From: Maritimibacter dapengensis
GTDB taxonomy: Bacteria; Pseudomonadota; Alphaproteobacteria; Rhodobacterales; Rhodobacteraceae
DNA: 64,000 nucleotides
Direction of reading: 5' to 3'
Assembly (NCBI RefSeq): GCF_019218265.1
Contig: NZ_JAHUZE010000001.1
Span: 558,001 to 622,000, forward strand
Shown: positions 1 through 64,000 of the stretch, piece by piece
How positions within the stretch are numbered: the stretch's first letter is position 1
Layout: the number at the start of each line of letters is the position of its first letter
Position numbers and translations under genes: made by a program
The notes under the pieces: model-generated
What the model was told of the DNA's origin: nothing
What the model saw: only the letters and a program-made list of their open reading frames with translations
Database searches by the model: none

Positions 1-1
1 G

Positions 2-532
2 ATCACCGGCGAGATCGTGATGGACGGGGTCGAGGTCGGCGAGGACGCGCTGCTGCCGAATGTCGAGGGGCTGAAGGGTCCGTTCGGCTGCCTCAATCGG
101 GCGCGCTACGGGATCAGTTGGGGCGCGATGGGGGCGGCAGAGTTCTGTTGGCATGCCGCGCGGCAATACGGGCTCGACCGGGTCCAGTTCGGTCGACCGC
201 TCGCCAACACTCAGCTGTTTCAGAAAAAGCTCGCGGATATGCAGACCGAAATCACGCTGGGGCTTCAGGGCGCGCTGCGGGTCGGGCGGTTGATGGACGA
301 AGGCAAGGCCGCGCCGGAGATGATCTCGCTCATGAAACGCAACAATTGCGGCAAGGCGCTCGACATCGCGCGGATGTCGCGCGACATGCATGGCGGCAAC
401 GGGATTTCAGGCGAGTTTCAGGTGATCCGCCACATGGTCAACCTCGAAACGGTGAACACATACGAGGGCACGCATGACGTCCACGCGCTGATTCTCGGGC
501 GGGCGCAGACCGGGTTGCAGGCGTTCTTCTGA
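2..532 (+). CDS. gcdH: Glutaryl-CoA dehydrogenase, C-terminal part (5' end outside window)
   Basis: Flavin-dependent enzyme that oxidises and decarboxylates glutaryl-CoA to crotonyl-CoA in lysine, tryptophan and aromatic degradation. The open frame runs in from the window edge, so only about the last 176 residues are present. They cover the end of the middle beta domain and the C-terminal helical domain of the acyl-CoA dehydrogenase fold. The segment [17 protein letters not shown] near the end carries the glutamate that serves as catalytic base in glutaryl-CoA dehydrogenases, and [17 protein letters not shown] is typical of this subfamily rather than of other acyl-CoA dehydrogenases. The next gene is convergent and only 3 bases away. 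I am confident in the subfamily. Confidence 0.9.
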
Positions 533-535
533 CCC

Positions 536-1447
536 TTAATCCGGCGTGCAGGCCGCAAGGTCCAGCGACGACGTGACCGCCGCGACCGGGCCGACCGGCG
601 CCGGGCCCCAGAAGGCCGCGATCCGGTACATCGCACCTTCCAGACCGGGAGCATGCCAATCCGTGCCGTTGCCCTCGACGTAATCCACGATGCGCATTTG
701 CTCACCGCGGATCGCCTTCGCGGCGACGTCGTCTGGCAGCAACACCTGATAGCCCTGCATTGTGCGGATGGGGAAGTCGAGTGTCGGGAAAGCACGCGCG
801 AGCACTTCGGTGCACGCGAACGCGTCGCAGGTGTTCAGGTCGAAGAAATAATCGAATGGGTAGTTCAGAAGGCTGAGCGCACGAGAGGCCGCCCGGCCTT
901 TGTCGCGGGTCGAAAGATTGGTCCTGATCAGTGCCGCGGCATCGCGTTGGCTCAGGATTTCGTCGAGGGTGGCAAGGCGGACATGGGTTGCGACGCCTTC
1001 GATCACGATCTTGCCGCTTCGGATTTCCGCGTGGTGCGGAACGATGGATGGGTGTGTCCAGAGGCCCGCCTCGCGCAATTGTGCCTCGGTGCCAAGATAG
1101 AGCGCGGTATGCGTGAACCAGCCGGAGAAGAACCGGGAGCCCAAATGGCTTTTCGCGGCGAGCGTCAGCATGTCGAGCGGCTGAGCCTGTGCCGCGATCC
1201 GCGCCATCGCTCTTGGGTCGTGCGAAAGGTATCCGCTGTTCGGCCCCGGGTCGAACAGGGGCTCCAATGGCTCCGACATGGTCATCGCGACTTCGGTGAA
1301 CCATGCCGGGTGCCGGTCGGGATCGGCGCAGCAGTGGAAATCTTTTGCCTGCAAGGTCGGTGGCAGGCCGGTGAAGTCCGGATGTTCGATCGGCAAACCA
1401 CAGCTTGCCAGTAAGAATGCGCCCAGCAGCGCGTGAAATCTCGACAT
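536..1447 (-). CDS. Putative lipoprotein with a YiiX/YebB-like permuted papain (NlpC/P60-type) fold
   Basis: 303 residues. The N-terminus is a lipoprotein signal with lipobox LLASC (Cys16), so the product is probably anchored in the outer or inner membrane facing the periplasm. Two features resemble the circularly permuted NlpC/P60 hydrolases (YiiX/YebB type). One is a histidine in SGWFTHTALYLG (His113). The other is a later cysteine in NTCDAFACTEVL (Cys212, with Cys207 nearby), matching the His-first, Cys-later order of that group. Substrates in the family are peptides or lipids, and none can be assigned here. An AGGGGG Shine-Dalgarno stretch precedes the ATG. The gene converges on gcdH and lies downstream of the chemoreceptor on the same strand. 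The family call is tentative. Confidence 0.6.
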   Translation of the reverse strand: MSRFHALLGAFLLASCGLPIEHPDFTGLPPTLQAKDFHCCADPDRHPAWFTEVAMTMSEPLEPLFDPGPNSGYLSHDPRAMARIAAQAQPLDMLTLAAKSHLGSRFFSGWFTHTALYLGTEAQLREAGLWTHPSIVPHHAEIRSGKIVIEGVATHVRLATLDEILSQRDAAALIRTNLSTRDKGRAASRALSLLNYPFDYFFDLNTCDAFACTEVLARAFPTLDFPIRTMQGYQVLLPDDVAAKAIRGEQMRIVDYVEGNGTDWHAPGLEGAMYRIAAFWGPAPVGPVAAVTSSLDLAACTPD

Positions 1448-1567
1448 CCGGCTGTCCCCCTGATGAGCAGATTACCGCCTAAATTTTGGCTGCGCTACGT
1501 CTACCATCAGCCAAGGACAGACTTTTCGCCCGCAGGGGCGATTTCGGCCCGCACGCCAAGCCGCATA

Positions 1568-3646
1568 TTACGCGCGCTGTCTTTCGGCAGGGGCAATCGT
1601 CTGCTTGGGGGTCGGGTCCGGTGCGTTGAAGGTAAACGCGCGTGTCGAAGCGGACAATTGTTCGGTCACGGACTTGAGCGATTGTGTGGCGGCGGTGGTC
1701 TCCTCGAACATCGCGACATTCTGCTGGGTGGTCTGGTCCAGTTGGTTGGCGGCGGCGTTGATTTCCTTCAACCCCTGTGACTGCTCCTTCGCGGACTGGG
1801 CAAGGCCCTGCACCTGCATGCGGATGTGCGCGACCGAGTCCGCGATCTGGACCAGCGCTTCCCGCGAATCCTCGACCAGCGTCACGCCGCCCTGCACCTG
1901 CGTGGATGTCGCGTTGATCAGATCCGCGATTTCGCGGGACGAATCCGACGACCGTTGCGCCAATTGCCGCACTTCGGCAGCGACGACAGCGAAACCGCGT
2001 CCCGTTTCTCCGGCGCGGGCTGCTTCGACACCGGCATTCAGCGCGAGCAGGTTGGTCTGAAACGCGATGTCGTCGATGACATTGGTGATTTGCCGGACCT
2101 TTTCAGAGCTCTCGGCAATCTCGGTCATGGCTGCGGCGGCCCGTTTCGCTTTTTCAAGCCCAATGCGCGTACTCTCGTCGGTTTCGTCAGCCGTGCGCGT
2201 GGCCGCATCCGCGCTTTCGGCGGCATGGTCGACGGAGGATGCCATCTGATCGAGTGACGCGGCCGTTTCTTCGAGCGCGGCCGCCTGTTTCTCGGTTCGT
2301 GCCGAGAGGTCCTGCGCGGCTCCCGCGATCTGTGCCACCTCGGACAGGATCATGCCGGAGCGGTCAGTGATCCCGGCAACGACTTGCGACAAGGACGCGA
2401 TCGCGGAGTTGAAACCGACCTTCAACCCCTCGAACTCATGGGGCATCGGCGCGTCGATCCGGCCCGAAAGGTCGTTGTTTGCCAGGCGGGTGATCGCAGC
2501 CGCGATCGCGCCTACGGCAAGCTTTCGTGCCGTGATGTCCGTCGCGAATTTGACGACCTTGATGACGCGGCCGTCGTCATCGGTGATCGGGTTATAGGTC
2601 GCCTGAATCCAGACGTCGCGCCCGCCTTTGCCGATACGACGGAATTCGTCCGAACGATGGGCCCCAGATTTCAGACCCTCCCAGAAAGCCGCGTAGTCCG
2701 AAGATTGCGCCTCGGTCGGGTCGACGAACATCCGGTGGTGTTTCCCGATGATTTCGTGGGCTTCATATCCCATTGCGGACAGAAAATTCTCGTTCGCCGT
2801 CAGGATCGTGCCATTCGGTTCGAACTCGATTACCGCCTGTGAACGTCCGAGCGCCTCGATCTGTCCGGCATGGTCGATGGCGCGGTTCTTGATCTGCGTG
2901 ATATCGTGAGCGAACTTGATGACGCCCACAGGCACACCGCGTGCGCCGATAATCGGGTTATAGGTCGCTTGGAGCCAAATCTCGGTGCCCTGTTTCCGTT
3001 TGCGTCGAAATGCGCCCGCTTTGGGCTCGCCCCGTGCAAGGGTCGTCCAGAAATCCCTGTAGCTCGGCTTGGAAGCGATGTCGTCCGGGACGAAGATGGC
3101 GTGGTGCTTCCCACGTATCTCGTCGAGCGTGTATCCGGTTGCAGCAAGGAAATTCTCATTCGCGTCCAGGACGTGACCTTCGAGATCGAATTCGATGATC
3201 GCCTGGCTTCTGGAAATCGCCGCGAGTTTGCTTTTCTCGCGCGCGGCATTGCGGACGGCTTCGGTCACGTCCGTTGCGAATTTGACAATCCGTGTCACCG
3301 CGCCCGACCCGGACGTCATCGGGACATATGACGCCTGAAGCCAGACGAGGTGCCCCTCTTTGGCGATGCGCGGCACCCTCTCGCTGATGTCCTCGCCGTT
3401 TCGCAGTCGGTCCCAGAACTTGCGGTATTCGGGCGAATGCGTTGTGTCCGACCCGACGAGCATCTTGTGGTTCTGGCCAACGATCTCGGCCTTCTCGTAC
3501 CCCATGAGGCGACAGAACACGTCATTCGCATCCAGCACCTCGCCGTCCGGGGCGAACCAGACCACCGCCATGTGCGCCATGACGGCGTCCGAAAGCTCGT
3601 CACGTTCAGATCGCGCGGCACTCTGAGGTTTTTTTCGACCGATCAT
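1568..3646 (-). CDS. Cytosolic methyl-accepting chemotaxis protein with three PAS domains
   Basis: Chemoreceptor of 692 residues that would signal to CheA/CheW. Three consecutive PAS-PAC units fill roughly residues 15-375. Each ends in a similar motif (VKFATDVT, IKFAHDIT, VKFATDIT), so they look like internal duplications. A HAMP-like segment follows, then the coiled-coil signalling domain with the conserved tip (FQTNLLALNAGVEAARAGE) near residues 520-565. No transmembrane helix or signal peptide is visible, so it should be a soluble receptor sensing a cytoplasmic cue such as redox, oxygen or a ligand bound in a PAS pocket. The start at 3646 was chosen because AGGAG sits 9 bases upstream. An in-frame codon 21 bases earlier has no such site. 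No che genes lie next to it. Confidence 0.92.
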   Translation of the reverse strand: MIGRKKPQSAARSERDELSDAVMAHMAVVWFAPDGEVLDANDVFCRLMGYEKAEIVGQNHKMLVGSDTTHSPEYRKFWDRLRNGEDISERVPRIAKEGHLVWLQASYVPMTSGSGAVTRIVKFATDVTEAVRNAAREKSKLAAISRSQAIIEFDLEGHVLDANENFLAATGYTLDEIRGKHHAIFVPDDIASKPSYRDFWTTLARGEPKAGAFRRKRKQGTEIWLQATYNPIIGARGVPVGVIKFAHDITQIKNRAIDHAGQIEALGRSQAVIEFEPNGTILTANENFLSAMGYEAHEIIGKHHRMFVDPTEAQSSDYAAFWEGLKSGAHRSDEFRRIGKGGRDVWIQATYNPITDDDGRVIKVVKFATDITARKLAVGAIAAAITRLANNDLSGRIDAPMPHEFEGLKVGFNSAIASLSQVVAGITDRSGMILSEVAQIAGAAQDLSARTEKQAAALEETAASLDQMASSVDHAAESADAATRTADETDESTRIGLEKAKRAAAAMTEIAESSEKVRQITNVIDDIAFQTNLLALNAGVEAARAGETGRGFAVVAAEVRQLAQRSSDSSREIADLINATSTQVQGGVTLVEDSREALVQIADSVAHIRMQVQGLAQSAKEQSQGLKEINAAANQLDQTTQQNVAMFEETTAATQSLKSVTEQLSASTRAFTFNAPDPTPKQTIAPAERQRA

Positions 3647-3683
3647 CCAGCCCGTCTCCTGTAACACCTGGGTCAGTCATGGT

Positions 3684-3703
3684 CGGAAAACCTGAATTTT
3701 CCG
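3684..3703. promoter_or_regulatory. Inverted repeat upstream of the PAS chemoreceptor
   Basis: CGGAAAA-CCTGAA-TTTTCCG is a perfect inverted repeat with 7-base arms and a 6-base spacer, about 38 bases upstream of the chemoreceptor start. It could be an operator for an unknown regulator, or part of the leader. I do not recognise the motif. Confidence 0.35.
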
Positions 3704-3765
3704 TTGATATCCCCGATTGCGAATGGAGTCGTTCCAGATCAGGCATTCGGCCTCGATGCGCGGCC

Positions 3766-3797
3766 AAAAAAAAACCCAGGCGCATGGCCTGGGTTTT
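3766..3797 (-). terminator. Intrinsic terminator of the F0 ATP synthase operon
   Basis: Read on the minus strand, an 11-bp stem (AAAACCCAGGC paired with GCCTGGGTTTT, 5-base loop) runs into nine T residues, 22 bases after the atpF stop codon. This is a textbook Rho-independent terminator. Confidence 0.9.
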
Positions 3798-3818
3798 CGA
3801 TGTGTCGTGAAACGGACC

Positions 3819-4376
3819 TTAGTGGAGCTTGGTCTCCACGTCCTTGATCGCGGCGTCGATCAGCTTGTTGCCTTCGGCAGCGGTCATCTTTTTGGAGATG
3901 ATGTCCTGCGCTGCGGCGATGGCGGTCGTGATCGCGCTGTCGCGCACTTCCTTGATGGCAGCCGATTCGGCGGACTTGATCTGGTCCTCTGCCGCGGCCA
4001 GACGGCGCGCGATCGACGATTTAAGATCTTCCTTGGCGACTTCCGCGGCAGCGGCGGCTTCGGCCTTGGCGTGCTCGACGATCTGGTCGGCCTGCTGGGC
4101 AACCTCTTTCTGCTTGCGCTCATAGGAGGCAAGGATCGTCTGCGCTTCTTCACGCAGGGCGCGGGCCTCTTCGAGCTCGGCCTTGATGCCGTCGGCACGC
4201 TTGTCGAGCAGCCCGCCGATCATGCCGGGGACTTTGAAGTAGAGCAGCACCAGCACGAAGGCGATGAATGCCAGCAGGACGATGAAGTCGGTGTTGCCGA
4301 GCGACACGAACGGGCCGGTCGCGGCCACGGCGGGGCCGGCGGCGACAAACGGGAGGAGGCTGAAGAGCTTTTTCAT
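3819..4376 (-). CDS. atpF: F0F1 ATP synthase subunit b
   Basis: Peripheral-stalk subunit that links the membrane a subunit to F1. The protein has 185 residues: an N-terminal hydrophobic leader (KKLFSLLPFVAAGPAVAA), one transmembrane helix (about residues 28-50, IVLLAFIAFVLVLLYFKVPG) and a long charged Ala/Glu/Lys-rich coiled coil to the C-terminus. The start at 4376 is preceded by AAGGAT. A longer reading upstream would run into the end of the previous gene. It lies 4 bases behind the b' gene and is last in the operon, followed by a strong terminator. The F1 genes are not in this window, as is usual when F0 and F1 operons are separate in this family. Confidence 0.95.
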   Translation of the reverse strand: MKKLFSLLPFVAAGPAVAATGPFVSLGNTDFIVLLAFIAFVLVLLYFKVPGMIGGLLDKRADGIKAELEEARALREEAQTILASYERKQKEVAQQADQIVEHAKAEAAAAAEVAKEDLKSSIARRLAAAEDQIKSAESAAIKEVRDSAITTAIAAAQDIISKKMTAAEGNKLIDAAIKDVETKLH

Positions 4377-4380
4377 ATCC

Positions 4381-4953
4381 TTACCCTTTCGCCCGGTCGT
4401 TGACTGCCGAGGTGACGGTTTTCGCATCCGCCGAGAACCCCATCGCGCTCAGGATCGCGGTGACGGTGTCCTTTGCGACTTCTTTCGCGCTGTCGGCGGC
4501 GCCTTCGCGGATTTCCGTGATGGCTTTTTCCGACTCGGCGGTCTTTGCGGCGATTTCGGCATCGGCCTTGGCCTGTGCCGCGTCGAGGTCAGCCTGGATC
4601 TCGGCTTTCGCGTCGGCGACGATCTTCTGCGCTTCGGTGCGGGCGTCGGCAAGGGCCTTCTTGTAGGCGTCTTCCGCGTCCACGGCTTTTTGTTTCAGCT
4701 CTTCGGCTGCGGCGAGGTCAGAGGTGATCGTGCCTTGCCGTTCCGCCAGAACGCCCGCGATGCGCGGCAGTGCGATCTTGGTGAACACGACATGGATGAC
4801 GACCAGCGTGACGACGAGCCAGAAGATCTGGTTCCCGAAGGTCGAGAAATCCAGCTGCGGCATACCGGCACCGCTCGCTTCCGCGGCACCATGCGCGGCG
4901 TCGGCTGCACCATGTGCGGCGTCGGCGGCGACTTCTGTTTCTTCAGTTGCCAT
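4381..4953 (-). CDS. atpF': F0F1 ATP synthase subunit b'
   Basis: Second peripheral-stalk subunit, found in photosynthetic bacteria and their alphaproteobacterial relatives, pairing with subunit b as a heterodimer. It has 190 residues: an N-terminal Ala/His-rich stretch with a duplicated ADAAHGA unit, a transmembrane helix (about residues 40-62, [21 protein letters not shown]) and a long coiled coil. The divergent N-terminal repeat is lineage-specific. It is separated from atpE by about 120 bases holding two hairpins and from atpF by 4 bases. Also named atpX or atpG in some annotations. Confidence 0.93.
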
Positions 4954-4979
4954 CGTGTCCTCCTGGAACCCTGATTACA

Positions 4980-5071
4980 GAGGTGGACCCGGCTTGCGCC
5001 AGACCCACCTCCCGTAAGGATGGTCGACAGGTGCCGACCGGGTCAGCGGATGCTGACCGTTTGGTTCGGCA
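4980..5071 (-). other. Intercistronic hairpins between atpE and the b' gene
   Basis: Two stem-loops lie in the gap after atpE. The first is nested: TGCCGA/TCGGCA (5032-5037 with 5066-5071) encloses GGTCAGC/GCTGACC with a GGAT loop. The second pairs GAGGTGG (4980-4986) with CCACCTC (5005-5011) and has an inner GGC/GCC. Neither is followed by a T-run on the minus strand, so they look like mRNA-stabilising or processing structures rather than terminators. Confidence 0.55.
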
Positions 5072-5074
5072 GGA

Positions 5075-5311
5075 TCAGACGGCGAACATCAGCAGGAGCG
5101 CGATGAGGAACGAGAAGATCCCCAGGGCTTCTGCGAATGCGATGCCGATGAAGAGCGTCGCGGTCTGGCCGCCAGCGGCGGACGGGTTGCGCAGCGCGCC
5201 GGCGAGGAAGTTGCCAGCCACGTGGCCCACACCGATTGCGGCAGCGCCGGAACCGATGCCAGCGAGGCCTGCGCCGATGAATTGACCGAGTTGTGCGATA
5301 TCGCCTTCCAT
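5075..5311 (-). CDS. atpE: F0F1 ATP synthase subunit c
   Basis: Proton-carrying ring subunit (78 residues, standard length). Two transmembrane helices are joined by a polar loop with RNPS (about residues 41-44). The first helix is glycine/alanine-rich ([17 protein letters not shown]). The second carries the essential carboxylate Glu61 in [12 protein letters not shown] see no sodium-binding signature, so it is presumably proton-driven. The start at 5311 has AAGGAG nine bases upstream; longer readings have no support. It is flanked by larger intergenic spaces than the rest of the operon (58 and 121 bases), and the 3' side holds two hairpins, which fits the need to make more c than other subunits. 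Confidence 0.97.
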
Positions 5312-5369
5312 GATGTTTCTCCTTACGATGGAATTCGAGTTGATATTCTTGGGTTGAGCGGGTCGGACC

Positions 5370-6134
5370 TTAGTGCGACGGGTGCAGTGCATCCTTCAGA
5401 TACACACAGGTCAGAATTGCGAAGACATAGGCCTGAACACCGGCCACGAGCATCTCGAGCCCGTAGATCGCGGTGATCGAAAGCACGGCGAAGGGCGAGA
5501 TGGCTGCAACGGCGGCGAAGCCCGCGAACACCTTCATCACAGCGTGGCCGGCCATGATGTTACCGCCAAGACGAATGGAGTGGCTGACAGGGCGCACGAA
5601 GTACGAGATCAGCTCGATGATCGCCAGGATCGGGCGCAGCGCGAGCGGCGCGGACGAGACCCAGAACAGGCCAAGGAACTTGGTGCCGTTCTTGACGAAA
5701 CCGACAATGGTCACGGTCAGGAACACCGCGAGCGCGAGAACGGCGGTCACGGCGATGTGCGAGGTGGTCGCAAAGGACATCGGCAGAAGGCCGAGGTAGT
5801 TGGCGAACAGGATGAACATGAACAGCGTCATGATGTAGGGGAAGAACTTGATCGCGTCCTTGCCGGCCACATCCTCGACCATCTTGTAAGTGAAGCCGTA
5901 GAGGATTTCGCCGATCGACTGGGTCCGGGTCGGCACGATGGCCCGGCCGCGCGAGCCGAAGACGAACAGTGCGACGATGGCGAGAACGGCCAGCGCCATC
6001 CAGAGGGTCACGTTGGTGATGGTGTACCAGGACACGGGGTCGCCGATCTCACCGAACAGCGGTTTCACGATGAACTGGTCGAGCGGGTGGAATACCAGGC
6101 CGCCGGTTTCTTCGCCATGCGCTTCAGTCGCCAC
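5370..6134 (-). CDS. atpB: F0F1 ATP synthase subunit a
   Basis: Membrane stator that forms the proton half-channels against the c-ring. The protein has 254 residues with about six hydrophobic segments. The essential arginine lies in [14 protein letters not shown] (about Arg188), matching the invariant Arg of helix 4. The start is a GTG at 6134, chosen because the protein then begins with the expected short acidic N-terminus (VATEAHGEE) and a GAGG site lies upstream. The frame is open further upstream but encodes low-complexity Arg/Ser antisense of atpI. The start overlaps the atpI stop by 11 bases, suggesting translational coupling. Confidence 0.95.
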
Positions 6135-6477
6135 GTGCGTTGTCCTCTTGCTCTGCGGCGTGTTTCGCCGCCTGTCTCTCTCCGAGCTCCTGGGCCGAGC
6201 CGAGCATCGTCTTGATGCCTGCCGCCAGACCCAGCAGCGTGAAAATGACAAGGAATATCGGTATCGTGCCGAAGAGCCAGTCCAGCCCGTATCCCATGCC
6301 AAAACCGATCCCCAGACCGGCCACCAATTCAATCACCATGCGCCATGCGAGGTTCGCGAGCGCGTAGTCCTTCTTCTGATGCGGGCTGTCCTCGGGCCTG
6401 GCGGCCTTGTGTGCCTCGATCCTCGCATTGAGCGCCTTGAGGCGGTCACCATCGGGATCGTCGTGCGGGTTTGCCAA
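6124..6477 (-). CDS. atpI: ATP synthase accessory protein AtpI
   Basis: Small membrane protein encoded first in many atp operons. Family members assist c-ring assembly or magnesium handling. The version here has about 117 residues: a charged N-terminus ([19 protein letters not shown]), two transmembrane helices ([23 protein letters not shown] and the following [15 protein letters not shown]) and a charged tail. I place the start at a TTG at 6477 because GAGGGG lies 9 bases upstream and a promoter-like sequence occupies 6509-6537. An alternative TTG at 6537 would lie inside that promoter. The 3' end overlaps atpB. Confidence 0.85.
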
Positions 6478-6508
6478 GCGTGAAATGCCCCTCAGAAGAG
6501 TTGGGGGT

Positions 6509-6537
6509 TTGCTACTGTGCGGGCGAAAAGGAGTCAA
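6509..6537 (-). promoter_or_regulatory. Candidate sigma-70-type promoter of the F0 operon
   Basis: On the minus strand, TTGACT (6537-6532) and TAGCAA (6514-6509) are separated by exactly 17 bases. The -35 matches consensus at five of six positions and the -10 is weaker. Transcription would start near 6502 and give a leader of about 25 bases to the atpI TTG start. Confidence 0.5.
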
Positions 6538-6661
6538 CGCCGGATAGCGCCAACATTACAACCGCCAAGTCATTGAAAATAAATAACATTGCGTGGCGCC
6601 TTGTGGGCCATCCACTTCGGCTCAGCCCCACTGGCGACCGATTTGCTTAAAATCCTCATAT

Positions 6662-6677
6662 TCAACCGTTCGGTTGA
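6662..6677. promoter_or_regulatory. Palindromic operator in front of the ArsR gene
   Basis: TCAACCGTTCGGTTGA is an inverted repeat matching at seven of eight paired positions (TCAACC/GGTTGA arms). It resembles the CAACC-N4-GGTTG operators found before ArsR-family regulators, and lies about 33 bases upstream of the preferred start. It is probably the autoregulatory site. Confidence 0.6.
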
Positions 6678-6709
6678 CGATGCCGCAGCGCGCGCCTAAC
6701 GAACCCCGC

Positions 6710-7060
6710 ATGGACGACAAACTCGACCTCACGTTTCAGGCGCTGGCTGACCCGACGCGGCGCGCGATCCTCTCGATGCTTCTGGAGGACGACATGGCCG
6801 TGACGGACGTGGCGGAGCCGTTCGAGATGTCGTTGGCGGCGATTTCCAAGCATCTCACCATTCTGACACGCGCCGGGTTAATTTCGCAGGAAAAGCGCGG
6901 TCGGGTTAAGTGGTGCAAGCTCGAACCGGGGGCGATGAAGGCCGCGAGCGTCTGGATGCAGGGGTTCGGACAGTTCGAGCCGGTGAACCTCGATGCGTTC
7001 GAGACCTATCTCGAAACCCTGCTGGGCGCCGAGGGCGAGGAGCGCGAAACCCAAGGGTAG
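6710..7060 (+). CDS. ArsR/SmtB-family transcriptional regulator
   Basis: Winged helix-turn-helix repressor of about 116 residues. It opens with the family signature FQALADPTRRAILSMLL, followed by the recognition region (MSLAAISKHLTILTRAGLI) and the wing (EKRGRVKWCKLEP). No paired cysteine metal site is visible in the recognition helix, so it does not look like an arsenic or zinc/cadmium sensor. It fits the subgroup usually encoded beside SRPBCC/AHSA1-domain proteins, but no such partner follows. The ATG at 6710 matches usual family N-termini (MDDKLDLTFQ). An upstream ATG at 6680 is also open. No clear Shine-Dalgarno site is seen before either. Confidence 0.85.
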   Translation: MDDKLDLTFQALADPTRRAILSMLLEDDMAVTDVAEPFEMSLAAISKHLTILTRAGLISQEKRGRVKWCKLEPGAMKAASVWMQGFGQFEPVNLDAFETYLETLLGAEGEERETQG

Positions 7061-7110
7061 AGCCGCGTCCGATGCGAGGTCACGACGCGAGGAATTTCCG
7101 CCTTTCGAAC

Positions 7111-7154
7111 GTATGGCCGGCGTATGGAACGCGTATGGAATGCGTATGGATCAT
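7111..7154 (+). repeat. Array of four 11-bp GTATGG units (array 1)
   Basis: Four consecutive 11-base units, GTATGGCCGGC, GTATGGAACGC, GTATGGAATGC and GTATGGATCAT, lie between the convergent ArsR and GNAT genes. The six-base core GTATGG is invariant and the last units end in C except the fourth. A second array with the same phase and the same fourth unit (GTATGGATCA) lies at 27714. An 11-base period places the cores on nearly the same face of the helix. Confidence 0.85.
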
Positions 7155-7210
7155 GTGCGGAAATCCTTGGCGGACACGGGGACGATATCCGCAAGACGCG
7201 GGCGGGATCA

Positions 7211-7663
7211 TCAAGGGGCGGGGCGGGTCCAGCGGTGTTCGATGTCGACCAAAGTGGTGCCGCAGTCGAACGTCGTCGTTTCCCGGCCGACCTCCACCAA
7301 CCCCTCACGCTTATAGAACGCCCGCGCGCGTGTGTTTTTCTCGTAGGCCCAGACGGTGATCCAGTCGCGGTTTTGCTTGGCCAGATCAAGAAGGTGTTTG
7401 CCGATGCCTCGGCTTCGAGCGTTGGCGGACACGTAAAGACCCGAGATGTTGTCGTCTTCCCTGAGGCAAAAGCCGACGACCGCGCCGTGTCCGACCGCGA
7501 CCCACGAAGGGTCTTGCGACGAAAACGAATGCCTCCACGCCGCAACCACTTCGGGCTGGGGTCCGAGACGCGGCCACCACGGGGTCGCCGCCACGAATTC
7601 CCGGATGATCCGGGCGCAGGCGGTGGCGTCGTCGGGACGGGCGGGGCGGTAGATCGTCGACAT
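7211..7663 (-). CDS. GNAT-family N-acetyltransferase
   Basis: Acetyl-CoA-dependent acyltransferase of 150 residues. The acetyl-CoA-binding motif A is visible as ISGLYVSANARSRGIGKHLLD (beta4 followed by the R/Q-x-x-G-x-G/A loop), and the later motif B region contains NTRARAFYKREGLVEVG. The substrate cannot be inferred from sequence. It stands alone between the GTATGG array and a hairpin repeat, with no obvious Shine-Dalgarno site before the ATG at 7663. Confidence 0.85.
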   Translation of the reverse strand: MSTIYRPARPDDATACARIIREFVAATPWWPRLGPQPEVVAAWRHSFSSQDPSWVAVGHGAVVGFCLREDDNISGLYVSANARSRGIGKHLLDLAKQNRDWITVWAYEKNTRARAFYKREGLVEVGRETTTFDCGTTLVDIEHRWTRPAP

Positions 7664-7747
7664 GGCGAGAGGTTAGCGCGCGATGTGCCGCGCACGAAAG
7701 ACTTTGGGAGGGTTTTGGTGGGGTCCGGGCCCGGCACGCGGACTCTA

Positions 7748-7793
7748 GCGGGGGCCAGCCCCCGCACCCCCGGCATATTTACGGCACGATGAT
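7748..7793 (+). repeat. Intergenic hairpin-plus-ATATTT element (copy 1)
   Basis: GCGGGGGC/GCCCCCGC forms an 8-bp stem with a 2-base loop, followed by ACCCCCGGCATATTTACGG and CACGATGAT. The same composite (GC hairpin, CCCCGG, then a CATATTT-CACGATGA tail) recurs at 19311-19362, 58440-58484 and, inverted or diverged, at 36631, 56069 and 60107. Confidence 0.75.
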
Positions 7794-7825
7794 AGGGCAG
7801 GCTGGGGATATTTCCTTGGGCGGTC

Positions 7826-8413
7826 CTAGACCTCCAGTTCGGCGCTCGGGATGATCGGGAAGAATTCGCCGTTCGAGCGCAGGCCGAACCAGCTCTCGCC
7901 CTCGACCTCTTCGTGTTCGCCAATCTCCACCAGCCGGTAGAAGCTCTTGCGGTCGATCAGCGCCTCGAGATTGCGGCGGATGTTGACGTAAGGCGAGGGC
8001 TCGCCGGTGTCCGGGTCGCGTTCCACACGGATCGGGTGATCGGGGCCGGCTTCGGCGGAGTCGCCGACATTTGTCAGGAATTGGAGCGCGTCGCCTTTTC
8101 GTTCGAAATCCACGGCGACGAAGGGCGCGTCGTCGACCGTGATTCCCACCTTTTCGACGGGGGTGACGAGGAAGTAATCGTCGCCGTCCTTGCGCAGAAT
8201 CGTGGAAAACAGGCGCACGAGCGCGTGACGGCCGATGGGCGTGCCGAGGTAGAACCACGTTCCGTCCCGCGCGATCCGCATATCGAGATCGCCACAGAAG
8301 GGCGGATCCCATTTGTCGACCGGCGGCAAGCCGTTTTTCGACGCGGCTTTCGCCGAAGCGGCCAAACTTTCGGCAGAAACCGGCATCTCGCCGGATTGTG
8401 TCGTTTTTGTCAT
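7826..8413 (-). CDS. DUF1285-family protein
   Basis: Conserved alphaproteobacterial protein of 195 residues, function unknown. The central part (DPPFCGDLDMRIARDGTWFY, PIGRHALVRLFSTILRKDGD and DYFLVTPVEKVGI) is characteristic of DUF1285. It is soluble, with no signal peptide or membrane helix. GGAGG lies 7 bases before the ATG. It is transcribed divergently from the MoxR operon with only 58 bases between the start codons, an arrangement I recall as recurrent in alphaproteobacteria, so the two units may share control. Confidence 0.85.
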   Translation of the reverse strand: MTKTTQSGEMPVSAESLAASAKAASKNGLPPVDKWDPPFCGDLDMRIARDGTWFYLGTPIGRHALVRLFSTILRKDGDDYFLVTPVEKVGITVDDAPFVAVDFERKGDALQFLTNVGDSAEAGPDHPIRVERDPDTGEPSPYVNIRRNLEALIDRKSFYRLVEIGEHEEVEGESWFGLRSNGEFFPIIPSAELEV

Positions 8414-8471
8414 TTGAACCCTCCCAGCGCATCGCCTTTACTGATCAACGACATTCACACGGAGACGTTCC

Positions 8472-9479
8472 ATGGACAAGGCAGAGGATCTGGTGGCCGA
8501 GATCGAGGCGCTGGGCGAGAAACTGGCGAAGGCGCGAGAGATGACGGCGCGGCGGATCATCGGCCAGGAAGCGGTCGTCGACAACGTGATGGCCGCGATG
8601 CTCGCCGGCGGTCACGCGCTTCTGATCGGGCTTCCGGGGCTGGGCAAGACGCGTCTCGTGGACACGCTTTCCACCGTTATGGGCATTTCCGGCGGGCGTA
8701 TCCAGTTCACGCCGGACCTCATGCCCGCCGATATCCTCGGCTCGGAAGTGCTGGAAGAGGGCGCGGACGGGAAGCGCGAATTCCGGTTCATTCCCGGCCC
8801 GGTGTTCTGCCAGCTTCTGCTCGCCGACGAGATCAACCGCGCCAGCCCGCGCACGCAATCGGCGCTCTTGCAGGCGATGCAGGAACGCGAGGTGACGGTG
8901 GCCGGTCACGCGCATAAGATGGAAAAGCCTTTCCACGTGCTCGCCACGCAGAACCCGCTGGAGCAGGAAGGCACGTATCCATTGCCCGAAGCGCAGCTCG
9001 ACCGTTTCCTGTTGCAGGTCGACGTGGATTACCCGGATCGTGACGCCGAGCGCGACATTATCCTTGCCACCACCGGAGCGGAGGAGGCCGAGGCGGAGGC
9101 GGTGTTCAACACCGAAGACCTGATTGCGGCGCAGTCGCTGTTGCGCCGGATGCCGGTGGGCGAAGCGATTGTGGAAATGATCCTCGATATCGTGCGGGCC
9201 GCTCGCCCGGACGATGAAAGCGCGCCCGAGATCGTGCGCGACGCGGTCGCATGGGGTCCGGGGCCGCGTGCGGCACAGGCGCTGATGCTTCTGACACGCG
9301 CGCGCGCGCTCATGGACGGGCGGCTCGCGCCGAATGCCGATGATGTCACTGCGCTGGCCAAGCCCGTGCTCATTCACCGCATGGCGCTGTCTTATGCCGC
9401 GCGGGCCCGGGGCGACAACCTTGCGGGGATCATCGACGGCGTGGTGGAAGGCATCGCGCCCAAGGAGGCCGCGGCTTGA
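8472..9479 (+). CDS. moxR: MoxR-family AAA+ ATPase
   Basis: Chaperone-like AAA+ ATPase of 335 residues that typically works with VWA-domain proteins in assembly or stress functions. Walker A is GLPGLGKT (residues 53-60). Walker B is LLLADEINRA (Asp119-Glu120), followed by the sensor-1 region TQNPLEQEGTYPLPEAQLDRF. GGAG precedes the ATG. It is the first gene of a four-gene unit whose members overlap or abut: its TGA stop overlaps the TTG start of the DUF58 gene. Confidence 0.93.
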   Translation: MDKAEDLVAEIEALGEKLAKAREMTARRIIGQEAVVDNVMAAMLAGGHALLIGLPGLGKTRLVDTLSTVMGISGGRIQFTPDLMPADILGSEVLEEGADGKREFRFIPGPVFCQLLLADEINRASPRTQSALLQAMQEREVTVAGHAHKMEKPFHVLATQNPLEQEGTYPLPEAQLDRFLLQVDVDYPDRDAERDIILATTGAEEAEAEAVFNTEDLIAAQSLLRRMPVGEAIVEMILDIVRAARPDDESAPEIVRDAVAWGPGPRAAQALMLLTRARALMDGRLAPNADDVTALAKPVLIHRMALSYAARARGDNLAGIIDGVVEGIAPKEAAA

Positions 9480-10348
9480 GCCCAGTCCACACTCTGCGTC
9501 CACGGGCAGAGGCGCTTGCATCGCCTTTGCCGCCGCTTCTCGCCGCTGCCGAGCAATTGGCGCGGGGCGTGGTGCTGGGCGAACATGGGCGCAAGCGGCC
9601 CGGCATGGGCGATGCGTTCTGGCAATACCGCCCGGCGCAGCCCGGCGACCCGGCGCGGTCGATCGACTGGCGGCGGTCGGCTCGGTCGGACACGCATTTC
9701 GTGGCAGAAAAGGAATGGCAGGCCGCGCAATCGGTGGCGTTCTGGGTGGATCGGGGCCAGTCGATGCAATTCGCCTCGCACAAGGGGCTGTCGACAAAGG
9801 CGGATCGCGCCGCGCTTCTGACACTGGCGCTCTCGGTGCTCCTGGTGCAGGGCGGTGAGCGCGTGGGGCTGACCGATATGGGCATCCGTCCCATGGGCGG
9901 CGACATCCAGCTCGGGCGCATGGCGGACGCGTTGATCGAGACGCGGGAAGCCGATTACGCGACGCCGGACGTGTCGATCCTGCCGCGCCATTCGCGCGCG
10001 GTCTTCGTCTCCGACTTCATGTCCGACCCGGAACCCGTGGAAGAGGCGTTGACGACCGCCGCCGACCGGGGTGTGACCGGGATCCTCCTGCAAATTCTCG
10101 ACCCGTCAGAAGAGGCGTTTCCGTTCGATGGGCGCACGGTGTTCCATTCGGTCGGCGGCTCGCTTGAATACGAAACCCGCAAGGCCGGTGATCTGCGCGA
10201 CCGCTATCTCGACCGGCTCGTCCGGCGCAAGGAGCGTCTGGCGCTGATCGCGCATCGCACCGGCTGGCAGTATCATTGCCATCATACGGACGCGCCCGCC
10301 TCCGCCGCGCTCCTGTGGGCGTTCGGGGCGCTGGAGGGCGCGCGCTGA
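9476..10348 (+). CDS. DUF58-domain protein (MoxR-associated)
   Basis: 290 residues. Carries the DUF58 signature (YRPAQPGDPARSIDWRRSAR, about residues 55-75), the segment preceding the VWA-like fold in proteins paired with MoxR ATPases. No membrane helix is visible. Start: a TTG at 9476 overlapping the moxR stop (TTGA), with AAGGAGG about 8 bases upstream inside moxR, so translation is almost certainly coupled. The 3' end overlaps the next start (TGATG). By analogy to Bat operons, it probably acts with MoxR on an envelope process. Confidence 0.88.
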   Translation: MSPVHTLRPRAEALASPLPPLLAAAEQLARGVVLGEHGRKRPGMGDAFWQYRPAQPGDPARSIDWRRSARSDTHFVAEKEWQAAQSVAFWVDRGQSMQFASHKGLSTKADRAALLTLALSVLLVQGGERVGLTDMGIRPMGGDIQLGRMADALIETREADYATPDVSILPRHSRAVFVSDFMSDPEPVEEALTTAADRGVTGILLQILDPSEEAFPFDGRTVFHSVGGSLEYETRKAGDLRDRYLDRLVRRKERLALIAHRTGWQYHCHHTDAPASAALLWAFGALEGAR

Positions 10349-13116
10349 TGTTTGCGCTCGGTCCCATAGGCTTCACCGCGCCGTGGCTTCTGGCAGCGCT
10401 GATCGCGTTGCCGGTGCTCTGGGTGATCCTGAGGGCCATTCCGCCCGCGCCGATCCGCCGGGCGTTTCCCGGTGTCGCGCTGCTTCTGGGGCTCGAGGAC
10501 GAGGACAGCGAGGCGGACCGCACGCCGTGGTGGCTGCTTTTGCTCAGGATGATCGCCATTGCCGCGATGATCCTTGGCTTTGCCGGCCCGGTGCTGAACC
10601 CCGACCCCGCGCCGGTCGGGTCCGGGCCGCTGCTCGTCGTGGTCGATGACGGATACGGCGCGGCACAGGATTGGCGGGCGCGGATCGATGCGGCTTCGCG
10701 CCGGGTCGAAGCGGCGGGGGCTGCTGGCCGCCGCGTGGCGGTCGTCGCGACGTCGGACCTGCCCGCGGAAGGTGGTTTGCCGCTGCGGTCCGCGTCCGAC
10801 GCGGAGGCGCGTCTGGATGCGCTGCTGCCGCAGCCATGGGCCGTGAACCATGGTGCGGTCGCGGATTGGGTCGAAGGGCTGGACGCGGACGGTTTCGAAA
10901 CGCTTTGGGTGTCGGACGGGTTGGCGACGGAAACGCGCGGGGAGCTGGCCGCCGCGCTGCAATCGCGCGGCTCGGTGTCGGTGATGGAGCCGCCCGCCGC
11001 GCGGCTGGGCCTTGCGCCCGCGCGGATCGAGGACGGCATGATGGTGCTCACCGCCACGCGGTCGCGCAGCGAAGGCGCGCAGGAGATCGACGTGACCGGG
11101 CAGGGGCCTGACCCCTCGGGGGTCGAACGGGAACTGGCGCGCGCCACGCTGACCTTCGACGCAGGCGCATCCGAGACCGAGTTGTCCGTGTCGCTGCCGC
11201 CCGAAGTGCGCAACCGGATCGGGCGGTTCCAGATCGAGGGCGTGCGCTCGGCGGCCGCGCTGACGCTGGCCGATGATACGCTGCGCCGGCGCAAGGTCGC
11301 GCTGATCGGGGGCGACAGCGAAGAGGCGTTGCAGCTTCTGTCCCCGCTTCATTACCTGCGCGAAGCTTTGGAGCCGACCGCCGAGGTCATGGAAGGCACG
11401 TTGGGCGATCTCGTTCAGGCGAGCCCGGATGTCATCATCCTCGCCGATGTCGCTGCCCTCGCGCCGTCCGACAAGGAACGGCTGGAGGAATGGGTCGCGG
11501 AAGGGGGGCTTCTCCTGCGTTTTGCCGGGCCACGGCTGGCCGCTGCCGATACCGGGCGCGCCGAGGCCGATCCGCTGCTTCCGGTGCGGCTGCGCGTCGG
11601 CGGGCGTGACGTGGGCGGCGCGATGTCGTGGGGCGAACCGCGCGGGTTGGCCCCGTTCGAGGAGGATTCGCCGTTCTATGGCCTCGCGATCCCGGAGGAT
11701 GTGGAAGTGACGAGCCAGGTGCTCGCCGAACCCGGACCCGACCTTGCGGACCGCACGATCGCCGCGCTCGCCGACGGCACGCCGCTCGTCACGCGCAAGG
11801 CGTTGGCGGATGGGCAGGTGGTGCTGGTGCATGTCTCGGCCAATGCGGAATGGTCCACGCTGCCGCTTTCGGGCCTGTTCGTGCAGATGCTCGAGCGGCT
11901 CGCGGTGTCGACCCGCACGGGCGGACCTGCGGAAGCAGAGTTGGAGGGCACGACATGGGTGCCGGAAACCCTGCTCGACGGGTACGGAACGCTCGACAGC
12001 GCGGGCGACCGCCCCGGCATTCCCGGCGAACGGCTGACCCAGCCAGTCGGTCCTGACCTGCCGCCTGGTCTGTATGCCTCCGGCGATCAGCGCCATGCGG
12101 TCAACGTGCTGGCGCGAGGCGATGGTCTCAGCCCTGCGGTCTGGCCCGCTGCGCTCACGCCGGAATGGGCCGGTGATCGCGAGGAAGTGGACCTCGCCGG
12201 CTGGCTTTTGCTGCTCGCGCTCGCGGCGCTTGCCATCGACGTGATCGCGTCGCTGGCCTTGTCGGGCCGTTTGACCGGGCAGCGCGCAGGCAAGGCGGCT
12301 GCGGTTCTGCTGGCGACCGCTCTGATCGCGCCGGATCGGGCGCAGGCGCAGGACGACGAACAGACGCTCGCCGAGATGGCGGGGCAGGTGACGCTGGCCT
12401 ATGTCGAAACCGGATCGCCCCGGATCGACGACGTATCCGAAGCGGGGCTTCTGGGTCTCGGACAACAGCTATTCGCGCGGACTTCGGTGGAACCGGCCCA
12501 GCCAGTGGCCGTGAGCATCGAGACCGACGATCTGTCGGTCTATCCACTGATCTACTGGCCCGTGACCGAGGATCAGGCCGCTCCGACGTCGGATGCTTAC
12601 GCCAAGCTCAACGCTTATCTGCGCGGTGGTGGGATGATCGTCTTCGACACCCGCGACGGGGACGTGGCAGGGTTCGGATCGGGAGCGACGGTGGAGGGCA
12701 ACCGGTTGCGTGCGCTGGCCCGACCGCTCGATGTGCCGCCACTCGAACCCGTGCCGAACGACCATGTGCTGACGCGCACCTTCTACCTGCTCGCCGATTT
12801 CCCCGGGCGATACGCGGGGCAGGCGGTCTGGGTCGAAGCCAGTCCGCCGGACGCCGAACGTGCCGAGGGGATGCCGTTTCGCAACCTCAATGACGGGGTG
12901 ACGCCGGTCATCATCGGCGGCAACGACTGGGCCGGAGCCTGGGCGGTGAACGATGACGGATCGCCGATGTTTCCGGTCGGGCGAGGCTTTGCAGGCGAGC
13001 GGCAGCGCGAGATGGCCTATCGTTTCGGCGTGAATCTCGTGATGCATGTCCTCACGGGCAATTACAAATCCGATCAGGTCCACGTGCCTGCGCTTCTGGA
13101 AAGGATCGGGAATTGA
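10348..13116 (+). CDS. Membrane protein with BatA N-terminal domain and C-terminal DUF4159
   Basis: Large protein of 922 residues. The N-terminus has two transmembrane helices flanking a short loop (FTAPWLLAALIALPVLWVIL and WWLLLLRMIAIAAMILGFAG), the layout of the aerotolerance-regulator BatA N-terminal domain. A long extracytoplasmic region follows. Another membrane pair lies near residues 615-665. The last third is DUF4159-like (LAYVETGSPRIDDVSEAGL, YPLIYWPVT, GGGMIVFDTRDGD), a fold related to class I glutamine amidotransferases but with no evident catalytic cysteine. The ATG at 10348 overlaps the DUF58 stop and has GGAGG upstream. Likely a structural or sensory component of the MoxR system. 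Confidence 0.85.
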   Translation: MFALGPIGFTAPWLLAALIALPVLWVILRAIPPAPIRRAFPGVALLLGLEDEDSEADRTPWWLLLLRMIAIAAMILGFAGPVLNPDPAPVGSGPLLVVVDDGYGAAQDWRARIDAASRRVEAAGAAGRRVAVVATSDLPAEGGLPLRSASDAEARLDALLPQPWAVNHGAVADWVEGLDADGFETLWVSDGLATETRGELAAALQSRGSVSVMEPPAARLGLAPARIEDGMMVLTATRSRSEGAQEIDVTGQGPDPSGVERELARATLTFDAGASETELSVSLPPEVRNRIGRFQIEGVRSAAALTLADDTLRRRKVALIGGDSEEALQLLSPLHYLREALEPTAEVMEGTLGDLVQASPDVIILADVAALAPSDKERLEEWVAEGGLLLRFAGPRLAAADTGRAEADPLLPVRLRVGGRDVGGAMSWGEPRGLAPFEEDSPFYGLAIPEDVEVTSQVLAEPGPDLADRTIAALADGTPLVTRKALADGQVVLVHVSANAEWSTLPLSGLFVQMLERLAVSTRTGGPAEAELEGTTWVPETLLDGYGTLDSAGDRPGIPGERLTQPVGPDLPPGLYASGDQRHAVNVLARGDGLSPAVWPAALTPEWAGDREEVDLAGWLLLLALAALAIDVIASLALSGRLTGQRAGKAAAVLLATALIAPDRAQAQDDEQTLAEMAGQVTLAYVETGSPRIDDVSEAGLLGLGQQLFARTSVEPAQPVAVSIETDDLSVYPLIYWPVTEDQAAPTSDAYAKLNAYLRGGGMIVFDTRDGDVAGFGSGATVEGNRLRALARPLDVPPLEPVPNDHVLTRTFYLLADFPGRYAGQAVWVEASPPDAERAEGMPFRNLNDGVTPVIIGGNDWAGAWAVNDDGSPMFPVGRGFAGERQREMAYRFGVNLVMHVLTGNYKSDQVHVPALLERIGN

Positions 13117-15185
13117 ATGCGAATTCGGTCATATTCGACCCGGCCTTCGACTGGCCGGTCCTCTGGGTCGCTGGCGGGCTGATTGCTGCGCTCTTGATCT
13201 TCGCCGTCTGGCGAAGATTGCGCGGCTGGGCGCTTCGCGCGCTGGGTGCGGCGGCGCTTCTCATGGCGTTGGCCGGTCCGTCGCTTCAGATGGAGGACCG
13301 CGCACCGGAAGGCGACATCATGCTCGCCATCGTGGATGAAAGCGCCTCGCAGGGTCTGTCGGATCGGGCCGAACAGACCGAGGCGGCGCTGGAAGCGTTG
13401 ACCGCACGTGTGGCGGCGACCGAGGGGCTGGAACTCCGCGTCACGCGGATGGGCGACGGCGAGGACAATCGCGGATCGCTTCTGATGACCACGCTGTCCG
13501 AGGCGCTGGCGGAATTGCCGCGCGACCGGGTGGCGGGGATGGTGCTGATCTCGGACGGCCGGCTGCATGACCTCGAGGCCGCGCCGGACCTGCCCGCGCC
13601 GCTGCACCTTTTGCAGACCGGCCACGATGACGATTGGGACCGGCGGCTGACAATCACCAACGCGCCCGCCTTCGCCATTCTGGACGAAGAGCAGGAGATC
13701 CGCCTGCGCGTGGACGACATGGGCGATGCGCCGGGCACCGAGAGCGTCGCGCTGTCCATCGCGATCGACGGCGAGGAGCCGGAAACCTACACGGTGCCGG
13801 TGGGCCGGGAGCTTGCGCTGCCGATCACGCTCACCCATGGCGGACAGAACGTCATCCAGTTCTCGACCCCGACCGAAGAGGGCGAGCTGACCGACCGCAA
13901 CAATGCCGCCGTTGTCACGATGAACGGCGTGCGCGACCGGTTGCGCGTGCTGCTCGTCTCGGGTGTGCCGCATCCGGGCACGCGGACATGGCGCAATCTG
14001 CTCAAGTCGGACAGCGCGGTGGACCTGGTGCATTTCACGATCCTGCGGCCACCCGAAAAGCAGGACGGCGTGCCGGTCAGCGAATTGTCCCTGATCGCCT
14101 TTCCCACGCAGGAATTGTTCATGGAGAAGATCGACGAGTTCGACCTGATCATCTTCGACCGATACAAGCTGCGCGGGATCCTCCCCGCCTCCTATCTCAT
14201 GTCGGTCCGCGATTATATCGAGGGCGGTGGCGCGGTTCTGGTGGCCGCTGGCCCGGACCTAGCATCGGCGCAGAGCCTTGCGCGCTCGCCCCTTGGACAG
14301 GTGCTTCCGGGCGCGCCGACCGCGCAGGTTCTGGAACAGGGCTACAGCCCGGAGATCACCGAACTGGGCGAGCGGCATCCGGTGACCCGGGGTCTTGAAG
14401 AATTCGCGCCCGAGGATGGCTGGGGCCGCTGGATGCGGCTGGTTGAACTGAATGAGACCGCCGGGATGACGGTGATGAGCGGGCTGGGCGAACGGCCCCT
14501 GCTGACACTCGACCGGGTCGGGGAAGGGCGCGTGGCGCTTCTGGCGTCGGATCACGCGTGGCTCTGGGATCGCGGGTTCGAGGGCGGCGGTCCGCAACTC
14601 GAATTGCTGCGGCGGCTGGCCCATTGGATGATGAAGGAGCCGGAGCTCGAGGAAGAGGCGCTGACCGCCGAGGCGGAGGGCGGTGAAGTCACCGTGACGC
14701 GCCGGACGATGAGCGAGGGCGCGCGGAGCCTGACCGTGACGCGGCCGGACGGGACCGAAGAAGAGCTTCCGATGGAAGAGGTCGCACCGGGGCTGTTCCA
14801 GTCGACCTTCGCCACCGGCGAGATCGGGCTGTTCCGATTGACGGAAGGCGACCAGTCGACGGTGGTTGCGGTCGGCCCGGCTTCGCCCAAGGAGTTCGAG
14901 GCGACCATCGCGAGCGCCGAAGACCTCGCCCCGGTGATGGAGCCGATGCGCGGCGGGGCTTCCGTGATCGAGGACGGAAACCCCGGTTTGCGCGCCGTGA
15001 GCGCGGGGCGGGCAGCCATCGGGCGCAACTGGATCGGATATACGCCGCGCGGAGCTTACGTGGTCGAAGATCTGCGGGTGGTGCCGTTGGCACCGGCTTG
15101 GCTGATGCTCCTGATTGCCGCAGGGCTGGCGGTTGCGGCCTGGCTCGTGGAAGGGCGCGGACGTCGCAAAGCCTCGGTCTCCTGA
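13113..15185 (+). CDS. Membrane protein with glutamine-amidotransferase-like/VWA-like region
   Basis: 690 residues. Two N-terminal hydrophobic segments (WPVLWVAGGLIAALLIFAVW and a second ending MALAGPSL) precede a VWA-like stretch (DIMLAIVDESASQGLSDRAE), then a Rossmann-type region (RLRVLLVSGVPHPG through IEGGGAVLVAAGP) like the amidotransferase-fold domains of Bat-associated proteins, and a C-terminal membrane helix (APAWLMLLIAAGLAVAAWLV). A catalytic Cys-His-Glu triad is not evident. The start is a TTG at 13113 overlapping the previous stop codon, with AAGGA upstream. It is last in the operon. Confidence 0.8.
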   Translation: MNANSVIFDPAFDWPVLWVAGGLIAALLIFAVWRRLRGWALRALGAAALLMALAGPSLQMEDRAPEGDIMLAIVDESASQGLSDRAEQTEAALEALTARVAATEGLELRVTRMGDGEDNRGSLLMTTLSEALAELPRDRVAGMVLISDGRLHDLEAAPDLPAPLHLLQTGHDDDWDRRLTITNAPAFAILDEEQEIRLRVDDMGDAPGTESVALSIAIDGEEPETYTVPVGRELALPITLTHGGQNVIQFSTPTEEGELTDRNNAAVVTMNGVRDRLRVLLVSGVPHPGTRTWRNLLKSDSAVDLVHFTILRPPEKQDGVPVSELSLIAFPTQELFMEKIDEFDLIIFDRYKLRGILPASYLMSVRDYIEGGGAVLVAAGPDLASAQSLARSPLGQVLPGAPTAQVLEQGYSPEITELGERHPVTRGLEEFAPEDGWGRWMRLVELNETAGMTVMSGLGERPLLTLDRVGEGRVALLASDHAWLWDRGFEGGGPQLELLRRLAHWMMKEPELEEEALTAEAEGGEVTVTRRTMSEGARSLTVTRPDGTEEELPMEEVAPGLFQSTFATGEIGLFRLTEGDQSTVVAVGPASPKEFEATIASAEDLAPVMEPMRGGASVIEDGNPGLRAVSAGRAAIGRNWIGYTPRGAYVVEDLRVVPLAPAWLMLLIAAGLAVAAWLVEGRGRRKASVS

Positions 15186-15291
15186 ACGGCGGGTGATGCG
15201 GCGTATCCCTGCTTTCCTCCGGGACAGAAAACGACAGGCGCGTCGTTCCGCCTTGCACCGCCTCTCAGATCATCGCAGCCCTCCGCGTTGA

Positions 15292-16362
15292 CTACCTGAA
15301 ACGCGCCGGATCGCACGCGCGTGCGACCTCGCCATATGTGCCGATGGGGCCGGCAAGTGCACGGAGTGCAAGAAGCCGACCCGCAGCCGGCGCGGTCTGA
15401 AATCCGTAGCCGCCCTGGCCGGCCATCCAGAAAAAATCGGAAACGCCCTGCTCCGCGCCGATTGCAAGGTCTCCGTCCGGCGTGAACGTCCTGAGGCCGG
15501 CCCAGTTCGCCAGCATTCGGGTGACAGGATGGCACATGCGTTCCTCGAACCGGGCGATGCCTTCTGCGAGCACCATGTCATCGGCCCAGGCGTCCTGAGG
15601 TGCGACGGGGTCGGCATCTGCTGGTGAGACGATCAATGCGCCTGCGTCGGGCTTTGCATACCAGTCGCCCGCGGCACCGAAGATCATCGGCCAACCCCGG
15701 GGGTCGAGCTTGCCGGGTACTTCGACGCGCGCCATCGAGCGGCGTTTTGGCGTGAGCCCGATTGGGGCAATGCCTGCTTTTGTCGCGATGTCGTCCGCCC
15801 AGGCCCCCGCCGCGTTCACAATGACTTTCGCGACCAATTCCTCGCCGCCTGCCACGACGCGCCATCGCCCCGCGTCTTCATGCGTGATCTTAGTCACTTG
15901 CGCGTTCAGACGTATCTCGCCCGTCGCGCGGATGCGCCGCGCATAGCTCTGGAGGAGCCGGTCCGTGTCGATGTCCCAGACGTGGTCGAAGATTGCGGTT
16001 CTGGAGACACTTTCCGCATCGAGGAGCGGTACGGTGTCAGCCGCCACCTTCGCCGAAATCTCGGTCGCACCGAAGCCGTGCACAGCCTCGTCGAACTCCG
16101 CCTCCTCGCCCGAGATCCCGACGACCATTCCGCCTCGCGTGGTCAGAACGCCCTCGTCCCGGAATGACGCCTCCGAGGCTCGGCTCAAGGCAGTCACCAC
16201 GTCCGTGCCGTAGGAGGGAACGAACACCGCAGCGGAACGCGAGGAACTGTGGTACCCAAGGGCGGCAGCGCCGTCTACGACGCAGACGCGTGCCTCGCTC
16301 GCCAGATGCGCGCCTGCCGTCAGCCCCGCGATACCGCCGCCTATGATGAGAAAATCGTACAT
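15292..16362 (-). CDS. FAD-dependent oxidoreductase, D-arginine dehydrogenase-like
   Basis: DAO-family flavoenzyme of 356 residues. The dinucleotide-binding motif LIIGGGIAGLTAG is at residues 5-17. GYHSSSRSAAVF (His38) corresponds to the GYHS-x-RS loop of D-arginine dehydrogenase (DauA), where the histidine is an active-site residue, and the C-terminal WAGLRTFTPDGDLAIG is the usual DAO-family closing motif. It should oxidise a D-amino acid or secondary amine to an imino acid, passing electrons to a carrier rather than necessarily oxygen. No partner subunit or transporter is adjacent. No Shine-Dalgarno site stands out before the ATG. Confidence 0.8.
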   Translation of the reverse strand: MYDFLIIGGGIAGLTAGAHLASEARVCVVDGAAALGYHSSSRSAAVFVPSYGTDVVTALSRASEASFRDEGVLTTRGGMVVGISGEEAEFDEAVHGFGATEISAKVAADTVPLLDAESVSRTAIFDHVWDIDTDRLLQSYARRIRATGEIRLNAQVTKITHEDAGRWRVVAGGEELVAKVIVNAAGAWADDIATKAGIAPIGLTPKRRSMARVEVPGKLDPRGWPMIFGAAGDWYAKPDAGALIVSPADADPVAPQDAWADDMVLAEGIARFEERMCHPVTRMLANWAGLRTFTPDGDLAIGAEQGVSDFFWMAGQGGYGFQTAPAAGRLLALRALAGPIGTYGEVARACDPARFR

Positions 16363-16479
16363 TGCGTCACGCTGTCATGGGGCGGGCGCGAAGAAAACCC
16401 CGACTTTCGCGCGGGGCGGCGCGACACGGGGTCGAGCTTGTGCGGTCAGTCGTGGCCGGGCTGTCCTAGCCTGGGGACA

Positions 16480-16503
16480 GGCCCCGCGCCGGAACGCGGG
16501 GCC
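16480..16503. repeat. Perfect 9-bp inverted repeat
   Basis: GGCCCCGCG/CGCGGGGCC with a CCGGAA loop lies between the divergent flavoprotein gene and the 3' end of the EF-hand gene (184-base gap). No T-run follows on either strand. The rest of this gap shows nothing I recognise. Confidence 0.5.
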
Positions 16504-16546
16504 AAAGGGTCTGCCGGCGCAGGGACGAAGCGCCGTCGCACGACCC

Positions 16547-17032
16547 TTATCGGCGGGGGCCGAAATCGTCGGTGGTCATGATGCCATCGCCGTCACGGTC
16601 GCGCATGGCGAACCAGTCGTCGGTCCCGGCTTCGAATTCGCCAAGGCTGATGAACCCGTCCCTGTCGGTGTCGAATTGGCTGTGGTCGTGGTTGCCCTGA
16701 CCATTGCCCATGCCGCGCCCTTTGCCTTGTCCCATGCCTTTGCCAATGCCGTGGCCGGACCCCCCGCGATCGCCCTGCATGGCCTCGCGCATGTCAGACC
16801 CGACGGCGTCCATTTCCGCGAGTTCCGACGCGTCGAGGCGACCGTTCTCGTCGGCATCGTAGAGCGCGAACATATCGCCACGGCGTTCTCTGGCCTCGGC
16901 AAGCGTGACGCGACCGTCGCCATCGGAATCCCATTGCTGGATGAAGTTCGCGCCCGGCGTTCCGTTTTGGGCCATGACAGGCAGGGCGAGTGCCGCGATT
17001 GCGGCGGTGAGTGTGATTTTGCGGAGCATCAT
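16547..17032 (-). CDS. Secreted EF-hand calcium-binding protein
   Basis: 161 residues with a Sec signal peptide ending near VMA/QNG. Four EF-hand loops are readable: DSDGDGRVTLAE, DADENGRLDASE, DTDRDGFISLGE and DRDGDGIMTTDD. The second and third are separated by a Gly/Met/Lys-rich linker (HGIGKGMGQGKGRGMGNGQG). It is probably a periplasmic or secreted calcium-binding protein with no assignable enzymatic role. GGAGG lies 5 bases before the ATG at 17032; an immediately adjacent ATG at 17029 is equally possible. Confidence 0.85.
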   Translation of the reverse strand: MMLRKITLTAAIAALALPVMAQNGTPGANFIQQWDSDGDGRVTLAEARERRGDMFALYDADENGRLDASELAEMDAVGSDMREAMQGDRGGSGHGIGKGMGQGKGRGMGNGQGNHDHSQFDTDRDGFISLGEFEAGTDDWFAMRDRDGDGIMTTDDFGPRR

Positions 17033-17117
17033 CTTGCCCTCCATTGCGTTCGTTACATGCATGAAACGGAATGCGATGGGATTTCCGGCGCGGATGCGTC
17101 ACCCTGCCGCACGAACG

Positions 17118-17145
17118 AAAAAGGCCCCGCCGAAGCGGAGCCTTT
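17118..17145 (-). terminator. Intrinsic terminator of the xdh-BMP transporter operon
   Basis: On the minus strand an AAAGGC-CCGC / GCGG-GCCTTT stem (one mismatch, short loop) ends in five T residues, 24 bases after the stop codon of the substrate-binding protein. Confidence 0.85.
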
Positions 17146-17168
17146 GACAGCTTCCTGTCTGCGCGAAA

Positions 17169-18248
17169 TCAGTTCGGAATTTCGCCTTCGATGCCCTCGA
17201 CATAGAAATCCATCCCGGCGAGCGTCCCGTCATCGGCGGTCTCGCCTTCGGCCAGCCAGGGCGTGCCGTCCTGTTTGTTGATCGGACCCGTGAACGGATG
17301 GTACTCGCCCGAGCCGATGGCTTCGACCAGCGCCAGTGCCTCTTCCTTCACTTCGGCGGGCACAGCGTCGGTGATCTCACCGATTTCGACCATTCCGGCA
17401 CCGATGCCGTCCCAGGTGTTGTCGCTTTCCCAGGTGCCTTCCATCACGGCGCGGGTGCGCTCGATGTAGTAGGGGGCCCAGTTGTCGATGATCGACGAGA
17501 CGCGCGGCATGGGCGCGTATTCGGACATGTCCGAGGCCTGACCGAAGGTATAGACGCCGCCCGCTTCCTGTGCGGCGGCCTGCGGTGCGGTCGAGTCGGT
17601 GTGTTGAAGTACCACGTCCGCGCCCTGGTCGATCAGCGCCTTGGCCGCGTCGGCCTCTTTCGCCGGGTCGAACCAGGTATAGGCCCAGACGATCTTGAAC
17701 TGGACGTCAGGGTTCACCTTCTTGGCGTGGATATAGGCCGAGTTGATGCCGCGGATAACCTCGGGGATCGGGAACGAGCCGATATAGCCGATGATGTTCG
17801 ATTCCGTCAGGTGGCCCGCGATGGTCCCCTGCACGGCGCGACCCTCGTAGAAACGGGCCGAGTAGACGCCCACGTTGTCGGCGGTCTTGTAGCCGGTGGC
17901 GTGTTCGAATTTCACGTCCGGGAACTTCTCGGCGACCGCGATGGTCGGGTCCATGTAGCCGAACGACGTGGTGAAGATCAGGTCGGCACCCGACAGTGCC
18001 ATCTGCGTGATCGCGCGTTCCGCGTCGGCGCTTTCCGGCACGTTTTCCTGGTACACGGTTTCGACCGCGTCGCCGAATTCCTCTTCGACCGCGAGACGAC
18101 CCTGGTCGTGCTCATAGGTCCAGCCGCCATCTCCGACCGGCCCGATATAGATGAAGCCGACCTTGGTCGGATCGTCCTGCGCGAGCGCAGCTCCCGCCAT
18201 CGTGAGGCCGACGGCGGCGCCCGCGAGAAGTTTGGTGACGAGTTTCAT
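17169..18248 (-). CDS. BMP-family ABC transporter substrate-binding protein
   Basis: Periplasmic binding protein of the basic membrane protein/PnrA-Med family, 359 residues. Members bind purine nucleosides or related bases. It has a type I signal peptide (cleavage near AALA/QDD) and no lipobox. The mature start KVGFIYIGPVGDGGWTYEHD and the later IGYIGSFPIPEVIRGINSA are diagnostic for the family. It is the last gene of a minus-strand operon with two permeases, an ATPase and xdhABC, which points to a purine base or nucleoside as ligand. It is followed by an intrinsic terminator. Confidence 0.93.
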   Translation of the reverse strand: MKLVTKLLAGAAVGLTMAGAALAQDDPTKVGFIYIGPVGDGGWTYEHDQGRLAVEEEFGDAVETVYQENVPESADAERAITQMALSGADLIFTTSFGYMDPTIAVAEKFPDVKFEHATGYKTADNVGVYSARFYEGRAVQGTIAGHLTESNIIGYIGSFPIPEVIRGINSAYIHAKKVNPDVQFKIVWAYTWFDPAKEADAAKALIDQGADVVLQHTDSTAPQAAAQEAGGVYTFGQASDMSEYAPMPRVSSIIDNWAPYYIERTRAVMEGTWESDNTWDGIGAGMVEIGEITDAVPAEVKEEALALVEAIGSGEYHPFTGPINKQDGTPWLAEGETADDGTLAGMDFYVEGIEGEIPN

Positions 18249-18320
18249 TAGGTTCTCCCCTGTTGGTGGTTCAGTCTCGTTCTGTCGGTGCGGCAGGGCC
18301 GCGAAAACTGGGTCTTCTGT

Positions 18321-19238
18321 TCATTGCGAGGCATGGAACACCCGGCCCAGCGACCCCGGCGCGCCATGATTGCCGCGAACCGAGATGATAACCAGCACGA
18401 GGATGGTCACAAGGTAGGGGCTCATGGACAGGTATTCGACGGGGATCGACGATCCGGCTGCCTGCAAATTGAGCTGTAGCACGGTGATGCCGCCGAACAA
18501 ATAGGCACCGAGCAGAATGCGCCAGGGCCGCCAGGACGCGAATACCACGATGGCCAGCGCGATCCAGCCTGCGCCCGCGGTCATGCCCTCGACCCATTGC
18601 GGCACGCGCACGAGGCTCACGTAAGCGCCCCCAAGTCCGGCCATTGCGCCACCGAATGCGATAGCGGCGAAGCGCACGCGCACGACCTTGTAGCCGAGCG
18701 CATGGGCGGCGGAGTGGTTCTCGCCCACCGCGCGCAGGATGAGGCCGGCGCGTGTGTAGGTCAGAAGGTACCAGACCGCCGCGACGATCAGGAGCGAGAG
18801 ATAGACCATCGGGTCATGGCGAAACAGGATCGGCCCGAGGACAGGGATATCGGACAGAAGCGGGATGTCGAGCTTGGCGAAGCCGGGCGCCTTGATCCCC
18901 ACGTAGGGCTTACCGATGAGCGAGGAAAGCCCGAGGCCGAAAAGCGTGAGGCCAAGCCCGGTCGCGACCTGGTTTGACAGAAGCACCTGCGTGATGAAGG
19001 CGAAGATCATGCTGAGCGCGGCCCCCGCGAGCGCCGCGCAGGCGAAGCCCAGAACGGACGAGCCGGAATTCACGCCGATGGCGAAACCGACGACCGCGCC
19101 GGTAATCATCATTCCCTCGACGCCGAGGTTCAGGACGCCCGCCTTCTCGACCACCATTTCGCCGAGGGCGGCGAGAAGGATCGGGGTGGAGGCCACCATC
19201 AATGAGGCGATGAGAAGGATCGGGTTGATCGAATCCAT
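18321..19238 (-). CDS. ABC transporter permease (BMP/nucleoside type)
   Basis: Inner-membrane permease of 305 residues with eight or more hydrophobic helices, branched-chain/ribose permease fold. The conserved segment EKAGVLNLGVEGMMITGAV is characteristic of the shorter of the two permeases in RnsC/RnsD-like nucleoside importers. It carries the cytoplasmic coupling region LRAVGENHSAAHALGYKV. AAGGAG lies 8 bases before the ATG. It is separated from the upstream permease gene by 124 bases containing three GC hairpins, a larger gap than elsewhere in the operon. Confidence 0.92.
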   Translation of the reverse strand: MDSINPILLIASLMVASTPILLAALGEMVVEKAGVLNLGVEGMMITGAVVGFAIGVNSGSSVLGFACAALAGAALSMIFAFITQVLLSNQVATGLGLTLFGLGLSSLIGKPYVGIKAPGFAKLDIPLLSDIPVLGPILFRHDPMVYLSLLIVAAVWYLLTYTRAGLILRAVGENHSAAHALGYKVVRVRFAAIAFGGAMAGLGGAYVSLVRVPQWVEGMTAGAGWIALAIVVFASWRPWRILLGAYLFGGITVLQLNLQAAGSSIPVEYLSMSPYLVTILVLVIISVRGNHGAPGSLGRVFHASQ

Positions 19239-19260
19239 CAGGCGGCTCCTTCAAAAAGGT

Positions 19261-19362
19261 GCGGGCGTGCGCCCGCGCAGGTCTGAGCCGCGCCCGGGGC
19301 GCGGCGGAATGAGGGGCGCTGCCCCTCAAACTCCCCGGCATATTTGCGGCACGATGAAAAGG
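19261..19362 (+). repeat. Cluster of three GC hairpins including hairpin-plus-ATATTT element (copy 2)
   Basis: Between the two permease genes are GCGGGC/GCCCGC (19261-19276), GCCGCGCC/GGCGCGGC (around 19288-19306) and GAGGGGC/GCCCCTC (19311-19327). After these come CCCCGGCATATTTGCGG and CACGATGAAAAGG. The last hairpin and tail match the elements at 7748 and 58440. It sits inside an operon, so it may attenuate or process the transcript. Confidence 0.7.
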
Positions 19363-20460
19363 TCATGTCGTGACCTCCGGTGTGCCGATGCGGACGCGGT
19401 AATTGGCGAAGACGTCCATCGCGAGCAGGAAAAAGAGCAGCATTCCCTGGAAGAGCTGGATCGCGGCGGCGGGCATGCCGAGCATGAGCTGAGCGAGTTC
19501 GCCGCCGATATAGGTCAGCGCCATGAGCAGGCCCGCGAAGAGGATGCCGATCGGGTGGAGGCGACCGAGGAAGGCGACGATGATCGCGGTGAAGCCGTAG
19601 CCGGAGTTGAAGTCGATGGTGATCTGGCCCGCTGGACCCGTAACCTCGAAGAGGCCCGCCAGCCCGGCAAGCGCTCCCGCCGTTCCGAGGCAGAAGAGGA
19701 TCAGCCGAGACGGCGAGACGCCGGCAAAGCGCGCAGCGCGCGGGGCGTCGCCCGCCAGCCGGATCGCGAAGCCCATCTTGTGCCGGGTCATCAGCACATA
19801 GGCGAAGATCACCGCGATGAAGGCCGCGACCACGCCCCAGTGCATCCCGGTGTTTGCGATCAGCTCGGGGTTCGAGGCGGCCGGATAATCGCGGGCAAGA
19901 TTGCGCGAGCCGGGGAAGCCCTGACCGTCCGGGTTGCGCAACAGGCCGGAGGAGACGCTGGCGAGGATGTTTTCGGCCACGTAGACCAGCATGAGGGAGA
20001 CGAGGATTTCGTTGGTGCCGAACACGGTCTTGAGTGTTGCGGGGATCATCGCCCAGGCCCAGCCGCCCAGCGCGCCCGCGAGCACCATGAGCGGAAAGAT
20101 CAGCCCGCTCTCGGATGGGTAGAAGGCAAGGCCGACGCCGCCGCCCACCACCGCGCCCATGATGTATTGGCCCTCGGCCCCGATGTTCCAGATCCCCGCC
20201 TTGAAGCCGAGCGCGAGGCCGGTGGCGATCAGGATCAGGGGACCGGCTTTCACCAGAAGCTGGGGCCGGGAATAGGGGCCGAATTGCGGATCAAACAGCG
20301 GATCCCAGAAGATCGTGCGGATCGCCTCGAGCGGTTGGAAGCCGAGAAACGCGAACATGATCCCGCCCGCGATCATCGTCGCGATCACCGCGAGGATCGG
20401 GGTCAGCCCCGCCAACGTGCGCGAAGGTGCCGCGCGTTTTTCCAGTCGGATCAGGCTCAT
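19363..20460 (-). CDS. ABC transporter permease (BMP/nucleoside type), larger subunit
   Basis: Inner-membrane permease of 365 residues. A short cytoplasmic N-terminus is followed by about ten hydrophobic segments. GFKAGIWNIGAEGQYIMGAV is the family signature of the longer permease in BMP-type importers, and IRLAGDAPRAARFAGVS is the coupling loop. Its ATG overlaps the stop of the ATPase gene (ATGA), so the ATPase and permease are translationally coupled. With the shorter permease it should form the heterodimeric channel. Confidence 0.92.
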   Translation of the reverse strand: MSLIRLEKRAAPSRTLAGLTPILAVIATMIAGGIMFAFLGFQPLEAIRTIFWDPLFDPQFGPYSRPQLLVKAGPLILIATGLALGFKAGIWNIGAEGQYIMGAVVGGGVGLAFYPSESGLIFPLMVLAGALGGWAWAMIPATLKTVFGTNEILVSLMLVYVAENILASVSSGLLRNPDGQGFPGSRNLARDYPAASNPELIANTGMHWGVVAAFIAVIFAYVLMTRHKMGFAIRLAGDAPRAARFAGVSPSRLILFCLGTAGALAGLAGLFEVTGPAGQITIDFNSGYGFTAIIVAFLGRLHPIGILFAGLLMALTYIGGELAQLMLGMPAAAIQLFQGMLLFFLLAMDVFANYRVRIGTPEVTT

Positions 20461-21989
20461 ACGTGGGCCTCCTCGGGGTGGGCCACATCCATGTCGTGTG
20501 CGCCGCCCATCATCAGGCCGATCTCGTCCACCGTGAGCCCCTTGGCTGGGCGGGGCGGGGCGAGCGTGCCTTCGTTCAGAGCCGCGAAATTGTCAGAGAT
20601 TTCCATGAGTTCATCGAGGTCCTGACTGATGACGACAACGCCTGCGCCGCGTGCGGACAGGTCGAGGATGGCCTGCCGGATCGCCGCCGCCGCCGACGCA
20701 TCGACGCCCCAGGTGGGTTGGTTCACGACGAAGACGTCCGGGCGTTGCAGGATCTCGCGCCCAATCACGAATTTCTGGAGGTTGCCGCCCGAAAGCGCCC
20801 CTGCCGCGGTTTCGGTGCCGGGGGTGCGCACGTCAAAGGCTTCGATCACCCTGGCGGCGAATTCGCGGGCCTTTTTCCAGCCGACGAAACCGTTTTTTGA
20901 CAGCTTCTCGCGGATGTCGCCGGTCAGCAGCGCGTTCTCCGTGAGGCTCATTTCCGGCGCGGCGGCGTGGCCCAGCCGTTCCTCTGGTGCCGCGAGAAGC
21001 CCGCGGCTGCGGCGTGCATTCGGCCCGAGGCGTCCGATGCCGTCACCCTTGAGCCTGACCGCATCGGCGGCGGTGCGCCGTTCTCCCGACAGGGCGGCGA
21101 GCAACTCGTCCTGACCGTTGCCCGCGACGCCCGCGATGCCGAGCACTTCGCCTGCCCTGAGGGTGAAGCTGACCTCCTTCAGCCGCGTGCCGAACTGGTT
21201 GGCCGGGGCGAGCGAGAGCTTGGTGACTTCGAGCAGCACCTCGCCCGTCTCGCCGGCTTCGCGTTCCGGGGTGTGAAGCGTTTCGCCCACCATCATTTCG
21301 GCCAGCTCGCGCGCGCTTTTCTCGCGCGGGTCGCATTCGCCCACGACCTTGCCGAGCCGCAGAACGGTAGCCTCTTCGCAGAGCGCCCGGATCTCGTCGA
21401 GTTTGTGCGAGATATAGAGGATCGCGGTGCCTTCCTCCGACAACTTCCGAAGCGTTTCAAAGAGGATATCGACTTCCTGCGGGGTCAGGACCGAGGTCGG
21501 CTCGTCCATGATCAGAAGTTTCGGGTTCTGCAAAAGGCAGCGGATGATCTCGACTCGCTGGCGTTCGCCCGCCGACAGATCGCCCACCCGACGTGCGGGA
21601 TCGAGGGGTAGGCCATAGGCATGGCTGACCTCGGTGATCCGGGCCGCGAGTTCGCGCATTGGGGGCGGGTTGTCCATGCCGAGCGCGATGTTCTCGGCCA
21701 CGTCGAGCGCGTCGAAGAGCGAGAAATGCTGGAACACCATCGCGACGCCGGAGGCGCGGGCGGCGTGGGGGGTGGCGGGTTCGTACAGCTCGCCGTTGAC
21801 GCGCATGGTGCCGCTGTCGGGTTTGACCAGCCCGTAGATCATCTTGACGAGCGTGGATTTCCCGGCACCGTTTTCGCCCAGGAGCGCATGGACCTGTCCG
21901 GGCATGATATCGAACGACACATCGTCGTTCGCCACCACACCGGGATAGGCCTTGGTCAGCCCCTCAATCGCCAGATAGGCGTCTGCCAT
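20457..21989 (-). CDS. ABC transporter ATP-binding protein (duplicated, RnsB/sugar-ABC type)
   Basis: Energy-coupling subunit of 510 residues with two nucleotide-binding domains. The first is complete: Walker A GENGAGKST, signature LSAGERQRVEI, Walker B LLIMDEPT. The second is degenerate: GVAGNGQDELL replaces the Walker A lysine, and Walker B reads VFVVNQPT, while the signature LSGGNLQKFVIGRE remains. Such asymmetry is normal for this family, in which one site hydrolyses ATP. The ATG at 21989 lies 26 bases inside the end of xdhC, with GAGGGG upstream. The overlap ties transporter translation to the xanthine dehydrogenase genes. Confidence 0.93.
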   Translation of the reverse strand: MADAYLAIEGLTKAYPGVVANDDVSFDIMPGQVHALLGENGAGKSTLVKMIYGLVKPDSGTMRVNGELYEPATPHAARASGVAMVFQHFSLFDALDVAENIALGMDNPPPMRELAARITEVSHAYGLPLDPARRVGDLSAGERQRVEIIRCLLQNPKLLIMDEPTSVLTPQEVDILFETLRKLSEEGTAILYISHKLDEIRALCEEATVLRLGKVVGECDPREKSARELAEMMVGETLHTPEREAGETGEVLLEVTKLSLAPANQFGTRLKEVSFTLRAGEVLGIAGVAGNGQDELLAALSGERRTAADAVRLKGDGIGRLGPNARRSRGLLAAPEERLGHAAAPEMSLTENALLTGDIREKLSKNGFVGWKKAREFAARVIEAFDVRTPGTETAAGALSGGNLQKFVIGREILQRPDVFVVNQPTWGVDASAAAAIRQAILDLSARGAGVVVISQDLDELMEISDNFAALNEGTLAPPRPAKGLTVDEIGLMMGGAHDMDVAHPEEAHV

Positions 21990-22922
21990 GCCCCGTCCCC
22001 TCGTCTGTCTGTGCTGCGCCCTGCGCGATGTCCGCCATGATCTGATGCGCGACTCCGAGCGCGATGGCGGCCGGGTGTTTGCCAAGTGCCTTGTCCCCGA
22101 TCGGGCAGCGGATGCGGTCGATGGCCTGCGGCGGGTGTCCGGCTTCGGCCAGACGTTTGCGAAAGCGTGCCCATTTGGTGGCGGAGCCGATCAGGCCTGC
22201 CTGCACGAAGCCGCGCGCCAGAAGCCCGTCACAGATCGCGAGGTCGAGCGCGTGGGAATAGGTCATAACGATATGATGCGCGTCCTTTGGGGCGAGCCGC
22301 GTCGCGGCGGCGATGTCCGGCGCGGGCAGAGCGGTCACGCCTTCGGGTATGGCGTCGGGGAAGCGGTCCGGGCCGGTGTCGACCCAGGTCAGGGCGAGGT
22401 CGGGCAGGGGCGTGAGGGCGGTGATCAGGGCGCGTCCCACATGGCCCGCGCCCCAGATCCAGATCGGCGTTGCGGGGCGGGTGATCGGCTCGACCATCCA
22501 GCCGTCGAGGTAGGCCGGGCCTGGCGTTTCGCCCCGGTCGCGGGCGCGCTGCATCAGGCGGGTGACGGAAAGCGGGGGCGTATCCGTTCCGGTGATCTGG
22601 CGGGCGTGAATTTCGCCGTCCGGCAGCGCGTCCAGATGCTCCCAGACAAGCGTGACGCGACCGCCGCAGCATTGTCCCAGATCCGGGCCGAGCGCGTGGG
22701 TCGTTGCTTTGCGGTCGACATTGCCGCCAAGCATGGCGCGGGCCCCGGCGATGGCTTCGAATTCAAGCGTGCCGCCGCCAATGGTCCCGCATTGACCATC
22801 CGCCCAGACCACGATGGACGCCCCCGTCTCGCGCGGCACGGACCCGGCTGTCGCGGCGACGACGACACGGACGACCGGGCTATGTTCACGCAACAGTGCT
22901 GCGTATGAGTCGCGGTCGAAGC

Positions 22923-22926
<4 letters not shown>
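21964..22926 (-). CDS. xdhC: Xanthine dehydrogenase accessory protein XdhC
   Basis: Molybdenum-cofactor maturation and insertion factor for xanthine dehydrogenase, 320 residues. The N-terminal XdhC domain shows ATAGSVPRETGASIVV and LGQCCGGRVTLVWE (the Cys-Cys pair is typical). The C-terminal Rossmann domain begins IWIWGAGHVGRALI and includes GLIGSATKWARFRKRL. Its ATG overlaps the xdhB stop (ATGA), and its 3' end overlaps the ABC ATPase start. It is not expected in the mature enzyme. Confidence 0.94.
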
Positions 22927-25195
<2,269 letters not shown>

Positions 25196-25199
<4 letters not shown>

Positions 25200-26572
25200 G
25201 GCATCACCTCGCGAACAGACGTGGCGACGCCCTTGTCTTCCAGCCAGACGCGGTCGAGCATGTTGGCGGCGGCGTCGAGCCGATAGCTCGCCGAGGCGCG
25301 CATGTCGGACATCGGATTGAAATCCTCCGCAAAGGACCATTTGGCGGCCTTCACGGTTTCCGCGCTCCACGGCTGCCCGATCAGAGCGGCTTCAACGGCA
25401 CGTGCGCGCATCGGCGTGCCCGCCATGCCACCGAAGGCGATGCGGGCCGACACAACGACGCCATCCTGCACCCGGATGTTGAACGCGCCGAGGACCGCGG
25501 AAATATCCTGATCGAAGCGCTTGGAAAGCTTGTAGACCTTGAGCCTGTCGGGGCCGTTGTCGCGCGGGATGACAACCGCTTCGACGAACTCTCCCGGTTC
25601 GAGATCCTGCTTGCCGTATTCGATGAAGAAATCCTCGAGCGGCATTTCACGGGTTTCGTCGCCGCGTCTGAGATGCAGCATGGCATCGAGGGCGATGAGC
25701 GGCGGTGGCGTGTCGCCGATCGGGGATCCGTTGGCGATGTTGCCCCCCACGGTCGCGGCTGCACGCACCTGCGCGCTTGCGAACCTGTCGAGCATCGCAC
25801 CGAAGCTCGGGTGATGCTTGTTCATCGCGAGACGCAGGGATTCCACGCTGGTCATGGCGCCGATCCAGATCATGTAGGGCGCCGTTTCGATACGGCGCAG
25901 ATCATCGACGCGGTTGAGAAAGATCGTCGTGCCCAGATTGCGCATCGACTTGTTGACCCACAGCCCGACGTCGGTCGCGCCCGCGATCAGAGTGGCGTCG
26001 GGATGTGCACTCAGAAGGCTTGCAAGACCCTCGGTCGTGGTGGGCTGGAAATCGTCCTGAGTGGCACCGAAGCTCGGACCCGTCCGGATGTCGCGCAGCC
26101 ATTTCGGAACCGGACGTCGCGCCGCGGAACGGGCTGCACGCACGATGGGCGCGTAACCGGTGCAGCGGCAGAGATTGCCGGCGATCTGCCGGTCGTGGTC
26201 GTTCTCGCCGTTGATCTGGCCCGCCGCGAGCGAGACCACGAAGCCCGGTGTGCAGAAGCCGCATTGCGAACCGTGATGTTCGATCATGGCGGTCTGGACC
26301 GGGTGAAGGTCGCCGGCCGGTGACGATAACCCTTCGACCGTCGTCAAGGTTTTGCCGTTGATCTGCGGCAGAAAAAGGATGCAGCCGTTCAGAGGCCGGG
26401 TGCCGTCTTCATCCGTCACCATGACCGTGCACGCCCCGCAATCGCCTTCGTTGCAGCCTTCTTTCGTGCCTGTCAGTCGGCGGTTTTCCCGCAGCCAATC
26501 CAGCACAGTCGTCGTTGGATCGACTCCGTAGAGATTGACGGTCTCTCCGTTGAGAAGAAACGCGATGTCCAT
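25196..26572 (-). CDS. xdhA: Xanthine dehydrogenase, FAD and 2Fe-2S subunit
   Basis: Electron-transfer subunit of 458 residues. The N-terminal plant-type 2Fe-2S ligands are Cys40, Cys45, Cys48 and Cys64 (CNEGDCGACTV). The second cluster's are Cys104, Cys107, Cys135 and Cys137 (QCGFCTPG, CRCTGY). The FAD domain follows (ATVGGNIANGSPIGDTPP). It passes electrons from the Mo site in XdhB to NAD+. The ATG at 26572 gives the expected N-terminus; an in-frame GTG 12 bases upstream is possible. It is first in the operon, with a long inverted repeat 31 bases upstream of the start. Confidence 0.95.
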
Positions 26573-26602
26573 GCCCTGTCCCACCGCTGTACCCAGTTTT
26601 TT

Positions 26603-26641
26603 CGTGGTCGGGTCTCGATGCGGCGTAGAGGCCCGACCACG
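26603..26641 (-). promoter_or_regulatory. Long inverted repeat in the xdhA leader
   Basis: Perfect 10-base arms CGTGGTCGGG (26603-26612) and CCCGACCACG (26632-26641), with additional CTC/GAG pairing inside, lie 31-69 bases upstream of xdhA. On the xdh strand the hairpin is followed by six A residues, so it is not an intrinsic terminator. It could be an operator for a purine-responsive regulator or a leader-RNA structure. The remainder of this 262-base intergenic region shows nothing recognisable. Confidence 0.45.
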
Positions 26642-26834
26642 GCAGCAAAGCGCAGAAAATGAGCCGAGTCTACCCGGGTGCCACAGGATTGAGCAGGCGC
26701 ACCGGGTGTTTGTGCCGATAATTTGCGGCTTTCATGGGCAAGTGCCGGATTTCTGGGCGAGAAACGGCCAAGGAATGTGGGCCGAATGTCGGGTTGGCAT
26801 TGCGGGCCGGGCCGAGAGGTCACAAATTGAGATC

Positions 26835-27656
26835 ATGATACGCATCCTATTTCTGACCATTCTGATCGGCATCGGGCTGGGGCTCGCCGCGTGGCTGGTG
26901 CTGGCCGCCCAATTCGCGGTGGCTATCGCGACCCGCGAGGGCGCACTGATTGCCGCACCGAAGAGTGCCGTGCGGGATGACCTTCCCGACGCGGTAACGG
27001 CCTTTGCCGACAAAGGGTTGTCCGGGGGCGAGACGGTTGCGACCGTGCGTTTCACACAGGATGCGGACATGCAGCGGTCGCCGGGTCAGGACTGGCTCCC
27101 GCTGACGGCGCGGCAGGTGGTTTCCGCCAGTGCACCGGGGTTTCTCTGGGTCGCACGCCAGGGCGGATTCGGCCCGGTTCCGATGGTCCGGGTTCTGGAT
27201 GCCTATGACCCGCAAAGGGGCGGTGTGCTGGCCATTCGCCTGCTCGGGGCGTTCCCGATCGGCACGCTGAGCGGCGGACCTGCGGATCGTGCTGAGGCGA
27301 TGCGATACCTTGCGGAATTGCCGTGGTGCCCGGATGCGATCCTGACCAACCACGATATTGGGTGGGAGAAGACCGCCGAGGGATTTGCCGCGACGCTTGG
27401 CACGAAGGGCGGTGAGGCGCGGGTCGAGTTCACTTTCGATTCCGACGGCGACATCATCGCCGTGAGTGCCGAAGAGCGGCCTGCGACGATGCCGGACGGA
27501 ACCACCGCGCTTTTGCCGTGGCGCGGGACGATGGGCGACTACGACCAGATGGGCGAACGTCGGGTGCCGCGCCGGGCGGAAGTCGGCTATGTCTATGACA
27601 CAGGATACGCACCGTATTTCCGGGCGGAGATCACGCAATACGAGGTGTTGCGCTAA
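26835..27656 (+). CDS. Membrane-anchored protein of unknown function (DUF6544/DUF6920-like)
   Basis: 273 residues. One N-terminal transmembrane helix (ILFLTILIGIGLGLAAWLVLAA) is followed by a soluble domain, probably periplasmic. Segments such as VRFTQDADMQ, GQDWLPLTARQVVSASAPGF, MRYLAELPWCPDAIL and VSAEERPATMPDGTTALLPW resemble a family annotated as DUF6544 or DUF6920, but I recall that family only loosely. No catalytic motif is apparent. The ATG at 26835 was chosen because it places the membrane helix at the N-terminus; its Shine-Dalgarno match is weak. It is divergent from xdhA. Confidence 0.6.
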   Translation: MIRILFLTILIGIGLGLAAWLVLAAQFAVAIATREGALIAAPKSAVRDDLPDAVTAFADKGLSGGETVATVRFTQDADMQRSPGQDWLPLTARQVVSASAPGFLWVARQGGFGPVPMVRVLDAYDPQRGGVLAIRLLGAFPIGTLSGGPADRAEAMRYLAELPWCPDAILTNHDIGWEKTAEGFAATLGTKGGEARVEFTFDSDGDIIAVSAEERPATMPDGTTALLPWRGTMGDYDQMGERRVPRRAEVGYVYDTGYAPYFRAEITQYEVLR

Positions 27657-27713
27657 TTCGGCGTCCGGTCCGTTTACCGGAGTCCCGCGCAAAACTCCCG
27701 CCGTAAGTGCAAC

Positions 27714-27757
27714 GTATGTATCACGTATGGAACACGTATGGCTCGCGTATGGATCAG
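27714..27757 (+). repeat. Array of four 11-bp GTATGG units (array 2)
   Basis: Units GTATGTATCAC, GTATGGAACAC, GTATGGCTCGC and GTATGGATCAG lie in the 164-base gap upstream of dnaE, ending 63 bases before its start. Period, direction, the second unit (GTATGGAAC-x-C) and the fourth unit (GTATGGATCA) match the array at 7111-7154. Confidence 0.85.
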
Positions 27758-27820
27758 GATCGGGAGGGACGTGCCGATTTCGGTCTTTCACCCTCGGGAC
27801 GGCGGATTTAATGTTCGCTC

Positions 27821-30800
27821 ATGTCTTTCGCGTCTCCTCGATTCATCCACCTTCGTGTCCACACCGAATACTCGCTTCTCGAAGGCGCGGTGCCGGTCAA
27901 GAAACTGTCCGGTCTGTGCGAAGCGATGGAGATGCCTGCCGTCGCGATGACGGACACGAACAACATGTTCGCGGCGTTGGAATTCAGCGTCACCGCGAGC
28001 GGAGCGGGCGTGCAGCCGATCATCGGGTGTCAGGTCGATGTGGCCTTCCACGAGCCGGACCCGGGGGAACAGGCCAAGCCTGCCGCCGCCGTCGTGCTGC
28101 TTGCCCAGACCGAGCGCGGCTACGAGAACCTCATGAAGCTCAATTCCTGCCTCTATCTCGACAAGCATGGGGCGCTGCCGAGCGTGACGCTGGCGGAATT
28201 GGAGCAATATTCGGAGGGGCTGATCTGCCTTACCGGTGGGGCCGAAGGTCCGGTGGGCCAGTGGCTTCAGACCGGCAACCGGGCCAAGGCGCAGGGCCTC
28301 ATGGAGTTTTTCAAGCGCGTCTACGACGACCGGCTCTATGTCGAGTTGCAGCGCCATCCGGGCGAGGGCGGCGCGCTTCCCGAGGCCGAGGCGAAGACCG
28401 AGCGCGGCTTCGTGGAACTGGCCTATGCGATGGACATTCCGCTGGTCGCGACCAATGACGTCTATTTCCCGAAGACCGAGCTTTACGAGGCGCATGACGC
28501 GCTGATCTGTATCTCGGAAGGAGCTTATGTCGATCAGCAGGAGCCGCGCCGGAGGCTGACACCGCAACATTACTTCAAGTCGCCGCAGGAAATGGCGACG
28601 CTGTTCGCGGACCTGCCGGAGGCGTTGGAGAACACCGTCGAGATCGCGAAGCGCTGCGCGTTCATGGCCTATCGCCGTGACCCGATCCTGCCGAAATTCG
28701 CGGATGACGAGGTGGACGAGCTTCGCCGTCAGGCGAAGGAAGGGTTGGAGGCGCGGCTCGCGGTCATTCCGCATGCCGCGCCGGTCGAGGAATACGAGGC
28801 ACGGCTGGAGTTCGAGCTGGGCATCATCGAGGGGATGGGCTTTCCCGGCTACTTCCTGATCGTTGCGGACTTCATCAAATGGTCCAAGGACAACGGTATT
28901 CCCATCGGGCCGGGCCGGGGGTCGGGTGCCGGTTCGCTGGTCGCCTATGCGCTGACCATCACGGACCTCGACCCGCTGCGCTACAGTCTTCTGTTCGAGC
29001 GGTTCCTGAACCCGGAACGTGTGTCCATGCCCGACTTCGACATCGACTTCTGCATGGACCGGCGGGAAGAGACGATCCGCTATGTGCAGGAGAAATACGG
29101 GCGCGACAAAGTGGGACAGATCATCACCTTCGGTGCGCTTCTGTCAAAGGCTGCGGTGCGGGATGTGGGCCGGGTGCTTCAGATGCCCTACGGGCAGGTG
29201 GACAGGCTGTCGAAGCTGATCCCGGTCGAGGGTGTGAAGCCCGTGTCGATCCATCAGGCATTGCAGGACGAGCCGCGATTGCGGGAAGAGGCCCGCGCCG
29301 AAGAGGTCGTGGACCGGCTTCTGACGTATGCTCAGCAGGTCGAGGGTTTGCTGCGCAACGCGTCGACTCACGCGGCAGGCGTGGTGATCGGGGACCGGCC
29401 TCTCGATGCGTTGGTGCCGCTTTATCAAGACCCGAGGTCGGACATGCCGGCGACGCAATTCAACATGAAATGGGTCGAGCAGGCGGGGCTTGTGAAGTTC
29501 GACTTCCTCGGGCTGAAGACCCTGACCGTCATTCAGAACGCCATCGACCTCATTCACGGGCAGGGGCGTGACCTGCACACCGGGCCGGACGGCGCGCGGC
29601 TTTACGAGCCAGCCGAGGGCGGGGAGAACCAGATCAACCTGATCCCGCTGGACGATGAGGCAACCTACAAGCTCTATGCGAGCGCAAAGACGGTCGCGGT
29701 GTTTCAGGTGGAATCGACGGGCATGATGGACGCGCTTCGGCGCATGAAACCGACCTGTATTGAGGACATCGTCGCGCTGGTTGCGCTCTATCGTCCCGGA
29801 CCGATGGAGAACATTCCGACCTATTGCGAGGTCAAGAACGGCCAGCGCGAGATCGAGAGCGTTCACCCGCTGATCGACCATATCCTTGAGGAAACGCAGG
29901 GCATCATCGTTTACCAGGAACAGGTGATGCAGATCGCGCAGGAGATGGCGGGCTACAGCCTTGGCGGCGCCGATCTGCTCCGCCGCGCGATGGGTAAGAA
30001 GATCAAGGAGGCGATGGACGCCGAGCGCCCGAAATTCGAAAAGGGCGCTGCGGAAAAGGGCGTGGACAAGAAGAAGGCGAGCGAGGTGTTCGACCTTCTG
30101 GAAAAGTTCGCCAATTACGGATTCAACAAATCCCACGCGGCGGCCTATGCCGTGGTGAGCTACCAGACCGCATGGCTCAAGGCGAACCATCCGGTCGAGT
30201 TCATGGCGGGCGTCATGAATTGCGATATTCACCTGACCGACAAGCTGGGCGTCTATGCCGAAGAAGTGCGCCGGGGGCTCGATATCGAGATCGTGCCGCC
30301 TTGCGTCAATCGCTCGCAGGCAATGTTCAGCGTGGATCAGGGGAAAGTGGTTTACGGGCTCGGCGCGCTCAAAAACGTGGGCGTGGAGGCGATGAAGCTG
30401 ATCACCGAGGCGCGGGCGGACAAGCAGTTCGTCAACCTCTACGATTTTGCGCGGCGGGTGGATTTGAAGCGGGTCGGCAAGCGTCCGATGGAAATGCTGG
30501 CGCGGGCCGGTGCTTTCGACGTGCTGGACGCGAACCGGCGGCGGGTCTTTGAAAGCCTCGATGCGCTGGTAGGCTATTCGGCGGCGATCCACGAACAGCG
30601 GGCGAGCGCGCAGGTGTCGCTGTTTGGCGAGGCGGGCGACGATCTGCCCGAGCCGCGCCTGTCTAACGCGCCCGACTGGCTGCCGAACGAGCGGCTGGCC
30701 GAGGAGCACAAGGCGATCGGCTTCTACCTTTCGGGCCATCCGCTTGACGATTACATGCCGGCGCTCAAGCGCAAGCAGGTCGTGACGCTGGAGGAACTTG

Positions 30801-31327
30801 CCGTGAAGGCCGAGCGTGCGCCCTGTGTCGCCAAGCTCGCCGGTGCGGTGGCGGCGAAACAGGAGCGCAAGTCGAGCCGGGGCAACCGCTTTGCCTTCGT
30901 TTCCATGTCGGACCCGACCGGGCTTTACGAGGTGACGGTGTTTTCGGAGACGCTGGAAGCCTGCCGCGAATACCTTGAGCCGGGGCAGAACGTTGTGGTC
31001 ACGGTCGAGGCCAATGTCGAGAGCGAGCAGTTGAAACTGCTCGCCCGCTCTGTCGCTCCGGTGGACACGATGGTTCAGGATGCAGGCGGCATGGCGCTGC
31101 GCATCTATGTCGACGACGCGGGCGCGGTGAGCACGGTGGCCAAGCTCTTGGAGGATGCCAAAGCAACGGCAAAAGGCGTGCGCCCCGGCACGTTGAGCCT
31201 TTGCCTGATGGACCCCGGATTGCCGGGCGAGGTCGAGATGGACCTCGGCGCGGAATACCCGCTCAACCCGCAAATCAAGGGCGCTCTGAAGAGCCTGCCC
31301 GGCGTCATGGACGTGGAAGAAGTCTGA
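27821..31327 (+). CDS. dnaE: DNA polymerase III alpha subunit (replicative)
   Basis: Chromosomal replicase catalytic subunit, 1168 residues. The N-terminal PHP domain starts at FIHLRVHTEYSLLEG. The C-family polymerase catalytic acids are in PDFDIDF (about residues 404-410) and, later, KFDFLGLKTL. The helix-hairpin-helix/OB region is at the C-terminus (CVAKLAGAVAAKQERKS, FAFVSMSDPTGLYEVTVFSE). The length and PHP domain identify DnaE1 rather than DnaE2. No Shine-Dalgarno site is evident before the ATG. The upstream region contains the second GTATGG array. Confidence 0.97.
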   Translation: MSFASPRFIHLRVHTEYSLLEGAVPVKKLSGLCEAMEMPAVAMTDTNNMFAALEFSVTASGAGVQPIIGCQVDVAFHEPDPGEQAKPAAAVVLLAQTERGYENLMKLNSCLYLDKHGALPSVTLAELEQYSEGLICLTGGAEGPVGQWLQTGNRAKAQGLMEFFKRVYDDRLYVELQRHPGEGGALPEAEAKTERGFVELAYAMDIPLVATNDVYFPKTELYEAHDALICISEGAYVDQQEPRRRLTPQHYFKSPQEMATLFADLPEALENTVEIAKRCAFMAYRRDPILPKFADDEVDELRRQAKEGLEARLAVIPHAAPVEEYEARLEFELGIIEGMGFPGYFLIVADFIKWSKDNGIPIGPGRGSGAGSLVAYALTITDLDPLRYSLLFERFLNPERVSMPDFDIDFCMDRREETIRYVQEKYGRDKVGQIITFGALLSKAAVRDVGRVLQMPYGQVDRLSKLIPVEGVKPVSIHQALQDEPRLREEARAEEVVDRLLTYAQQVEGLLRNASTHAAGVVIGDRPLDALVPLYQDPRSDMPATQFNMKWVEQAGLVKFDFLGLKTLTVIQNAIDLIHGQGRDLHTGPDGARLYEPAEGGENQINLIPLDDEATYKLYASAKTVAVFQVESTGMMDALRRMKPTCIEDIVALVALYRPGPMENIPTYCEVKNGQREIESVHPLIDHILEETQGIIVYQEQVMQIAQEMAGYSLGGADLLRRAMGKKIKEAMDAERPKFEKGAAEKGVDKKKASEVFDLLEKFANYGFNKSHAAAYAVVSYQTAWLKANHPVEFMAGVMNCDIHLTDKLGVYAEEVRRGLDIEIVPPCVNRSQAMFSVDQGKVVYGLGALKNVGVEAMKLITEARADKQFVNLYDFARRVDLKRVGKRPMEMLARAGAFDVLDANRRRVFESLDALVGYSAAIHEQRASAQVSLFGEAGDDLPEPRLSNAPDWLPNERLAEEHKAIGFYLSGHPLDDYMPALKRKQVVTLEELAVKAERAPCVAKLAGAVAAKQERKSSRGNRFAFVSMSDPTGLYEVTVFSETLEACREYLEPGQNVVVTVEANVESEQLKLLARSVAPVDTMVQDAGGMALRIYVDDAGAVSTVAKLLEDAKATAKGVRPGTLSLCLMDPGLPGEVEMDLGAEYPLNPQIKGALKSLPGVMDVEEV

Positions 31328-31426
31328 TTCACCGCACTGATGAGGCACGGCTGAATGCGTCCGTGCAGCACCTCCAGGCCTGAGAAGAAAGTACGGCCCG
31401 GAGTGCTTGCGCGGTCGCAGGTGGTG

Positions 31427-32941
31427 TTACTCGTCGATACTCTCGGCAGACGCCATGCCGGGTGCGGTGCTCTTGCCCCCGATCTTGTCGCGAACGCCTT
31501 TCTCGACAGCGTCGCCCACGTCCTTGTCGATGTTTTTCCAGTATTCGAAAGCGCGGACCAGGACCTTTTCCGACACGCCATCGGACAGGTGGCCCACCAC
31601 GTTCGATACGAGCCTGTCGCGCGCCGCGTCATCCATCACGTCGCGCACCAACGCGCCGGCCTGGGACCAGTCGTCGTCGTCTTCGCGCAGGGTATAGGCG
31701 GCGCGGACCATCTTGCCGTCGGCCTCCCAAATGCCTGCTTCGTGCTCGGACGGCTGCGCGGCAGGTCCGCCATAGCTGTTGGGTGCATAGACCGGGTCCG
31801 TGACCGGCTGGGTCCGGGCGGCACCGTCCTTCGTGTAGCTGTGCACCGGGGCCTGCGGCTTGTTCACGGGGATTTCCTTGTAGTTGACGCCAAGCCGTGC
31901 GCGGTGGGCATCGGCATAGGAGAAACCACGGGCGAGCAGCATTTTGTCCGGGCTCAGGCCGACACCCGGCACCATGTTGTTCGGTTCGAACGCGGCCTGC
32001 TCGATCTGCGTGTGGAAATCCGTCGGGTTGCGGTCGAGCGTGAGTTTGCCTACCTTGATCAGCGGATAATCCGCATGCGGCCAGACCTTGGTCAGGTCGA
32101 ACGGGTTGATGCGATATGTCTTCGCGTCCTCGTATGGCATGATCTGCCACTTGAGAGTCCACGACGGGTGGTCGCCCCTGGCGATCGCGTCGAACAGATC
32201 GCGGCGGTGGAAATCGCCGTCGGACCCGGCCAGTTCGTCGGCCTCGTCCTGCGAGAGATAGGCGTTGCCGTCGCCCTGGTCGGTGTGGAAGTGAAACTTG
32301 ACCCAGAACTTCTCGCCCGCCGCGTTGACCAGCGAATAGGTGTGCGAGGAATAGCCATTCATTTCGCGCCAGGTCCGCGGGATGCCGCGGTCACCCATGA
32401 GGTAGGTGACCTGATGCGCAGATTCCGGCGAGAGGGTCCAGAAATCCCACTGCATGTCGTGGTCGCGCAGGTCGTTGTCGGCCCGGCGTTTCTGGCTGCG
32501 GATAAAATGCTGGAACTTCATCGGGTCCCGGATGAAGAAAATCGGGGTGTTGTTCCCAACCATGTCGAAATTGCCTTCGTCGGTGTAGAATTTCACCGAG
32601 AACCCGCGCGGGTCGCGCCATGTGTCGGGCGAGCCGCGTTCACCGGCCACAGTGGAGAAGCGGATCACGACATCGGTTTCGGCCCCTTTCTGAAACAGCC
32701 CGGCCTTGGTGTAGGCCGACACGTCCGCCGTCGTCTTGAAATGCCCGAACGCGCCGCCGCCCTTGGCGTGGGGTTGCCGTTCGGGGATACGCTCGCGGTT
32801 GAAGTTGGCCATCTGTTCGATCAGGTAATGATCGTTGAGCACGATGGGGCCGTCAGGGCTCACGGTCAGGGAGTGTTCGTCGCTCTGGACGGGGATACCT
32901 GCATCTGTGGTCGTCGGGGGTGTCTTGCGGTCGCTTGCCAT
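31427..32941 (-). CDS. katA: Catalase (monofunctional, haem, small-subunit clade)
   Basis: Decomposes hydrogen peroxide; 504 residues, typical for a small-subunit catalase. The distal-side histidine is His58 in [13 protein letters not shown], where most relatives have a hydrophobic pair before the histidine, so QP is a modest deviation. Asn131 lies in [11 protein letters not shown], and the proximal haem ligand Tyr342 in [20 protein letters not shown] precedes the ATG. A promoter-like GGAAC-N16-CGTT sequence sits 34-58 bases upstream. It stands alone, with no oxyR beside it. The family call is firm. Confidence 0.96.
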
Positions 32942-32974
32942 GTCGCGTCCTTTCCGTGGTGGCTAGGAAAGGCT

Positions 32975-32999
32975 AACGGTGCGATGCATCGGAAGTTCC
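32975..32999 (-). promoter_or_regulatory. Candidate EcfG-type (general stress sigma factor) promoter of katA
   Basis: On the minus strand GGAAC (32999-32995) and CGTT (32978-32975) are separated by 16 bases, the pattern described for promoters of the alphaproteobacterial general stress sigma factor EcfG. Initiation about 7-8 bases downstream would leave a leader of about 27 bases carrying the katA Shine-Dalgarno. Short motif, so chance is possible. Confidence 0.4.
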
Positions 33000-33027
33000 G
33001 TCACAACTGCTCCGCGCAGCGACGCGG

Positions 33028-33234
33028 CTACCAATGGGGCGGTTTCTGATCCGCAAGCGGCACGGAGCCGCCCTCGTCGAGATCGCGCTGGGCTTCGCGC
33101 TCCATGAGCATCTGGGTGCGGCGCTTGATCTGGTCCAGTTCGCGGTCCTGCCGTGCGATGACGTCGGACAGGTCCTCGACGGTCTTGGTCAGGTAGGCGA
33201 CTTGTTCTTCGAGGCGTGTGATGCGCTCGGACAT
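33028..33234 (-). CDS. slyX: SlyX-family protein
   Basis: Small soluble coiled-coil protein of 68 residues: ERITRLEEQVAYLTKTVEDL and SDVIARQDRELDQIKRRTQM form a heptad-rich helix, and the tail ends in the family-typical PPHW. Function unknown. AAGGAGG is 5 bases before the ATG at 33234, a near-perfect ribosome-binding site that fixes the start. It lies between katA (same strand) and the divergent hisS. Confidence 0.9.
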   Translation of the reverse strand: MSERITRLEEQVAYLTKTVEDLSDVIARQDRELDQIKRRTQMLMEREAQRDLDEGGSVPLADQKPPHW

Positions 33235-33376
33235 GGTAACCTCCTTTGCGATGCGGTGGTCTGCTGAGCCGGATATGGGGCGGTTTTGTCCGGGTGGCAA
33301 GTCGCGCCCGCTTGCCCCGTGAACGCGGGTGGGCTAGACCCCGGCGCGAGTGAAGAGCGGCATGACGGGACCCCCA

Positions 33377-34852
33377 ATGGCCAAAGTGAAGAAACAGCCC
33401 CGGCCCAAGGCGGTGACGCCGAAGGGCTTTCGCGATTACTTCGGTGCGGAGGTCGAGGACCGCCGCCATATGCTCGACCAGATCGCCGGGGTCTATCATC
33501 GCTATGGCTTCGATGCGCTCGAGTCGTCCGGCGTCGAGACGGTGGAGGCGCTGGGCAAATTTCTTCCCGATGTCGATCGTCCGAATGACGGTGTATTCGC
33601 CTGGCAGGACGAGGACGACACCTGGATGGCGTTGCGCTATGACCTGACGGCCCCTCTGGCCCGCGTCTATGCCCAGCATCGCAATGATTTGCCGACGCCC
33701 TATCGCCGCTATGCGATGGGCCCGGTCTGGCGCAACGAGAAGCCGGGACCGGGGCGGTATCGGCAGTTCTATCAATGCGATGCCGATACGGTCGGCACAG
33801 CGAGCATGGCGGCGGATGCCGAGATCTGCGCGATGCTGTCCGATGCGCTGGAAGTGGTCGGTATTCCGCGTGGGGATTACGTGGTGCGCATCAACAACCG
33901 CAAGGTGTTGAACGGGGTGCTGGAGGTCATGGGTGTTGCCGAAGGCGAGACCCGCGACGCCGTTCTGCGCACTATCGACAAGTTCGATAAGGTCGGCGAG
34001 GCCGGGGTGCGCGAATTGCTCGGCAAGGGGCGGTTGGATGCGTCGGGGGCGTATATCGACGGGGTCGGGCTAAAGGACGCGCAGGCGGAGCCGGTACTGC
34101 GGTTCCTGACCTCGAAAGGCGCCGACAATGCCGAAACGCTCGACAACCTGATGGGCGCGGTGGGTGACAGCGAGATAGGTCAGGCGGGCGTGGACGAGTT
34201 GCGCCAGATCGCCGACCTTCTGGCCGCCCAAGGCTACGGCCCCGACCGCATCGTCATCGACCCCTCGGTCGTGCGCGGCCTTGGCTACTACACCGGCCCC
34301 GTGTTCGAGGCCGAACTGACGTTCGAAATCCTCGACGACAAGGGTCGCCCACGGCAGTTCGGGTCTGTCGCCGGTGGCGGCCGATACGACGACCTTGTGG
34401 CGCGGTTCACCGGGCAGGCGGTGCCTGCGGTCGGTGTCTCGATCGGGGTAGACCGGTTGCTCGCCGCGCTACGCGAAAAGGGGCGGTTGGCGCACGAGGC
34501 ACGCGGACCGGTTGTGGTCACTGTCATGGACCGTGACCGCATGGCCGAGTATCAGGCGATGGTGGGCGAATTGCGCGCGGCGGGCATCCGCGCCGAGGTG
34601 TATTTGGGCAACCCCAAGAATTTCGGCAACCAGATGAAATATGCCGACAAACGGCAGTCTCCCGTTGCCGTCATCGCGGGATCGGATGAATTCGACGCGG
34701 GTAAGGTGCAGCTCAAGGACCTGATCCTCGGGGCGAAGCTGGCCGAGGACGCGACCTTGGAGGAATGGAAGGATCGTCCAAGCCAGATCGAGGTTTCGCG
34801 CGAAAATCTGGTCGCCGAGGTTCGAAAAATGGTAGCGCAATACGATGGCTGA
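33377..34852 (+). CDS. hisS: Histidyl-tRNA synthetase
   Basis: Class II aminoacyl-tRNA synthetase of 491 residues. Motif 1 region: [10 protein letters not shown]. Motif 2: [20 protein letters not shown] followed by RQFYQCDAD. The histidine-specific loop is [13 protein letters not shown] and motif 3 is [15 protein letters not shown]-terminal anticodon-binding domain follows. I chose ATG 33377 for its family-typical N-terminus ([18 protein letters not shown]). In-frame starts at 33350 and 33362 cannot be excluded, and no strong Shine-Dalgarno site decides. Its end overlaps hisZ by 8 bases. Confidence 0.95.
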
Positions 34853-35930
34853 GAAGGCCGCGATCCGGGCCGAGGCCGCGCGGCTCCTGACCCTGTTCGA
34901 GGGGCAGGGCGCTTCGGTCGTGGAGACGCCGATCCTGCAACCTGCCGAGACGTTGCTCGATCTTTATGGCGAAGATATCCGGGCGCGCGCCTATGTCACG
35001 TCTGATCCGGCGATGGGCGAGGCGATGCTGCGCCCCGACTTCACCGTGCCGGTGGTCGAGATGCACATGGCCGAAGGCGCGGAGCCTGCGCGCTACACCT
35101 ACGCCGGCGAGGTCTTCCGCAAGCAGGAGGACGACCCGCACCGCACACCGGAATACTTCCAGGTGGGCTACGAGGTGTTCGACCGCGAAGATCCGGCGGC
35201 GGCGGATGCCGAGGTGTTCGCTTTGTTTCACGAAACGCTTTCGGGGCTTGGGCTTCGCGCAGCGACAGGCGACATGGGCCTTCTGATGGCCGCGGTGGCC
35301 GGGCTGACCACCACCGACCGGCGCAGGCGCGCGCTGATGCGCCACCTGTGGCGGCCCCGTCGGTTCCGCGTCTTGCTCGACCGGTTCGCGGGGCGCACCC
35401 CCAGCCCGGAGGGCCGCGAGGCGCTGGCGAAAGGCGACCCGTTCGACGGGATGGATGCGCCGGTCATCGGGCTGCGCGACCGCGCGGAAATCGAAGAGCG
35501 GATTGCGGCGTTGCGCGAGGACATGGCGACCCCGCCGATCCCGGAAGGCGAAGTGGAGCTTCTGGGCGATCTGATGGGTCTGCGCGAAACGCTGGACAAT
35601 GTCTGCGAACACCTGCGCGACATCGCGGTGGACATGCCGGCGATCAGCGACGCGGTCGAGCGCTTCGCGGCACGGAACGAGGCGCTGAAGAAACGCGGTG
35701 TGGACCCGTCGGAGATCGACTTCGAAGGCTCGTTCGGGCGCACCACGCTCGAATATTACGACGGCTTCGTTTTCGGCTTCCATGCGGATCGGCATGATCT
35801 TCCCCCGGTCGCGACCGGAGGGCGCTATGACGCGCTGACGCGGGTGCTTGGCGGCGGGCGCGAAATCCCGGCGGTCGGCGGCGTGATCCGCCCCGAAGTG
35901 CTGCTCGAGATCCGGGGGGCGGGGGCATGA
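34845..35930 (+). CDS. hisZ: ATP phosphoribosyltransferase regulatory subunit HisZ
   Basis: Catalytically inactive paralogue of histidyl-tRNA synthetase that activates short-form HisG in the first step of histidine synthesis. It has 361 residues, begins 8 bases before the hisS stop and ends overlapping hisG by 4 bases. It retains class II-like segments ([49 protein letters not shown]) but lacks the histidine-specific loop and anticodon domain of HisS. The overlap with both neighbours indicates coordinated synthesis. Confidence 0.94.
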
Positions 35931-36625
35931 GCGTGAAGCTGGGCGTGCCGTCCAAGGGGCGGCTCATGGAAAAGACCTTCGACTGGTTCGCCGATCGTGG
36001 CGTGAAGCTGTCGCGCACCGGGTCAGACCGCGAATACGCGGGCGCGGTCGAAGGGATCGAGGGGATCGAACTCGTGCTTCTGAGTGCGGGCGAAATCCCG
36101 CGCGAACTCGCCGCGGGCCGCATCCACCTTGGCGTCACCGGCTCGGACCTCGTGCGCGAAAAGCTCGCGCTTTGGGAGGAGAAGGTGGTCGAGCTGGAAC
36201 CGATGGGGTTCGGTCACGCCGACCTCGTCATTGCGGTGCCGCGCGCCTGGGTGGACGTCACGACAATCGACGATCTCGACGCGGTCGCGGCGGCCTTTCG
36301 TCGCCGCCACGGGTTCCGGCTACGGATCGCGACGAAATATCACCGCCTGATCCGCGACTACCTGCGCGCGGGCGGCGTCGCGGATTACCAGCTTGTCGAC
36401 AGCCAGGGTGCGACCGAGGGCACGGTGAAGAACGAAACCGCCGAAGCGATTGCCGACATCACCTCGACCGGCGAGACGCTGCGCGCCAACCACCTCAAGA
36501 TCCTGTCTGGCGGGCCGGTGCATCGCAGCCAGGCGACGCTTTTCAAGTCTCGGCAGGCGGATTGGACGCCCGAGGATCGCATGGTGCTCGCCCATCTCAA
36601 AGCGATGCTTCAGATCGAGCGCTGA
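35927..36625 (+). CDS. hisG: ATP phosphoribosyltransferase, short form
   Basis: Catalyses ATP plus PRPP to phosphoribosyl-ATP, the committed step of histidine synthesis. At 232 residues it is the short form, which lacks the C-terminal regulatory domain and needs HisZ. The N-terminus KLGVPSKGRLMEKTFDWF is typical. The PRPP-binding region appears as VDSQGATEGTVKNETAEAI. The ATG overlaps the hisZ stop (ATGA). Downstream lies a hairpin repeat but no clear T-run terminator. Confidence 0.96.
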   Translation: MSVKLGVPSKGRLMEKTFDWFADRGVKLSRTGSDREYAGAVEGIEGIELVLLSAGEIPRELAAGRIHLGVTGSDLVREKLALWEEKVVELEPMGFGHADLVIAVPRAWVDVTTIDDLDAVAAAFRRRHGFRLRIATKYHRLIRDYLRAGGVADYQLVDSQGATEGTVKNETAEAIADITSTGETLRANHLKILSGGPVHRSQATLFKSRQADWTPEDRMVLAHLKAMLQIER

Positions 36626-36630
36626 ACTCT

Positions 36631-36680
36631 TTCATTGTTCAAAAAATACTTCGGGGCGTCCCGGGGGGCAGCGCCCCCCG
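36631..36680 (-). repeat. Intergenic hairpin-plus-tail element (inverted copy)
   Basis: TTCATTGTTCAAAAAATACT and TCGGGG are followed by the hairpin CGGGGGGC/GCGCCCCCCG. Read on the minus strand this is a GC hairpin, CCCCGA, AGTATTTTTTGAACAATGAA. It has the same layout as copies at 7748, 19311 and 58440, and its tail closely matches 56069-56092. The rest of this 175-base gap to the next gene has nothing I recognise. Confidence 0.65.
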
Positions 36681-36800
36681 TCCGCAGGTCGCCCCCGGCG
36701 ACCTGCTTGACCTGCGCGCGCGTTTCGCGCGCTCCTCATGCGACCTATGGCATGGGCGCGGGCGAGACCCTATGTTGACCGAAAGAACGAGAGGTTTCAG

Positions 36801-38216
36801 TTGGGTATCGGGGACATTGCGGACGGCATCGTGCGTCGGGTCGAGGCGGTCGGGGACGGGGTGAACGAAGCCTTGTTCGAGCCGGTGATCCGGCTCGGGG
36901 TCACGGGGCTGAGCCGAGCGGGCAAGACCGTGTTCATCACGTCGCTGGTGGCGAACCTGATGAACCGGGAACGGATGCCGGGTCTCGTTCCGGCCGCGGA
37001 GGGGCGCATCCTGTCGGCCTATCTGCAACCCCAGCCCGACGATCACGTTCCGCGCTTCGATTACGAGACGCATCTGGCGGCGATGACCGGGCCGAACCCG
37101 CACTGGCCGGACTCGACCCGCGCGGTGAGCGAGTTGCGGCTGTCGTTTCGGATCAAGCCCGGCGGGCTTTTGGCCGGGGTGCGCAGCCCGCGCACGGTGC
37201 ATCTCGATATTGTCGATTATCCGGGGGAATGGCTGCTCGATCTGTCGCTGCTCGACCTCGATTACGAAAGCTGGTGCGAGGTGGCCTTGGGCAAGGCGCG
37301 GGCGCGGGACGAGGCCCGCGCGTTCCTGTCTGCGATGGAGGCGGCGGACGCCGCAGAGAGCTATGAGGAGTTGAAAGCCCAGGCCTTGTCGGGGGCGTTT
37401 ACAGACTACCTTATATCCGCGCGGGAAGCGGGGTATTCCGACTGCACGCCGGGGCGGTTCCTGCTTCCGGGCGAACTTGCCGGTTCGCCGCTTCTGACCT
37501 TCGCGCCCCTGCCCAAGCCGGACAAGACCCCACGCGCGAGCCTGTGGCGGGAGTTCGAGCGCCGGTTCGAGGCCTACAAATCCCGCGTGGTCAAACCGTT
37601 CTTCCGGGACCATTTCGCGCGGATCGACCGGCAAGTGGTGCTCGTCGATGTGCTCGGCGCGATCCATGCGGGGCCAGCCGCGCTTGAAGATCTGCGGGGC
37701 GCGATGGCCGAGATCCTCGCGGCGTTCAAGCCGGGGCGGAACGCGTTTCTCGCCTCGCTGATCCTTGGGCGGCGGGTGGAGAAGATCCTGTTCGCCGCGA
37801 CCAAGGCAGATCACCTGCATCAGGTGCAGCACAAGGCGTTGACCGGCATCACACAGGCGCTTTTGCGTGAGGCCAAGGATCGGGCAGAGTTTTCCGGGGC
37901 CGAGACGCGGTCGATGTCCATCGCCGCGCTCAGGGCCACGACCGAGGAGCGGCTGACCCATGACGGCCAGACGCTCGATTGTGTGCGGGGACGGCTTCTG
38001 GACAGCGGCAAGGCGGCGGCCTTCTATCCCGGCGCATTGCCGTCGGACCCGACGCGCCTGCTCAAACCCGCGCGGGACGGGGCGGAAACCTGGCTCGATG
38101 CCGATTACGGGATCATGCGGTTCGCGCCCGCCGAGATCACGCTCGACCCCGGCGAAGGGCCGCCGCATATCCGGCTCGACCGTGCGGCGGATTTCCTGAT
38201 CGGGGACCGGCTGTGA
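36801..38216 (+). CDS. YcjX-like P-loop protein
   Basis: GTPase-like protein of 471 residues resembling E. coli YcjX (DUF463). Walker A is GLSRAGKTVF (about residues 36-45); LDIVDYPGEWLLDLSLL resembles the switch region, and VVLVDVLGAIHAGP and ATKADHL (where a nucleotide-specificity NKxD would lie) follow. Function unknown; YcjX/YcjF pairs are induced by envelope or heat stress in enterobacteria. The start is a TTG at 36801 with GAGAGG 6 bases upstream; ATG 36738 is an alternative without a good site. Its TGA overlaps the next gene's GTG. Confidence 0.85.
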   Translation: MGIGDIADGIVRRVEAVGDGVNEALFEPVIRLGVTGLSRAGKTVFITSLVANLMNRERMPGLVPAAEGRILSAYLQPQPDDHVPRFDYETHLAAMTGPNPHWPDSTRAVSELRLSFRIKPGGLLAGVRSPRTVHLDIVDYPGEWLLDLSLLDLDYESWCEVALGKARARDEARAFLSAMEAADAAESYEELKAQALSGAFTDYLISAREAGYSDCTPGRFLLPGELAGSPLLTFAPLPKPDKTPRASLWREFERRFEAYKSRVVKPFFRDHFARIDRQVVLVDVLGAIHAGPAALEDLRGAMAEILAAFKPGRNAFLASLILGRRVEKILFAATKADHLHQVQHKALTGITQALLREAKDRAEFSGAETRSMSIAALRATTEERLTHDGQTLDCVRGRLLDSGKAAAFYPGALPSDPTRLLKPARDGAETWLDADYGIMRFAPAEITLDPGEGPPHIRLDRAADFLIGDRL

Positions 38217-38656
38217 GCGCGGTCCGTATTCAGCCTGCGCGCCGGTGGGACGTCGGCGCCGTGGCGCGGGTGCTCACGGCCTGTCTCGACGAGGCGCGGT
38301 GGTTGCCGCGTGTCCGTCAGGCGCGCGATGAGCGGCGGCTGATCGGTTCGATGATCGCGCGGGGCGAGGTGCGGGTCGCGAAGCGGCGCGGGCGCATTGT
38401 GGGGTTTGTCATCCTAGACGGGGCGGGCGAGGTGCAGGGGCTCTACGTCCTGCCCGAGGCGCAGGGAACCGGCGTGGCGCAGGCGCTTCTGGTATGGTCG
38501 AAGGCGCAGCAATCGCGCATCGGGTTGTGGGTTCACGCGGCCAATGCGCGGGCGCGGCGTTTTTATCAGAGCCAGGGGTTTCGCCCGGTCGCGTTGGGCG
38601 ACGGTAATGATGAGCGGATGACCGAAATCCGCTATGAATGGGAGCGCGCGGCATGA
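38213..38656 (+). CDS. GNAT-family N-acetyltransferase between YcjX- and YcjF-like genes
   Basis: 147 residues. Motif A is VQGLYVLPEAQGTGVAQALL, with the Q-x-x-G-x-G acetyl-CoA loop, and motif B includes NARARRFYQSQGFRPVALG. The start is a GTG at 38213 overlapping the YcjX stop codon (GTGA), and its stop overlaps the following ATG (ATGA). The gene is therefore translationally coupled on both sides and probably acts with its neighbours, perhaps acetylating one of them or sensing the same condition. The substrate is unknown. Confidence 0.85.
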   Translation: MSAVRIQPARRWDVGAVARVLTACLDEARWLPRVRQARDERRLIGSMIARGEVRVAKRRGRIVGFVILDGAGEVQGLYVLPEAQGTGVAQALLVWSKAQQSRIGLWVHAANARARRFYQSQGFRPVALGDGNDERMTEIRYEWERAA

Positions 38657-39660
38657 GCGAGCGGAAATCCGGGCCTGTCCTTATCGACCTTGAAGGTGAG
38701 AGCCCGTCGCAGGTGACGCCGGCCACAGCGCCGCCCGTCGAGACGCCCGACAGCGAGCTGCCACAGCCCCGGGCGATGGAGATGGCCGCCCGGATCGCGG
38801 CGCGCCGACCGTCGAAACTGGCGCGCTGGTTCTGGTCGATCACTACCGCGCTTGTCGGTTTCGTCGTGTCCGTCGCGGCGTGGGAGTTCGTGTCGGGCTT
38901 GCTCGACCGAAACCCGGTGCTCGGCATCACCGCGACGGTGCTTGTGGCGGCGTTCGTATTCGTTTTGCTCATCATCGCGCTGCGCGAGCTTGCGGCCTTC
39001 GCCCGTTTGCGCCGGGTGGACGATCTGCATGCCGCGGCGGATGCGGCCCTCACCCATGAGGACGCGGATGAGGCGGGGGCGGTCGTGGACAGGCTCGCAA
39101 AGCTCTATCGCGGGCGCGACGACATGACCTGGGGACTTGATCGGTTCAAGTCCCGGCGCGGCGACGTGTTCGACGCGGAGGGCGTGATCGGGTTGGCGGA
39201 ACAGGAGCTTCTGATCCCGCTCGACCAGGTGGCGCAGCGCGAGATCGAGGCGGCGGCGCGGCAGGTGGCGACGGTCACGGCGATCGTGCCGCTCGCGCTG
39301 GCCGATGTCGTCACGGCGCTTACCGCCAACATCCGCATGATCCGGCGCATCGCCGAGATATATGGCGGGCGGGCTGGCGCTCTGGGCGCGTGGCGGCTGA
39401 CGCGGGCCGTGATGACCCATCTGGTCGCGACGGGCGCCGTGGCGGTGGGCGACGATCTGATCGGCTCTGTCGCGGGAGGGACGGCGCTTTCGCGTATTTC
39501 GCGGCGCTTTGGTGAGGGCATCGTGAACGGCGCACTCACGGCGCGGGTCGGTGTGGCGGCGATGGAGGTCTGCCGCCCGTTGCCGTTTACCAAGGGCAGA
39601 CGGCCTTCGGTCACGCTGATCGTCAAACGGGCACTTACCGGGTTGTTCGGGTCGAAGTGA
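38653..39660 (+). CDS. YcjF-like membrane protein (TIGR01620/DUF697)
   Basis: 335 residues. A cytoplasmic Pro/Glu-rich N-terminus is followed by two transmembrane helices (WSITTALVGFVVSVAAWEFV and VLGITATVLVAAFVFVLLII). The C-terminal DUF697 region contains YGGRAGALGAWRLTRAVMTH. This is the layout of E. coli YcjF, the usual partner of YcjX. Start: ATG 38653 overlapping the GNAT stop. Function unknown. The downstream 268-base gap contains a promoter-like site for ileS. Confidence 0.85.
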   Translation: MSERKSGPVLIDLEGESPSQVTPATAPPVETPDSELPQPRAMEMAARIAARRPSKLARWFWSITTALVGFVVSVAAWEFVSGLLDRNPVLGITATVLVAAFVFVLLIIALRELAAFARLRRVDDLHAAADAALTHEDADEAGAVVDRLAKLYRGRDDMTWGLDRFKSRRGDVFDAEGVIGLAEQELLIPLDQVAQREIEAAARQVATVTAIVPLALADVVTALTANIRMIRRIAEIYGGRAGALGAWRLTRAVMTHLVATGAVAVGDDLIGSVAGGTALSRISRRFGEGIVNGALTARVGVAAMEVCRPLPFTKGRRPSVTLIVKRALTGLFGSK

Positions 39661-39762
39661 TCGCCGGCCCGGCGCCGCTGAATGCGGTGCGAAGGTGCGA
39701 ACGGTCCGGCGACAGGGTCGATCCAATTGGCAGGATGGGCGCGTGAGCGATAGCGCGCGGGC

Positions 39763-39791
39763 TTTACCCCCTGTGCGCGCGGCGTTATACA
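39763..39791 (+). promoter_or_regulatory. Candidate promoter of ileS
   Basis: TTTACC (39763-39768) and TATACA (39786-39791) are 17 bases apart, each matching sigma-70 consensus at four of six positions. Initiation near 39798 would give a leader of about 130 bases. I saw no conserved leader structure in it. Confidence 0.3.
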
Positions 39792-39928
39792 GCGCCCATG
39801 AAGATGGCAGCGATCATCATTCGAATTATATACCCGGCGCTCTGACACGAGACGCCGGGCAAAGGCGTATGGACCCCGCGCCGCCCTTCCCATAGAACGC
39901 ATGCGACCAAAGCCAAAGGACGCCCGAA

Positions 39929-42919
39929 ATGTGCGCCGAGACGCCTGACTACAAACACACCCTGAACCTGCCCAAGACCGACTTTCCGATGCGCGCCGGT
40001 TTGCCCAAACGCGAACCCGGCTGGCTCGACCGTTGGGAAAAGATCGGCATCTACGACCGCTTGCGCGAAAAGGAGGGGCGGGAGCCCTTCACACTGCATG
40101 ACGGACCGCCCTATGCGAACGGTCACCTGCATATCGGTCACGCGCTGAACAAGATCCTGAAGGACATGATCGTGCGCTCGCAGCAGATGCTGGGCCACGA
40201 TGCGCGTTACGTGCCGGGGTGGGATTGTCACGGGCTTCCGATCGAGTGGAAGATCGAAGAGAAATACCGCGCCAAAGGTCAGGACAAGGACCAGGTTCCG
40301 GTGATCGACTTCCGCCAGGAGTGCCGCAAATTCGCCGAAGGCTGGATCGACGTGCAGCGCGACGAGTTCAAGCGTCTGGGTGTGACCGGAAACTGGGCCG
40401 ATCCCTACCTGACGATGGATTACCATGCCGAGGCGGTGATCGCCGAGGAGTTCATGAAGTTCCTGATGAACGGCACGCTGTATCAGGGGTCCAAGCCCGT
40501 CATGTGGTCGCCGGTTGAGAAGACCGCGCTGGCCGAGGCCGAGGTGGAATATCACGACAAGGAAAGCTTCACGATCTGGGTGAAGTTCAAGGTCGCGGAT
40601 TTCAACCTGCCTGACGAGGATCGGATGTCCGAGGAAGAGACCTCGGAGATGCGTGAGGCGGTGGCGGCGACGCTGGCCGAGACGCGAGAGAAATTCGTGG
40701 GCGCGAACGTGGTGATCTGGACCACGACGCCCTGGACCATCCCGTCGAACAAGGCCGTCGTTTACGGGGCCGAGTATGATTACGGGCTTTACGAGGTGCT
40801 GGACACGCCCGAGGAATGCTGGGCCGCGAAAGGCGAGCGCTACATCCTTGCCGACAAGCTCGCCGCCCAGACGTTCGAGCGTGCACGGTTGGACGAGAGC
40901 CAGTGGCGGCGGGTGTCGGACGTGACATCTCATCAGCTTGCGGCAATGTCGCTGGCGCATCCGCTTGCGGGTGCTGAGGGGTCGGAGGGCGAATGGGACG
41001 ACCTGCGCGATTTCCGCGCCGCCGATTTCGTCACCGACGAGGAAGGCACGGGCTTCGTTCATTGCGCGCCATCGCACGGGATGGAGGAATACGAGCTTTA
41101 CCGCGATCTCGGGATGCTCGGTCAGGTCATCACTTACAACGTGATGGATGACGGGTCGTTCCGCGAGAGTCTTCCGTTCTTCGGCGGCAAGCGCATTCTC
41201 AAGCCGAACGGCAAGGAAGGCGATGCGAACAAGGCAGTGATCGACAAGCTTGTGGAGGTCGGCGGGCTGCTGGCGCGCGGGAAGATCAAGCACTCCTATC
41301 CGCACAGCTGGCGGTCGAAAGCGCCGGTCATCTACCGCAACACGCCGCAATGGTTCGCCGCTGTGGACCAGAAGCTTGCCGACGGGATGGGCGAATATGG
41401 CGACACGATCCGCGAACGTGCGTTGACGTCGATCGACAAACTGGTGGAGTGGACGCCCAAGACCGGGCGCAACCGGCTTTACTCGATGATCGAGGCGCGG
41501 CCCGATTGGGTGCTGTCTCGCCAGCGCGCCTGGGGTGTGCCGCTTACGTGTTTCGTCAAGAAAAACGCGCTTCCGACCGACGAAGGTTTCCTTCTGAAAT
41601 CCGACGAAGTGAATGCCCGTGTCGTGGCCGAGTTCGAGAAGGGCGGGGCCGACGTGTGGTACGAGGACGGGTTCAAGGAGCGCGTTCTGGGCAACCTCGT
41701 GAACGCCGAGGAATACGAGCAGGTCTTCGACGTGCTGGACGTGTGGTTCGACAGCGGGTCGACCCATGCTTTCGTGCTGCGCGACCGACCGGACGGCACG
41801 CCCGACGGGATTGCGGACCTGTACCTTGAAGGCACCGACCAGCACCGCGGGTGGTTCCACTCGTCGCTCTTGCAAGCCTGTGGCACCAAGGGCCGCGCGC
41901 CTTATCGCGGGGTACTGACCCATGGCTTCACGCTCGATGAAAAAGGGCGGAAGATGTCGAAATCCGAGGGCAACACGGTCGCTCCGGAGGATGTTACGAA
42001 GCAATACGGGGCCGACATTCTGCGGCTCTGGGTGGCGCAGTCCGACTACACGCAGGATTTGCGGATCGGCGACGAGATCCTGAAAGGCACCGCGGACAGC
42101 TACCGTCGGCTTCGCAATACGCTGCGCTTCATACTCGGCAACCTCGCCGGGTTCGAGGAGAGCGAGCGGGTCGCGGTCGAGGACATGCCAGAGCTGGATC
42201 GCTGGGTGCTGCACCGGGTGGCCGAGTTGGACGAGATCGTGCGCAAGGGCTTCGACGCCTACGACTTCCAAGGCGTGTTGCAACAGGTGTTCAACTTCGC
42301 CACGCTCGACTTGTCGTCGGTCTATTTCGACATTCGCAAGGACGCGCTTTATTGCGACCCCGAGGGTGGGCTGGAACGGCGCGTGGCGCGCACGGTGCTC
42401 GACATCCTGTTCCACCGGCTGACCACGTGGCTCGCGCCGATCCTCGTTTTCACGATGGAAGAAGTGTGGTTGGAGCGGTTCCCCGGTGACGACAGCTCTG
42501 TGCATCTCGTGGATATTCCCGAGACGCCTGCCGCATGGCGGGACGAGGCGCTTGCGACGAAATGGGCCGGTATCCGGCGCGCGCGGCGGGTCATCACGGC
42601 GGCGCTGGAAGTTCAGCGGCGGGACAAGGTGATCGGCGCGTCGCTCGAGGCGGCGCCGGTCGTCCATGTCGAGGATGCGGGTCTGGCCGAGGCGCTCCGG
42701 TCCGTCGATCTGGCGGATGTGTGCATCACATCGGTGATTTCGGTCACGACCGATCCGTCGCCGTCCGAGGCGTTCCGCCTGCCGGAGGTCGAGGGCGTCG
42801 GCGTGGTGTTCGAGACCGCGGAAGGTGAGAAATGCCAGCGGTGCTGGAAGATCCTGCCGGATGTCGGAACCCACAAGCATCCCGGCACCTGCCATCGGTG
42901 CAACGACGCGCTGGGCTGA
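39929..42919 (+). CDS. ileS: Isoleucyl-tRNA synthetase
   Basis: Class I synthetase of 996 residues. HIGH motif in [14 protein letters not shown] (HIGH at 68-71); KMSKSEGN at about 675; the CP1 editing domain lies between ([15 protein letters not shown] and [12 protein letters not shown] are visible). The C-terminal zinc site is CQRCW and CHRC (two CxxC pairs). This is the bacterial-type enzyme with the C-terminal Zn finger, hence presumably the mupirocin-sensitive group; resistance itself cannot be read. AAGGA is 8 bases before the ATG. It is followed by a strong terminator. Confidence 0.97.
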
Positions 42920-42943
42920 ACAGGTCTGGTGTGAGAGACAGGG

Positions 42944-42974
42944 CGCCGCGGCTCAGGCCGCGGCGTTTTCTTTT
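42944..42974 (+). terminator. Intrinsic terminator of ileS
   Basis: A perfect 9-bp stem CGCCGCGGC/GCCGCGGCG with a TCAG loop is followed by TTTTCTTTT, 24 bases after the ileS stop. It overlaps the 3' end of the convergent pcs gene, whose last codons (Ala-Ala-Ala-stop) form part of the stem. Confidence 0.9.
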
Positions 42975-43678
42975 GCGCTGTTCGCCGGGAAGATCTGCTG
43001 TGCGATGCCTGCGAACAGGAGGTAGACGGAGGTGGCGACGAGGCCCCAGTGCGCCCAGCTGCCGGGCGCGAAATCAACCCAGGCGGCCCAGCCCGCGAAC
43101 CCGGTCCATGCAATCGCGATGGGAAGCGTGAGCGTGCGCCAGCGCACCGTGCGGGCGGGGTGGACGAATTTGAGCGGTGTGAACATCGCGATGGCGAGCG
43201 CGACCACCAGTGTCAGCGTGACGTAGAAATTCGGTTCCGTTGCGAACAGGACGATGACCACCATGTTCCAGCATCCGGGGAAGCCCGCGAATGAATTGTC
43301 TTTGGTTTTCATACGTGTATCGGCATAATACACGACCGACGAATAACAGATCAGGATGATCGCGATCCAGCCGGTCCAGCCGGGCAGGATACCGGATTTG
43401 AACAGCGCGTAGGCCGGGATAAACACGTAGGTCAGGTAGTCGATGATGAGGTCCATCAGGACCCCGTCGATCTGTTTCGCAAAGCGCTGCACGTGGTAAC
43501 GCCGCGCCAATGGCCCATCGATGCCGTCGACGATGAAGGCGATCACCAGCCAGAGATACATCAGCCCCCATTCTTCATCCACGGCCGCGAGCATCGCCAG
43601 CATTGCGAAGATCGCGCCGAGCGCGGTGAAAAGGTGGACGGCGAAAGCTTTCCATTCACGAGTCATGGCCGCGTTCAT
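42953..43678 (-). CDS. pcs: Phosphatidylcholine synthase
   Basis: Condenses choline with CDP-diacylglycerol to make phosphatidylcholine directly; found in alphaproteobacteria. About 241 residues with some seven or eight transmembrane segments. The CDP-alcohol phosphotransferase motif is visible as DGIDGPLARRYHV followed by DGVLMDLIID, with the Pcs-type longer spacing between AR and the second Gly-x3-Asp-x3-Asp. FVHPARTVRWRTLTLP is also typical of Pcs. The start is uncertain: ATG 43678 is preferred, TTG 43702 and ATG 43666 are possible, and none has a good Shine-Dalgarno. Convergent with ileS. Confidence 0.88.
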   Translation of the reverse strand: MNAAMTREWKAFAVHLFTALGAIFAMLAMLAAVDEEWGLMYLWLVIAFIVDGIDGPLARRYHVQRFAKQIDGVLMDLIIDYLTYVFIPAYALFKSGILPGWTGWIAIILICYSSVVYYADTRMKTKDNSFAGFPGCWNMVVIVLFATEPNFYVTLTLVVALAIAMFTPLKFVHPARTVRWRTLTLPIAIAWTGFAGWAAWVDFAPGSWAHWGLVATSVYLLFAGIAQQIFPANSAKENAAA

Positions 43679-43743
43679 GGACGTTTTGCGGCGCCAGAAC
43701 AAGCGTTGATGCGCCTGCCCGGAAGCCGCCCCGCGGTTTGACG

Positions 43744-44181
43744 TCAGCTCCGCAAGGCGCGCATCCGGACGTACAATTGGTGAATCCCCTCGACGGTCGG
43801 CGGCACAGGCGCGCGGGGGATCTGTTCAAGCGTTGGTGGCGCGGGCGGTGCTGCGTCCTGCGTCATGTGCGCGGATGCGGCGTCTCGTCCTGTTTCGATC
43901 AACTCAGCGGTCCTGGCCTGCACTCCCCGCGTGTCGATATCGACACCGGTGAATGCGGAGACGACCTTTGCCGCGCCGCGGGAGGCCAGACCGATGGCAT
44001 CGTCGATCCCGAGACGCCCGTTGCCGTTGGCGTCGAGGCCGTCGATGAGATCGCCGAAGCTTTTGCCTTTGGTCGCGGCACGTGCGTCACCGGCAAGGTC
44101 GACGGCAGCGGAAATGGCCCGTCCGGCAAGCGCGGCGGGGTTGGCATCCTTCAGAACTGAGAAGGGGGATACGGCTGTCAT
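43744..44181 (-). CDS. Hypothetical protein with one EF-hand-like loop
   Basis: 145 residues, not recognised as a known family. The sequence GLDANGNGRLGIDDAIGLAS (about residues 48-67) resembles a calcium-binding EF-hand loop, without a visible partner hand. The C-terminal third is Pro/Ala-rich (APPAPPTLEQIPRAPVPP). There is no signal peptide or membrane helix. AAGGA lies 7 bases before the ATG at 44181. It is on the same strand as pcs, 65 bases upstream of it, and downstream of xerC's stop on the other side. Function cannot be inferred. Confidence 0.7.
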   Translation of the reverse strand: MTAVSPFSVLKDANPAALAGRAISAAVDLAGDARAATKGKSFGDLIDGLDANGNGRLGIDDAIGLASRGAAKVVSAFTGVDIDTRGVQARTAELIETGRDAASAHMTQDAAPPAPPTLEQIPRAPVPPTVEGIHQLYVRMRALRS

Positions 44182-44253
44182 GGCTCGTCCTTTCTGGAAA
44201 AGCAGTAGAGCCGTGACCATCGCAGGCGAATCTGAAGATTCCGTTAGCTCACA

Positions 44254-45198
44254 TCAGGCGCGGGGATGCGATTTCTTGTACACCTCCATGAGCCGTGCCG
44301 TGTCGACGGCCGTGTAGGCCTGTGTCGTCGAGAGTGATGCATGGCCCAGAAGCTCCTGGATCGCGCGCAGATCGCCGCCGGCATTGAGCAGGTGGGTCGC
44401 GAAGCTGTGGCGCATGGCGTGGGGCGTGGCGGTGGCGGGCAGGCCAAGCTGCAAGCGCGCGCGCTCCATCGCTTTCTGCACGGCGCGGGGGCCGAGCGCA
44501 CCACCGCGTGCGCCGTAGAAGAGCGGCGTATCGGGCTCGATCGGAAAGGGGCAGAGCCGGGCGTAGATGTCGACCGCCTGCCACGCGGCGGGCAGGACCG
44601 GCACAAGCCGCTCCTTGCCGCCCTTGCCGGTGATCCGGAGCACATCGGGGAGCGGGTGGTCTCCGCCGGTAAGTCCGAGGGCTTCGGAAATCCGCAGGCC
44701 ACAGCCGTAGAGAAGCGTGATGACCGCCGCGTCGCGCGCACCGATCCAGCTGTCGCGGGCCTGCGTTTCGGCAATCGAGATCACATCGGTCGCAGCCTCC
44801 GGCGCGACCGGGCGGGGAAGCTTCTTCGTGTATTTCGGCGCGCGGGTCATGAGAACCTGTGAGGCGTCGAAATCGTCCTGATCGGACAGCCAACGGTAGA
44901 ATCCCTTGACCGAAGACAGGGCGCGGGCAAGGGACCGCGCCGACAACCCGCCCGCACGTTCGCTGGCCATCCATGCGCGCATGTCCGAGAGGCTGACGCG
45001 GGCCAGCGTGGCGCGGCCGTGCGACATGCCGTGGTGTGCCGACAGGAAGGCGAGAAAGCTGACGACATCGGTACGATAAGCTTCGATGGTATTGTCGGCC
45101 GCCCCGTCCAGCGCCGCCAGATGGGCGAGCCATCCCTGAAGCGCATCGCGTGCGCCTGCGGATATGGCTATCCCCTCCGGCATGTGTTTTTCGAACAT
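44254..45198 (-). CDS. xerC: Tyrosine recombinase XerC
   Basis: Site-specific recombinase that resolves chromosome dimers at dif together with XerD. It has 314 residues: an N-terminal SAM-like DNA-binding domain, then the catalytic domain with Arg169 (GCGLRISEALG), the beta-hairpin lysine in TGKGGKERLVP, His260 and Arg263 (PHAMRHSFATHLL), His286 (LLGHASLSTTQ) and the nucleophile Tyr295. The genomic setting beside DUF484 and priA is the usual XerC context, which argues against a phage integrase. No dif-like site was recognised in the window. Confidence 0.93.
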   Translation of the reverse strand: MFEKHMPEGIAISAGARDALQGWLAHLAALDGAADNTIEAYRTDVVSFLAFLSAHHGMSHGRATLARVSLSDMRAWMASERAGGLSARSLARALSSVKGFYRWLSDQDDFDASQVLMTRAPKYTKKLPRPVAPEAATDVISIAETQARDSWIGARDAAVITLLYGCGLRISEALGLTGGDHPLPDVLRITGKGGKERLVPVLPAAWQAVDIYARLCPFPIEPDTPLFYGARGGALGPRAVQKAMERARLQLGLPATATPHAMRHSFATHLLNAGGDLRAIQELLGHASLSTTQAYTAVDTARLMEVYKKSHPRA

Positions 45199-45254
45199 TT
45201 GACCCTGCCCGGCGGCAATATCCGCGCCGAAAACGTCAGTTTTTCAACATTCCT

Positions 45255-45962
45255 TCAGGCGAGCCATCCGCGCATGGTGCGTTCGAACACGCCGCCGAAG
45301 AACCCGAGCAGATCGGTGCCTTGACCCGGCTTGAACTGATGCGGATCCTCCGCACCCAGAACCAACATTCCGGGCAAGCGGCCTTCGCCGAGGTCGAGGC
45401 GGATCAGCGCCTCGGACCTGATCCAGTACCCGCTGTCGCCGTAGAGCTTGTCATCCTGTTCCTGCACTTGTCGCAGCGTGACGGCAGGGCCGCCGATGTG
45501 GGGGCGATGACCGACGTAGGTATCGCAGAACCCGGCTTTGGCCGTCACCAGCACGTCGCCGAGTTTCTGAATCGCCGGGCTGTCCGGGTCTTCCTGCGCG
45601 GTTTCCAGAACAAGGCGAATGCAATCCACTCGGAGTATTTCAGCGATTTCGCCGCCGAGCTCGCCCAGAAAGGTCTCGAAGTCGGTCTGTTCGAGCATCC
45701 TAAGAATGGCGCGATGGATCACGTTCATGCCGGCGAGGTTTTCGTAGGCCGCGGCGATGACGGAGCGATGGGTGTCTTCGAGCCGGTCGAGACGTTCCTC
45801 AAGCCGTTCCATCGCGATGCCGCGCAGGTCAACGATATTCTCCCCCATCGCGCGTTCATTCGCGGCGATCAGGGCGCGCATCATGTCGTGGTCTTGGAGG
45901 ATGACTTCGGGTCGGTTGATCAGGTGCTCGCGCACCTCGTCGTGAATCTGAGCGTCGCTCAT
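45255..45962 (-). CDS. DUF484-family protein
   Basis: 235 residues, GAF-like conserved protein often encoded next to xerC; precise role unknown. Recognisable parts: IHDEVREHLINRPEVILQDH (N-terminal helix-rich region), RLEERLDRLEDTHRSVIAAA (coiled coil) and the C-terminal SEALIRLDLGEGRLPGMLVL followed by GTDLLGFFGGVFERTM, which forms the GAF-like core. The ATG at 45962 has GGA at a suitable distance; upstream in-frame codons encode a Lys-rich extension unlikely to be real. It is 56 bases upstream of xerC on the same strand, so probably co-transcribed. Confidence 0.88.
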   Translation of the reverse strand: MSDAQIHDEVREHLINRPEVILQDHDMMRALIAANERAMGENIVDLRGIAMERLEERLDRLEDTHRSVIAAAYENLAGMNVIHRAILRMLEQTDFETFLGELGGEIAEILRVDCIRLVLETAQEDPDSPAIQKLGDVLVTAKAGFCDTYVGHRPHIGGPAVTLRQVQEQDDKLYGDSGYWIRSEALIRLDLGEGRLPGMLVLGAEDPHQFKPGQGTDLLGFFGGVFERTMRGWLA

Positions 45963-46047
45963 GGCCTGTCCTACTGCTGCTGCCGTTTTGTTTTTGTTGG
46001 TAGCGAGCTTAGCAGGGTCGGAAACGGATTTCCGCAACTTTTTCACG

Positions 46048-46073
46048 AAAAACGGGGCCCTGTGGCCCCGTTT
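46048..46073 (-). terminator. Intrinsic terminator downstream of fsa
   Basis: A perfect 10-bp stem AAACGGGGCC/GGCCCCGTTT with a 4-base loop, followed on the minus strand by five T residues, 40 bases past the fsa stop. It separates fsa from the DUF484-xerC unit. Confidence 0.88.
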
Positions 46074-46112
46074 CAAGCAGAAAACCGGTGTCGGTCCGGC
46101 TCTGGCGCCGGT

Positions 46113-46766
46113 TCAGAGGATCTTGATCCCGGCGTCCTTGATGTCCGCAAGGAAGGCATCGAGCCCCTTGTCGGTCAGCGGGTGGTTGGCGAGCGACTTG
46201 ATGACGGCGGGAGGCGCGGTCATGACGTCGGCCCCGATCATCGCGCAATCCTTCACGTGGTTCACGGTGCGGATCGAGGCGGCGAGGATCTGCGTCTCAT
46301 ACCCGTAATTGTCGTAGATCTGGCGGATTTCAGCGATCAGGTCGAGGCCGTCCATCGCGATATCGTCCAGCCGACCGATGAAGGGAGAGATGAAGGTCGC
46401 GCCCGCCTTGGCCGCCAGAAGCGCCTGATTGGCCGAGAAACAGAGCGTGACGTTGACCATGTTGCCTTCGCCGGTCAGCACCTTGCAGGCCTTCAGCCCG
46501 TCGAGCGTCAGCGGCACCTTCACGGCGATGTTGCCTGCGATCTTGGCGAGCTTGCGGCCCTCGGCGATCATCTCGTCCGCATCCGTTGCGGTGACTTCGG
46601 CGGACACCGGGCCTTCGACGATGTCGCAGATTTCCTTGGTCACTTCGAGGATGTTGCGGCCCGCTTTCTTGATGAGGGACGGGTTGGTCGTGACCCCGTC
46701 CAGAAGGCCGAATTCGTTCAGTTCGCGGATCGCGTCCACATCGGCGGTGTCGACAAAGAATTTCAT
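46113..46766 (-). CDS. fsa: Fructose-6-phosphate aldolase / small transaldolase
   Basis: Class I (Schiff-base) aldolase of the TalC/FSA/MipB family, 217 residues, the short form. N-terminal [17 protein letters not shown] and [11 protein letters not shown] (24-34) are signatures; the Schiff-base lysine is Lys83 in NIAVKVPLT. Sequence does not separate transaldolase from fructose-6-phosphate aldolase activity. GAGGAG precedes the ATG at 46766. It is a single transcription unit by the look of the terminator downstream, and divergent from priA. Confidence 0.93.
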
Positions 46767-46912
46767 GGCGCTCTCCTCGTTGGCGCAGGTCAAATGTTGG
46801 CGCTGTCATACAGGAGAGGGGCGGCGGCAGAAAGGGGGGTGTGCGGGGTTTTGCGACCCCGGCGTTGTGTTGCGCCCTTGCGCGCCCGCGCGCGGGATGA
46901 AACATCTCTGGC

Positions 46913-49120
46913 ATGGGCGACATGACAGGCATGCGTGAATTCTACGACGAGGGAAGCCGGGTGGCGGTGCAGACCACCCAGCCGCTCGACCGGATGCTGA
47001 CATATCGCGCACCGGAGGGGGGCTGCTGGCAGGGGGCCTTTGTCGAGGTGCCCTTGGGGCCGCGCAAGGTGATGGGCGTCGTCTGGGGTCCGGGCGAGAC
47101 CGGGTTCGATGCCTCGAAGCTGCGCGCGGTGATCCGTGTGCTGGACGTGCCGCCGATGCGGGGCGAAATGGCGGAGTTCCTCGCCCGTGTCGGGGATTAC
47201 ACCCTGACGCCGATGAACCACATGCTCCGGCTCGCGACCCGAGCGCCGGGGCTGACCAATCCGCCGTCGATGCGCAAGATTTACCGGATGGGCCATGGCG
47301 ATCCCGGCCGGATGACCGAGGCGCGGGGTCGCGTGCTCGACACGCTCGAAGAGCATGGAGACCTGGCGTTCACGCTGGGAGAACTGGCCGAGTTGTCCGG
47401 CGTCACGTCGTCGGTGGTCAAGGGATTGGTCAAGACCGGTGCTGTGCGTGAAGAGGAAAGCCCGCGAGACCTGCCGTTCCCGCATCTCGACTGGGAGGCG
47501 CCGGGTAAGGATCTGTCGGACGATCAGGCGCGGGCGGCGGATATGCTGCGCGCCGGGATCGAGAGCGGCGAATATGGCGCGACGCTCTTGCGCGGTGTGA
47601 CCGGGTCGGGGAAGACCGAAGCCTACCTGGAGGCAGTGGCGGCCTGTCTTGCGAAGGGGCGGCAGGCGCTGGTGCTGTTGCCGGAGATCGCGCTGACCTC
47701 GGAGTTCATCAAACGGGTGGAAGTGCGGTTCGGGGCGCGGCCTGCGGAGTGGCATTCGGGCGTGACCATGACCGAACGTCGCCGGGTCTGGCGCATGGTG
47801 GGCGAAGGCGGCGCGCAACTGGTCGTGGGGGCGCGGTCGGCGCTGTTTCTGCCGTTTCGCGATATCGGGCTGATCGTCGTCGATGAGGAACACGACAGTT
47901 CCTACAAGCAGGACGATGGCGTGCTCTATTCGGCGCGGGATATGGCGGTTCTGCGCGCTTCGATCAATTCGGCGCAGGTGGTGCTGGCCAGCGCCACGCC
48001 GAGCCTTGAGACATGGGCCAATGCCGAGGCTGGAAAATATGCGCGTGTCGATCTGACCACGCGTTTCGGACAGGCCGTTCTGCCGGAAATGCGGGCGGTC
48101 GATATGCGGGAGGAGGACCTGCCGGGGGATCGCTGGATCTCGCCCACGCTGAAACGTGCCGTCGAGGGGCGCATCGAGGCGGGAGAGCAGGCGCTGATTT
48201 TCCTCAACCGCCGGGGCTATGCGCCGGTGACGATCTGTCGGGCCTGCGGGCATCAGATCGGGTGTGACCATTGCGATGCGCGGATGGTGGAGCATCGGTT
48301 CCTCAAGCGCCTTGTCTGCCACCAATGCGGTGAGACCAAGCCGATGCCAGATGCCTGCCCGTCCTGCGAGGCCGAGGGGCGGTTGGCCCCGGTCGGCCCG
48401 GGTGTGGAGCGGCTGGCCGAGGAGGTGGCCGAGGTGTTTCCCGAAGCGCGGGTGGCGGTTCTGTCATCGGACCTTTTCGGGTCGGCCCGCGCGCTCAAGC
48501 AGCAGATCGAGCTGATCGCGGGCGGGGGAGCAGACATCATCATCGGCACGCAGATCGTGGCGAAGGGGCATAACTTTCCGCTGCTCACGCTGGTCGGGGT
48601 GATCGACGCGGATCTCGGCCTTCAGGGGTCGGACCTGCGCGCCGCTGAGCGGACGTTTCAATTGATCCGGCAGGTTGCGGGGCGCGCGGGTCGGGGGGAA
48701 ATTTCCGGGCTGGCGCTTTTGCAGACGTTTCAGCCGGAGCATCCGGTGATCCGGGCGATCCTGTCGGGCGACGAGGAGGGGTTCTGGAAAGCCGAGGCGA
48801 GCGAACGGCAGGCGGCGGGGGTGCCGCCCTATGGCCGGCTCGCCGGCGTCGTGATTTCCTCGCCCGACCTCGATGCGGCAATGGGGCTGGGGACCGCGCT
48901 TGCGCGTGGTGACGCGCCGTTGAGGGACATCGGGGCGCAGCTGTTCGGCCCGGCCATGGCGCCGATCGCGCGGGTGCGCGGGCGGCACCGGGTGCGGCTT
49001 CTGGTCAAGGCAGCGAAGACCGCGCCGCTTCAGGCCGCGCTCAGGGCGTGGCTGTCGCAGGTCGAGGTGAAGGGCGACATGCGCTTGTCTGTGGATATCG
49101 ACCCGCAGAGTTTTTACTGA
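46913..49120 (+). CDS. priA: Primosomal protein N' (replication restart helicase)
   Basis: Restarts stalled replication forks as a 3'-5' helicase. 735 residues: N-terminal DNA-binding domain (SRVAVQTTQPLDRMLTYRAP), Walker A GVTGSGKTEAYL, DEEH box in IVVDEEHDSSYKQDDG, zinc module with CRACGHQIGCDHC and CHQCG...CPSC, and the helicase C-terminal motif QVAGRAGRG. The start at 46913 is provisional. ATGs at 46922 and 46931 (giving MREFYDEGSRVAV) are equally plausible, and no Shine-Dalgarno site decides. Confidence 0.96.
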   Translation: MGDMTGMREFYDEGSRVAVQTTQPLDRMLTYRAPEGGCWQGAFVEVPLGPRKVMGVVWGPGETGFDASKLRAVIRVLDVPPMRGEMAEFLARVGDYTLTPMNHMLRLATRAPGLTNPPSMRKIYRMGHGDPGRMTEARGRVLDTLEEHGDLAFTLGELAELSGVTSSVVKGLVKTGAVREEESPRDLPFPHLDWEAPGKDLSDDQARAADMLRAGIESGEYGATLLRGVTGSGKTEAYLEAVAACLAKGRQALVLLPEIALTSEFIKRVEVRFGARPAEWHSGVTMTERRRVWRMVGEGGAQLVVGARSALFLPFRDIGLIVVDEEHDSSYKQDDGVLYSARDMAVLRASINSAQVVLASATPSLETWANAEAGKYARVDLTTRFGQAVLPEMRAVDMREEDLPGDRWISPTLKRAVEGRIEAGEQALIFLNRRGYAPVTICRACGHQIGCDHCDARMVEHRFLKRLVCHQCGETKPMPDACPSCEAEGRLAPVGPGVERLAEEVAEVFPEARVAVLSSDLFGSARALKQQIELIAGGGADIIIGTQIVAKGHNFPLLTLVGVIDADLGLQGSDLRAAERTFQLIRQVAGRAGRGEISGLALLQTFQPEHPVIRAILSGDEEGFWKAEASERQAAGVPPYGRLAGVVISSPDLDAAMGLGTALARGDAPLRDIGAQLFGPAMAPIARVRGRHRVRLLVKAAKTAPLQAALRAWLSQVEVKGDMRLSVDIDPQSFY

Positions 49121-49177
49121 CCGAACGATGCGGCTGTGGGGCCGCGGGGGACTTTGCGACGGCGCCAGACAGGTGCC

Positions 49178-50242
49178 TTAAGCGGGCAGGGCGGCAGGGC
49201 CGCGCTGGTCCACCAGAAGGTCCGTGGCCATCGCGCCGATCCACATGGCGAATAGCGCGAGCCAGGCGGTTCCGACGAAGATCGAGCCGCCCGAGACGCC
49301 CGCGCCGATGGCGCAGCCGCCCGCGAGCATCCCGCCGAAGCCCATCAGCGCGGCCCCGATGAAGGCGCGCCGCATGTTGGCTTCGTTCTCGAATCCCTGC
49401 CATTTGAATTCGCCCGCGAAATAGGAGGCAAAGAACGCGCCGATCACCACGCCGGGCACGAGCCCCACGTCGAATTCCAGCACGGGATTGCTTTCGAGGA
49501 AAAACATGAGCGTGTTGGCCGAGGGGCCGGTGAAGGTTGCCGAGGTGACGGTGACGGGGTCGAAGGCGACCTGGCTGAGGTTGAAGGTCAAGACCCAGCC
49601 GAGCGCCACGGCGAAGCCGACCCCGGAGGCGAAGATCAGGCGCGGGGCGCCGATCCGGTTCTTGCGCGAGATCACAAGCGCGAGGATGGCGAGCACGAGA
49701 CCCAGCGCGAAGCCGGACCATTCGGGGAGGCGGAAGGCGTCGAGCAGGTTCACATTCGTCCCGCCCTTGGTGGTCCAGAGCATCGCCAGCCGGTCGCGCA
49801 GGGGCGCGAGCCAGCCGTGGAGCGACATCTGCGCCACCACGGCGAAGATCAGGCCGGAGGTGATCGACCGGAGGTTGCCGGTCGAGGCCAGCACCAGAAG
49901 CCGCCCCGAACAGCCGCGTGCCAGCACCATGCCGACGCCGAACATCAGCCCGCCGATGATCGCGCCGGACCAGGATCCGGTCACGGCCATCATCCGCGCA
50001 TCTGCGGGGCGCATGAAATCGAGCAGCGCCGCGCCCTGCACCCAGGCCAGCGCGGTCGAGAAGGTCAGGAGCCAGACCGCGACCGAGGCCCCCATCTGCC
50101 GCCGCGCGAATTCAACGGTCGCGGCGCGCAGGCAAAAGCGCGAGCGTTGGGCTGCGACGCCGAACGTGATGCCGGTGATAAGGCCGAACAAGGCCGCCGT
50201 GGGGCTTTCGCCCAACCATTCGATAAGGGGGATAATGTCCAT
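49178..50242 (-). CDS. YeeE/YedE-family membrane transporter (thiosulfate/sulfur type)
   Basis: 354 residues, about nine or more membrane segments. The family includes TsuA (YeeE), a thiosulfate importer using conserved cysteines. Three comparable positions are present: Cys37 (AAQRSRFCLRA), Cys111 (GMVLARGCSGR) and Cys310 (MLAGGCAIGAGVSGGS). It therefore likely moves thiosulfate or another sulfur compound; no tsuB/TusA-like protein adjoins it. AGGAGG precedes the ATG. It is divergent from the MFS gene, with an FNR-box-like site in the shared 131-base region. Confidence 0.85.
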   Translation of the reverse strand: MDIIPLIEWLGESPTAALFGLITGITFGVAAQRSRFCLRAATVEFARRQMGASVAVWLLTFSTALAWVQGAALLDFMRPADARMMAVTGSWSGAIIGGLMFGVGMVLARGCSGRLLVLASTGNLRSITSGLIFAVVAQMSLHGWLAPLRDRLAMLWTTKGGTNVNLLDAFRLPEWSGFALGLVLAILALVISRKNRIGAPRLIFASGVGFAVALGWVLTFNLSQVAFDPVTVTSATFTGPSANTLMFFLESNPVLEFDVGLVPGVVIGAFFASYFAGEFKWQGFENEANMRRAFIGAALMGFGGMLAGGCAIGAGVSGGSIFVGTAWLALFAMWIGAMATDLLVDQRGPAALPA

Positions 50243-50292
50243 CGCGCGTCCTCCTGTTCGCGCGGTTATGGGGCGAAAATGGAAAACCGGCC

Positions 50293-50306
50293 TTGATTCA
50301 GATCAG
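50293..50306. promoter_or_regulatory. Candidate FnrL (FNR-type) binding site
   Basis: TTGATTCAGATCAG matches the TTGAT-N4-ATCAA FNR consensus at nine of ten defined positions. It lies in the shared upstream region of the divergent YeeE/YedE and MFS genes, 51 and 68 bases from their start codons. Confidence 0.45.
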
Positions 50307-50373
50307 ATCGCATTAGCGGTTGCGAATGTGTTTTTCGCCTCGCCAGCCGGAAAACGCGGGGCTATTGGATGGC

Positions 50374-51609
50374 ATGACCGGTCGGAAACTCACGCTCGAG
50401 GAAGCCAAGGCGCTTCCCTTATGGCGCCAGCCCGTGGCGCTTCTTGTCGTCATGGCGGCGGCGATGCCGATCTCGTTCGCGACCTGGAGCGCGCTTCTCA
50501 ACAACTTCGTCATCGAGGTGGCCGGGTTCACCGGGGTCGAGATCGGATGGCTTCATACAGTGCGCGAAATTCCCGGTTTTCTCGCCATCGCGGTGATTAT
50601 CCTGATCATGTTCCTGCGCGAACAAACGCTCGCACTCGTCGCGCTCGCCTTGCTGGCCGTCGCGACGGCGGTGACGGCATGGTTTCCATCGCTGGGCGGT
50701 ATCCTGACGATCACCATGCTGTCCTCCATCGGGTTCCATTACTACGAGACGGTCAACCAATCGCTCCAGCTTCAGTGGATCGACCGGGCGCGCGCGCCAC
50801 AGGTTTTGGGCTGGCTGGTAGCGGTCGGGTCCGGGGCGTCGCTTTTGGCCTACGGGCTGCTCGTCGTGACGTGGAAGACCTTCGATCTGTCTTATAATTT
50901 CGTCTATCTGGCGTCGGGCGGGGTGAGCCTTGCGCTGATTGTCTTCGCGATCCTTGCCTATCCACAATTCGAAAGCCCGGAACCGCAGCTCAAGACCTTC
51001 GTCCTGCGCCGCCGATACTGGCTTTACTATGCGCTCCAATTCATGTCGGGCGCGCGGCGGCAGATCTTCACGGTTTTCGCGGCCTTCATGATGGTCGAAC
51101 GGTTCGGTTTCGAGGTGCACGAGGTCACGGCGCTGTTCATCATCAACTTCGTTGCCAACATGATCTTCGCGCCGCTCATGGGGCGGGCCGTGGGGCATTG
51201 GGGGGAGCGCAATGCGCTTGCCTTCGAATATGTCGGGTTGATCATCGTGTTCCTCGCCTATGGCGGGATCTATTATTTCGGCTGGGGCGTGGTGCTGGCG
51301 GCGGCGCTTTACGTGATCGACCACCTGTTCTTCAGCCTCGCCTTCGCGATCAAGACCTATTTCCAGAAGATCGCGGATGTGCCGGACATCGCCCCCACCG
51401 CAGCGGTCGCCTTTACCATCAACCATATCGCGGCCGTCTTTCTACCTGCGCTTCTGGGCTATCTCTGGGTCGTGTCGCCGGGCGCGGTGTTCGGGCTGGC
51501 GGCCAGTATGGCAGGGGTGTCGTTGATGCTGGCGCTACTGATCCCGCGTCACCCGGACAAGGGCAACGAGACGGTACTTTCGGCACGGATGCCGGCACCT
51601 GCGGAGTGA
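50374..51609 (+). CDS. Major facilitator superfamily transporter
   Basis: About 411 residues with 11-12 hydrophobic helices and a short cytoplasmic N-terminus ([18 protein letters not shown]). The central cytoplasmic loop carries [20 protein letters not shown], then [15 protein letters not shown] and [20 protein letters not shown], a loop pattern consistent with MFS transporters. The substrate cannot be inferred. The start at ATG 50374 is chosen to begin just before the first charged segment; the Shine-Dalgarno is weak. Divergent from YeeE/YedE with an FNR-like site between. Confidence 0.82.
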
Positions 51610-51685
51610 TCTCATTCGCGTGAGTGGCCTGTCCGGGTGCGGGCGGACGAATTATATCTGGGGCAAGCAATCAGGAGGACGCGCG

Positions 51686-52333
51686 ATGTTTGGACTGTTC
51701 GAAAAATCCGAGATGGTTAAAGAGGCCGATGCGCTGCCGGGGCGGTCTCAGCCGATTCCCACGGCCAGCCGGCACGCGGTGTTCGACCGGCCTCTGACGA
51801 TGGATGTGCCCGAGGGCATGGAGGTCGCGATCTTCGCTATGGGCTGTTACTGGGGCGTCGAGCGGATGTTCTGGCAGGTGCCGGGGGTCTGGCTGACCAT
51901 GGTCGGAAATGCGGGCGGCTATTCGCCCAATCCGACCTATGAGGAAGTCTGTTCTGGCAAGACGGGACATGCCGAGGCCGTGCGCGTGGTCTACGACCCG
52001 AGCGAGGTGAGCTATGACGAGCTTCTGCGCGTGTTCTGGGAAGGCCATGACCCGACGCAGGGGATGCGGCAGGGCAACGACCGCGGGACGCAGTATCGTT
52101 CCGCGATCTATGCGACGACGCAGGCGCAGTTCGACGCGGCGAAGGCCTCGAAAGAGGTGTTCCAGAAACGGCTGCACGCGGCAGGCCTTGGCGCGATCAC
52201 GTCGGAGATCGAAATGGCGGGTCCGTTCTACTGGGCCGAGGATTATCACCAGCAATACCTTTACAAGAACCCGAACGGCTATTGCGGACTTGGCGGGACC
52301 GGCGTGACCTGTCCCATCGGCACCGGCGCTTGA
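51686..52333 (+). CDS. msrA: Peptide methionine sulfoxide reductase A
   Basis: Repairs methionine-S-sulfoxide in oxidised proteins. 215 residues. The catalytic cysteine is Cys54 in MGCYWGVER, with Tyr where most enzymes have Phe (GCFWG). Other signatures are [20 protein letters not shown] and [20 protein letters not shown]. Resolving cysteines are in the C-terminal [14 protein letters not shown] (Cys199, Cys209). AGGAGG precedes the ATG at 51686. The preceding MFS gene ends 76 bases upstream on the same strand. Confidence 0.95.
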
Positions 52334-52382
52334 CCCTCTGCGACCGCGCGTCTAGGGGCATGTTGAATTCTGGAGATACGAC

Positions 52383-53255
52383 ATGCCCACATGGACAGCC
52401 CTGACCACGCTTGCCGGACAAGCCAAGGCCGAAGCGCTTGGCAACGCGATGGAAACGCTGTCGCCGGAGCCGACCGGCGTCGGCGTGTTCGAGATGGAGG
52501 ACGGCTCGGGCCTTTGGGAAGTCGGCGGCTATTTCACGGAAGAGCCGGACCTCGCGGGCCTTGCACTTTTGTCCACGATGCATGGCGCAAAGGATTTCGT
52601 GGTGTCGGAATTGCCGGAAACCGATTGGGTCGCCCATGTGAAACGCGAACTCGCGCCGGTCGAGGCGGGGCGGTTTTTCGTCTACGGCGCCCATGATGCC
52701 GACCGGCTGCCCTCCGACAAGGTCGGGCTGAAGATCGAGGCGGCGATGGCCTTCGGCACCGGGCATCACGGCACGACCCTTGGCTGTCTGAGCGCGTTGG
52801 ACCGGTTGGCGGAACGCGGCGTGGTGGCGCGGAATGTGGCCGACATTGGCTGCGGCACGGCGGTGCTGGCGATGGCGGCAGCGAAAATCTGGCCCAATCC
52901 GGTGATCGCATCGGATATTGACGAGGTTGCGGTCGAGGTCGCGCGGGCGAATGTAAAGGCGAACGGGGTCGAGGACCGGGTGCATGTCGTCGAAGCGGCG
53001 GGGTTCGATCACGCCGATCTGAAAGCCGCTGCGCCTTTTGATCTGGTGTTCGCGAATATCCTCAAGGGGCCGCTCGTGTCGCTCGCGCCGGATATGGGAA
53101 CCATGATCTCGGACGGTGGACGGGCGATTCTCTCCGGCATCCTGAATCCACAGGCCGATGAGGTGGTTTCGGCCTATGAGGCCGTAGGATTCGTCGTTGC
53201 GCAGCGGTCGGAATATGGCGATTGGACCACGCTCACACTGCAAAAAACCGGCTGA
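52383..53255 (+). CDS. prmA: Ribosomal protein L11 methyltransferase
   Basis: SAM-dependent methyltransferase that trimethylates ribosomal protein L11. 290 residues. The C-terminal Rossmann domain has AFGTGHHGTTLGCL, motif I VADIGCGTAVLAMAAAK and the N-x-x-x-G/P loop FANILKGPLVSLAPD; the N-terminal substrate-recognition domain is shorter and divergent, as in other alphaproteobacteria. GGAG lies 8 bases before the ATG. It follows msrA by 49 bases. A TATAAT-like hexamer downstream (53274) has no good -35 partner. Confidence 0.93.
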   Translation: MPTWTALTTLAGQAKAEALGNAMETLSPEPTGVGVFEMEDGSGLWEVGGYFTEEPDLAGLALLSTMHGAKDFVVSELPETDWVAHVKRELAPVEAGRFFVYGAHDADRLPSDKVGLKIEAAMAFGTGHHGTTLGCLSALDRLAERGVVARNVADIGCGTAVLAMAAAKIWPNPVIASDIDEVAVEVARANVKANGVEDRVHVVEAAGFDHADLKAAAPFDLVFANILKGPLVSLAPDMGTMISDGGRAILSGILNPQADEVVSAYEAVGFVVAQRSEYGDWTTLTLQKTG

Positions 53256-53393
53256 TCGGGGATCAATCCGAGTATAATTCCGGTATTGTGTCCGGGTCCT
53301 GACCATTGACACATCCAGGACATTTTTTTGTCGCTTTCTCGCGGGAGATTTCTATTATTGATCAGTATTGACGTTTAATTTCAGGGCACTCCA

Positions 53394-53768
53394 ATGGTCG
53401 ACATAAACCAACAGGATTTCCACAGCCGCTTGTATCGGATCGAACGCACGCACCGGAATCTGTCTAGCGGGTATGTTCGACTGGAAGAGCGCAACGGACT
53501 TTTGGTGCCGGTGCGTCGGGTGCGGTCTCGCCGCGGTTTCCCCTGGCGCGGGCTCTTTCTCGTCCTGATCGCGTTTCTCGTGTTCAAGGCGTCGTTGCTC
53601 GCCCAGATTGGCCCGGTGCGCTACGTCGAACACCACTCCAAGCTCGAGCAGGGCTCGATCGTGGAGCAGATGGGTGCCTGGGCGCTTCGCCCGGATCCGG
53701 CCACCGTGTATATTTCGGAAAAGATCGCGCCTTATCTGCGCCAGCTGACGCAGCTCATCACGATCTGA
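53394..53768 (+). CDS. Small single-pass membrane protein of unknown function
   Basis: 124 residues. A basic N-terminal half (YVRLEERNGLLVPVRRVRSRR) precedes one transmembrane helix (GLFLVLIAFLVFKASLLAQI, about residues 54-73). The periplasmic tail contains VRYVEHHSKLEQGSIVEQMG. I do not recognise a domain; the layout resembles small bitopic envelope proteins. AGGG precedes the ATG. The 138 bases upstream are unusually AT-rich for this genome (a run of seven T, TTGATCAGTATTGA), which suggests a promoter region but no clear -35/-10 pair. Confidence 0.65.
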   Translation: MVDINQQDFHSRLYRIERTHRNLSSGYVRLEERNGLLVPVRRVRSRRGFPWRGLFLVLIAFLVFKASLLAQIGPVRYVEHHSKLEQGSIVEQMGAWALRPDPATVYISEKIAPYLRQLTQLITI

Positions 53769-53785
53769 GCCTCAGCTGATCCCGG

Positions 53786-54337
53786 TCACGACAGGTCGAT
53801 TTCGACCAATCCGAGTTCGCGTGCGCTTTCAGTCGACAGGATCGCCGAATTCAGGCCCATTTCCATCTGAAATGCCCGGATCGCTTTGCGCGTCTCTTCG
53901 TCCAGCGTGCCGTGCGGATCGCCAGCGTATAATCCGCGCGCCGTCAGAGCGCGTTGGATCGACGCGATGAAGTCCGGTGTCCAGCGTGGCGGGCAGGGCG
54001 TTTCGAAATAGATCGGAGTGCGATCCTCGACGATGCGGGCTTCGGTGTTGCTCTCGTATTTCGCGGGGGTGATGATGTTGCCTTCGGGGCCGAATTTGGC
54101 TGGCGCAACCATCTTGTGGGTGATGACTTGTTCGATCGTCGCAGGTGTCACGTCTTTCCCGTAACAGACGCCGGGTTTCGCGCCGGGGGGCGCGAGGGTG
54201 AAATCGGTGATGATCGCCTCATCGCCGAAATCGGCGCGGGTGACCTGGGTTTTCCCGGTCTCGCTGCGCTCGGCGCAGCCGGACAGGGCCAATCCCAGGG
54301 TCACGACCCAGATCGTTGCGATGGTTGCACGAAACAT
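53786..54337 (-). CDS. Lipoprotein with peptidoglycan-binding domain
   Basis: 183 residues. Lipobox LALSGC (Cys21) marks a lipoprotein. The C-terminal domain, about residues 118-180 (WTPDFIASIQRALTARGLYA through TRKAIRAFQMEMGL), is a peptidoglycan-binding type 1 repeat. Conserved cysteines in GVCYG and FETPCPP may form a disulfide in the middle. It probably anchors at the cell wall. It lies 62 bases downstream of the SOS-box OB-fold gene on the same strand, so read-through is possible. Confidence 0.8.
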   Translation of the reverse strand: MFRATIATIWVVTLGLALSGCAERSETGKTQVTRADFGDEAIITDFTLAPPGAKPGVCYGKDVTPATIEQVITHKMVAPAKFGPEGNIITPAKYESNTEARIVEDRTPIYFETPCPPRWTPDFIASIQRALTARGLYAGDPHGTLDEETRKAIRAFQMEMGLNSAILSTESARELGLVEIDLS

Positions 54338-54399
54338 GCTGCTCGATGTCCTTATGCTGGACGATTTTCGGGCAATCTAGCGTGATTTGTGCAACTGGG

Positions 54400-54774
54400 C
54401 TAGCCCCTTGCCGGCGGGGTGGCGTTGGGTTGCGCAAGCCGGTCGAGCATCCACGAGATGTCCTCCACCTGTTCGGCAATCACATGGGCCACGCCGCTTT
54501 CACGCTGAATTTGCCCGGTGACGCGCAGCGCGCGCCCCGCGACCACGGCGCGGCGGAATTTCTCATAGATGCTGCGCCAGACGACGATGTTGGCGATGCC
54601 GGTCTCATCCTCCAGCGTGATGAACACGACGCCATGCGCCGTGCCGGGGCGTTGACGCACGAGCACGAGCCCGGCGACGGTGATGCGCGCCTTTTCCGGC
54701 GGACGGTCGAGGTCGCGATGCAGGATCGCGACCGGTGGCCGGGGCCAGGGACGGGGGGTGGAAAGAGCGGTCAT
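54400..54774 (-). CDS. Stand-alone OB-fold protein homologous to the C-terminus of error-prone polymerase DnaE2/ImuC
   Basis: 124 residues. The core (ITVAGLVLVRQRPGTAHGVV, FITLEDETGIANIVVW, then GRALRVTGQIQRESGVAHVI and AEQVEDISWML) is strongly reminiscent of the OB-fold near the C-terminus of DnaE2, a mutasome polymerase of the LexA regulon. None of the PHP or polymerase domains precedes it, and the end is shorter than in DnaE2. A perfect SOS box lies 13-27 bases upstream of the ATG, between -35- and -10-like hexamers, and no Shine-Dalgarno is seen, so the mRNA may be leaderless. It could be a remnant of a lost dnaE2 or a dedicated SOS-induced single-strand-binding protein. The frame is intact. 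Confidence 0.7.
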   Translation of the reverse strand: MTALSTPRPWPRPPVAILHRDLDRPPEKARITVAGLVLVRQRPGTAHGVVFITLEDETGIANIVVWRSIYEKFRRAVVAGRALRVTGQIQRESGVAHVIAEQVEDISWMLDRLAQPNATPPARG

Positions 54775-54780
54775 GAGATG

Positions 54781-54809
54781 AGAATAGAACATATAGGGAA
54801 CAAAACCAA
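54781..54809 (-). promoter_or_regulatory. LexA/SOS-controlled promoter of the OB-fold gene
   Basis: On the minus strand TTGGTT (-35, 54809-54804) and TATTCT (-10, 54786-54781) are 17 bases apart. The spacer contains GTTCCCTATATGTTC (54801-54787), a perfect GTTC-N7-GTTC alphaproteobacterial LexA box. LexA bound there would block the promoter. The ATG begins 6 bases after the -10, which predicts a leaderless transcript. Confidence 0.75.
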
Positions 54810-54910
54810 GCCCGATGGCTCCTGCGATGCTCATGTCCACTGTATGAAATCCGACGCGAAACCGGGCTGGACCCTCTGGCCCCCCTTGGCTAGAACGGCG
54901 CGGAACGTGA

Positions 54911-55249
<339 letters not shown>

Positions 55250-55343
55250 TCGGGTGGAGCGCGCTCGCGCATTCGTGCGCGCTACCTGCTGGAAAAGCCA
55301 ATCCGCGCCGGGCAGCATGATCGCACCCGAATTGGGAGGTTCC

Positions 55344-56063
55344 ATGCGCGCACGTCTTCTCGTCATCCTGCCCCTCATCGCGCCTGCGCCGCTGCTTGCG
55401 AAGGACATCCGCGGTGCCGCCTATGTCGAGCCGACGGACGCCTACGGGCATGGCGCGCTCGCGAATGGCGAATATGCCGGGCTGGAGGTCGCCTACGACG
55501 ACGGCACCCGGAACACGATCCGTTTCGACGGCGCGGTCTATGAGGATACCGCGCCGCGCCTCCACGATTTCGATGGGGACGGCACGCCCGAGATTATCGC
55601 CGTTTTGTCGGGTTTCAACGTGGGCGCGATGATCCAGATCGTCGGTTTCGATGGCGAAGCGGCGCGTCCCGTCGGGACGACCGACGCTATCGGTCAACGC
55701 CACCGCTGGCTCGCCATCGCGGGGATCGCGGATTTCGACGGGGATGGGCGTGACGACATCGCCTATGTCGATCGCCCACACCTTGCCAAAACGTTGCGCA
55801 TCGTGACGCCGGTTCCGACCGACGACGGTTTCACTTTCGAAACGGGTCCGACGTTGGACGGCCTGTCCAACCACCGTATTCGAACACCCGAGATAGAGGG
55901 CGGCGTGCGAGATTGCCCGGGCGAACCACCGGCGATCCTCACCGCCGATGCAGATTGGTCCCAGGTGATGGAGACGCGCTTTGAAAACGGCGCGCTGACT
56001 AGCACGCCGCGCGCGCCCTACGAAAGCCCCGAAAGCTTCGCACGATTCCTTACCTGCGACTGA
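55344..56063 (+). CDS. Secreted FG-GAP/VCBS-like repeat protein
   Basis: 239 residues with a signal peptide (RARLLVILPLIAPAPLLA). Two calcium-binding FG-GAP-type repeats are visible (HDFDGDGTPEIIAVLS and ADFDGDGRDDIAYVD), so the periplasmic domain is probably a small beta-propeller-like fragment with structural rather than enzymatic function. A C-terminal cysteine pair (RDCPGE, FLTCD) may be disulfide-bonded. GGGAGG precedes the ATG. It lies 94 bases after the ferredoxin gene; a functional link is not evident. Confidence 0.72.
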   Translation: MRARLLVILPLIAPAPLLAKDIRGAAYVEPTDAYGHGALANGEYAGLEVAYDDGTRNTIRFDGAVYEDTAPRLHDFDGDGTPEIIAVLSGFNVGAMIQIVGFDGEAARPVGTTDAIGQRHRWLAIAGIADFDGDGRDDIAYVDRPHLAKTLRIVTPVPTDDGFTFETGPTLDGLSNHRIRTPEIEGGVRDCPGEPPAILTADADWSQVMETRFENGALTSTPRAPYESPESFARFLTCD

Positions 56064-56068
56064 TCCGC

Positions 56069-56117
56069 TTCATTGTTCCGAAAATACTTCGGTGAGCGCG
56101 AGAGGCTGGCCTCTCGC
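56069..56117 (-). repeat. Intergenic hairpin-plus-tail element (inverted copy)
   Basis: TTCATTGTTCCGAAAATACT and TCGG (56069-56092) precede the perfect 8-bp hairpin GCGAGAGG/CCTCTCGC (56098-56117). The order and the tail match the element at 36631-36680. It lies between two convergent genes, possibly serving as a bidirectional transcript end. Confidence 0.6.
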
Positions 56118-56188
56118 CCGCGCGGGACCGCCCATGGGCGGGCCCGTGAAAAGCATGCCCGCGCGTCAGCGCGGACCGCTTGGCCGCG

Positions 56189-57454
56189 TCAATCCAGCGC
56201 GCGCCAGCCGATGTCGGTGCGGTTGAACCCCTCGGGCCAGTCGATGCCGTCGATCATCTTGTATGCCGCGTCACGGGCGGCCTTCAGGCTGTCTCCCCGC
56301 GCGGTCACGTTCAGCACGCGTCCACCGGCGGCCGTGATCTTTCCGTCGCGCACCTTGGTGCCCGCGTGGAAAACCATGTGGCTCGAATCCTCGGGCAGGT
56401 CGTCCAACCCGCCGATCACCGAGCCTTTCTCGTAAGCGCCCGGATAACCGTTCGCGGCCATGACCACGGTCATCGCGTGATCGTCGGCCCAGTTCACCTG
56501 CCGCCCGTCCAAGGCGCCTTCGGCACAGGCGACCATCAGGTCGAGTGCCTGCGCACCGAGACGCATCATCAGCACCTGGCACTCCGGGTCGCCGAACCGC
56601 ACGTTGTATTCCACCAGGCGGGGCTGGCCGTTCTCGATCATCAGCCCCGCATAGAGCACGCCTTTGTAAGGCATTCCGCGTCCCGCCATGACGCGCATGG
56701 TCGGCGCGACGATTTCGTCCATCGCCTTGGCGACGATCTCGTCCGACAGGATCGGGGCGGGGGAATAGGCACCCATCCCACCGGTGTTGAACCCGGTGTC
56801 GCCGTCGCCGACCCTCTTGTGATCCTGCGCTGTGCCGATGGGGAGGAGCGTTTCGCCGTCCGACAGCACGAAGAGCGAGCCTTCCTCGCCCTCCATGAAT
56901 TCCTCGATCACGACTTCAGCCCCGGCCTCGCCGAATTCGCCGCCGAACATGTCGTCGATCGCGGCCAGCGCAGTGTCTTCGTCCATCGCAACGATGACGC
57001 CCTTGCCGGCCGCCAGCCCGTCGGCCTTGACCACGATGGGCGCGCCCTCATCGCGAATGTAGTCTTTCGCGGGCGCGGCTTCGGTGAAGCGGGCATAGGC
57101 GGCGGTCGGGGCCTGCGCCGCGTCGCAAATTTCCTTGGTGAAGCTCTTGGAGGCTTCGAGCTTCGCCGCAGCCTGCGAGGGGCCGAAGCACAGGATGTTC
57201 GCCGCTTCGAGCGCATCGGCCACGCCCGCCGCCAGCGGGGCTTCGGGGCCGATGATGACGAAGGTGATTGCGTTGACGTTGCAGAAATCGACGACCCGTT
57301 CGCCGTCCTCGATGTCGAGCACCGCGCATTCCGCGATCTGGGCGATCCCCGCATTGCCCGGCGCGACGATCAACTTGTCGCATTTCGGGTTCTGCATGAC
57401 CGCCCAGGCGAGGGCGTGTTCGCGGCCACCGCCGCCGAGGATGAGAATGTTCAC
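56189..57454 (-). CDS. purD: Phosphoribosylamine-glycine ligase (GAR synthetase)
   Basis: ATP-grasp enzyme making glycinamide ribonucleotide in purine synthesis; 421 residues, standard length. N-terminal NILILGGGGREHALAWAV, IIGPEAPLAAGVAD, the ATP-grasp region VVKADGLAAGKGVIVA, AQDHKRVGDGDTGFNTGGMG and YNVRFGDPECQVLM are all diagnostic. The start is a GTG at 57454, with AAGGA 8 bases upstream; the frame is open upstream but encodes Pro/Ser-rich antisense of the small membrane protein. purD lies near xseA, as often in alphaproteobacteria. Confidence 0.97.
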   Translation of the reverse strand: MNILILGGGGREHALAWAVMQNPKCDKLIVAPGNAGIAQIAECAVLDIEDGERVVDFCNVNAITFVIIGPEAPLAAGVADALEAANILCFGPSQAAAKLEASKSFTKEICDAAQAPTAAYARFTEAAPAKDYIRDEGAPIVVKADGLAAGKGVIVAMDEDTALAAIDDMFGGEFGEAGAEVVIEEFMEGEEGSLFVLSDGETLLPIGTAQDHKRVGDGDTGFNTGGMGAYSPAPILSDEIVAKAMDEIVAPTMRVMAGRGMPYKGVLYAGLMIENGQPRLVEYNVRFGDPECQVLMMRLGAQALDLMVACAEGALDGRQVNWADDHAMTVVMAANGYPGAYEKGSVIGGLDDLPEDSSHMVFHAGTKVRDGKITAAGGRVLNVTARGDSLKAARDAAYKMIDGIDWPEGFNRTDIGWRALD

Positions 57455-57512
57455 GGGCGTCGTCCTTGTGCTAGTCAGGTGGGGAATAGCCAAGGGGCGC
57501 GACGGGAGCAAG

Positions 57513-57785
57513 ATGGCGGGTTTGGACAAGGAACAACGCAGGGGCGCGATCGGGCTTGGCGCGGTCGCCGTGGCGCTCATTTGCGGTCTCGGCGCGCTGC
57601 GTGGCGCGCCGGACTGGCTCTTTCTGCCCGCTGTCTTCGGTGCGATTGTCGCACTCGTCGCGCTCGTCGGACGGGGGCACCGACGGTCGTCGGGCGATGG
57701 CGAATCGGGCGGAGGCGGGGTTTGGTTCGATGGATTCGGCGGTGACGGTGGCGGTGACGGTGGCGGGGGCGGTGGCGGCGATTGA
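57513..57785 (+). CDS. Small membrane protein with glycine/aspartate-rich tail
   Basis: 90 residues, not assigned to a family. After a short charged N-terminus (AGLDKEQRRG) come two hydrophobic helices (AIGLGAVAVALICGLGALRG and WLFLPAVFGAIVALVALVG), then GHRRSSGDGESGGGG and a tail made almost wholly of Gly and Asp (GGDGGGDGGGGGGGD). Such Gly-rich tails recur in small membrane proteins of unknown role. GGAG precedes the ATG at 57513. It is divergent from purD, with 58 bases between starts. Confidence 0.7.
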   Translation: MAGLDKEQRRGAIGLGAVAVALICGLGALRGAPDWLFLPAVFGAIVALVALVGRGHRRSSGDGESGGGGVWFDGFGGDGGGDGGGGGGGD

Positions 57786-57841
57786 GGGCGGAACTCTGCC
57801 AGCGGGACGGGCGTTTCGGGGGAAACCGAAAGGAGGACCCC

Positions 57842-58402
57842 ATGTCCGAACTGAATGATTTCAAAATCGCCATCCTGGCAACCAACGGGTTCGAGCAATC
57901 CGAACTCGAAGTGCCGCTCGAAAAGCTGCGTGACGCCGGGGCCGAGGTCCATGTCGTCAGTCCCGAAGACGGGGATATCACCGGCTGGGACGAGAGCGAC
58001 TGGGGGCGCAATGTGCCCGTGGACGCGACGCTGTCAGATGCGAAACCCGACGATTACGATGCACTCGTTCTGCCGGGTGGTCAGATCAACCCCGATCTGT
58101 TGCGCGTGAATAAGGATGCGCTCGCCTTCGTCACGGCGTTTCACGACGCGGGCAAGGTCATTGCCGCGATCTGTCATGCGCCTTGGCTTCTGGTCGAGAC
58201 CGGCATCGCCAAGGGGCGCAAGATGACGTCTTATCCGTCGGTGCGCACCGACCTCGAGAATGCGGGCGCGCATTGGGAAGACAGCGCCGTGGTCGCCGAT
58301 CAAGGCATCGTGACCAGCCGCAACCCCGGTGACCTCGACGATTTCGTCGCCAAGATCATCGAGGAGATCCGCGAGGGCCGCCACGACCGCAAGGCGGCGT
58401 AA
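57842..58402 (+). CDS. DJ-1/PfpI-family protein (PfpI/YhbO type)
   Basis: 186 residues. The nucleophile elbow is AAICHAPWLL with the cysteine followed by His, as in PfpI/YhbO. The N-terminal KIAILATNGFEQSELEVPLE and VDQ-type C-terminal segment (WEDSAVVADQGIVTSRNPGD) fit the family. Members have been described as intracellular proteases or as glyoxalase/deglycase-like stress proteins, and the sequence alone does not separate these. AAGGAGG precedes the ATG at 57842. It follows the Gly-rich membrane protein by 56 bases on the same strand. Confidence 0.9.
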   Translation: MSELNDFKIAILATNGFEQSELEVPLEKLRDAGAEVHVVSPEDGDITGWDESDWGRNVPVDATLSDAKPDDYDALVLPGGQINPDLLRVNKDALAFVTAFHDAGKVIAAICHAPWLLVETGIAKGRKMTSYPSVRTDLENAGAHWEDSAVVADQGIVTSRNPGDLDDFVAKIIEEIREGRHDRKAA

Positions 58403-58439
58403 CACCGGTTTCGCCCCGGCATGCGCCGGGGCGACCGAC

Positions 58440-58484
58440 GCGGGGGCGCTGCCCCCGCACCCCCGGGATATTTGACGACCGGAA
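58440..58484 (+). repeat. Intergenic hairpin-plus-ATATTT element (copy 3)
   Basis: GCGGGGGC/GCCCCCGC with a 3-base loop, followed by ACCCCCGGGATATTTGACG. The hairpin and the CCCCCGG-ATATTT junction are nearly identical to the element at 7748-7793, with a diverged end (ACCGGAAAGAA in place of CACGATGA). Confidence 0.75.
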
Positions 58485-58530
58485 AGAACGGGCGCTTTTC
58501 CTCGTCCGGCGCGGTCGTTAATGTCGCCAC

Positions 58531-60087
58531 ATGGACCTGATCGACGACCCGCAGCCGGGGATGAACGCCCCGGAATTCTCCGTTTCCGAAATTTCCGGTG
58601 CGGTGAAGCGCATGATCGAGGGCGAGTTCGGTCATGTGCGCATTCGCGGCGAAGTGGGCCGGGTGTCGCGGCCCCGGTCGGGGCATGTTTATCTCGACCT
58701 GAAGGATGACCGGGCGGTGATTTCCGGTGTCATGTGGAAGGGCGTGGCGGCCCGACAGGTGACTCAGCCCGAAGAGGGGATGGAGGTGGTCGCGACCGGT
58801 CGGCTCACCACATTCCCCGGCCAGTCGAAATACCAGATCGTCATCGAGGAAATCGCGCCTGCCGGGATGGGCGCGCTCATGGCGATGCTGGAGAAGCGCA
58901 AGGCGGCGCTGGCGGCCGAGGGGTTGTTCGCAGAGGAGAGAAAGCGGCCCCTGCCGTTTTTGCCGGAGGTGATCGGGGTCGTCACATCGCCCTCGGGTGC
59001 GGTGATCCGCGATATCCTGCACCGTCTGCGCGACCGCTTTCCGCGCAAGGTGTTGATCTGGCCGGTGGCGGTGCAGGGCGAGCGTTGCGCGCCCGAGGTG
59101 GCGAACGCCATCGCCGGGTTCAATGCCCTGACGCCGGGTGGCGCGATCCCGCGCCCCGATGTGGTCATCGTCGCGCGGGGCGGGGGATCGGTCGAAGACC
59201 TTTGGGGGTTCAACGAAGAGGCCGTGGTGCGGGCTGCCGCAGCGAGTGACATCCCGCTCATCTCGGCCGTGGGGCATGAGACCGACACGACCCTGATCGA
59301 CTACGCCTCGGATCGGCGCGCGCCGACGCCGAGTGCTGCGGCGGAAATCGCGGTGCCGGTCAGGCGCGATCTCTTGGCCTGGACGGCGGAACAGGAGGCG
59401 CGGCTGACCTCGGCGTTGACACAGGGGATCACGCGGCGGGGGCAGCGGCTGGTCGATCTGTCGCGGGCGCTTCCGCGGGCCGAGACGTTGCTCGACACGC
59501 CGCGCCAGAAGCTCGACCGGGCGGGCGACCGGCTTCCGGCGGCGTTAAGGGCTTTGGTCCACAGGGGCGAGGCGCGATTGAGCCAGGCGTCGGGCGGATT
59601 CCGCCCCTCGCTCCTCACGCATCGCACGCGGCGGATGGGCGACGAGCTGAGATCCTGGTCGGTACGATTGGGCCCCGCTTTGGAACGGGGTCGGACCGCG
59701 AAGCAGCGCGACCTCGACAAGATCGCACCTCGGCTCGACCCGGCCCGGATCGAGCAGGCGCGCAAGAACGGCGCGCGCGAGCTCGAGGCATTGTCCCGGC
59801 GGCTGGCACGGGTCGGCGCCGCGCAGATCGACGGGTGGCGCGACAGGCTCGACGGGCTGGAGCGTATGCGGCAGTCGCTGGGCTACACGGAGACGCTCAA
59901 GCGGGGCTATGCTGTTGTACGGGGCGATGGTGACGTGGTGACGACACGGGCGGCAGCGCAGGCCGCTGATGCGCTGGAAATCGAATTCGCGGATGGTCGG
60001 CTCGCGGTCGGAGAAGGGTCCGCGACGCCCGCCCCGAAGCCCAAAAAACCCAAGGATACGCCGCCCGAGCAAGGTTCACTGTTTTAG
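58531..60087 (+). CDS. xseA: Exodeoxyribonuclease VII large subunit
   Basis: Catalytic subunit of ExoVII, which degrades single-stranded DNA to oligonucleotides; 518 residues. The N-terminal OB-fold is in SEISGAVKRMIEGEFGHVRI and GHVYLDLKDDRAVISGVMW. The catalytic domain contains GVVTSPSGAVIRDILHRL, VIVARGGGSVEDLWGFNEE and SAVGHETDTTLIDYASDRRA. The C-terminal coiled coil and TETLKRGYAVV close it. The start at 58531 has no Shine-Dalgarno; ATG 58561 is an alternative. xseB is not adjacent. It ends in a Lys/Pro-rich tail. Confidence 0.95.
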   Translation: MDLIDDPQPGMNAPEFSVSEISGAVKRMIEGEFGHVRIRGEVGRVSRPRSGHVYLDLKDDRAVISGVMWKGVAARQVTQPEEGMEVVATGRLTTFPGQSKYQIVIEEIAPAGMGALMAMLEKRKAALAAEGLFAEERKRPLPFLPEVIGVVTSPSGAVIRDILHRLRDRFPRKVLIWPVAVQGERCAPEVANAIAGFNALTPGGAIPRPDVVIVARGGGSVEDLWGFNEEAVVRAAAASDIPLISAVGHETDTTLIDYASDRRAPTPSAAAEIAVPVRRDLLAWTAEQEARLTSALTQGITRRGQRLVDLSRALPRAETLLDTPRQKLDRAGDRLPAALRALVHRGEARLSQASGGFRPSLLTHRTRRMGDELRSWSVRLGPALERGRTAKQRDLDKIAPRLDPARIEQARKNGARELEALSRRLARVGAAQIDGWRDRLDGLERMRQSLGYTETLKRGYAVVRGDGDVVTTRAAAQAADALEIEFADGRLAVGEGSATPAPKPKKPKDTPPEQGSLF

Positions 60088-60106
60088 CCGCGCGCCAAAG
60101 CTCCTG

Positions 60107-60136
60107 TTTTCATCGTGCCCCAAATATGCACGTCGG
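60107..60136 (-). repeat. Partial copy of the ATATTT tail element (inverted)
   Basis: Read on the minus strand: CCGACGTGCATATTTGGGGC then ACGATGAAAA. It shares GCATATTT-x-x-GGCACGATGAAAA with copy 2 (19333-19360) but lacks the preceding GC hairpin. It lies in the 58-base gap between two convergent genes. Confidence 0.55.
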
Positions 60137-60145
60137 AGCGGTCGG

Positions 60146-60550
60146 TCAGACGCCCACCTCCGGCCCGAGGCACATGAGCGGCTCGTCGCTTTCGCCGGTC
60201 TCATAAAGTTCTTGGTATTCGTCGTTGTTGGCGAACTGGGCCGTGAGGGATGCGCCGCTTCGGAAGAAGATCCAGCATTGGGGTGCGGGGTCGTCTTCGT
60301 AGACGAAGCAGATTTCCTCGCCTGAGGGATACCAGTAGCCGTCCTTGCAGCGACCGTCGAGGAAGGACCAGCGGACCTTGCGGTTCTCGAGGTAATCCTC
60401 GCCCCCGTAGGGCTGACCTTCGAAGCCATACATGAGCGTCTTGCCGGTGACGTAGGCTTCGAAATCCTCGGCGCTCAGCGGGTCGCCTGTTTGCGCGGTG
60501 GCGACGTTGGCGATCAGGCCGAGCACAAGGGCGAGGGATGTTCGTTTCAT
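60146..60550 (-). CDS. Secreted cysteine-containing protein coupled to the AlkB-type gene
   Basis: 134 residues, signal peptide cleaved near ATA/QTGD. The mature part contains four cysteines in GRCKDGYWY, EEICFVYEDD, PQCWIFF and MCLGPE, plus many aromatic residues (YVTGKTLMYGFEGQPYGGED). I do not know the family for certain; small alphaproteobacterial proteins with a C-x-DG-x-W and ICFVYE pattern exist without known function. Its ATG overlaps the stop codon of the AlkB-type hydroxylase (ATGA) with GGGAGG upstream, so the two are translationally coupled. Confidence 0.75.
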   Translation of the reverse strand: MKRTSLALVLGLIANVATAQTGDPLSAEDFEAYVTGKTLMYGFEGQPYGGEDYLENRKVRWSFLDGRCKDGYWYPSGEEICFVYEDDPAPQCWIFFRSGASLTAQFANNDEYQELYETGESDEPLMCLGPEVGV

Positions 60551-61578
60551 GCGCGGGTCGCCTCCCATTCGGAGAGGGCCGGGGTCATGACGCGCCGCCA
60601 GAGGCTTGGGATGAGCGCCAGGGCGGCCATAGCCGGCAGGGTCGACGGCAGCGTCGGGGCATCGGGCGCATTGCGCAGGAACGGATAAGGTCGCGCCGGG
60701 TGGGCGTGGTGGTCGGAATGGCGCGGGGCGTTCAGCATCAGGTGGCGGGAATACCAATGACCGGCGTTCCAAGAATGGGCCGGGCCGACGGGTTCGTATT
60801 TGCCCGGTGCCGTCTCAGACCGGGTGAGGCCGTAGTGTTGGACGTAATCGGACAAAAGGAGCTGCATCTGGGCATAGGCCGACAGGCCGACATAGGCCAA
60901 AAGGCCGTCCGGGCCGATGAATACAAGCGCCAGAAGCGCGAAAGCGGCGGCTCCGGCAATGTAAGTCACGTAAGGCGTGGTGCCCCCGGTGCCGCGTTTG
61001 CGGATCGCCTCGCGCTCTGCACGGTAGCCTTCGCGAAAGCTGCCGATCCAGGCGCGCCACGCAAAGCGGTAGAAGCCTTCGCCGCGTCGGGCCGAGTTCG
61101 GGTCCTGCGGCGAGGCGGCATGGCGGTGGTGGACTTTCAGATGCGCGGACGTGTGGTGGCCGAACAGAAGCGTGACATAGACCCATTTGCCCAGCGCAAA
61201 GAGCCGCCGGTCGCGGCGGTGGATCAGCTCATGCGCGTTCGAATTCGAGACCTGACCGAAGAAGAGCCCTGCTCCGATGAAAAGCGCGACGCCGGGGGCG
61301 ATGCCGTGGCCCGCGCTCGAAATCGACCAGACCACGAGGGGCAGGAGCGCGAAGTGGAGCACGGCGAGCGATGCCGAGAGCGTGTCGGCGGCCGGAAGAT
61401 CGCGCGCCGGGTTCTCGCCGGGGTCGTTTGCGGCAATCATCTGATCGAGGCCGAAGGTGAACAGGGTCATGTAGACAAGGGCGAGCCAGGACCAGACCCC
61501 GCCGCCGAACGCGCCGGCGACAATCAGGACCACAGGGGTCAGTGTAGCGATGGCGTAGGTGCGCACGGGATGGGTCAT
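60547..61578 (-). CDS. alkB: AlkB-type membrane di-iron alkane 1-monooxygenase
   Basis: Membrane non-haem di-iron hydroxylase of 343 residues, shorter than most AlkB enzymes (about 400). Hydrophobic segments span the N-terminal half. The histidine boxes are HELIH (116-120), GHHTSAHLKVHHRHA (about 140-153, followed by SPQDPNSAR) and RHSDHHAHPARPY, with YVQHYGLTRSE equivalent to the fourth conserved motif. It should hydroxylate terminal methyl groups of alkanes or related lipids using reduced rubredoxin or ferredoxin. No rubredoxin gene adjoins. The ATG lies 6 bases after a TATTCT hexamer and has no Shine-Dalgarno. Confidence 0.9.
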   Translation of the reverse strand: MTHPVRTYAIATLTPVVLIVAGAFGGGVWSWLALVYMTLFTFGLDQMIAANDPGENPARDLPAADTLSASLAVLHFALLPLVVWSISSAGHGIAPGVALFIGAGLFFGQVSNSNAHELIHRRDRRLFALGKWVYVTLLFGHHTSAHLKVHHRHAASPQDPNSARRGEGFYRFAWRAWIGSFREGYRAEREAIRKRGTGGTTPYVTYIAGAAAFALLALVFIGPDGLLAYVGLSAYAQMQLLLSDYVQHYGLTRSETAPGKYEPVGPAHSWNAGHWYSRHLMLNAPRHSDHHAHPARPYPFLRNAPDAPTLPSTLPAMAALALIPSLWRRVMTPALSEWEATRA

Positions 61579-61690
61579 GGGATTAGAATAGGGCCCTGCC
61601 AGAGGCGCGGAAACCCCTCTTCCACCGCATTCGTAAACAGGCCTTGACCCCGTCGCACCCGTCGTCATGGTCTTGCAACGGAGGATTGTC

Positions 61691-62335
61691 ATGGGACCGA
61701 CACTTGCCTGGGCCGGAATACTGGCGGCGATGACCTATCTGCCACTGACCGAGGATCGTCCGAACCTGTTCCGGTCGGTCGTGAAGGCATTGCCGCTCCT
61801 GCTTTTTTCAGTCGCGGCCTATGTGACCGGGCAAGGTGTGTTCCTGATCGCGGGGCTGGTTCTGTCGTCATTCGGCGACTTCGCTTTGTCGCGGGATGGT
61901 GAGGCGGCTTTTCTGTATGGTCTCGCGAGTTTTGCGTTGGCGCATCTGCTTTACATCCTGCATTTCATGCAGCTTGCCGGTGCGCCGCTCTGGGAGGCGT
62001 TCTGGGTCAACCCGGCGATGGCGATCTTCCTCGTGGCCTATGGCATTCTCGCGGAAATCTGGTTGGTTCCCTATGCTGCCGGTTTGCGGCTCGCGGTTCG
62101 GGTTTACGTGGTTCTCATCACGCTCATGGGCATCGCCGCGCTGGCCATGCCGATCGGTCTGGCGTTCGTCGGGGCCGCGTTCTTCATCGCGTCGGACACG
62201 CTCTTGGCGCTTCAGATGTTCCGCATGGCCGAGGAGAACCCGCTGGTGGGGCGGATCGGCTGGGCGGTGTGGATTTCCTATATCGCGGGGCAGGCGATGA
62301 TCATGACGGCGAGCGTGCCCCTTTCCAACGGCTGA
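61691..62335 (+). CDS. YhhN/TMEM86-family membrane protein (lysoplasmalogenase-like)
   Basis: 214 residues, about seven or eight membrane helices. The conserved patterns SSFGDFALSR and FVGAAFFIASDTLLALQMF match the YhhN/TMEM86 family, whose characterised members cleave the vinyl-ether bond of lysoplasmalogens. The activity here is inferred only from family. CGGAGG precedes the ATG at 61691. It is divergent from the AlkB-type gene with 112 bases between starts, so both may respond to membrane lipid or hydrophobic compounds. Confidence 0.85.
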   Translation: MGPTLAWAGILAAMTYLPLTEDRPNLFRSVVKALPLLLFSVAAYVTGQGVFLIAGLVLSSFGDFALSRDGEAAFLYGLASFALAHLLYILHFMQLAGAPLWEAFWVNPAMAIFLVAYGILAEIWLVPYAAGLRLAVRVYVVLITLMGIAALAMPIGLAFVGAAFFIASDTLLALQMFRMAEENPLVGRIGWAVWISYIAGQAMIMTASVPLSNG

Positions 62336-62382
62336 ATTCGCCATTAGGTGGAAAGCGGAAAACAAGGGGCCGCAGCGAAACC

Positions 62383-63780
62383 ATGTCGTTCTTCAAGAAA
62401 CTCAAGGATCGGTTGACGAAATCCAGCTCGAAGCTGGAGGAAGGCTTGGAAGCCATCGTCGAGGATGGTGGCGAGACGGAGGATGTCGCGCAAGCCGCGC
62501 CGGAAGAGCCGACGCCGGATCCGAAGCCCGAGCCGACGCCTGAGCCTGACACGCCGCAGGTCCCCGATACCCCCGACCCTACGCCGACGCCGGAACCCGA
62601 CAACGTGCCTGCGCCGGAGCCGGAAACTCCGCCCACGCCGGAGCCGGAAATTCCGCCCGCGCCCGAACCGGACTTGCCGGAACCGCCGCAAACCGATCCG
62701 CAGCCGGACACGACACCCACGCCGACGCCCGAGCCGCTTCAGGTGCCGGGCACTTCACCGGAAGAAGTCCCGTCGACCGACGCGCCAAGTGAAGCGCCGC
62801 AGCCGAGCGACCCCACGCCCAGCCCGCTACCGCCAGAAATCGAGATGCCCAGTCCGGGCGATCTGGGTGGAGATCCCGAGCCGGCAACGCAAAAGCCGGG
62901 CCTTCTGGGCCGTATCCTGCGGCGGGGCGAGACCAAAACGGTCGTGCGCCGGGTGCTGGACGACGACATGCTCGAGAGCCTCGAAGAACTGATGATCGCG
63001 TCGGACATGGGGGTGGACACCGCGCTGCGCATTTCGGCCAATATCGCCGAAGGGCGTTTGGGCAAGAAGATGAGTGTCGAGGAGATCAAGGGCGCGCTTT
63101 CGACCGAGATCGCACGCGTCATGGAGCCAGTGGCCAAGCCGCTGCCGCTTTACCAGAAGCGCCCGCAGGTGGTGCTGGTGGTGGGCGTGAACGGCGCTGG
63201 CAAGACCACGACCATCGGCAAGCTGGCGAGCCAGTTTCGCGCCGCCGGCAAGTCTGTCGTGATCGCGGCGGGTGACACGTTCCGTGCCGCTGCGGTCGAG
63301 CAGCTTCAGGTCTGGGGCGACAGGGCCGGCGTGCCGGTTTTGACGGCGCCGGAAGGGTCGGACCCTGCATCGCTCGCCTTCGACGCCCTGACCAAGGCGC
63401 GTGACGAAGGGGCCGATCTTCTGATGATCGACACCGCCGGGCGGCTACAGAACCGTCAGGACCTGATGGAAGAGCTGGCGAAGATTGTGCGGGTCATCAA
63501 GAAGATCGACCCGGATGCGCCGCACAACACGCTGCTCGTGCTCGATGCGACGACGGGTCAGAATGCGCTCAATCAGGTCGATACGTTCCAGAAACTCGCG
63601 GATGTGTCGGGGCTGGTCATGACCAAGCTCGACGGCACGGCGAAGGGCGGCGTTCTGGTGGCGCTGGCCGACAAGTTCGGGTTGCCGATTCACGCGATTG
63701 GCGTCGGAGAGCAGATCGACGATCTCGCGCCGTTCGACCCGCAGGATTTCGCACGCGCGCTTACGGGCGCTGCGGTGTGA
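62383..63780 (+). CDS. ftsY: Signal recognition particle receptor FtsY
   Basis: GTPase receptor that docks ribosome-SRP complexes at the membrane; 465 residues. A basic amphipathic N-terminus (SFFKKLKDRLTKSSSKLEEG) is followed by a long Pro/Glu/Thr-rich acidic linker (about residues 38-175) with repeated PEP units. The NG domain has the P-loop GVNGAGKTTT (about residue 268), DTFRAAAVEQL, DTAGR and TKLDGTAKGG. The linker corresponds to the variable acidic A domain. The start at 62383 gives the expected N-terminus; its Shine-Dalgarno match is weak. It overlaps the convergent downstream gene by 20 bases. Confidence 0.96.
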   Translation: MSFFKKLKDRLTKSSSKLEEGLEAIVEDGGETEDVAQAAPEEPTPDPKPEPTPEPDTPQVPDTPDPTPTPEPDNVPAPEPETPPTPEPEIPPAPEPDLPEPPQTDPQPDTTPTPTPEPLQVPGTSPEEVPSTDAPSEAPQPSDPTPSPLPPEIEMPSPGDLGGDPEPATQKPGLLGRILRRGETKTVVRRVLDDDMLESLEELMIASDMGVDTALRISANIAEGRLGKKMSVEEIKGALSTEIARVMEPVAKPLPLYQKRPQVVLVVGVNGAGKTTTIGKLASQFRAAGKSVVIAAGDTFRAAAVEQLQVWGDRAGVPVLTAPEGSDPASLAFDALTKARDEGADLLMIDTAGRLQNRQDLMEELAKIVRVIKKIDPDAPHNTLLVLDATTGQNALNQVDTFQKLADVSGLVMTKLDGTAKGGVLVALADKFGLPIHAIGVGEQIDDLAPFDPQDFARALTGAAV

Positions 63781-64000
63781 GAAACGGCATCGGGTCCATC
63801 TGCTGATAGGCCTGGATTTCCGCGATCAGGGCAACGCGGCCCATGTTGTCGAGACCCAGTTTGGTGGCGAGACAGGTCAGGGTGCCCACGGTCGAAAGTC
63901 CCGCGCAGGCATCGCGTTCCTGGCGCAGGCCCGTGAGATGCGTCATGACGCAGTAGAACCGGAAGGCCGTGAGATCCTTGATGTCGCGACAAATGCAGGC
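63761..64000 (-). CDS. Hypothetical protein, C-terminal part (continues beyond window)
   Basis: The frame is open to the window edge and only about the last 79 residues can be read. They include TLTCLATKLGLDNMGRVALI and EIQAYQQMDPMPFLTP. No domain is recognised; a cysteine-rich helical segment (CVMTHLTGLRQERDACAGL) stands out. Its stop codon lies 20 bases inside the 3' end of ftsY, a convergent overlap. It could be a DUF protein common downstream of ftsY in this family, but I cannot name it. Confidence 0.55.
   Translation of the reverse strand, partial: ACICRDIKDLTAFRFYCVMTHLTGLRQERDACAGLSTVGTLTCLATKLGLDNMGRVALIAEIQAYQQMDPMPFLTPQRP

What the first reader, a model, noticed from the sequence alone, without database searches (positions are those of the whole stretch)
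54400..54809. SOS-boxed stand-alone OB-fold protein derived from, or related to, DnaE2/ImuC
Seen: a 124-residue frame carrying only the OB-fold typical of the DnaE2 C-terminus, with no polymerase domains upstream (the opposite-strand ferredoxin begins within 152 bases). Its promoter region holds a perfect GTTC-N7-GTTC LexA box exactly filling the spacer between TTGGTT and TATTCT. Known: dnaE2 belongs to the LexA regulon in alphaproteobacteria. Inference: either dnaE2 collapsed here while its promoter and OB end survived, or this lineage has a small SOS-induced protein that binds single-stranded DNA or the mutasome (ImuB, clamp). The intact frame and intact operator argue against simple decay. 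A LexA-controlled orphan OB protein would be a new SOS component.
Basis: partly seen in the sequence, partly recalled or inferred. Interest (0 to 1): 0.78.

Follow-up and report, generated by a model that had tools for sequence, protein, structure and literature searches.

The report
Split error-prone polymerase's OB subunit
A small gene with a DNA-damage-response switch encodes the DNA-binding end piece of an error-prone DNA polymerase whose main part sits elsewhere in the same genome, so in many relatives of Rhodobacter this mutation-making enzyme appears to come as two separate subunits instead of one chain.

Summary
Window 54400-54774 (-) is an intact 124-residue OB-fold protein like the C-terminal domain of DnaE2, with a perfect GTTC-N7-GTTC box between its promoter hexamers. 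The interpretation needs changing: dnaE2 has not collapsed. Its polymerase body is an intact 971-residue gene on another contig of the same genome; it matches NCBI's DnaE2 model at positions 6-938 and the window protein at 946-1041, so the polymerase is split in two. In 246 genomes of the family (about one per genus), among the rows I could classify, 112 have an OB match in a short frame, 108 a body without adjacent OB, and 104 both; all 104 have an ImuB match. All 80 named loci with the stand-alone gene carry a perfect LexA box, as do 41 of 43 unnamed ones. 38 of 39 split bodies examined have a LexA-like site. Selection is purifying (median dN/dS 0.12). Most likely the OB protein joins the body in trans as a separately SOS-controlled mutasome subunit; binding and induction are inferred. 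OB-less DnaE2 was noted in print in 2013; I found no trans OB partner in the papers searched.

The parts
54400..54774 (-). CDS of the stand-alone OB subunit of DnaE2 (124 aa, ATG; stop codon included)
   Evidence: Pfam PF01336; DnaE2 model 946-1041; conserved family
54787..54801 (-). LexA box GTTCCCTATATGTTC (GTTC-N7-GTTC)
   Evidence: conserved in front of 80 of 80 named loci and 41 of 43 unnamed loci
54804..54809 (-). -35-like hexamer TTGGTT
   Evidence: sequence; 17-nt spacer to the -10
54781..54786 (-). -10-like hexamer TATTCT, six bases before the ATG, so the mRNA may be leaderless
   Evidence: sequence; family-wide pattern of -35, TATNTT and ATG about seven nt on
54926..55249 (+). 2Fe-2S ferredoxin, divergent neighbour; not part of the mechanism, but a conserved flank
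   Evidence: PF00111; ferredoxin motif within 2 kb in 75 of 79 named loci

Best explanation
The gene encodes the OB domain of a DnaE2 (ImuC) translesion polymerase that has undergone gene fission. The polymerase body (PHP, catalytic core, fingers, HhH, clamp motif) is a separate gene on another contig (G000:C3:201930-204842, 971 aa) that ends just where the OB domain would begin. Shown here: the two genes tile the DnaE2 model without overlap; both are intact; they co-occur in 104 genomes of 103 genera, all with an ImuB match; both have LexA-type sites. Inferred: DNA damage relieves LexA; the body, ImuA, ImuB and the OB protein are made from genes at four separate places; the OB protein docks on the body without a covalent link (perhaps through its new N-terminal WPRPP motif and the body's new C-terminal LTP end) and restores the single-stranded-template contact that the OB domain is thought to give in one-chain DnaE2.
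For: A full-length DnaE2 query finds the body (query residues 49-1024, C3) and the window gene (residues 1020-1127). NCBIfam PRK05672: body 6-938, OB 946-1041 of 1047. The body lacks the Pfam OB domain that a full-length DnaE2 of the family has. Of 246 family genomes, among classified rows: 112 with an OB match in a frame under 500 aa, 108 with a body lacking adjacent OB, 104 with both; ImuB match in 104 of 104. Catalytic Asp triad in 39 of 39 split bodies aligned; xLPLF clamp motif in 37 of 39. LexA-type site near the start of 38 of 39 split bodies, and in front of own imuB, imuA and lexA. dN/dS median 0.12 over 28 pairs of 8 congeneric genomes. OB and body distances correlate over 34 genomes, r=0.81, Mantel p=0.0005. 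New conserved ends: W-PP in 76 of 79 OB proteins; LTP-type end in 36 of 39 split bodies, 0 of 15 one-chain. Possible intermediate G208: OB gene about 0.95 kb behind the body, own box, still ending SRDFH.
Against: No binding, expression or mutant data. The correlation of distances is expected from shared descent alone. The partnership is not absolute: in 4 of 108 genomes with a split body no OB was found (G074, G094, G178, G195; drafts of about 100-490 contigs); G081 has OB and ImuB but only DnaE1 otherwise, and G240 has OB, a different full-length DnaE2 and a 316-aa body remnant. The body might work without an OB, as printed for some DnaE3 (PMC3919608, passage). 27 of the 38 body sites are GAAC-N7-GAAT, one base off the perfect repeat, and G111 has none found; L021 and L051 lack the perfect box before OB. 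The SRDF[HR] tail of DnaE2 is absent from all 39 split bodies examined. The 39 bodies are not a random sample: 30 are the best matches to the own body. A single split clade is 25 log-likelihood units worse than the free tree (AU p=0.084).
Confidence: 0.8

Rival explanations
1. The OB domain was freed and now has its own SOS job (an SSB-like or DnaE1/clamp-associated factor), while the DnaE2 body works without any OB.
For: OB is kept without a split body in G081 and with only a body remnant in G240; in four genomes with the body no OB was found.
Against: 104 of 112 genomes with a short-frame OB also have the split body. Of the other 8, four are contig-edge pieces of one-chain DnaE2 (G016, G119, G174, G193) and two (G175, G091) have only pieces of a DnaE2 body, partly at contig ends, leaving G081 and G240. 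The invariant OB residues are the same in stand-alone and one-chain versions.
Confidence: 0.15
2. A relic of a collapsed dnaE2 that has kept its promoter and last domain.
For: Its best matches are DnaE2 and other DnaE-type polymerases; G240 has a body remnant.
Against: dN/dS 0.12, a conserved promoter, an intact body with catalytic residues in the same genome, spread over about a hundred genera.
Confidence: 0.02
3. The two halves are rejoined by protein trans-splicing, as reported for cyanobacterial DnaE split by an intein.
For: Precedent of intein-split cyanobacterial polymerases (PMC3919608, passage seen).
Against: No room for intein halves: the own body ends 17 residues after the conserved HPIALIR and the own OB protein has 9 residues before the conserved W.
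Confidence: 0.01

Closest known systems
[quoted passage not shown]
   Same: Sequence, domain content of the two genes taken together, clamp motif, co-occurrence with ImuB, LexA-type sites
   Different: One chain becomes two genes; OB in trans; SRDF[HR] end absent from the 39 split bodies examined; imuA, imuB, body and OB on four different contigs in the window's genome
OB-less DnaE2 sequences noted by Timinskas et al. 2013 (PMC3919608; passages and section 21 seen)
   Same: [quoted passage not shown] may include bodies like these (not checked)
   Different: The passages seen give no taxa for them and no stand-alone OB partner
Stand-alone ImuB-C domains (PMC3765255 and PMC6511836, passages seen; PMC12926913, passages and sections 20 and 22 seen)
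   Same: A mutasome domain that also exists as a separate small SOS-linked protein
   Different: A different domain (ImuB C-terminus), described there in operons with polymerase genes
Cyanobacterial polymerase split by an intein (PMC3919608, passage seen)
   Same: A C-family polymerase encoded in two genes
   Different: Rejoined through an intein; here an error-prone DnaE2 and no intein

Membership tests
DnaE2 (error-prone C-family polymerase), body plus OB taken together | Match over the DnaE2 model PRK05672 | tested here: met
   Body 6-938 with 1211.5 bits against cut-off 939; OB 946-1041, 109.8 bits
DnaE2 (error-prone C-family polymerase), body plus OB taken together | Catalytic Asp triad intact | tested here: met
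   39 of 39 split bodies aligned, own included
DnaE2 (error-prone C-family polymerase), body plus OB taken together | OB domain in the same chain | tested here: not met
   No OB in the own body; body and OB on different contigs
DnaE2 (error-prone C-family polymerase), body plus OB taken together | SRDF[HR] C-terminal motif (about 77% of DnaE2 in print, PMC3919608 section 21) | tested here: not met
   0 of 39 split bodies, 15 of 15 one-chain; kept at the end of the G208 OB protein
LexA regulon | GTTC-N7-GTTC operator in the promoter | tested here: met
   the same operator type in front of the own lexA
LexA regulon | Induction by DNA damage and LexA binding | not testable with these tools
   needs RNA-seq and footprinting
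imuA-imuB-dnaE2 cassette | Genes contiguous | tested here: not met
   Own imuA on C2, imuB on C4, body on C3, OB on C1
imuA-imuB-dnaE2 cassette | All components present in the genome | tested here: met
   ImuB with IMS domain; ImuA homologue E=4.4e-15, NF033429 only below its cut-off; body and OB
Intein-split DnaE | Intein halves at the break | tested here: not met
   Ends too short, by inspection of the own genes
Mutasome subunit acting in trans | Physical contact between OB and body | not testable with these tools
   no complex prediction on hand; the single-chain structure job was interrupted

The most novel reading that the evidence does not exclude
A naturally two-piece error-prone DNA polymerase: the OB subunit of DnaE2 is a separate, probably leaderless, LexA-controlled gene, so template binding, and with it mutagenic synthesis, could be switched by supplying a small (124-residue) subunit independently of the catalytic body.
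Probability: 0.65. Interest if true: 0.82.

Novelty: new variant of a known kind. Interest (0 to 1): 0.76.

Why it matters
It would add a subunit to the SOS mutasome in a large, ecologically important bacterial family, explain why some DnaE2 look truncated, and give a natural experiment on what the OB domain does in a C-family polymerase: remove it, titrate it or swap it without touching the catalytic chain. It also means that surveys which score such dnaE2 as OB-less may have missed a partner gene.

Tried and rejected
Rejected: (1) decay of dnaE2, contradicted by dN/dS and the intact body. (2) No DnaE2 in the genome, my first reading; wrong, because that query held only the OB domain; corrected. 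(3) Intein or trans-splicing: no room at the ends. (4) A stand-alone OB outside the family: G513 (183-aa frame) is a DnaE2 C-terminus ending SRDFH in a broken frame, not a separate gene. Of the other nine listed non-family rows with frames under 700 aa, five start within 700 bp of a contig's low-coordinate end (G313, G503, G451, G582, G504) and four (G309, G585, G393, G423) were not examined. (5) One single fission is neither shown nor excluded: the tree of bodies needs 3 changes, AU p=0.084 for one split clade and 0.52 leaving G208 aside; the poorly resolved OB tree needs 2.

Led nowhere: PDB profile search of the OB family (best hit E. coli Pol III alpha, E=0.025); structure prediction (job interrupted; new jobs not accepted; not tried again); Price et al. 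2018 (recalled as a fitness-data paper and cited in PMC10883770; not held).

Counting notes. One search scored at most 3 candidates a genome, at most 6, at most 12, so further copies can have been missed. Unnamed and named loci partly hold the same genomes. L052 was dropped because its OB motif was not found; L129 was missed by the pattern and added. In one search, short-frame pieces at contig ends (G016, G028) were not counted. The 39 split bodies are the 30 best loci plus nine fetched by choice. In one search the full-length DnaE2 of G240 is printed as SPLIT by a pattern miss; it was counted as one-chain afterwards and left out. The LKVDvL column is too strict a pattern; one search replaces it.

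Full report
WHAT IS THERE. The minus strand of window 54400-54774 holds an intact 124-codon gene. Pfam finds an OB fold (PF01336, E=7.7e-13) and the best NCBIfam match is the last stretch of DnaE2 (PRK05672, positions 946-1041 of 1047). Upstream lie TTGGTT, a 17-nt spacer containing GTTCCCTATATGTTC, TATTCT, six bases and the ATG. A divergent ferredoxin starts 152 nt away. Two perfect GTTC-N7-GTTC sites in 64 kb are what chance gives (2.05 expected), so the box alone proves nothing; its conservation does.

THE REST OF THE POLYMERASE. A search of the own genome with the OB protein found no other strong match, which suggested that DnaE2 was missing. A full-length DnaE2 from a related genome (G009) as query showed otherwise: residues 49-1024 match G000:C3 at 60% identity and residues 1020-1127 match the window gene. 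The C3 gene (L157:5928-8843, minus strand, 971 aa) has 17 residues after its HPIALIR, where one-chain DnaE2 continues into the OB domain. On PRK05672 the body covers 6-938 (1211.5 bits) and the OB protein 946-1041: the two tile the model. Pfam finds catalytic, finger, HhH and a weak PHP domain in the body and no OB; a one-chain DnaE2 of the family has the OB. The catalytic Asp triad is present in 39 of 39 split bodies aligned.

HOW WIDESPREAD. In the first 61 genomes searched, 18 had the short protein, among them all 8 of the window's genus (counted from its table without contig-edge pieces). In 246 genomes of the family (about one per genus, at least 90% complete), among the rows classified, 112 have an OB match in a frame under 500 aa, 108 have a body match with no OB beside it, and 104 have both (limits under Tried and rejected). 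The eight short-frame OB genomes without a counted body: four are contig-edge pieces of one-chain DnaE2 (G016, G119, G174, G193); G175 has body pieces on two contigs (69-83% identity); G091 has one body piece (residues 1-350, 59%) at a contig end; G081 has OB and ImuB but only DnaE1; G240 has OB, another full-length DnaE2 and a 316-aa body remnant. In four genomes with the body no OB was found. An ImuB match is present in 104 of 104. In the 16 genomes with both on one contig, only G208 has them close (1.2 kb between matches); the rest lie 0.2-4 Mb apart. In 337 genomes drawn from the class, 171 matched; most listed matches outside the family lie in frames of about 1000 aa or more, and the one short one looked at, G513, is a broken-frame DnaE2. 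Named carriers of the short gene (80 loci, the best of 581) are Rhodobacteraceae in the broad sense: Ruegeria, Roseovarius, Salipiger, Roseivivax, Shimia, Marivita, Planktomarina, Dinoroseobacter and others. G065 is Dinoroseobacter shibae, by its 126,304-bp replicon with the same match position as NC_009957.1 of strain DFL 12 (contig length); it has the split system on its chromosome and a one-chain DnaE2 on that replicon, which PMC9426580 describes as an imuA-imuB-dnaE2-type cassette, Dshi_3995-3998 (passage seen).

CONTROL. All 80 named loci (79, L129) and 41 of 43 evaluable unnamed loci have a perfect GTTC-N7-GTTC box; the exceptions are L021 and L051. The 80 named loci hold 96 perfect boxes in 1.54 million positions (both strands counted), 79 of them counted at the OB gene. 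In 71 of 79 the box ends 1-3 nt before the start codon. A -35 TTG (positions -18 to -16 from the box; T in 96%, G in 94%) and a -10 TATNTT inside the box place the transcription start about on the A of the ATG, so a leaderless mRNA is inferred. In the window the promoter is shifted so that the box fills the spacer, but the -10 is again six bases before the ATG. Of 39 split bodies, 38 have GAAC-N7-GAA[CT] or GTTC-N7-GTTC near the start (G208): 11 perfect, 27 with one base off; G111 has none found. Of 14 one-chain dnaE2 genes in the same table, three have such a site (G277, G011, G067). Own imuB has GAACATAATGTGAAC, own imuA GAACATTTGGCGAAC, own lexA two overlapping boxes. The four mutasome genes lie on four contigs of the assembly.

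NOT A RELIC. Within the genus (8 genomes, 28 pairs, 297 nt) dN/dS has a median of 0.12. Residues invariant in stand-alone OB proteins (RQRPG, LEDE, N, W and others) are nearly all the same in one-chain DnaE2; what differs most is the start, W-P-R-P-P in place of the linker (W-PP in 76 of 79). The body has an LTP-type end in 36 of 39 split bodies and 0 of 15 one-chain ones. That these two new ends dock on each other is a guess. The xLPLF clamp motif stays on the body (37 of 39). In print the DnaE2-ImuB contacts are modelled on the PHP and HhH regions (PMC12926913 section 22, read), which also stay on the body, so the body should reach the mutasome without OB, and OB would add the template contact. 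That the OB domain of C-family polymerases binds single-stranded template is recalled and was not tested here.

HOW IT AROSE. A tree of 54 bodies groups the split ones (3 changes against 13.3 by shuffling); one split clade is not rejected at 5% but fits worse (25 log units, AU p=0.084; 0.52 leaving G208 aside). The OB tree is poorly resolved but similar (2 changes), and the two sets of distances correlate over 34 genomes (r=0.81, Mantel p=0.0005), as shared descent alone would give. G208 looks like an intermediate: body, then about 0.95 kb, then an OB gene with its own box that still ends HPRDQAKRLFPSRDFH. G011 and G277 have one-chain DnaE2 that fall beside the split clade and already have their own LexA-type site. 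This suggests: the cassette scattered, dnaE2 got its own operator, then the OB end broke off, moved beside the ferredoxin and lost the SRDFH tail. Four split bodies still end in an HPR...F peptide like that tail.

LITERATURE. PMC3919608 (passages and section 21) says that several DnaE2 lack the OB domain and describes the SRDF[H/R] motif; PMC12926913 (passages, sections 20 and 22) lists 11 mutasome types, and a search of its main text gave 0 hits for 'OB domain', 'OB-fold' and 'Rhodobacter'. Ten library searches brought up no paper that, by the listings or passages seen, describes a stand-alone DnaE2 OB protein; most listed papers were not opened, and subscription papers and fitness databases were out of reach.

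VERDICT. It is the OB half of a split DnaE2, a new variant of a known mutasome. Splitting, conservation and operator-like sites are shown; assembly in trans, induction and effect on mutagenesis are inferred.

Noticed in passing
G065 (Dinoroseobacter shibae) C1:99840-102758, C1:2893899-2894240, C4:60283-63501: One model species holds both a split DnaE2 system on the chromosome and a one-chain DnaE2 on its 126-kb plasmid.
   Followed up: partly
L189 (G208) 4855-5800: Between the DnaE2 body and the OB gene lies an opposite-strand reading frame that by eye resembles a dimethylargininase; it may mark the event that split the gene. Not tested with a family library.
   Followed up: no
L276 (G000:C2:675780-675797): Another perfect LexA box two bases before an ATG in the own genome, i.e. 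the same probably leaderless geometry; the gene by eye looks like a radical-SAM repair-type protein (not tested).
   Followed up: no
L274 2256-2281 (G000:C2, upstream of lexA): Two overlapping LexA boxes sharing a half-site (GTTC-N7-GTTC-N7-GTTC) in front of lexA.
   Followed up: no
L169, L175, L183, L204 (C-terminal ends of split bodies): Some split bodies end in an HPR...F peptide resembling the C-terminal tail of one-chain DnaE2, as if OB had been cut out from inside.
   Followed up: partly
G081 and G240: Genomes that keep the stand-alone OB gene although no split body was found (G081) or only a 316-aa remnant (G240); useful tests of whether OB has a job of its own.
   Followed up: partly
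L084 (CP059262.1): A record titled Exiguobacterium profundum (a Firmicute name) carries this Rhodobacteraceae-type gene; the title is probably a mislabel.
   Followed up: no
window 27821-31327 (+): The replicative DnaE1 gene (1168 aa) lies about 23 kb from the OB gene in the same window.
   Followed up: no
window 12745-12759 (-): Second perfect GTTC-N7-GTTC match of the window; the number found equals the chance expectation.
   Followed up: no
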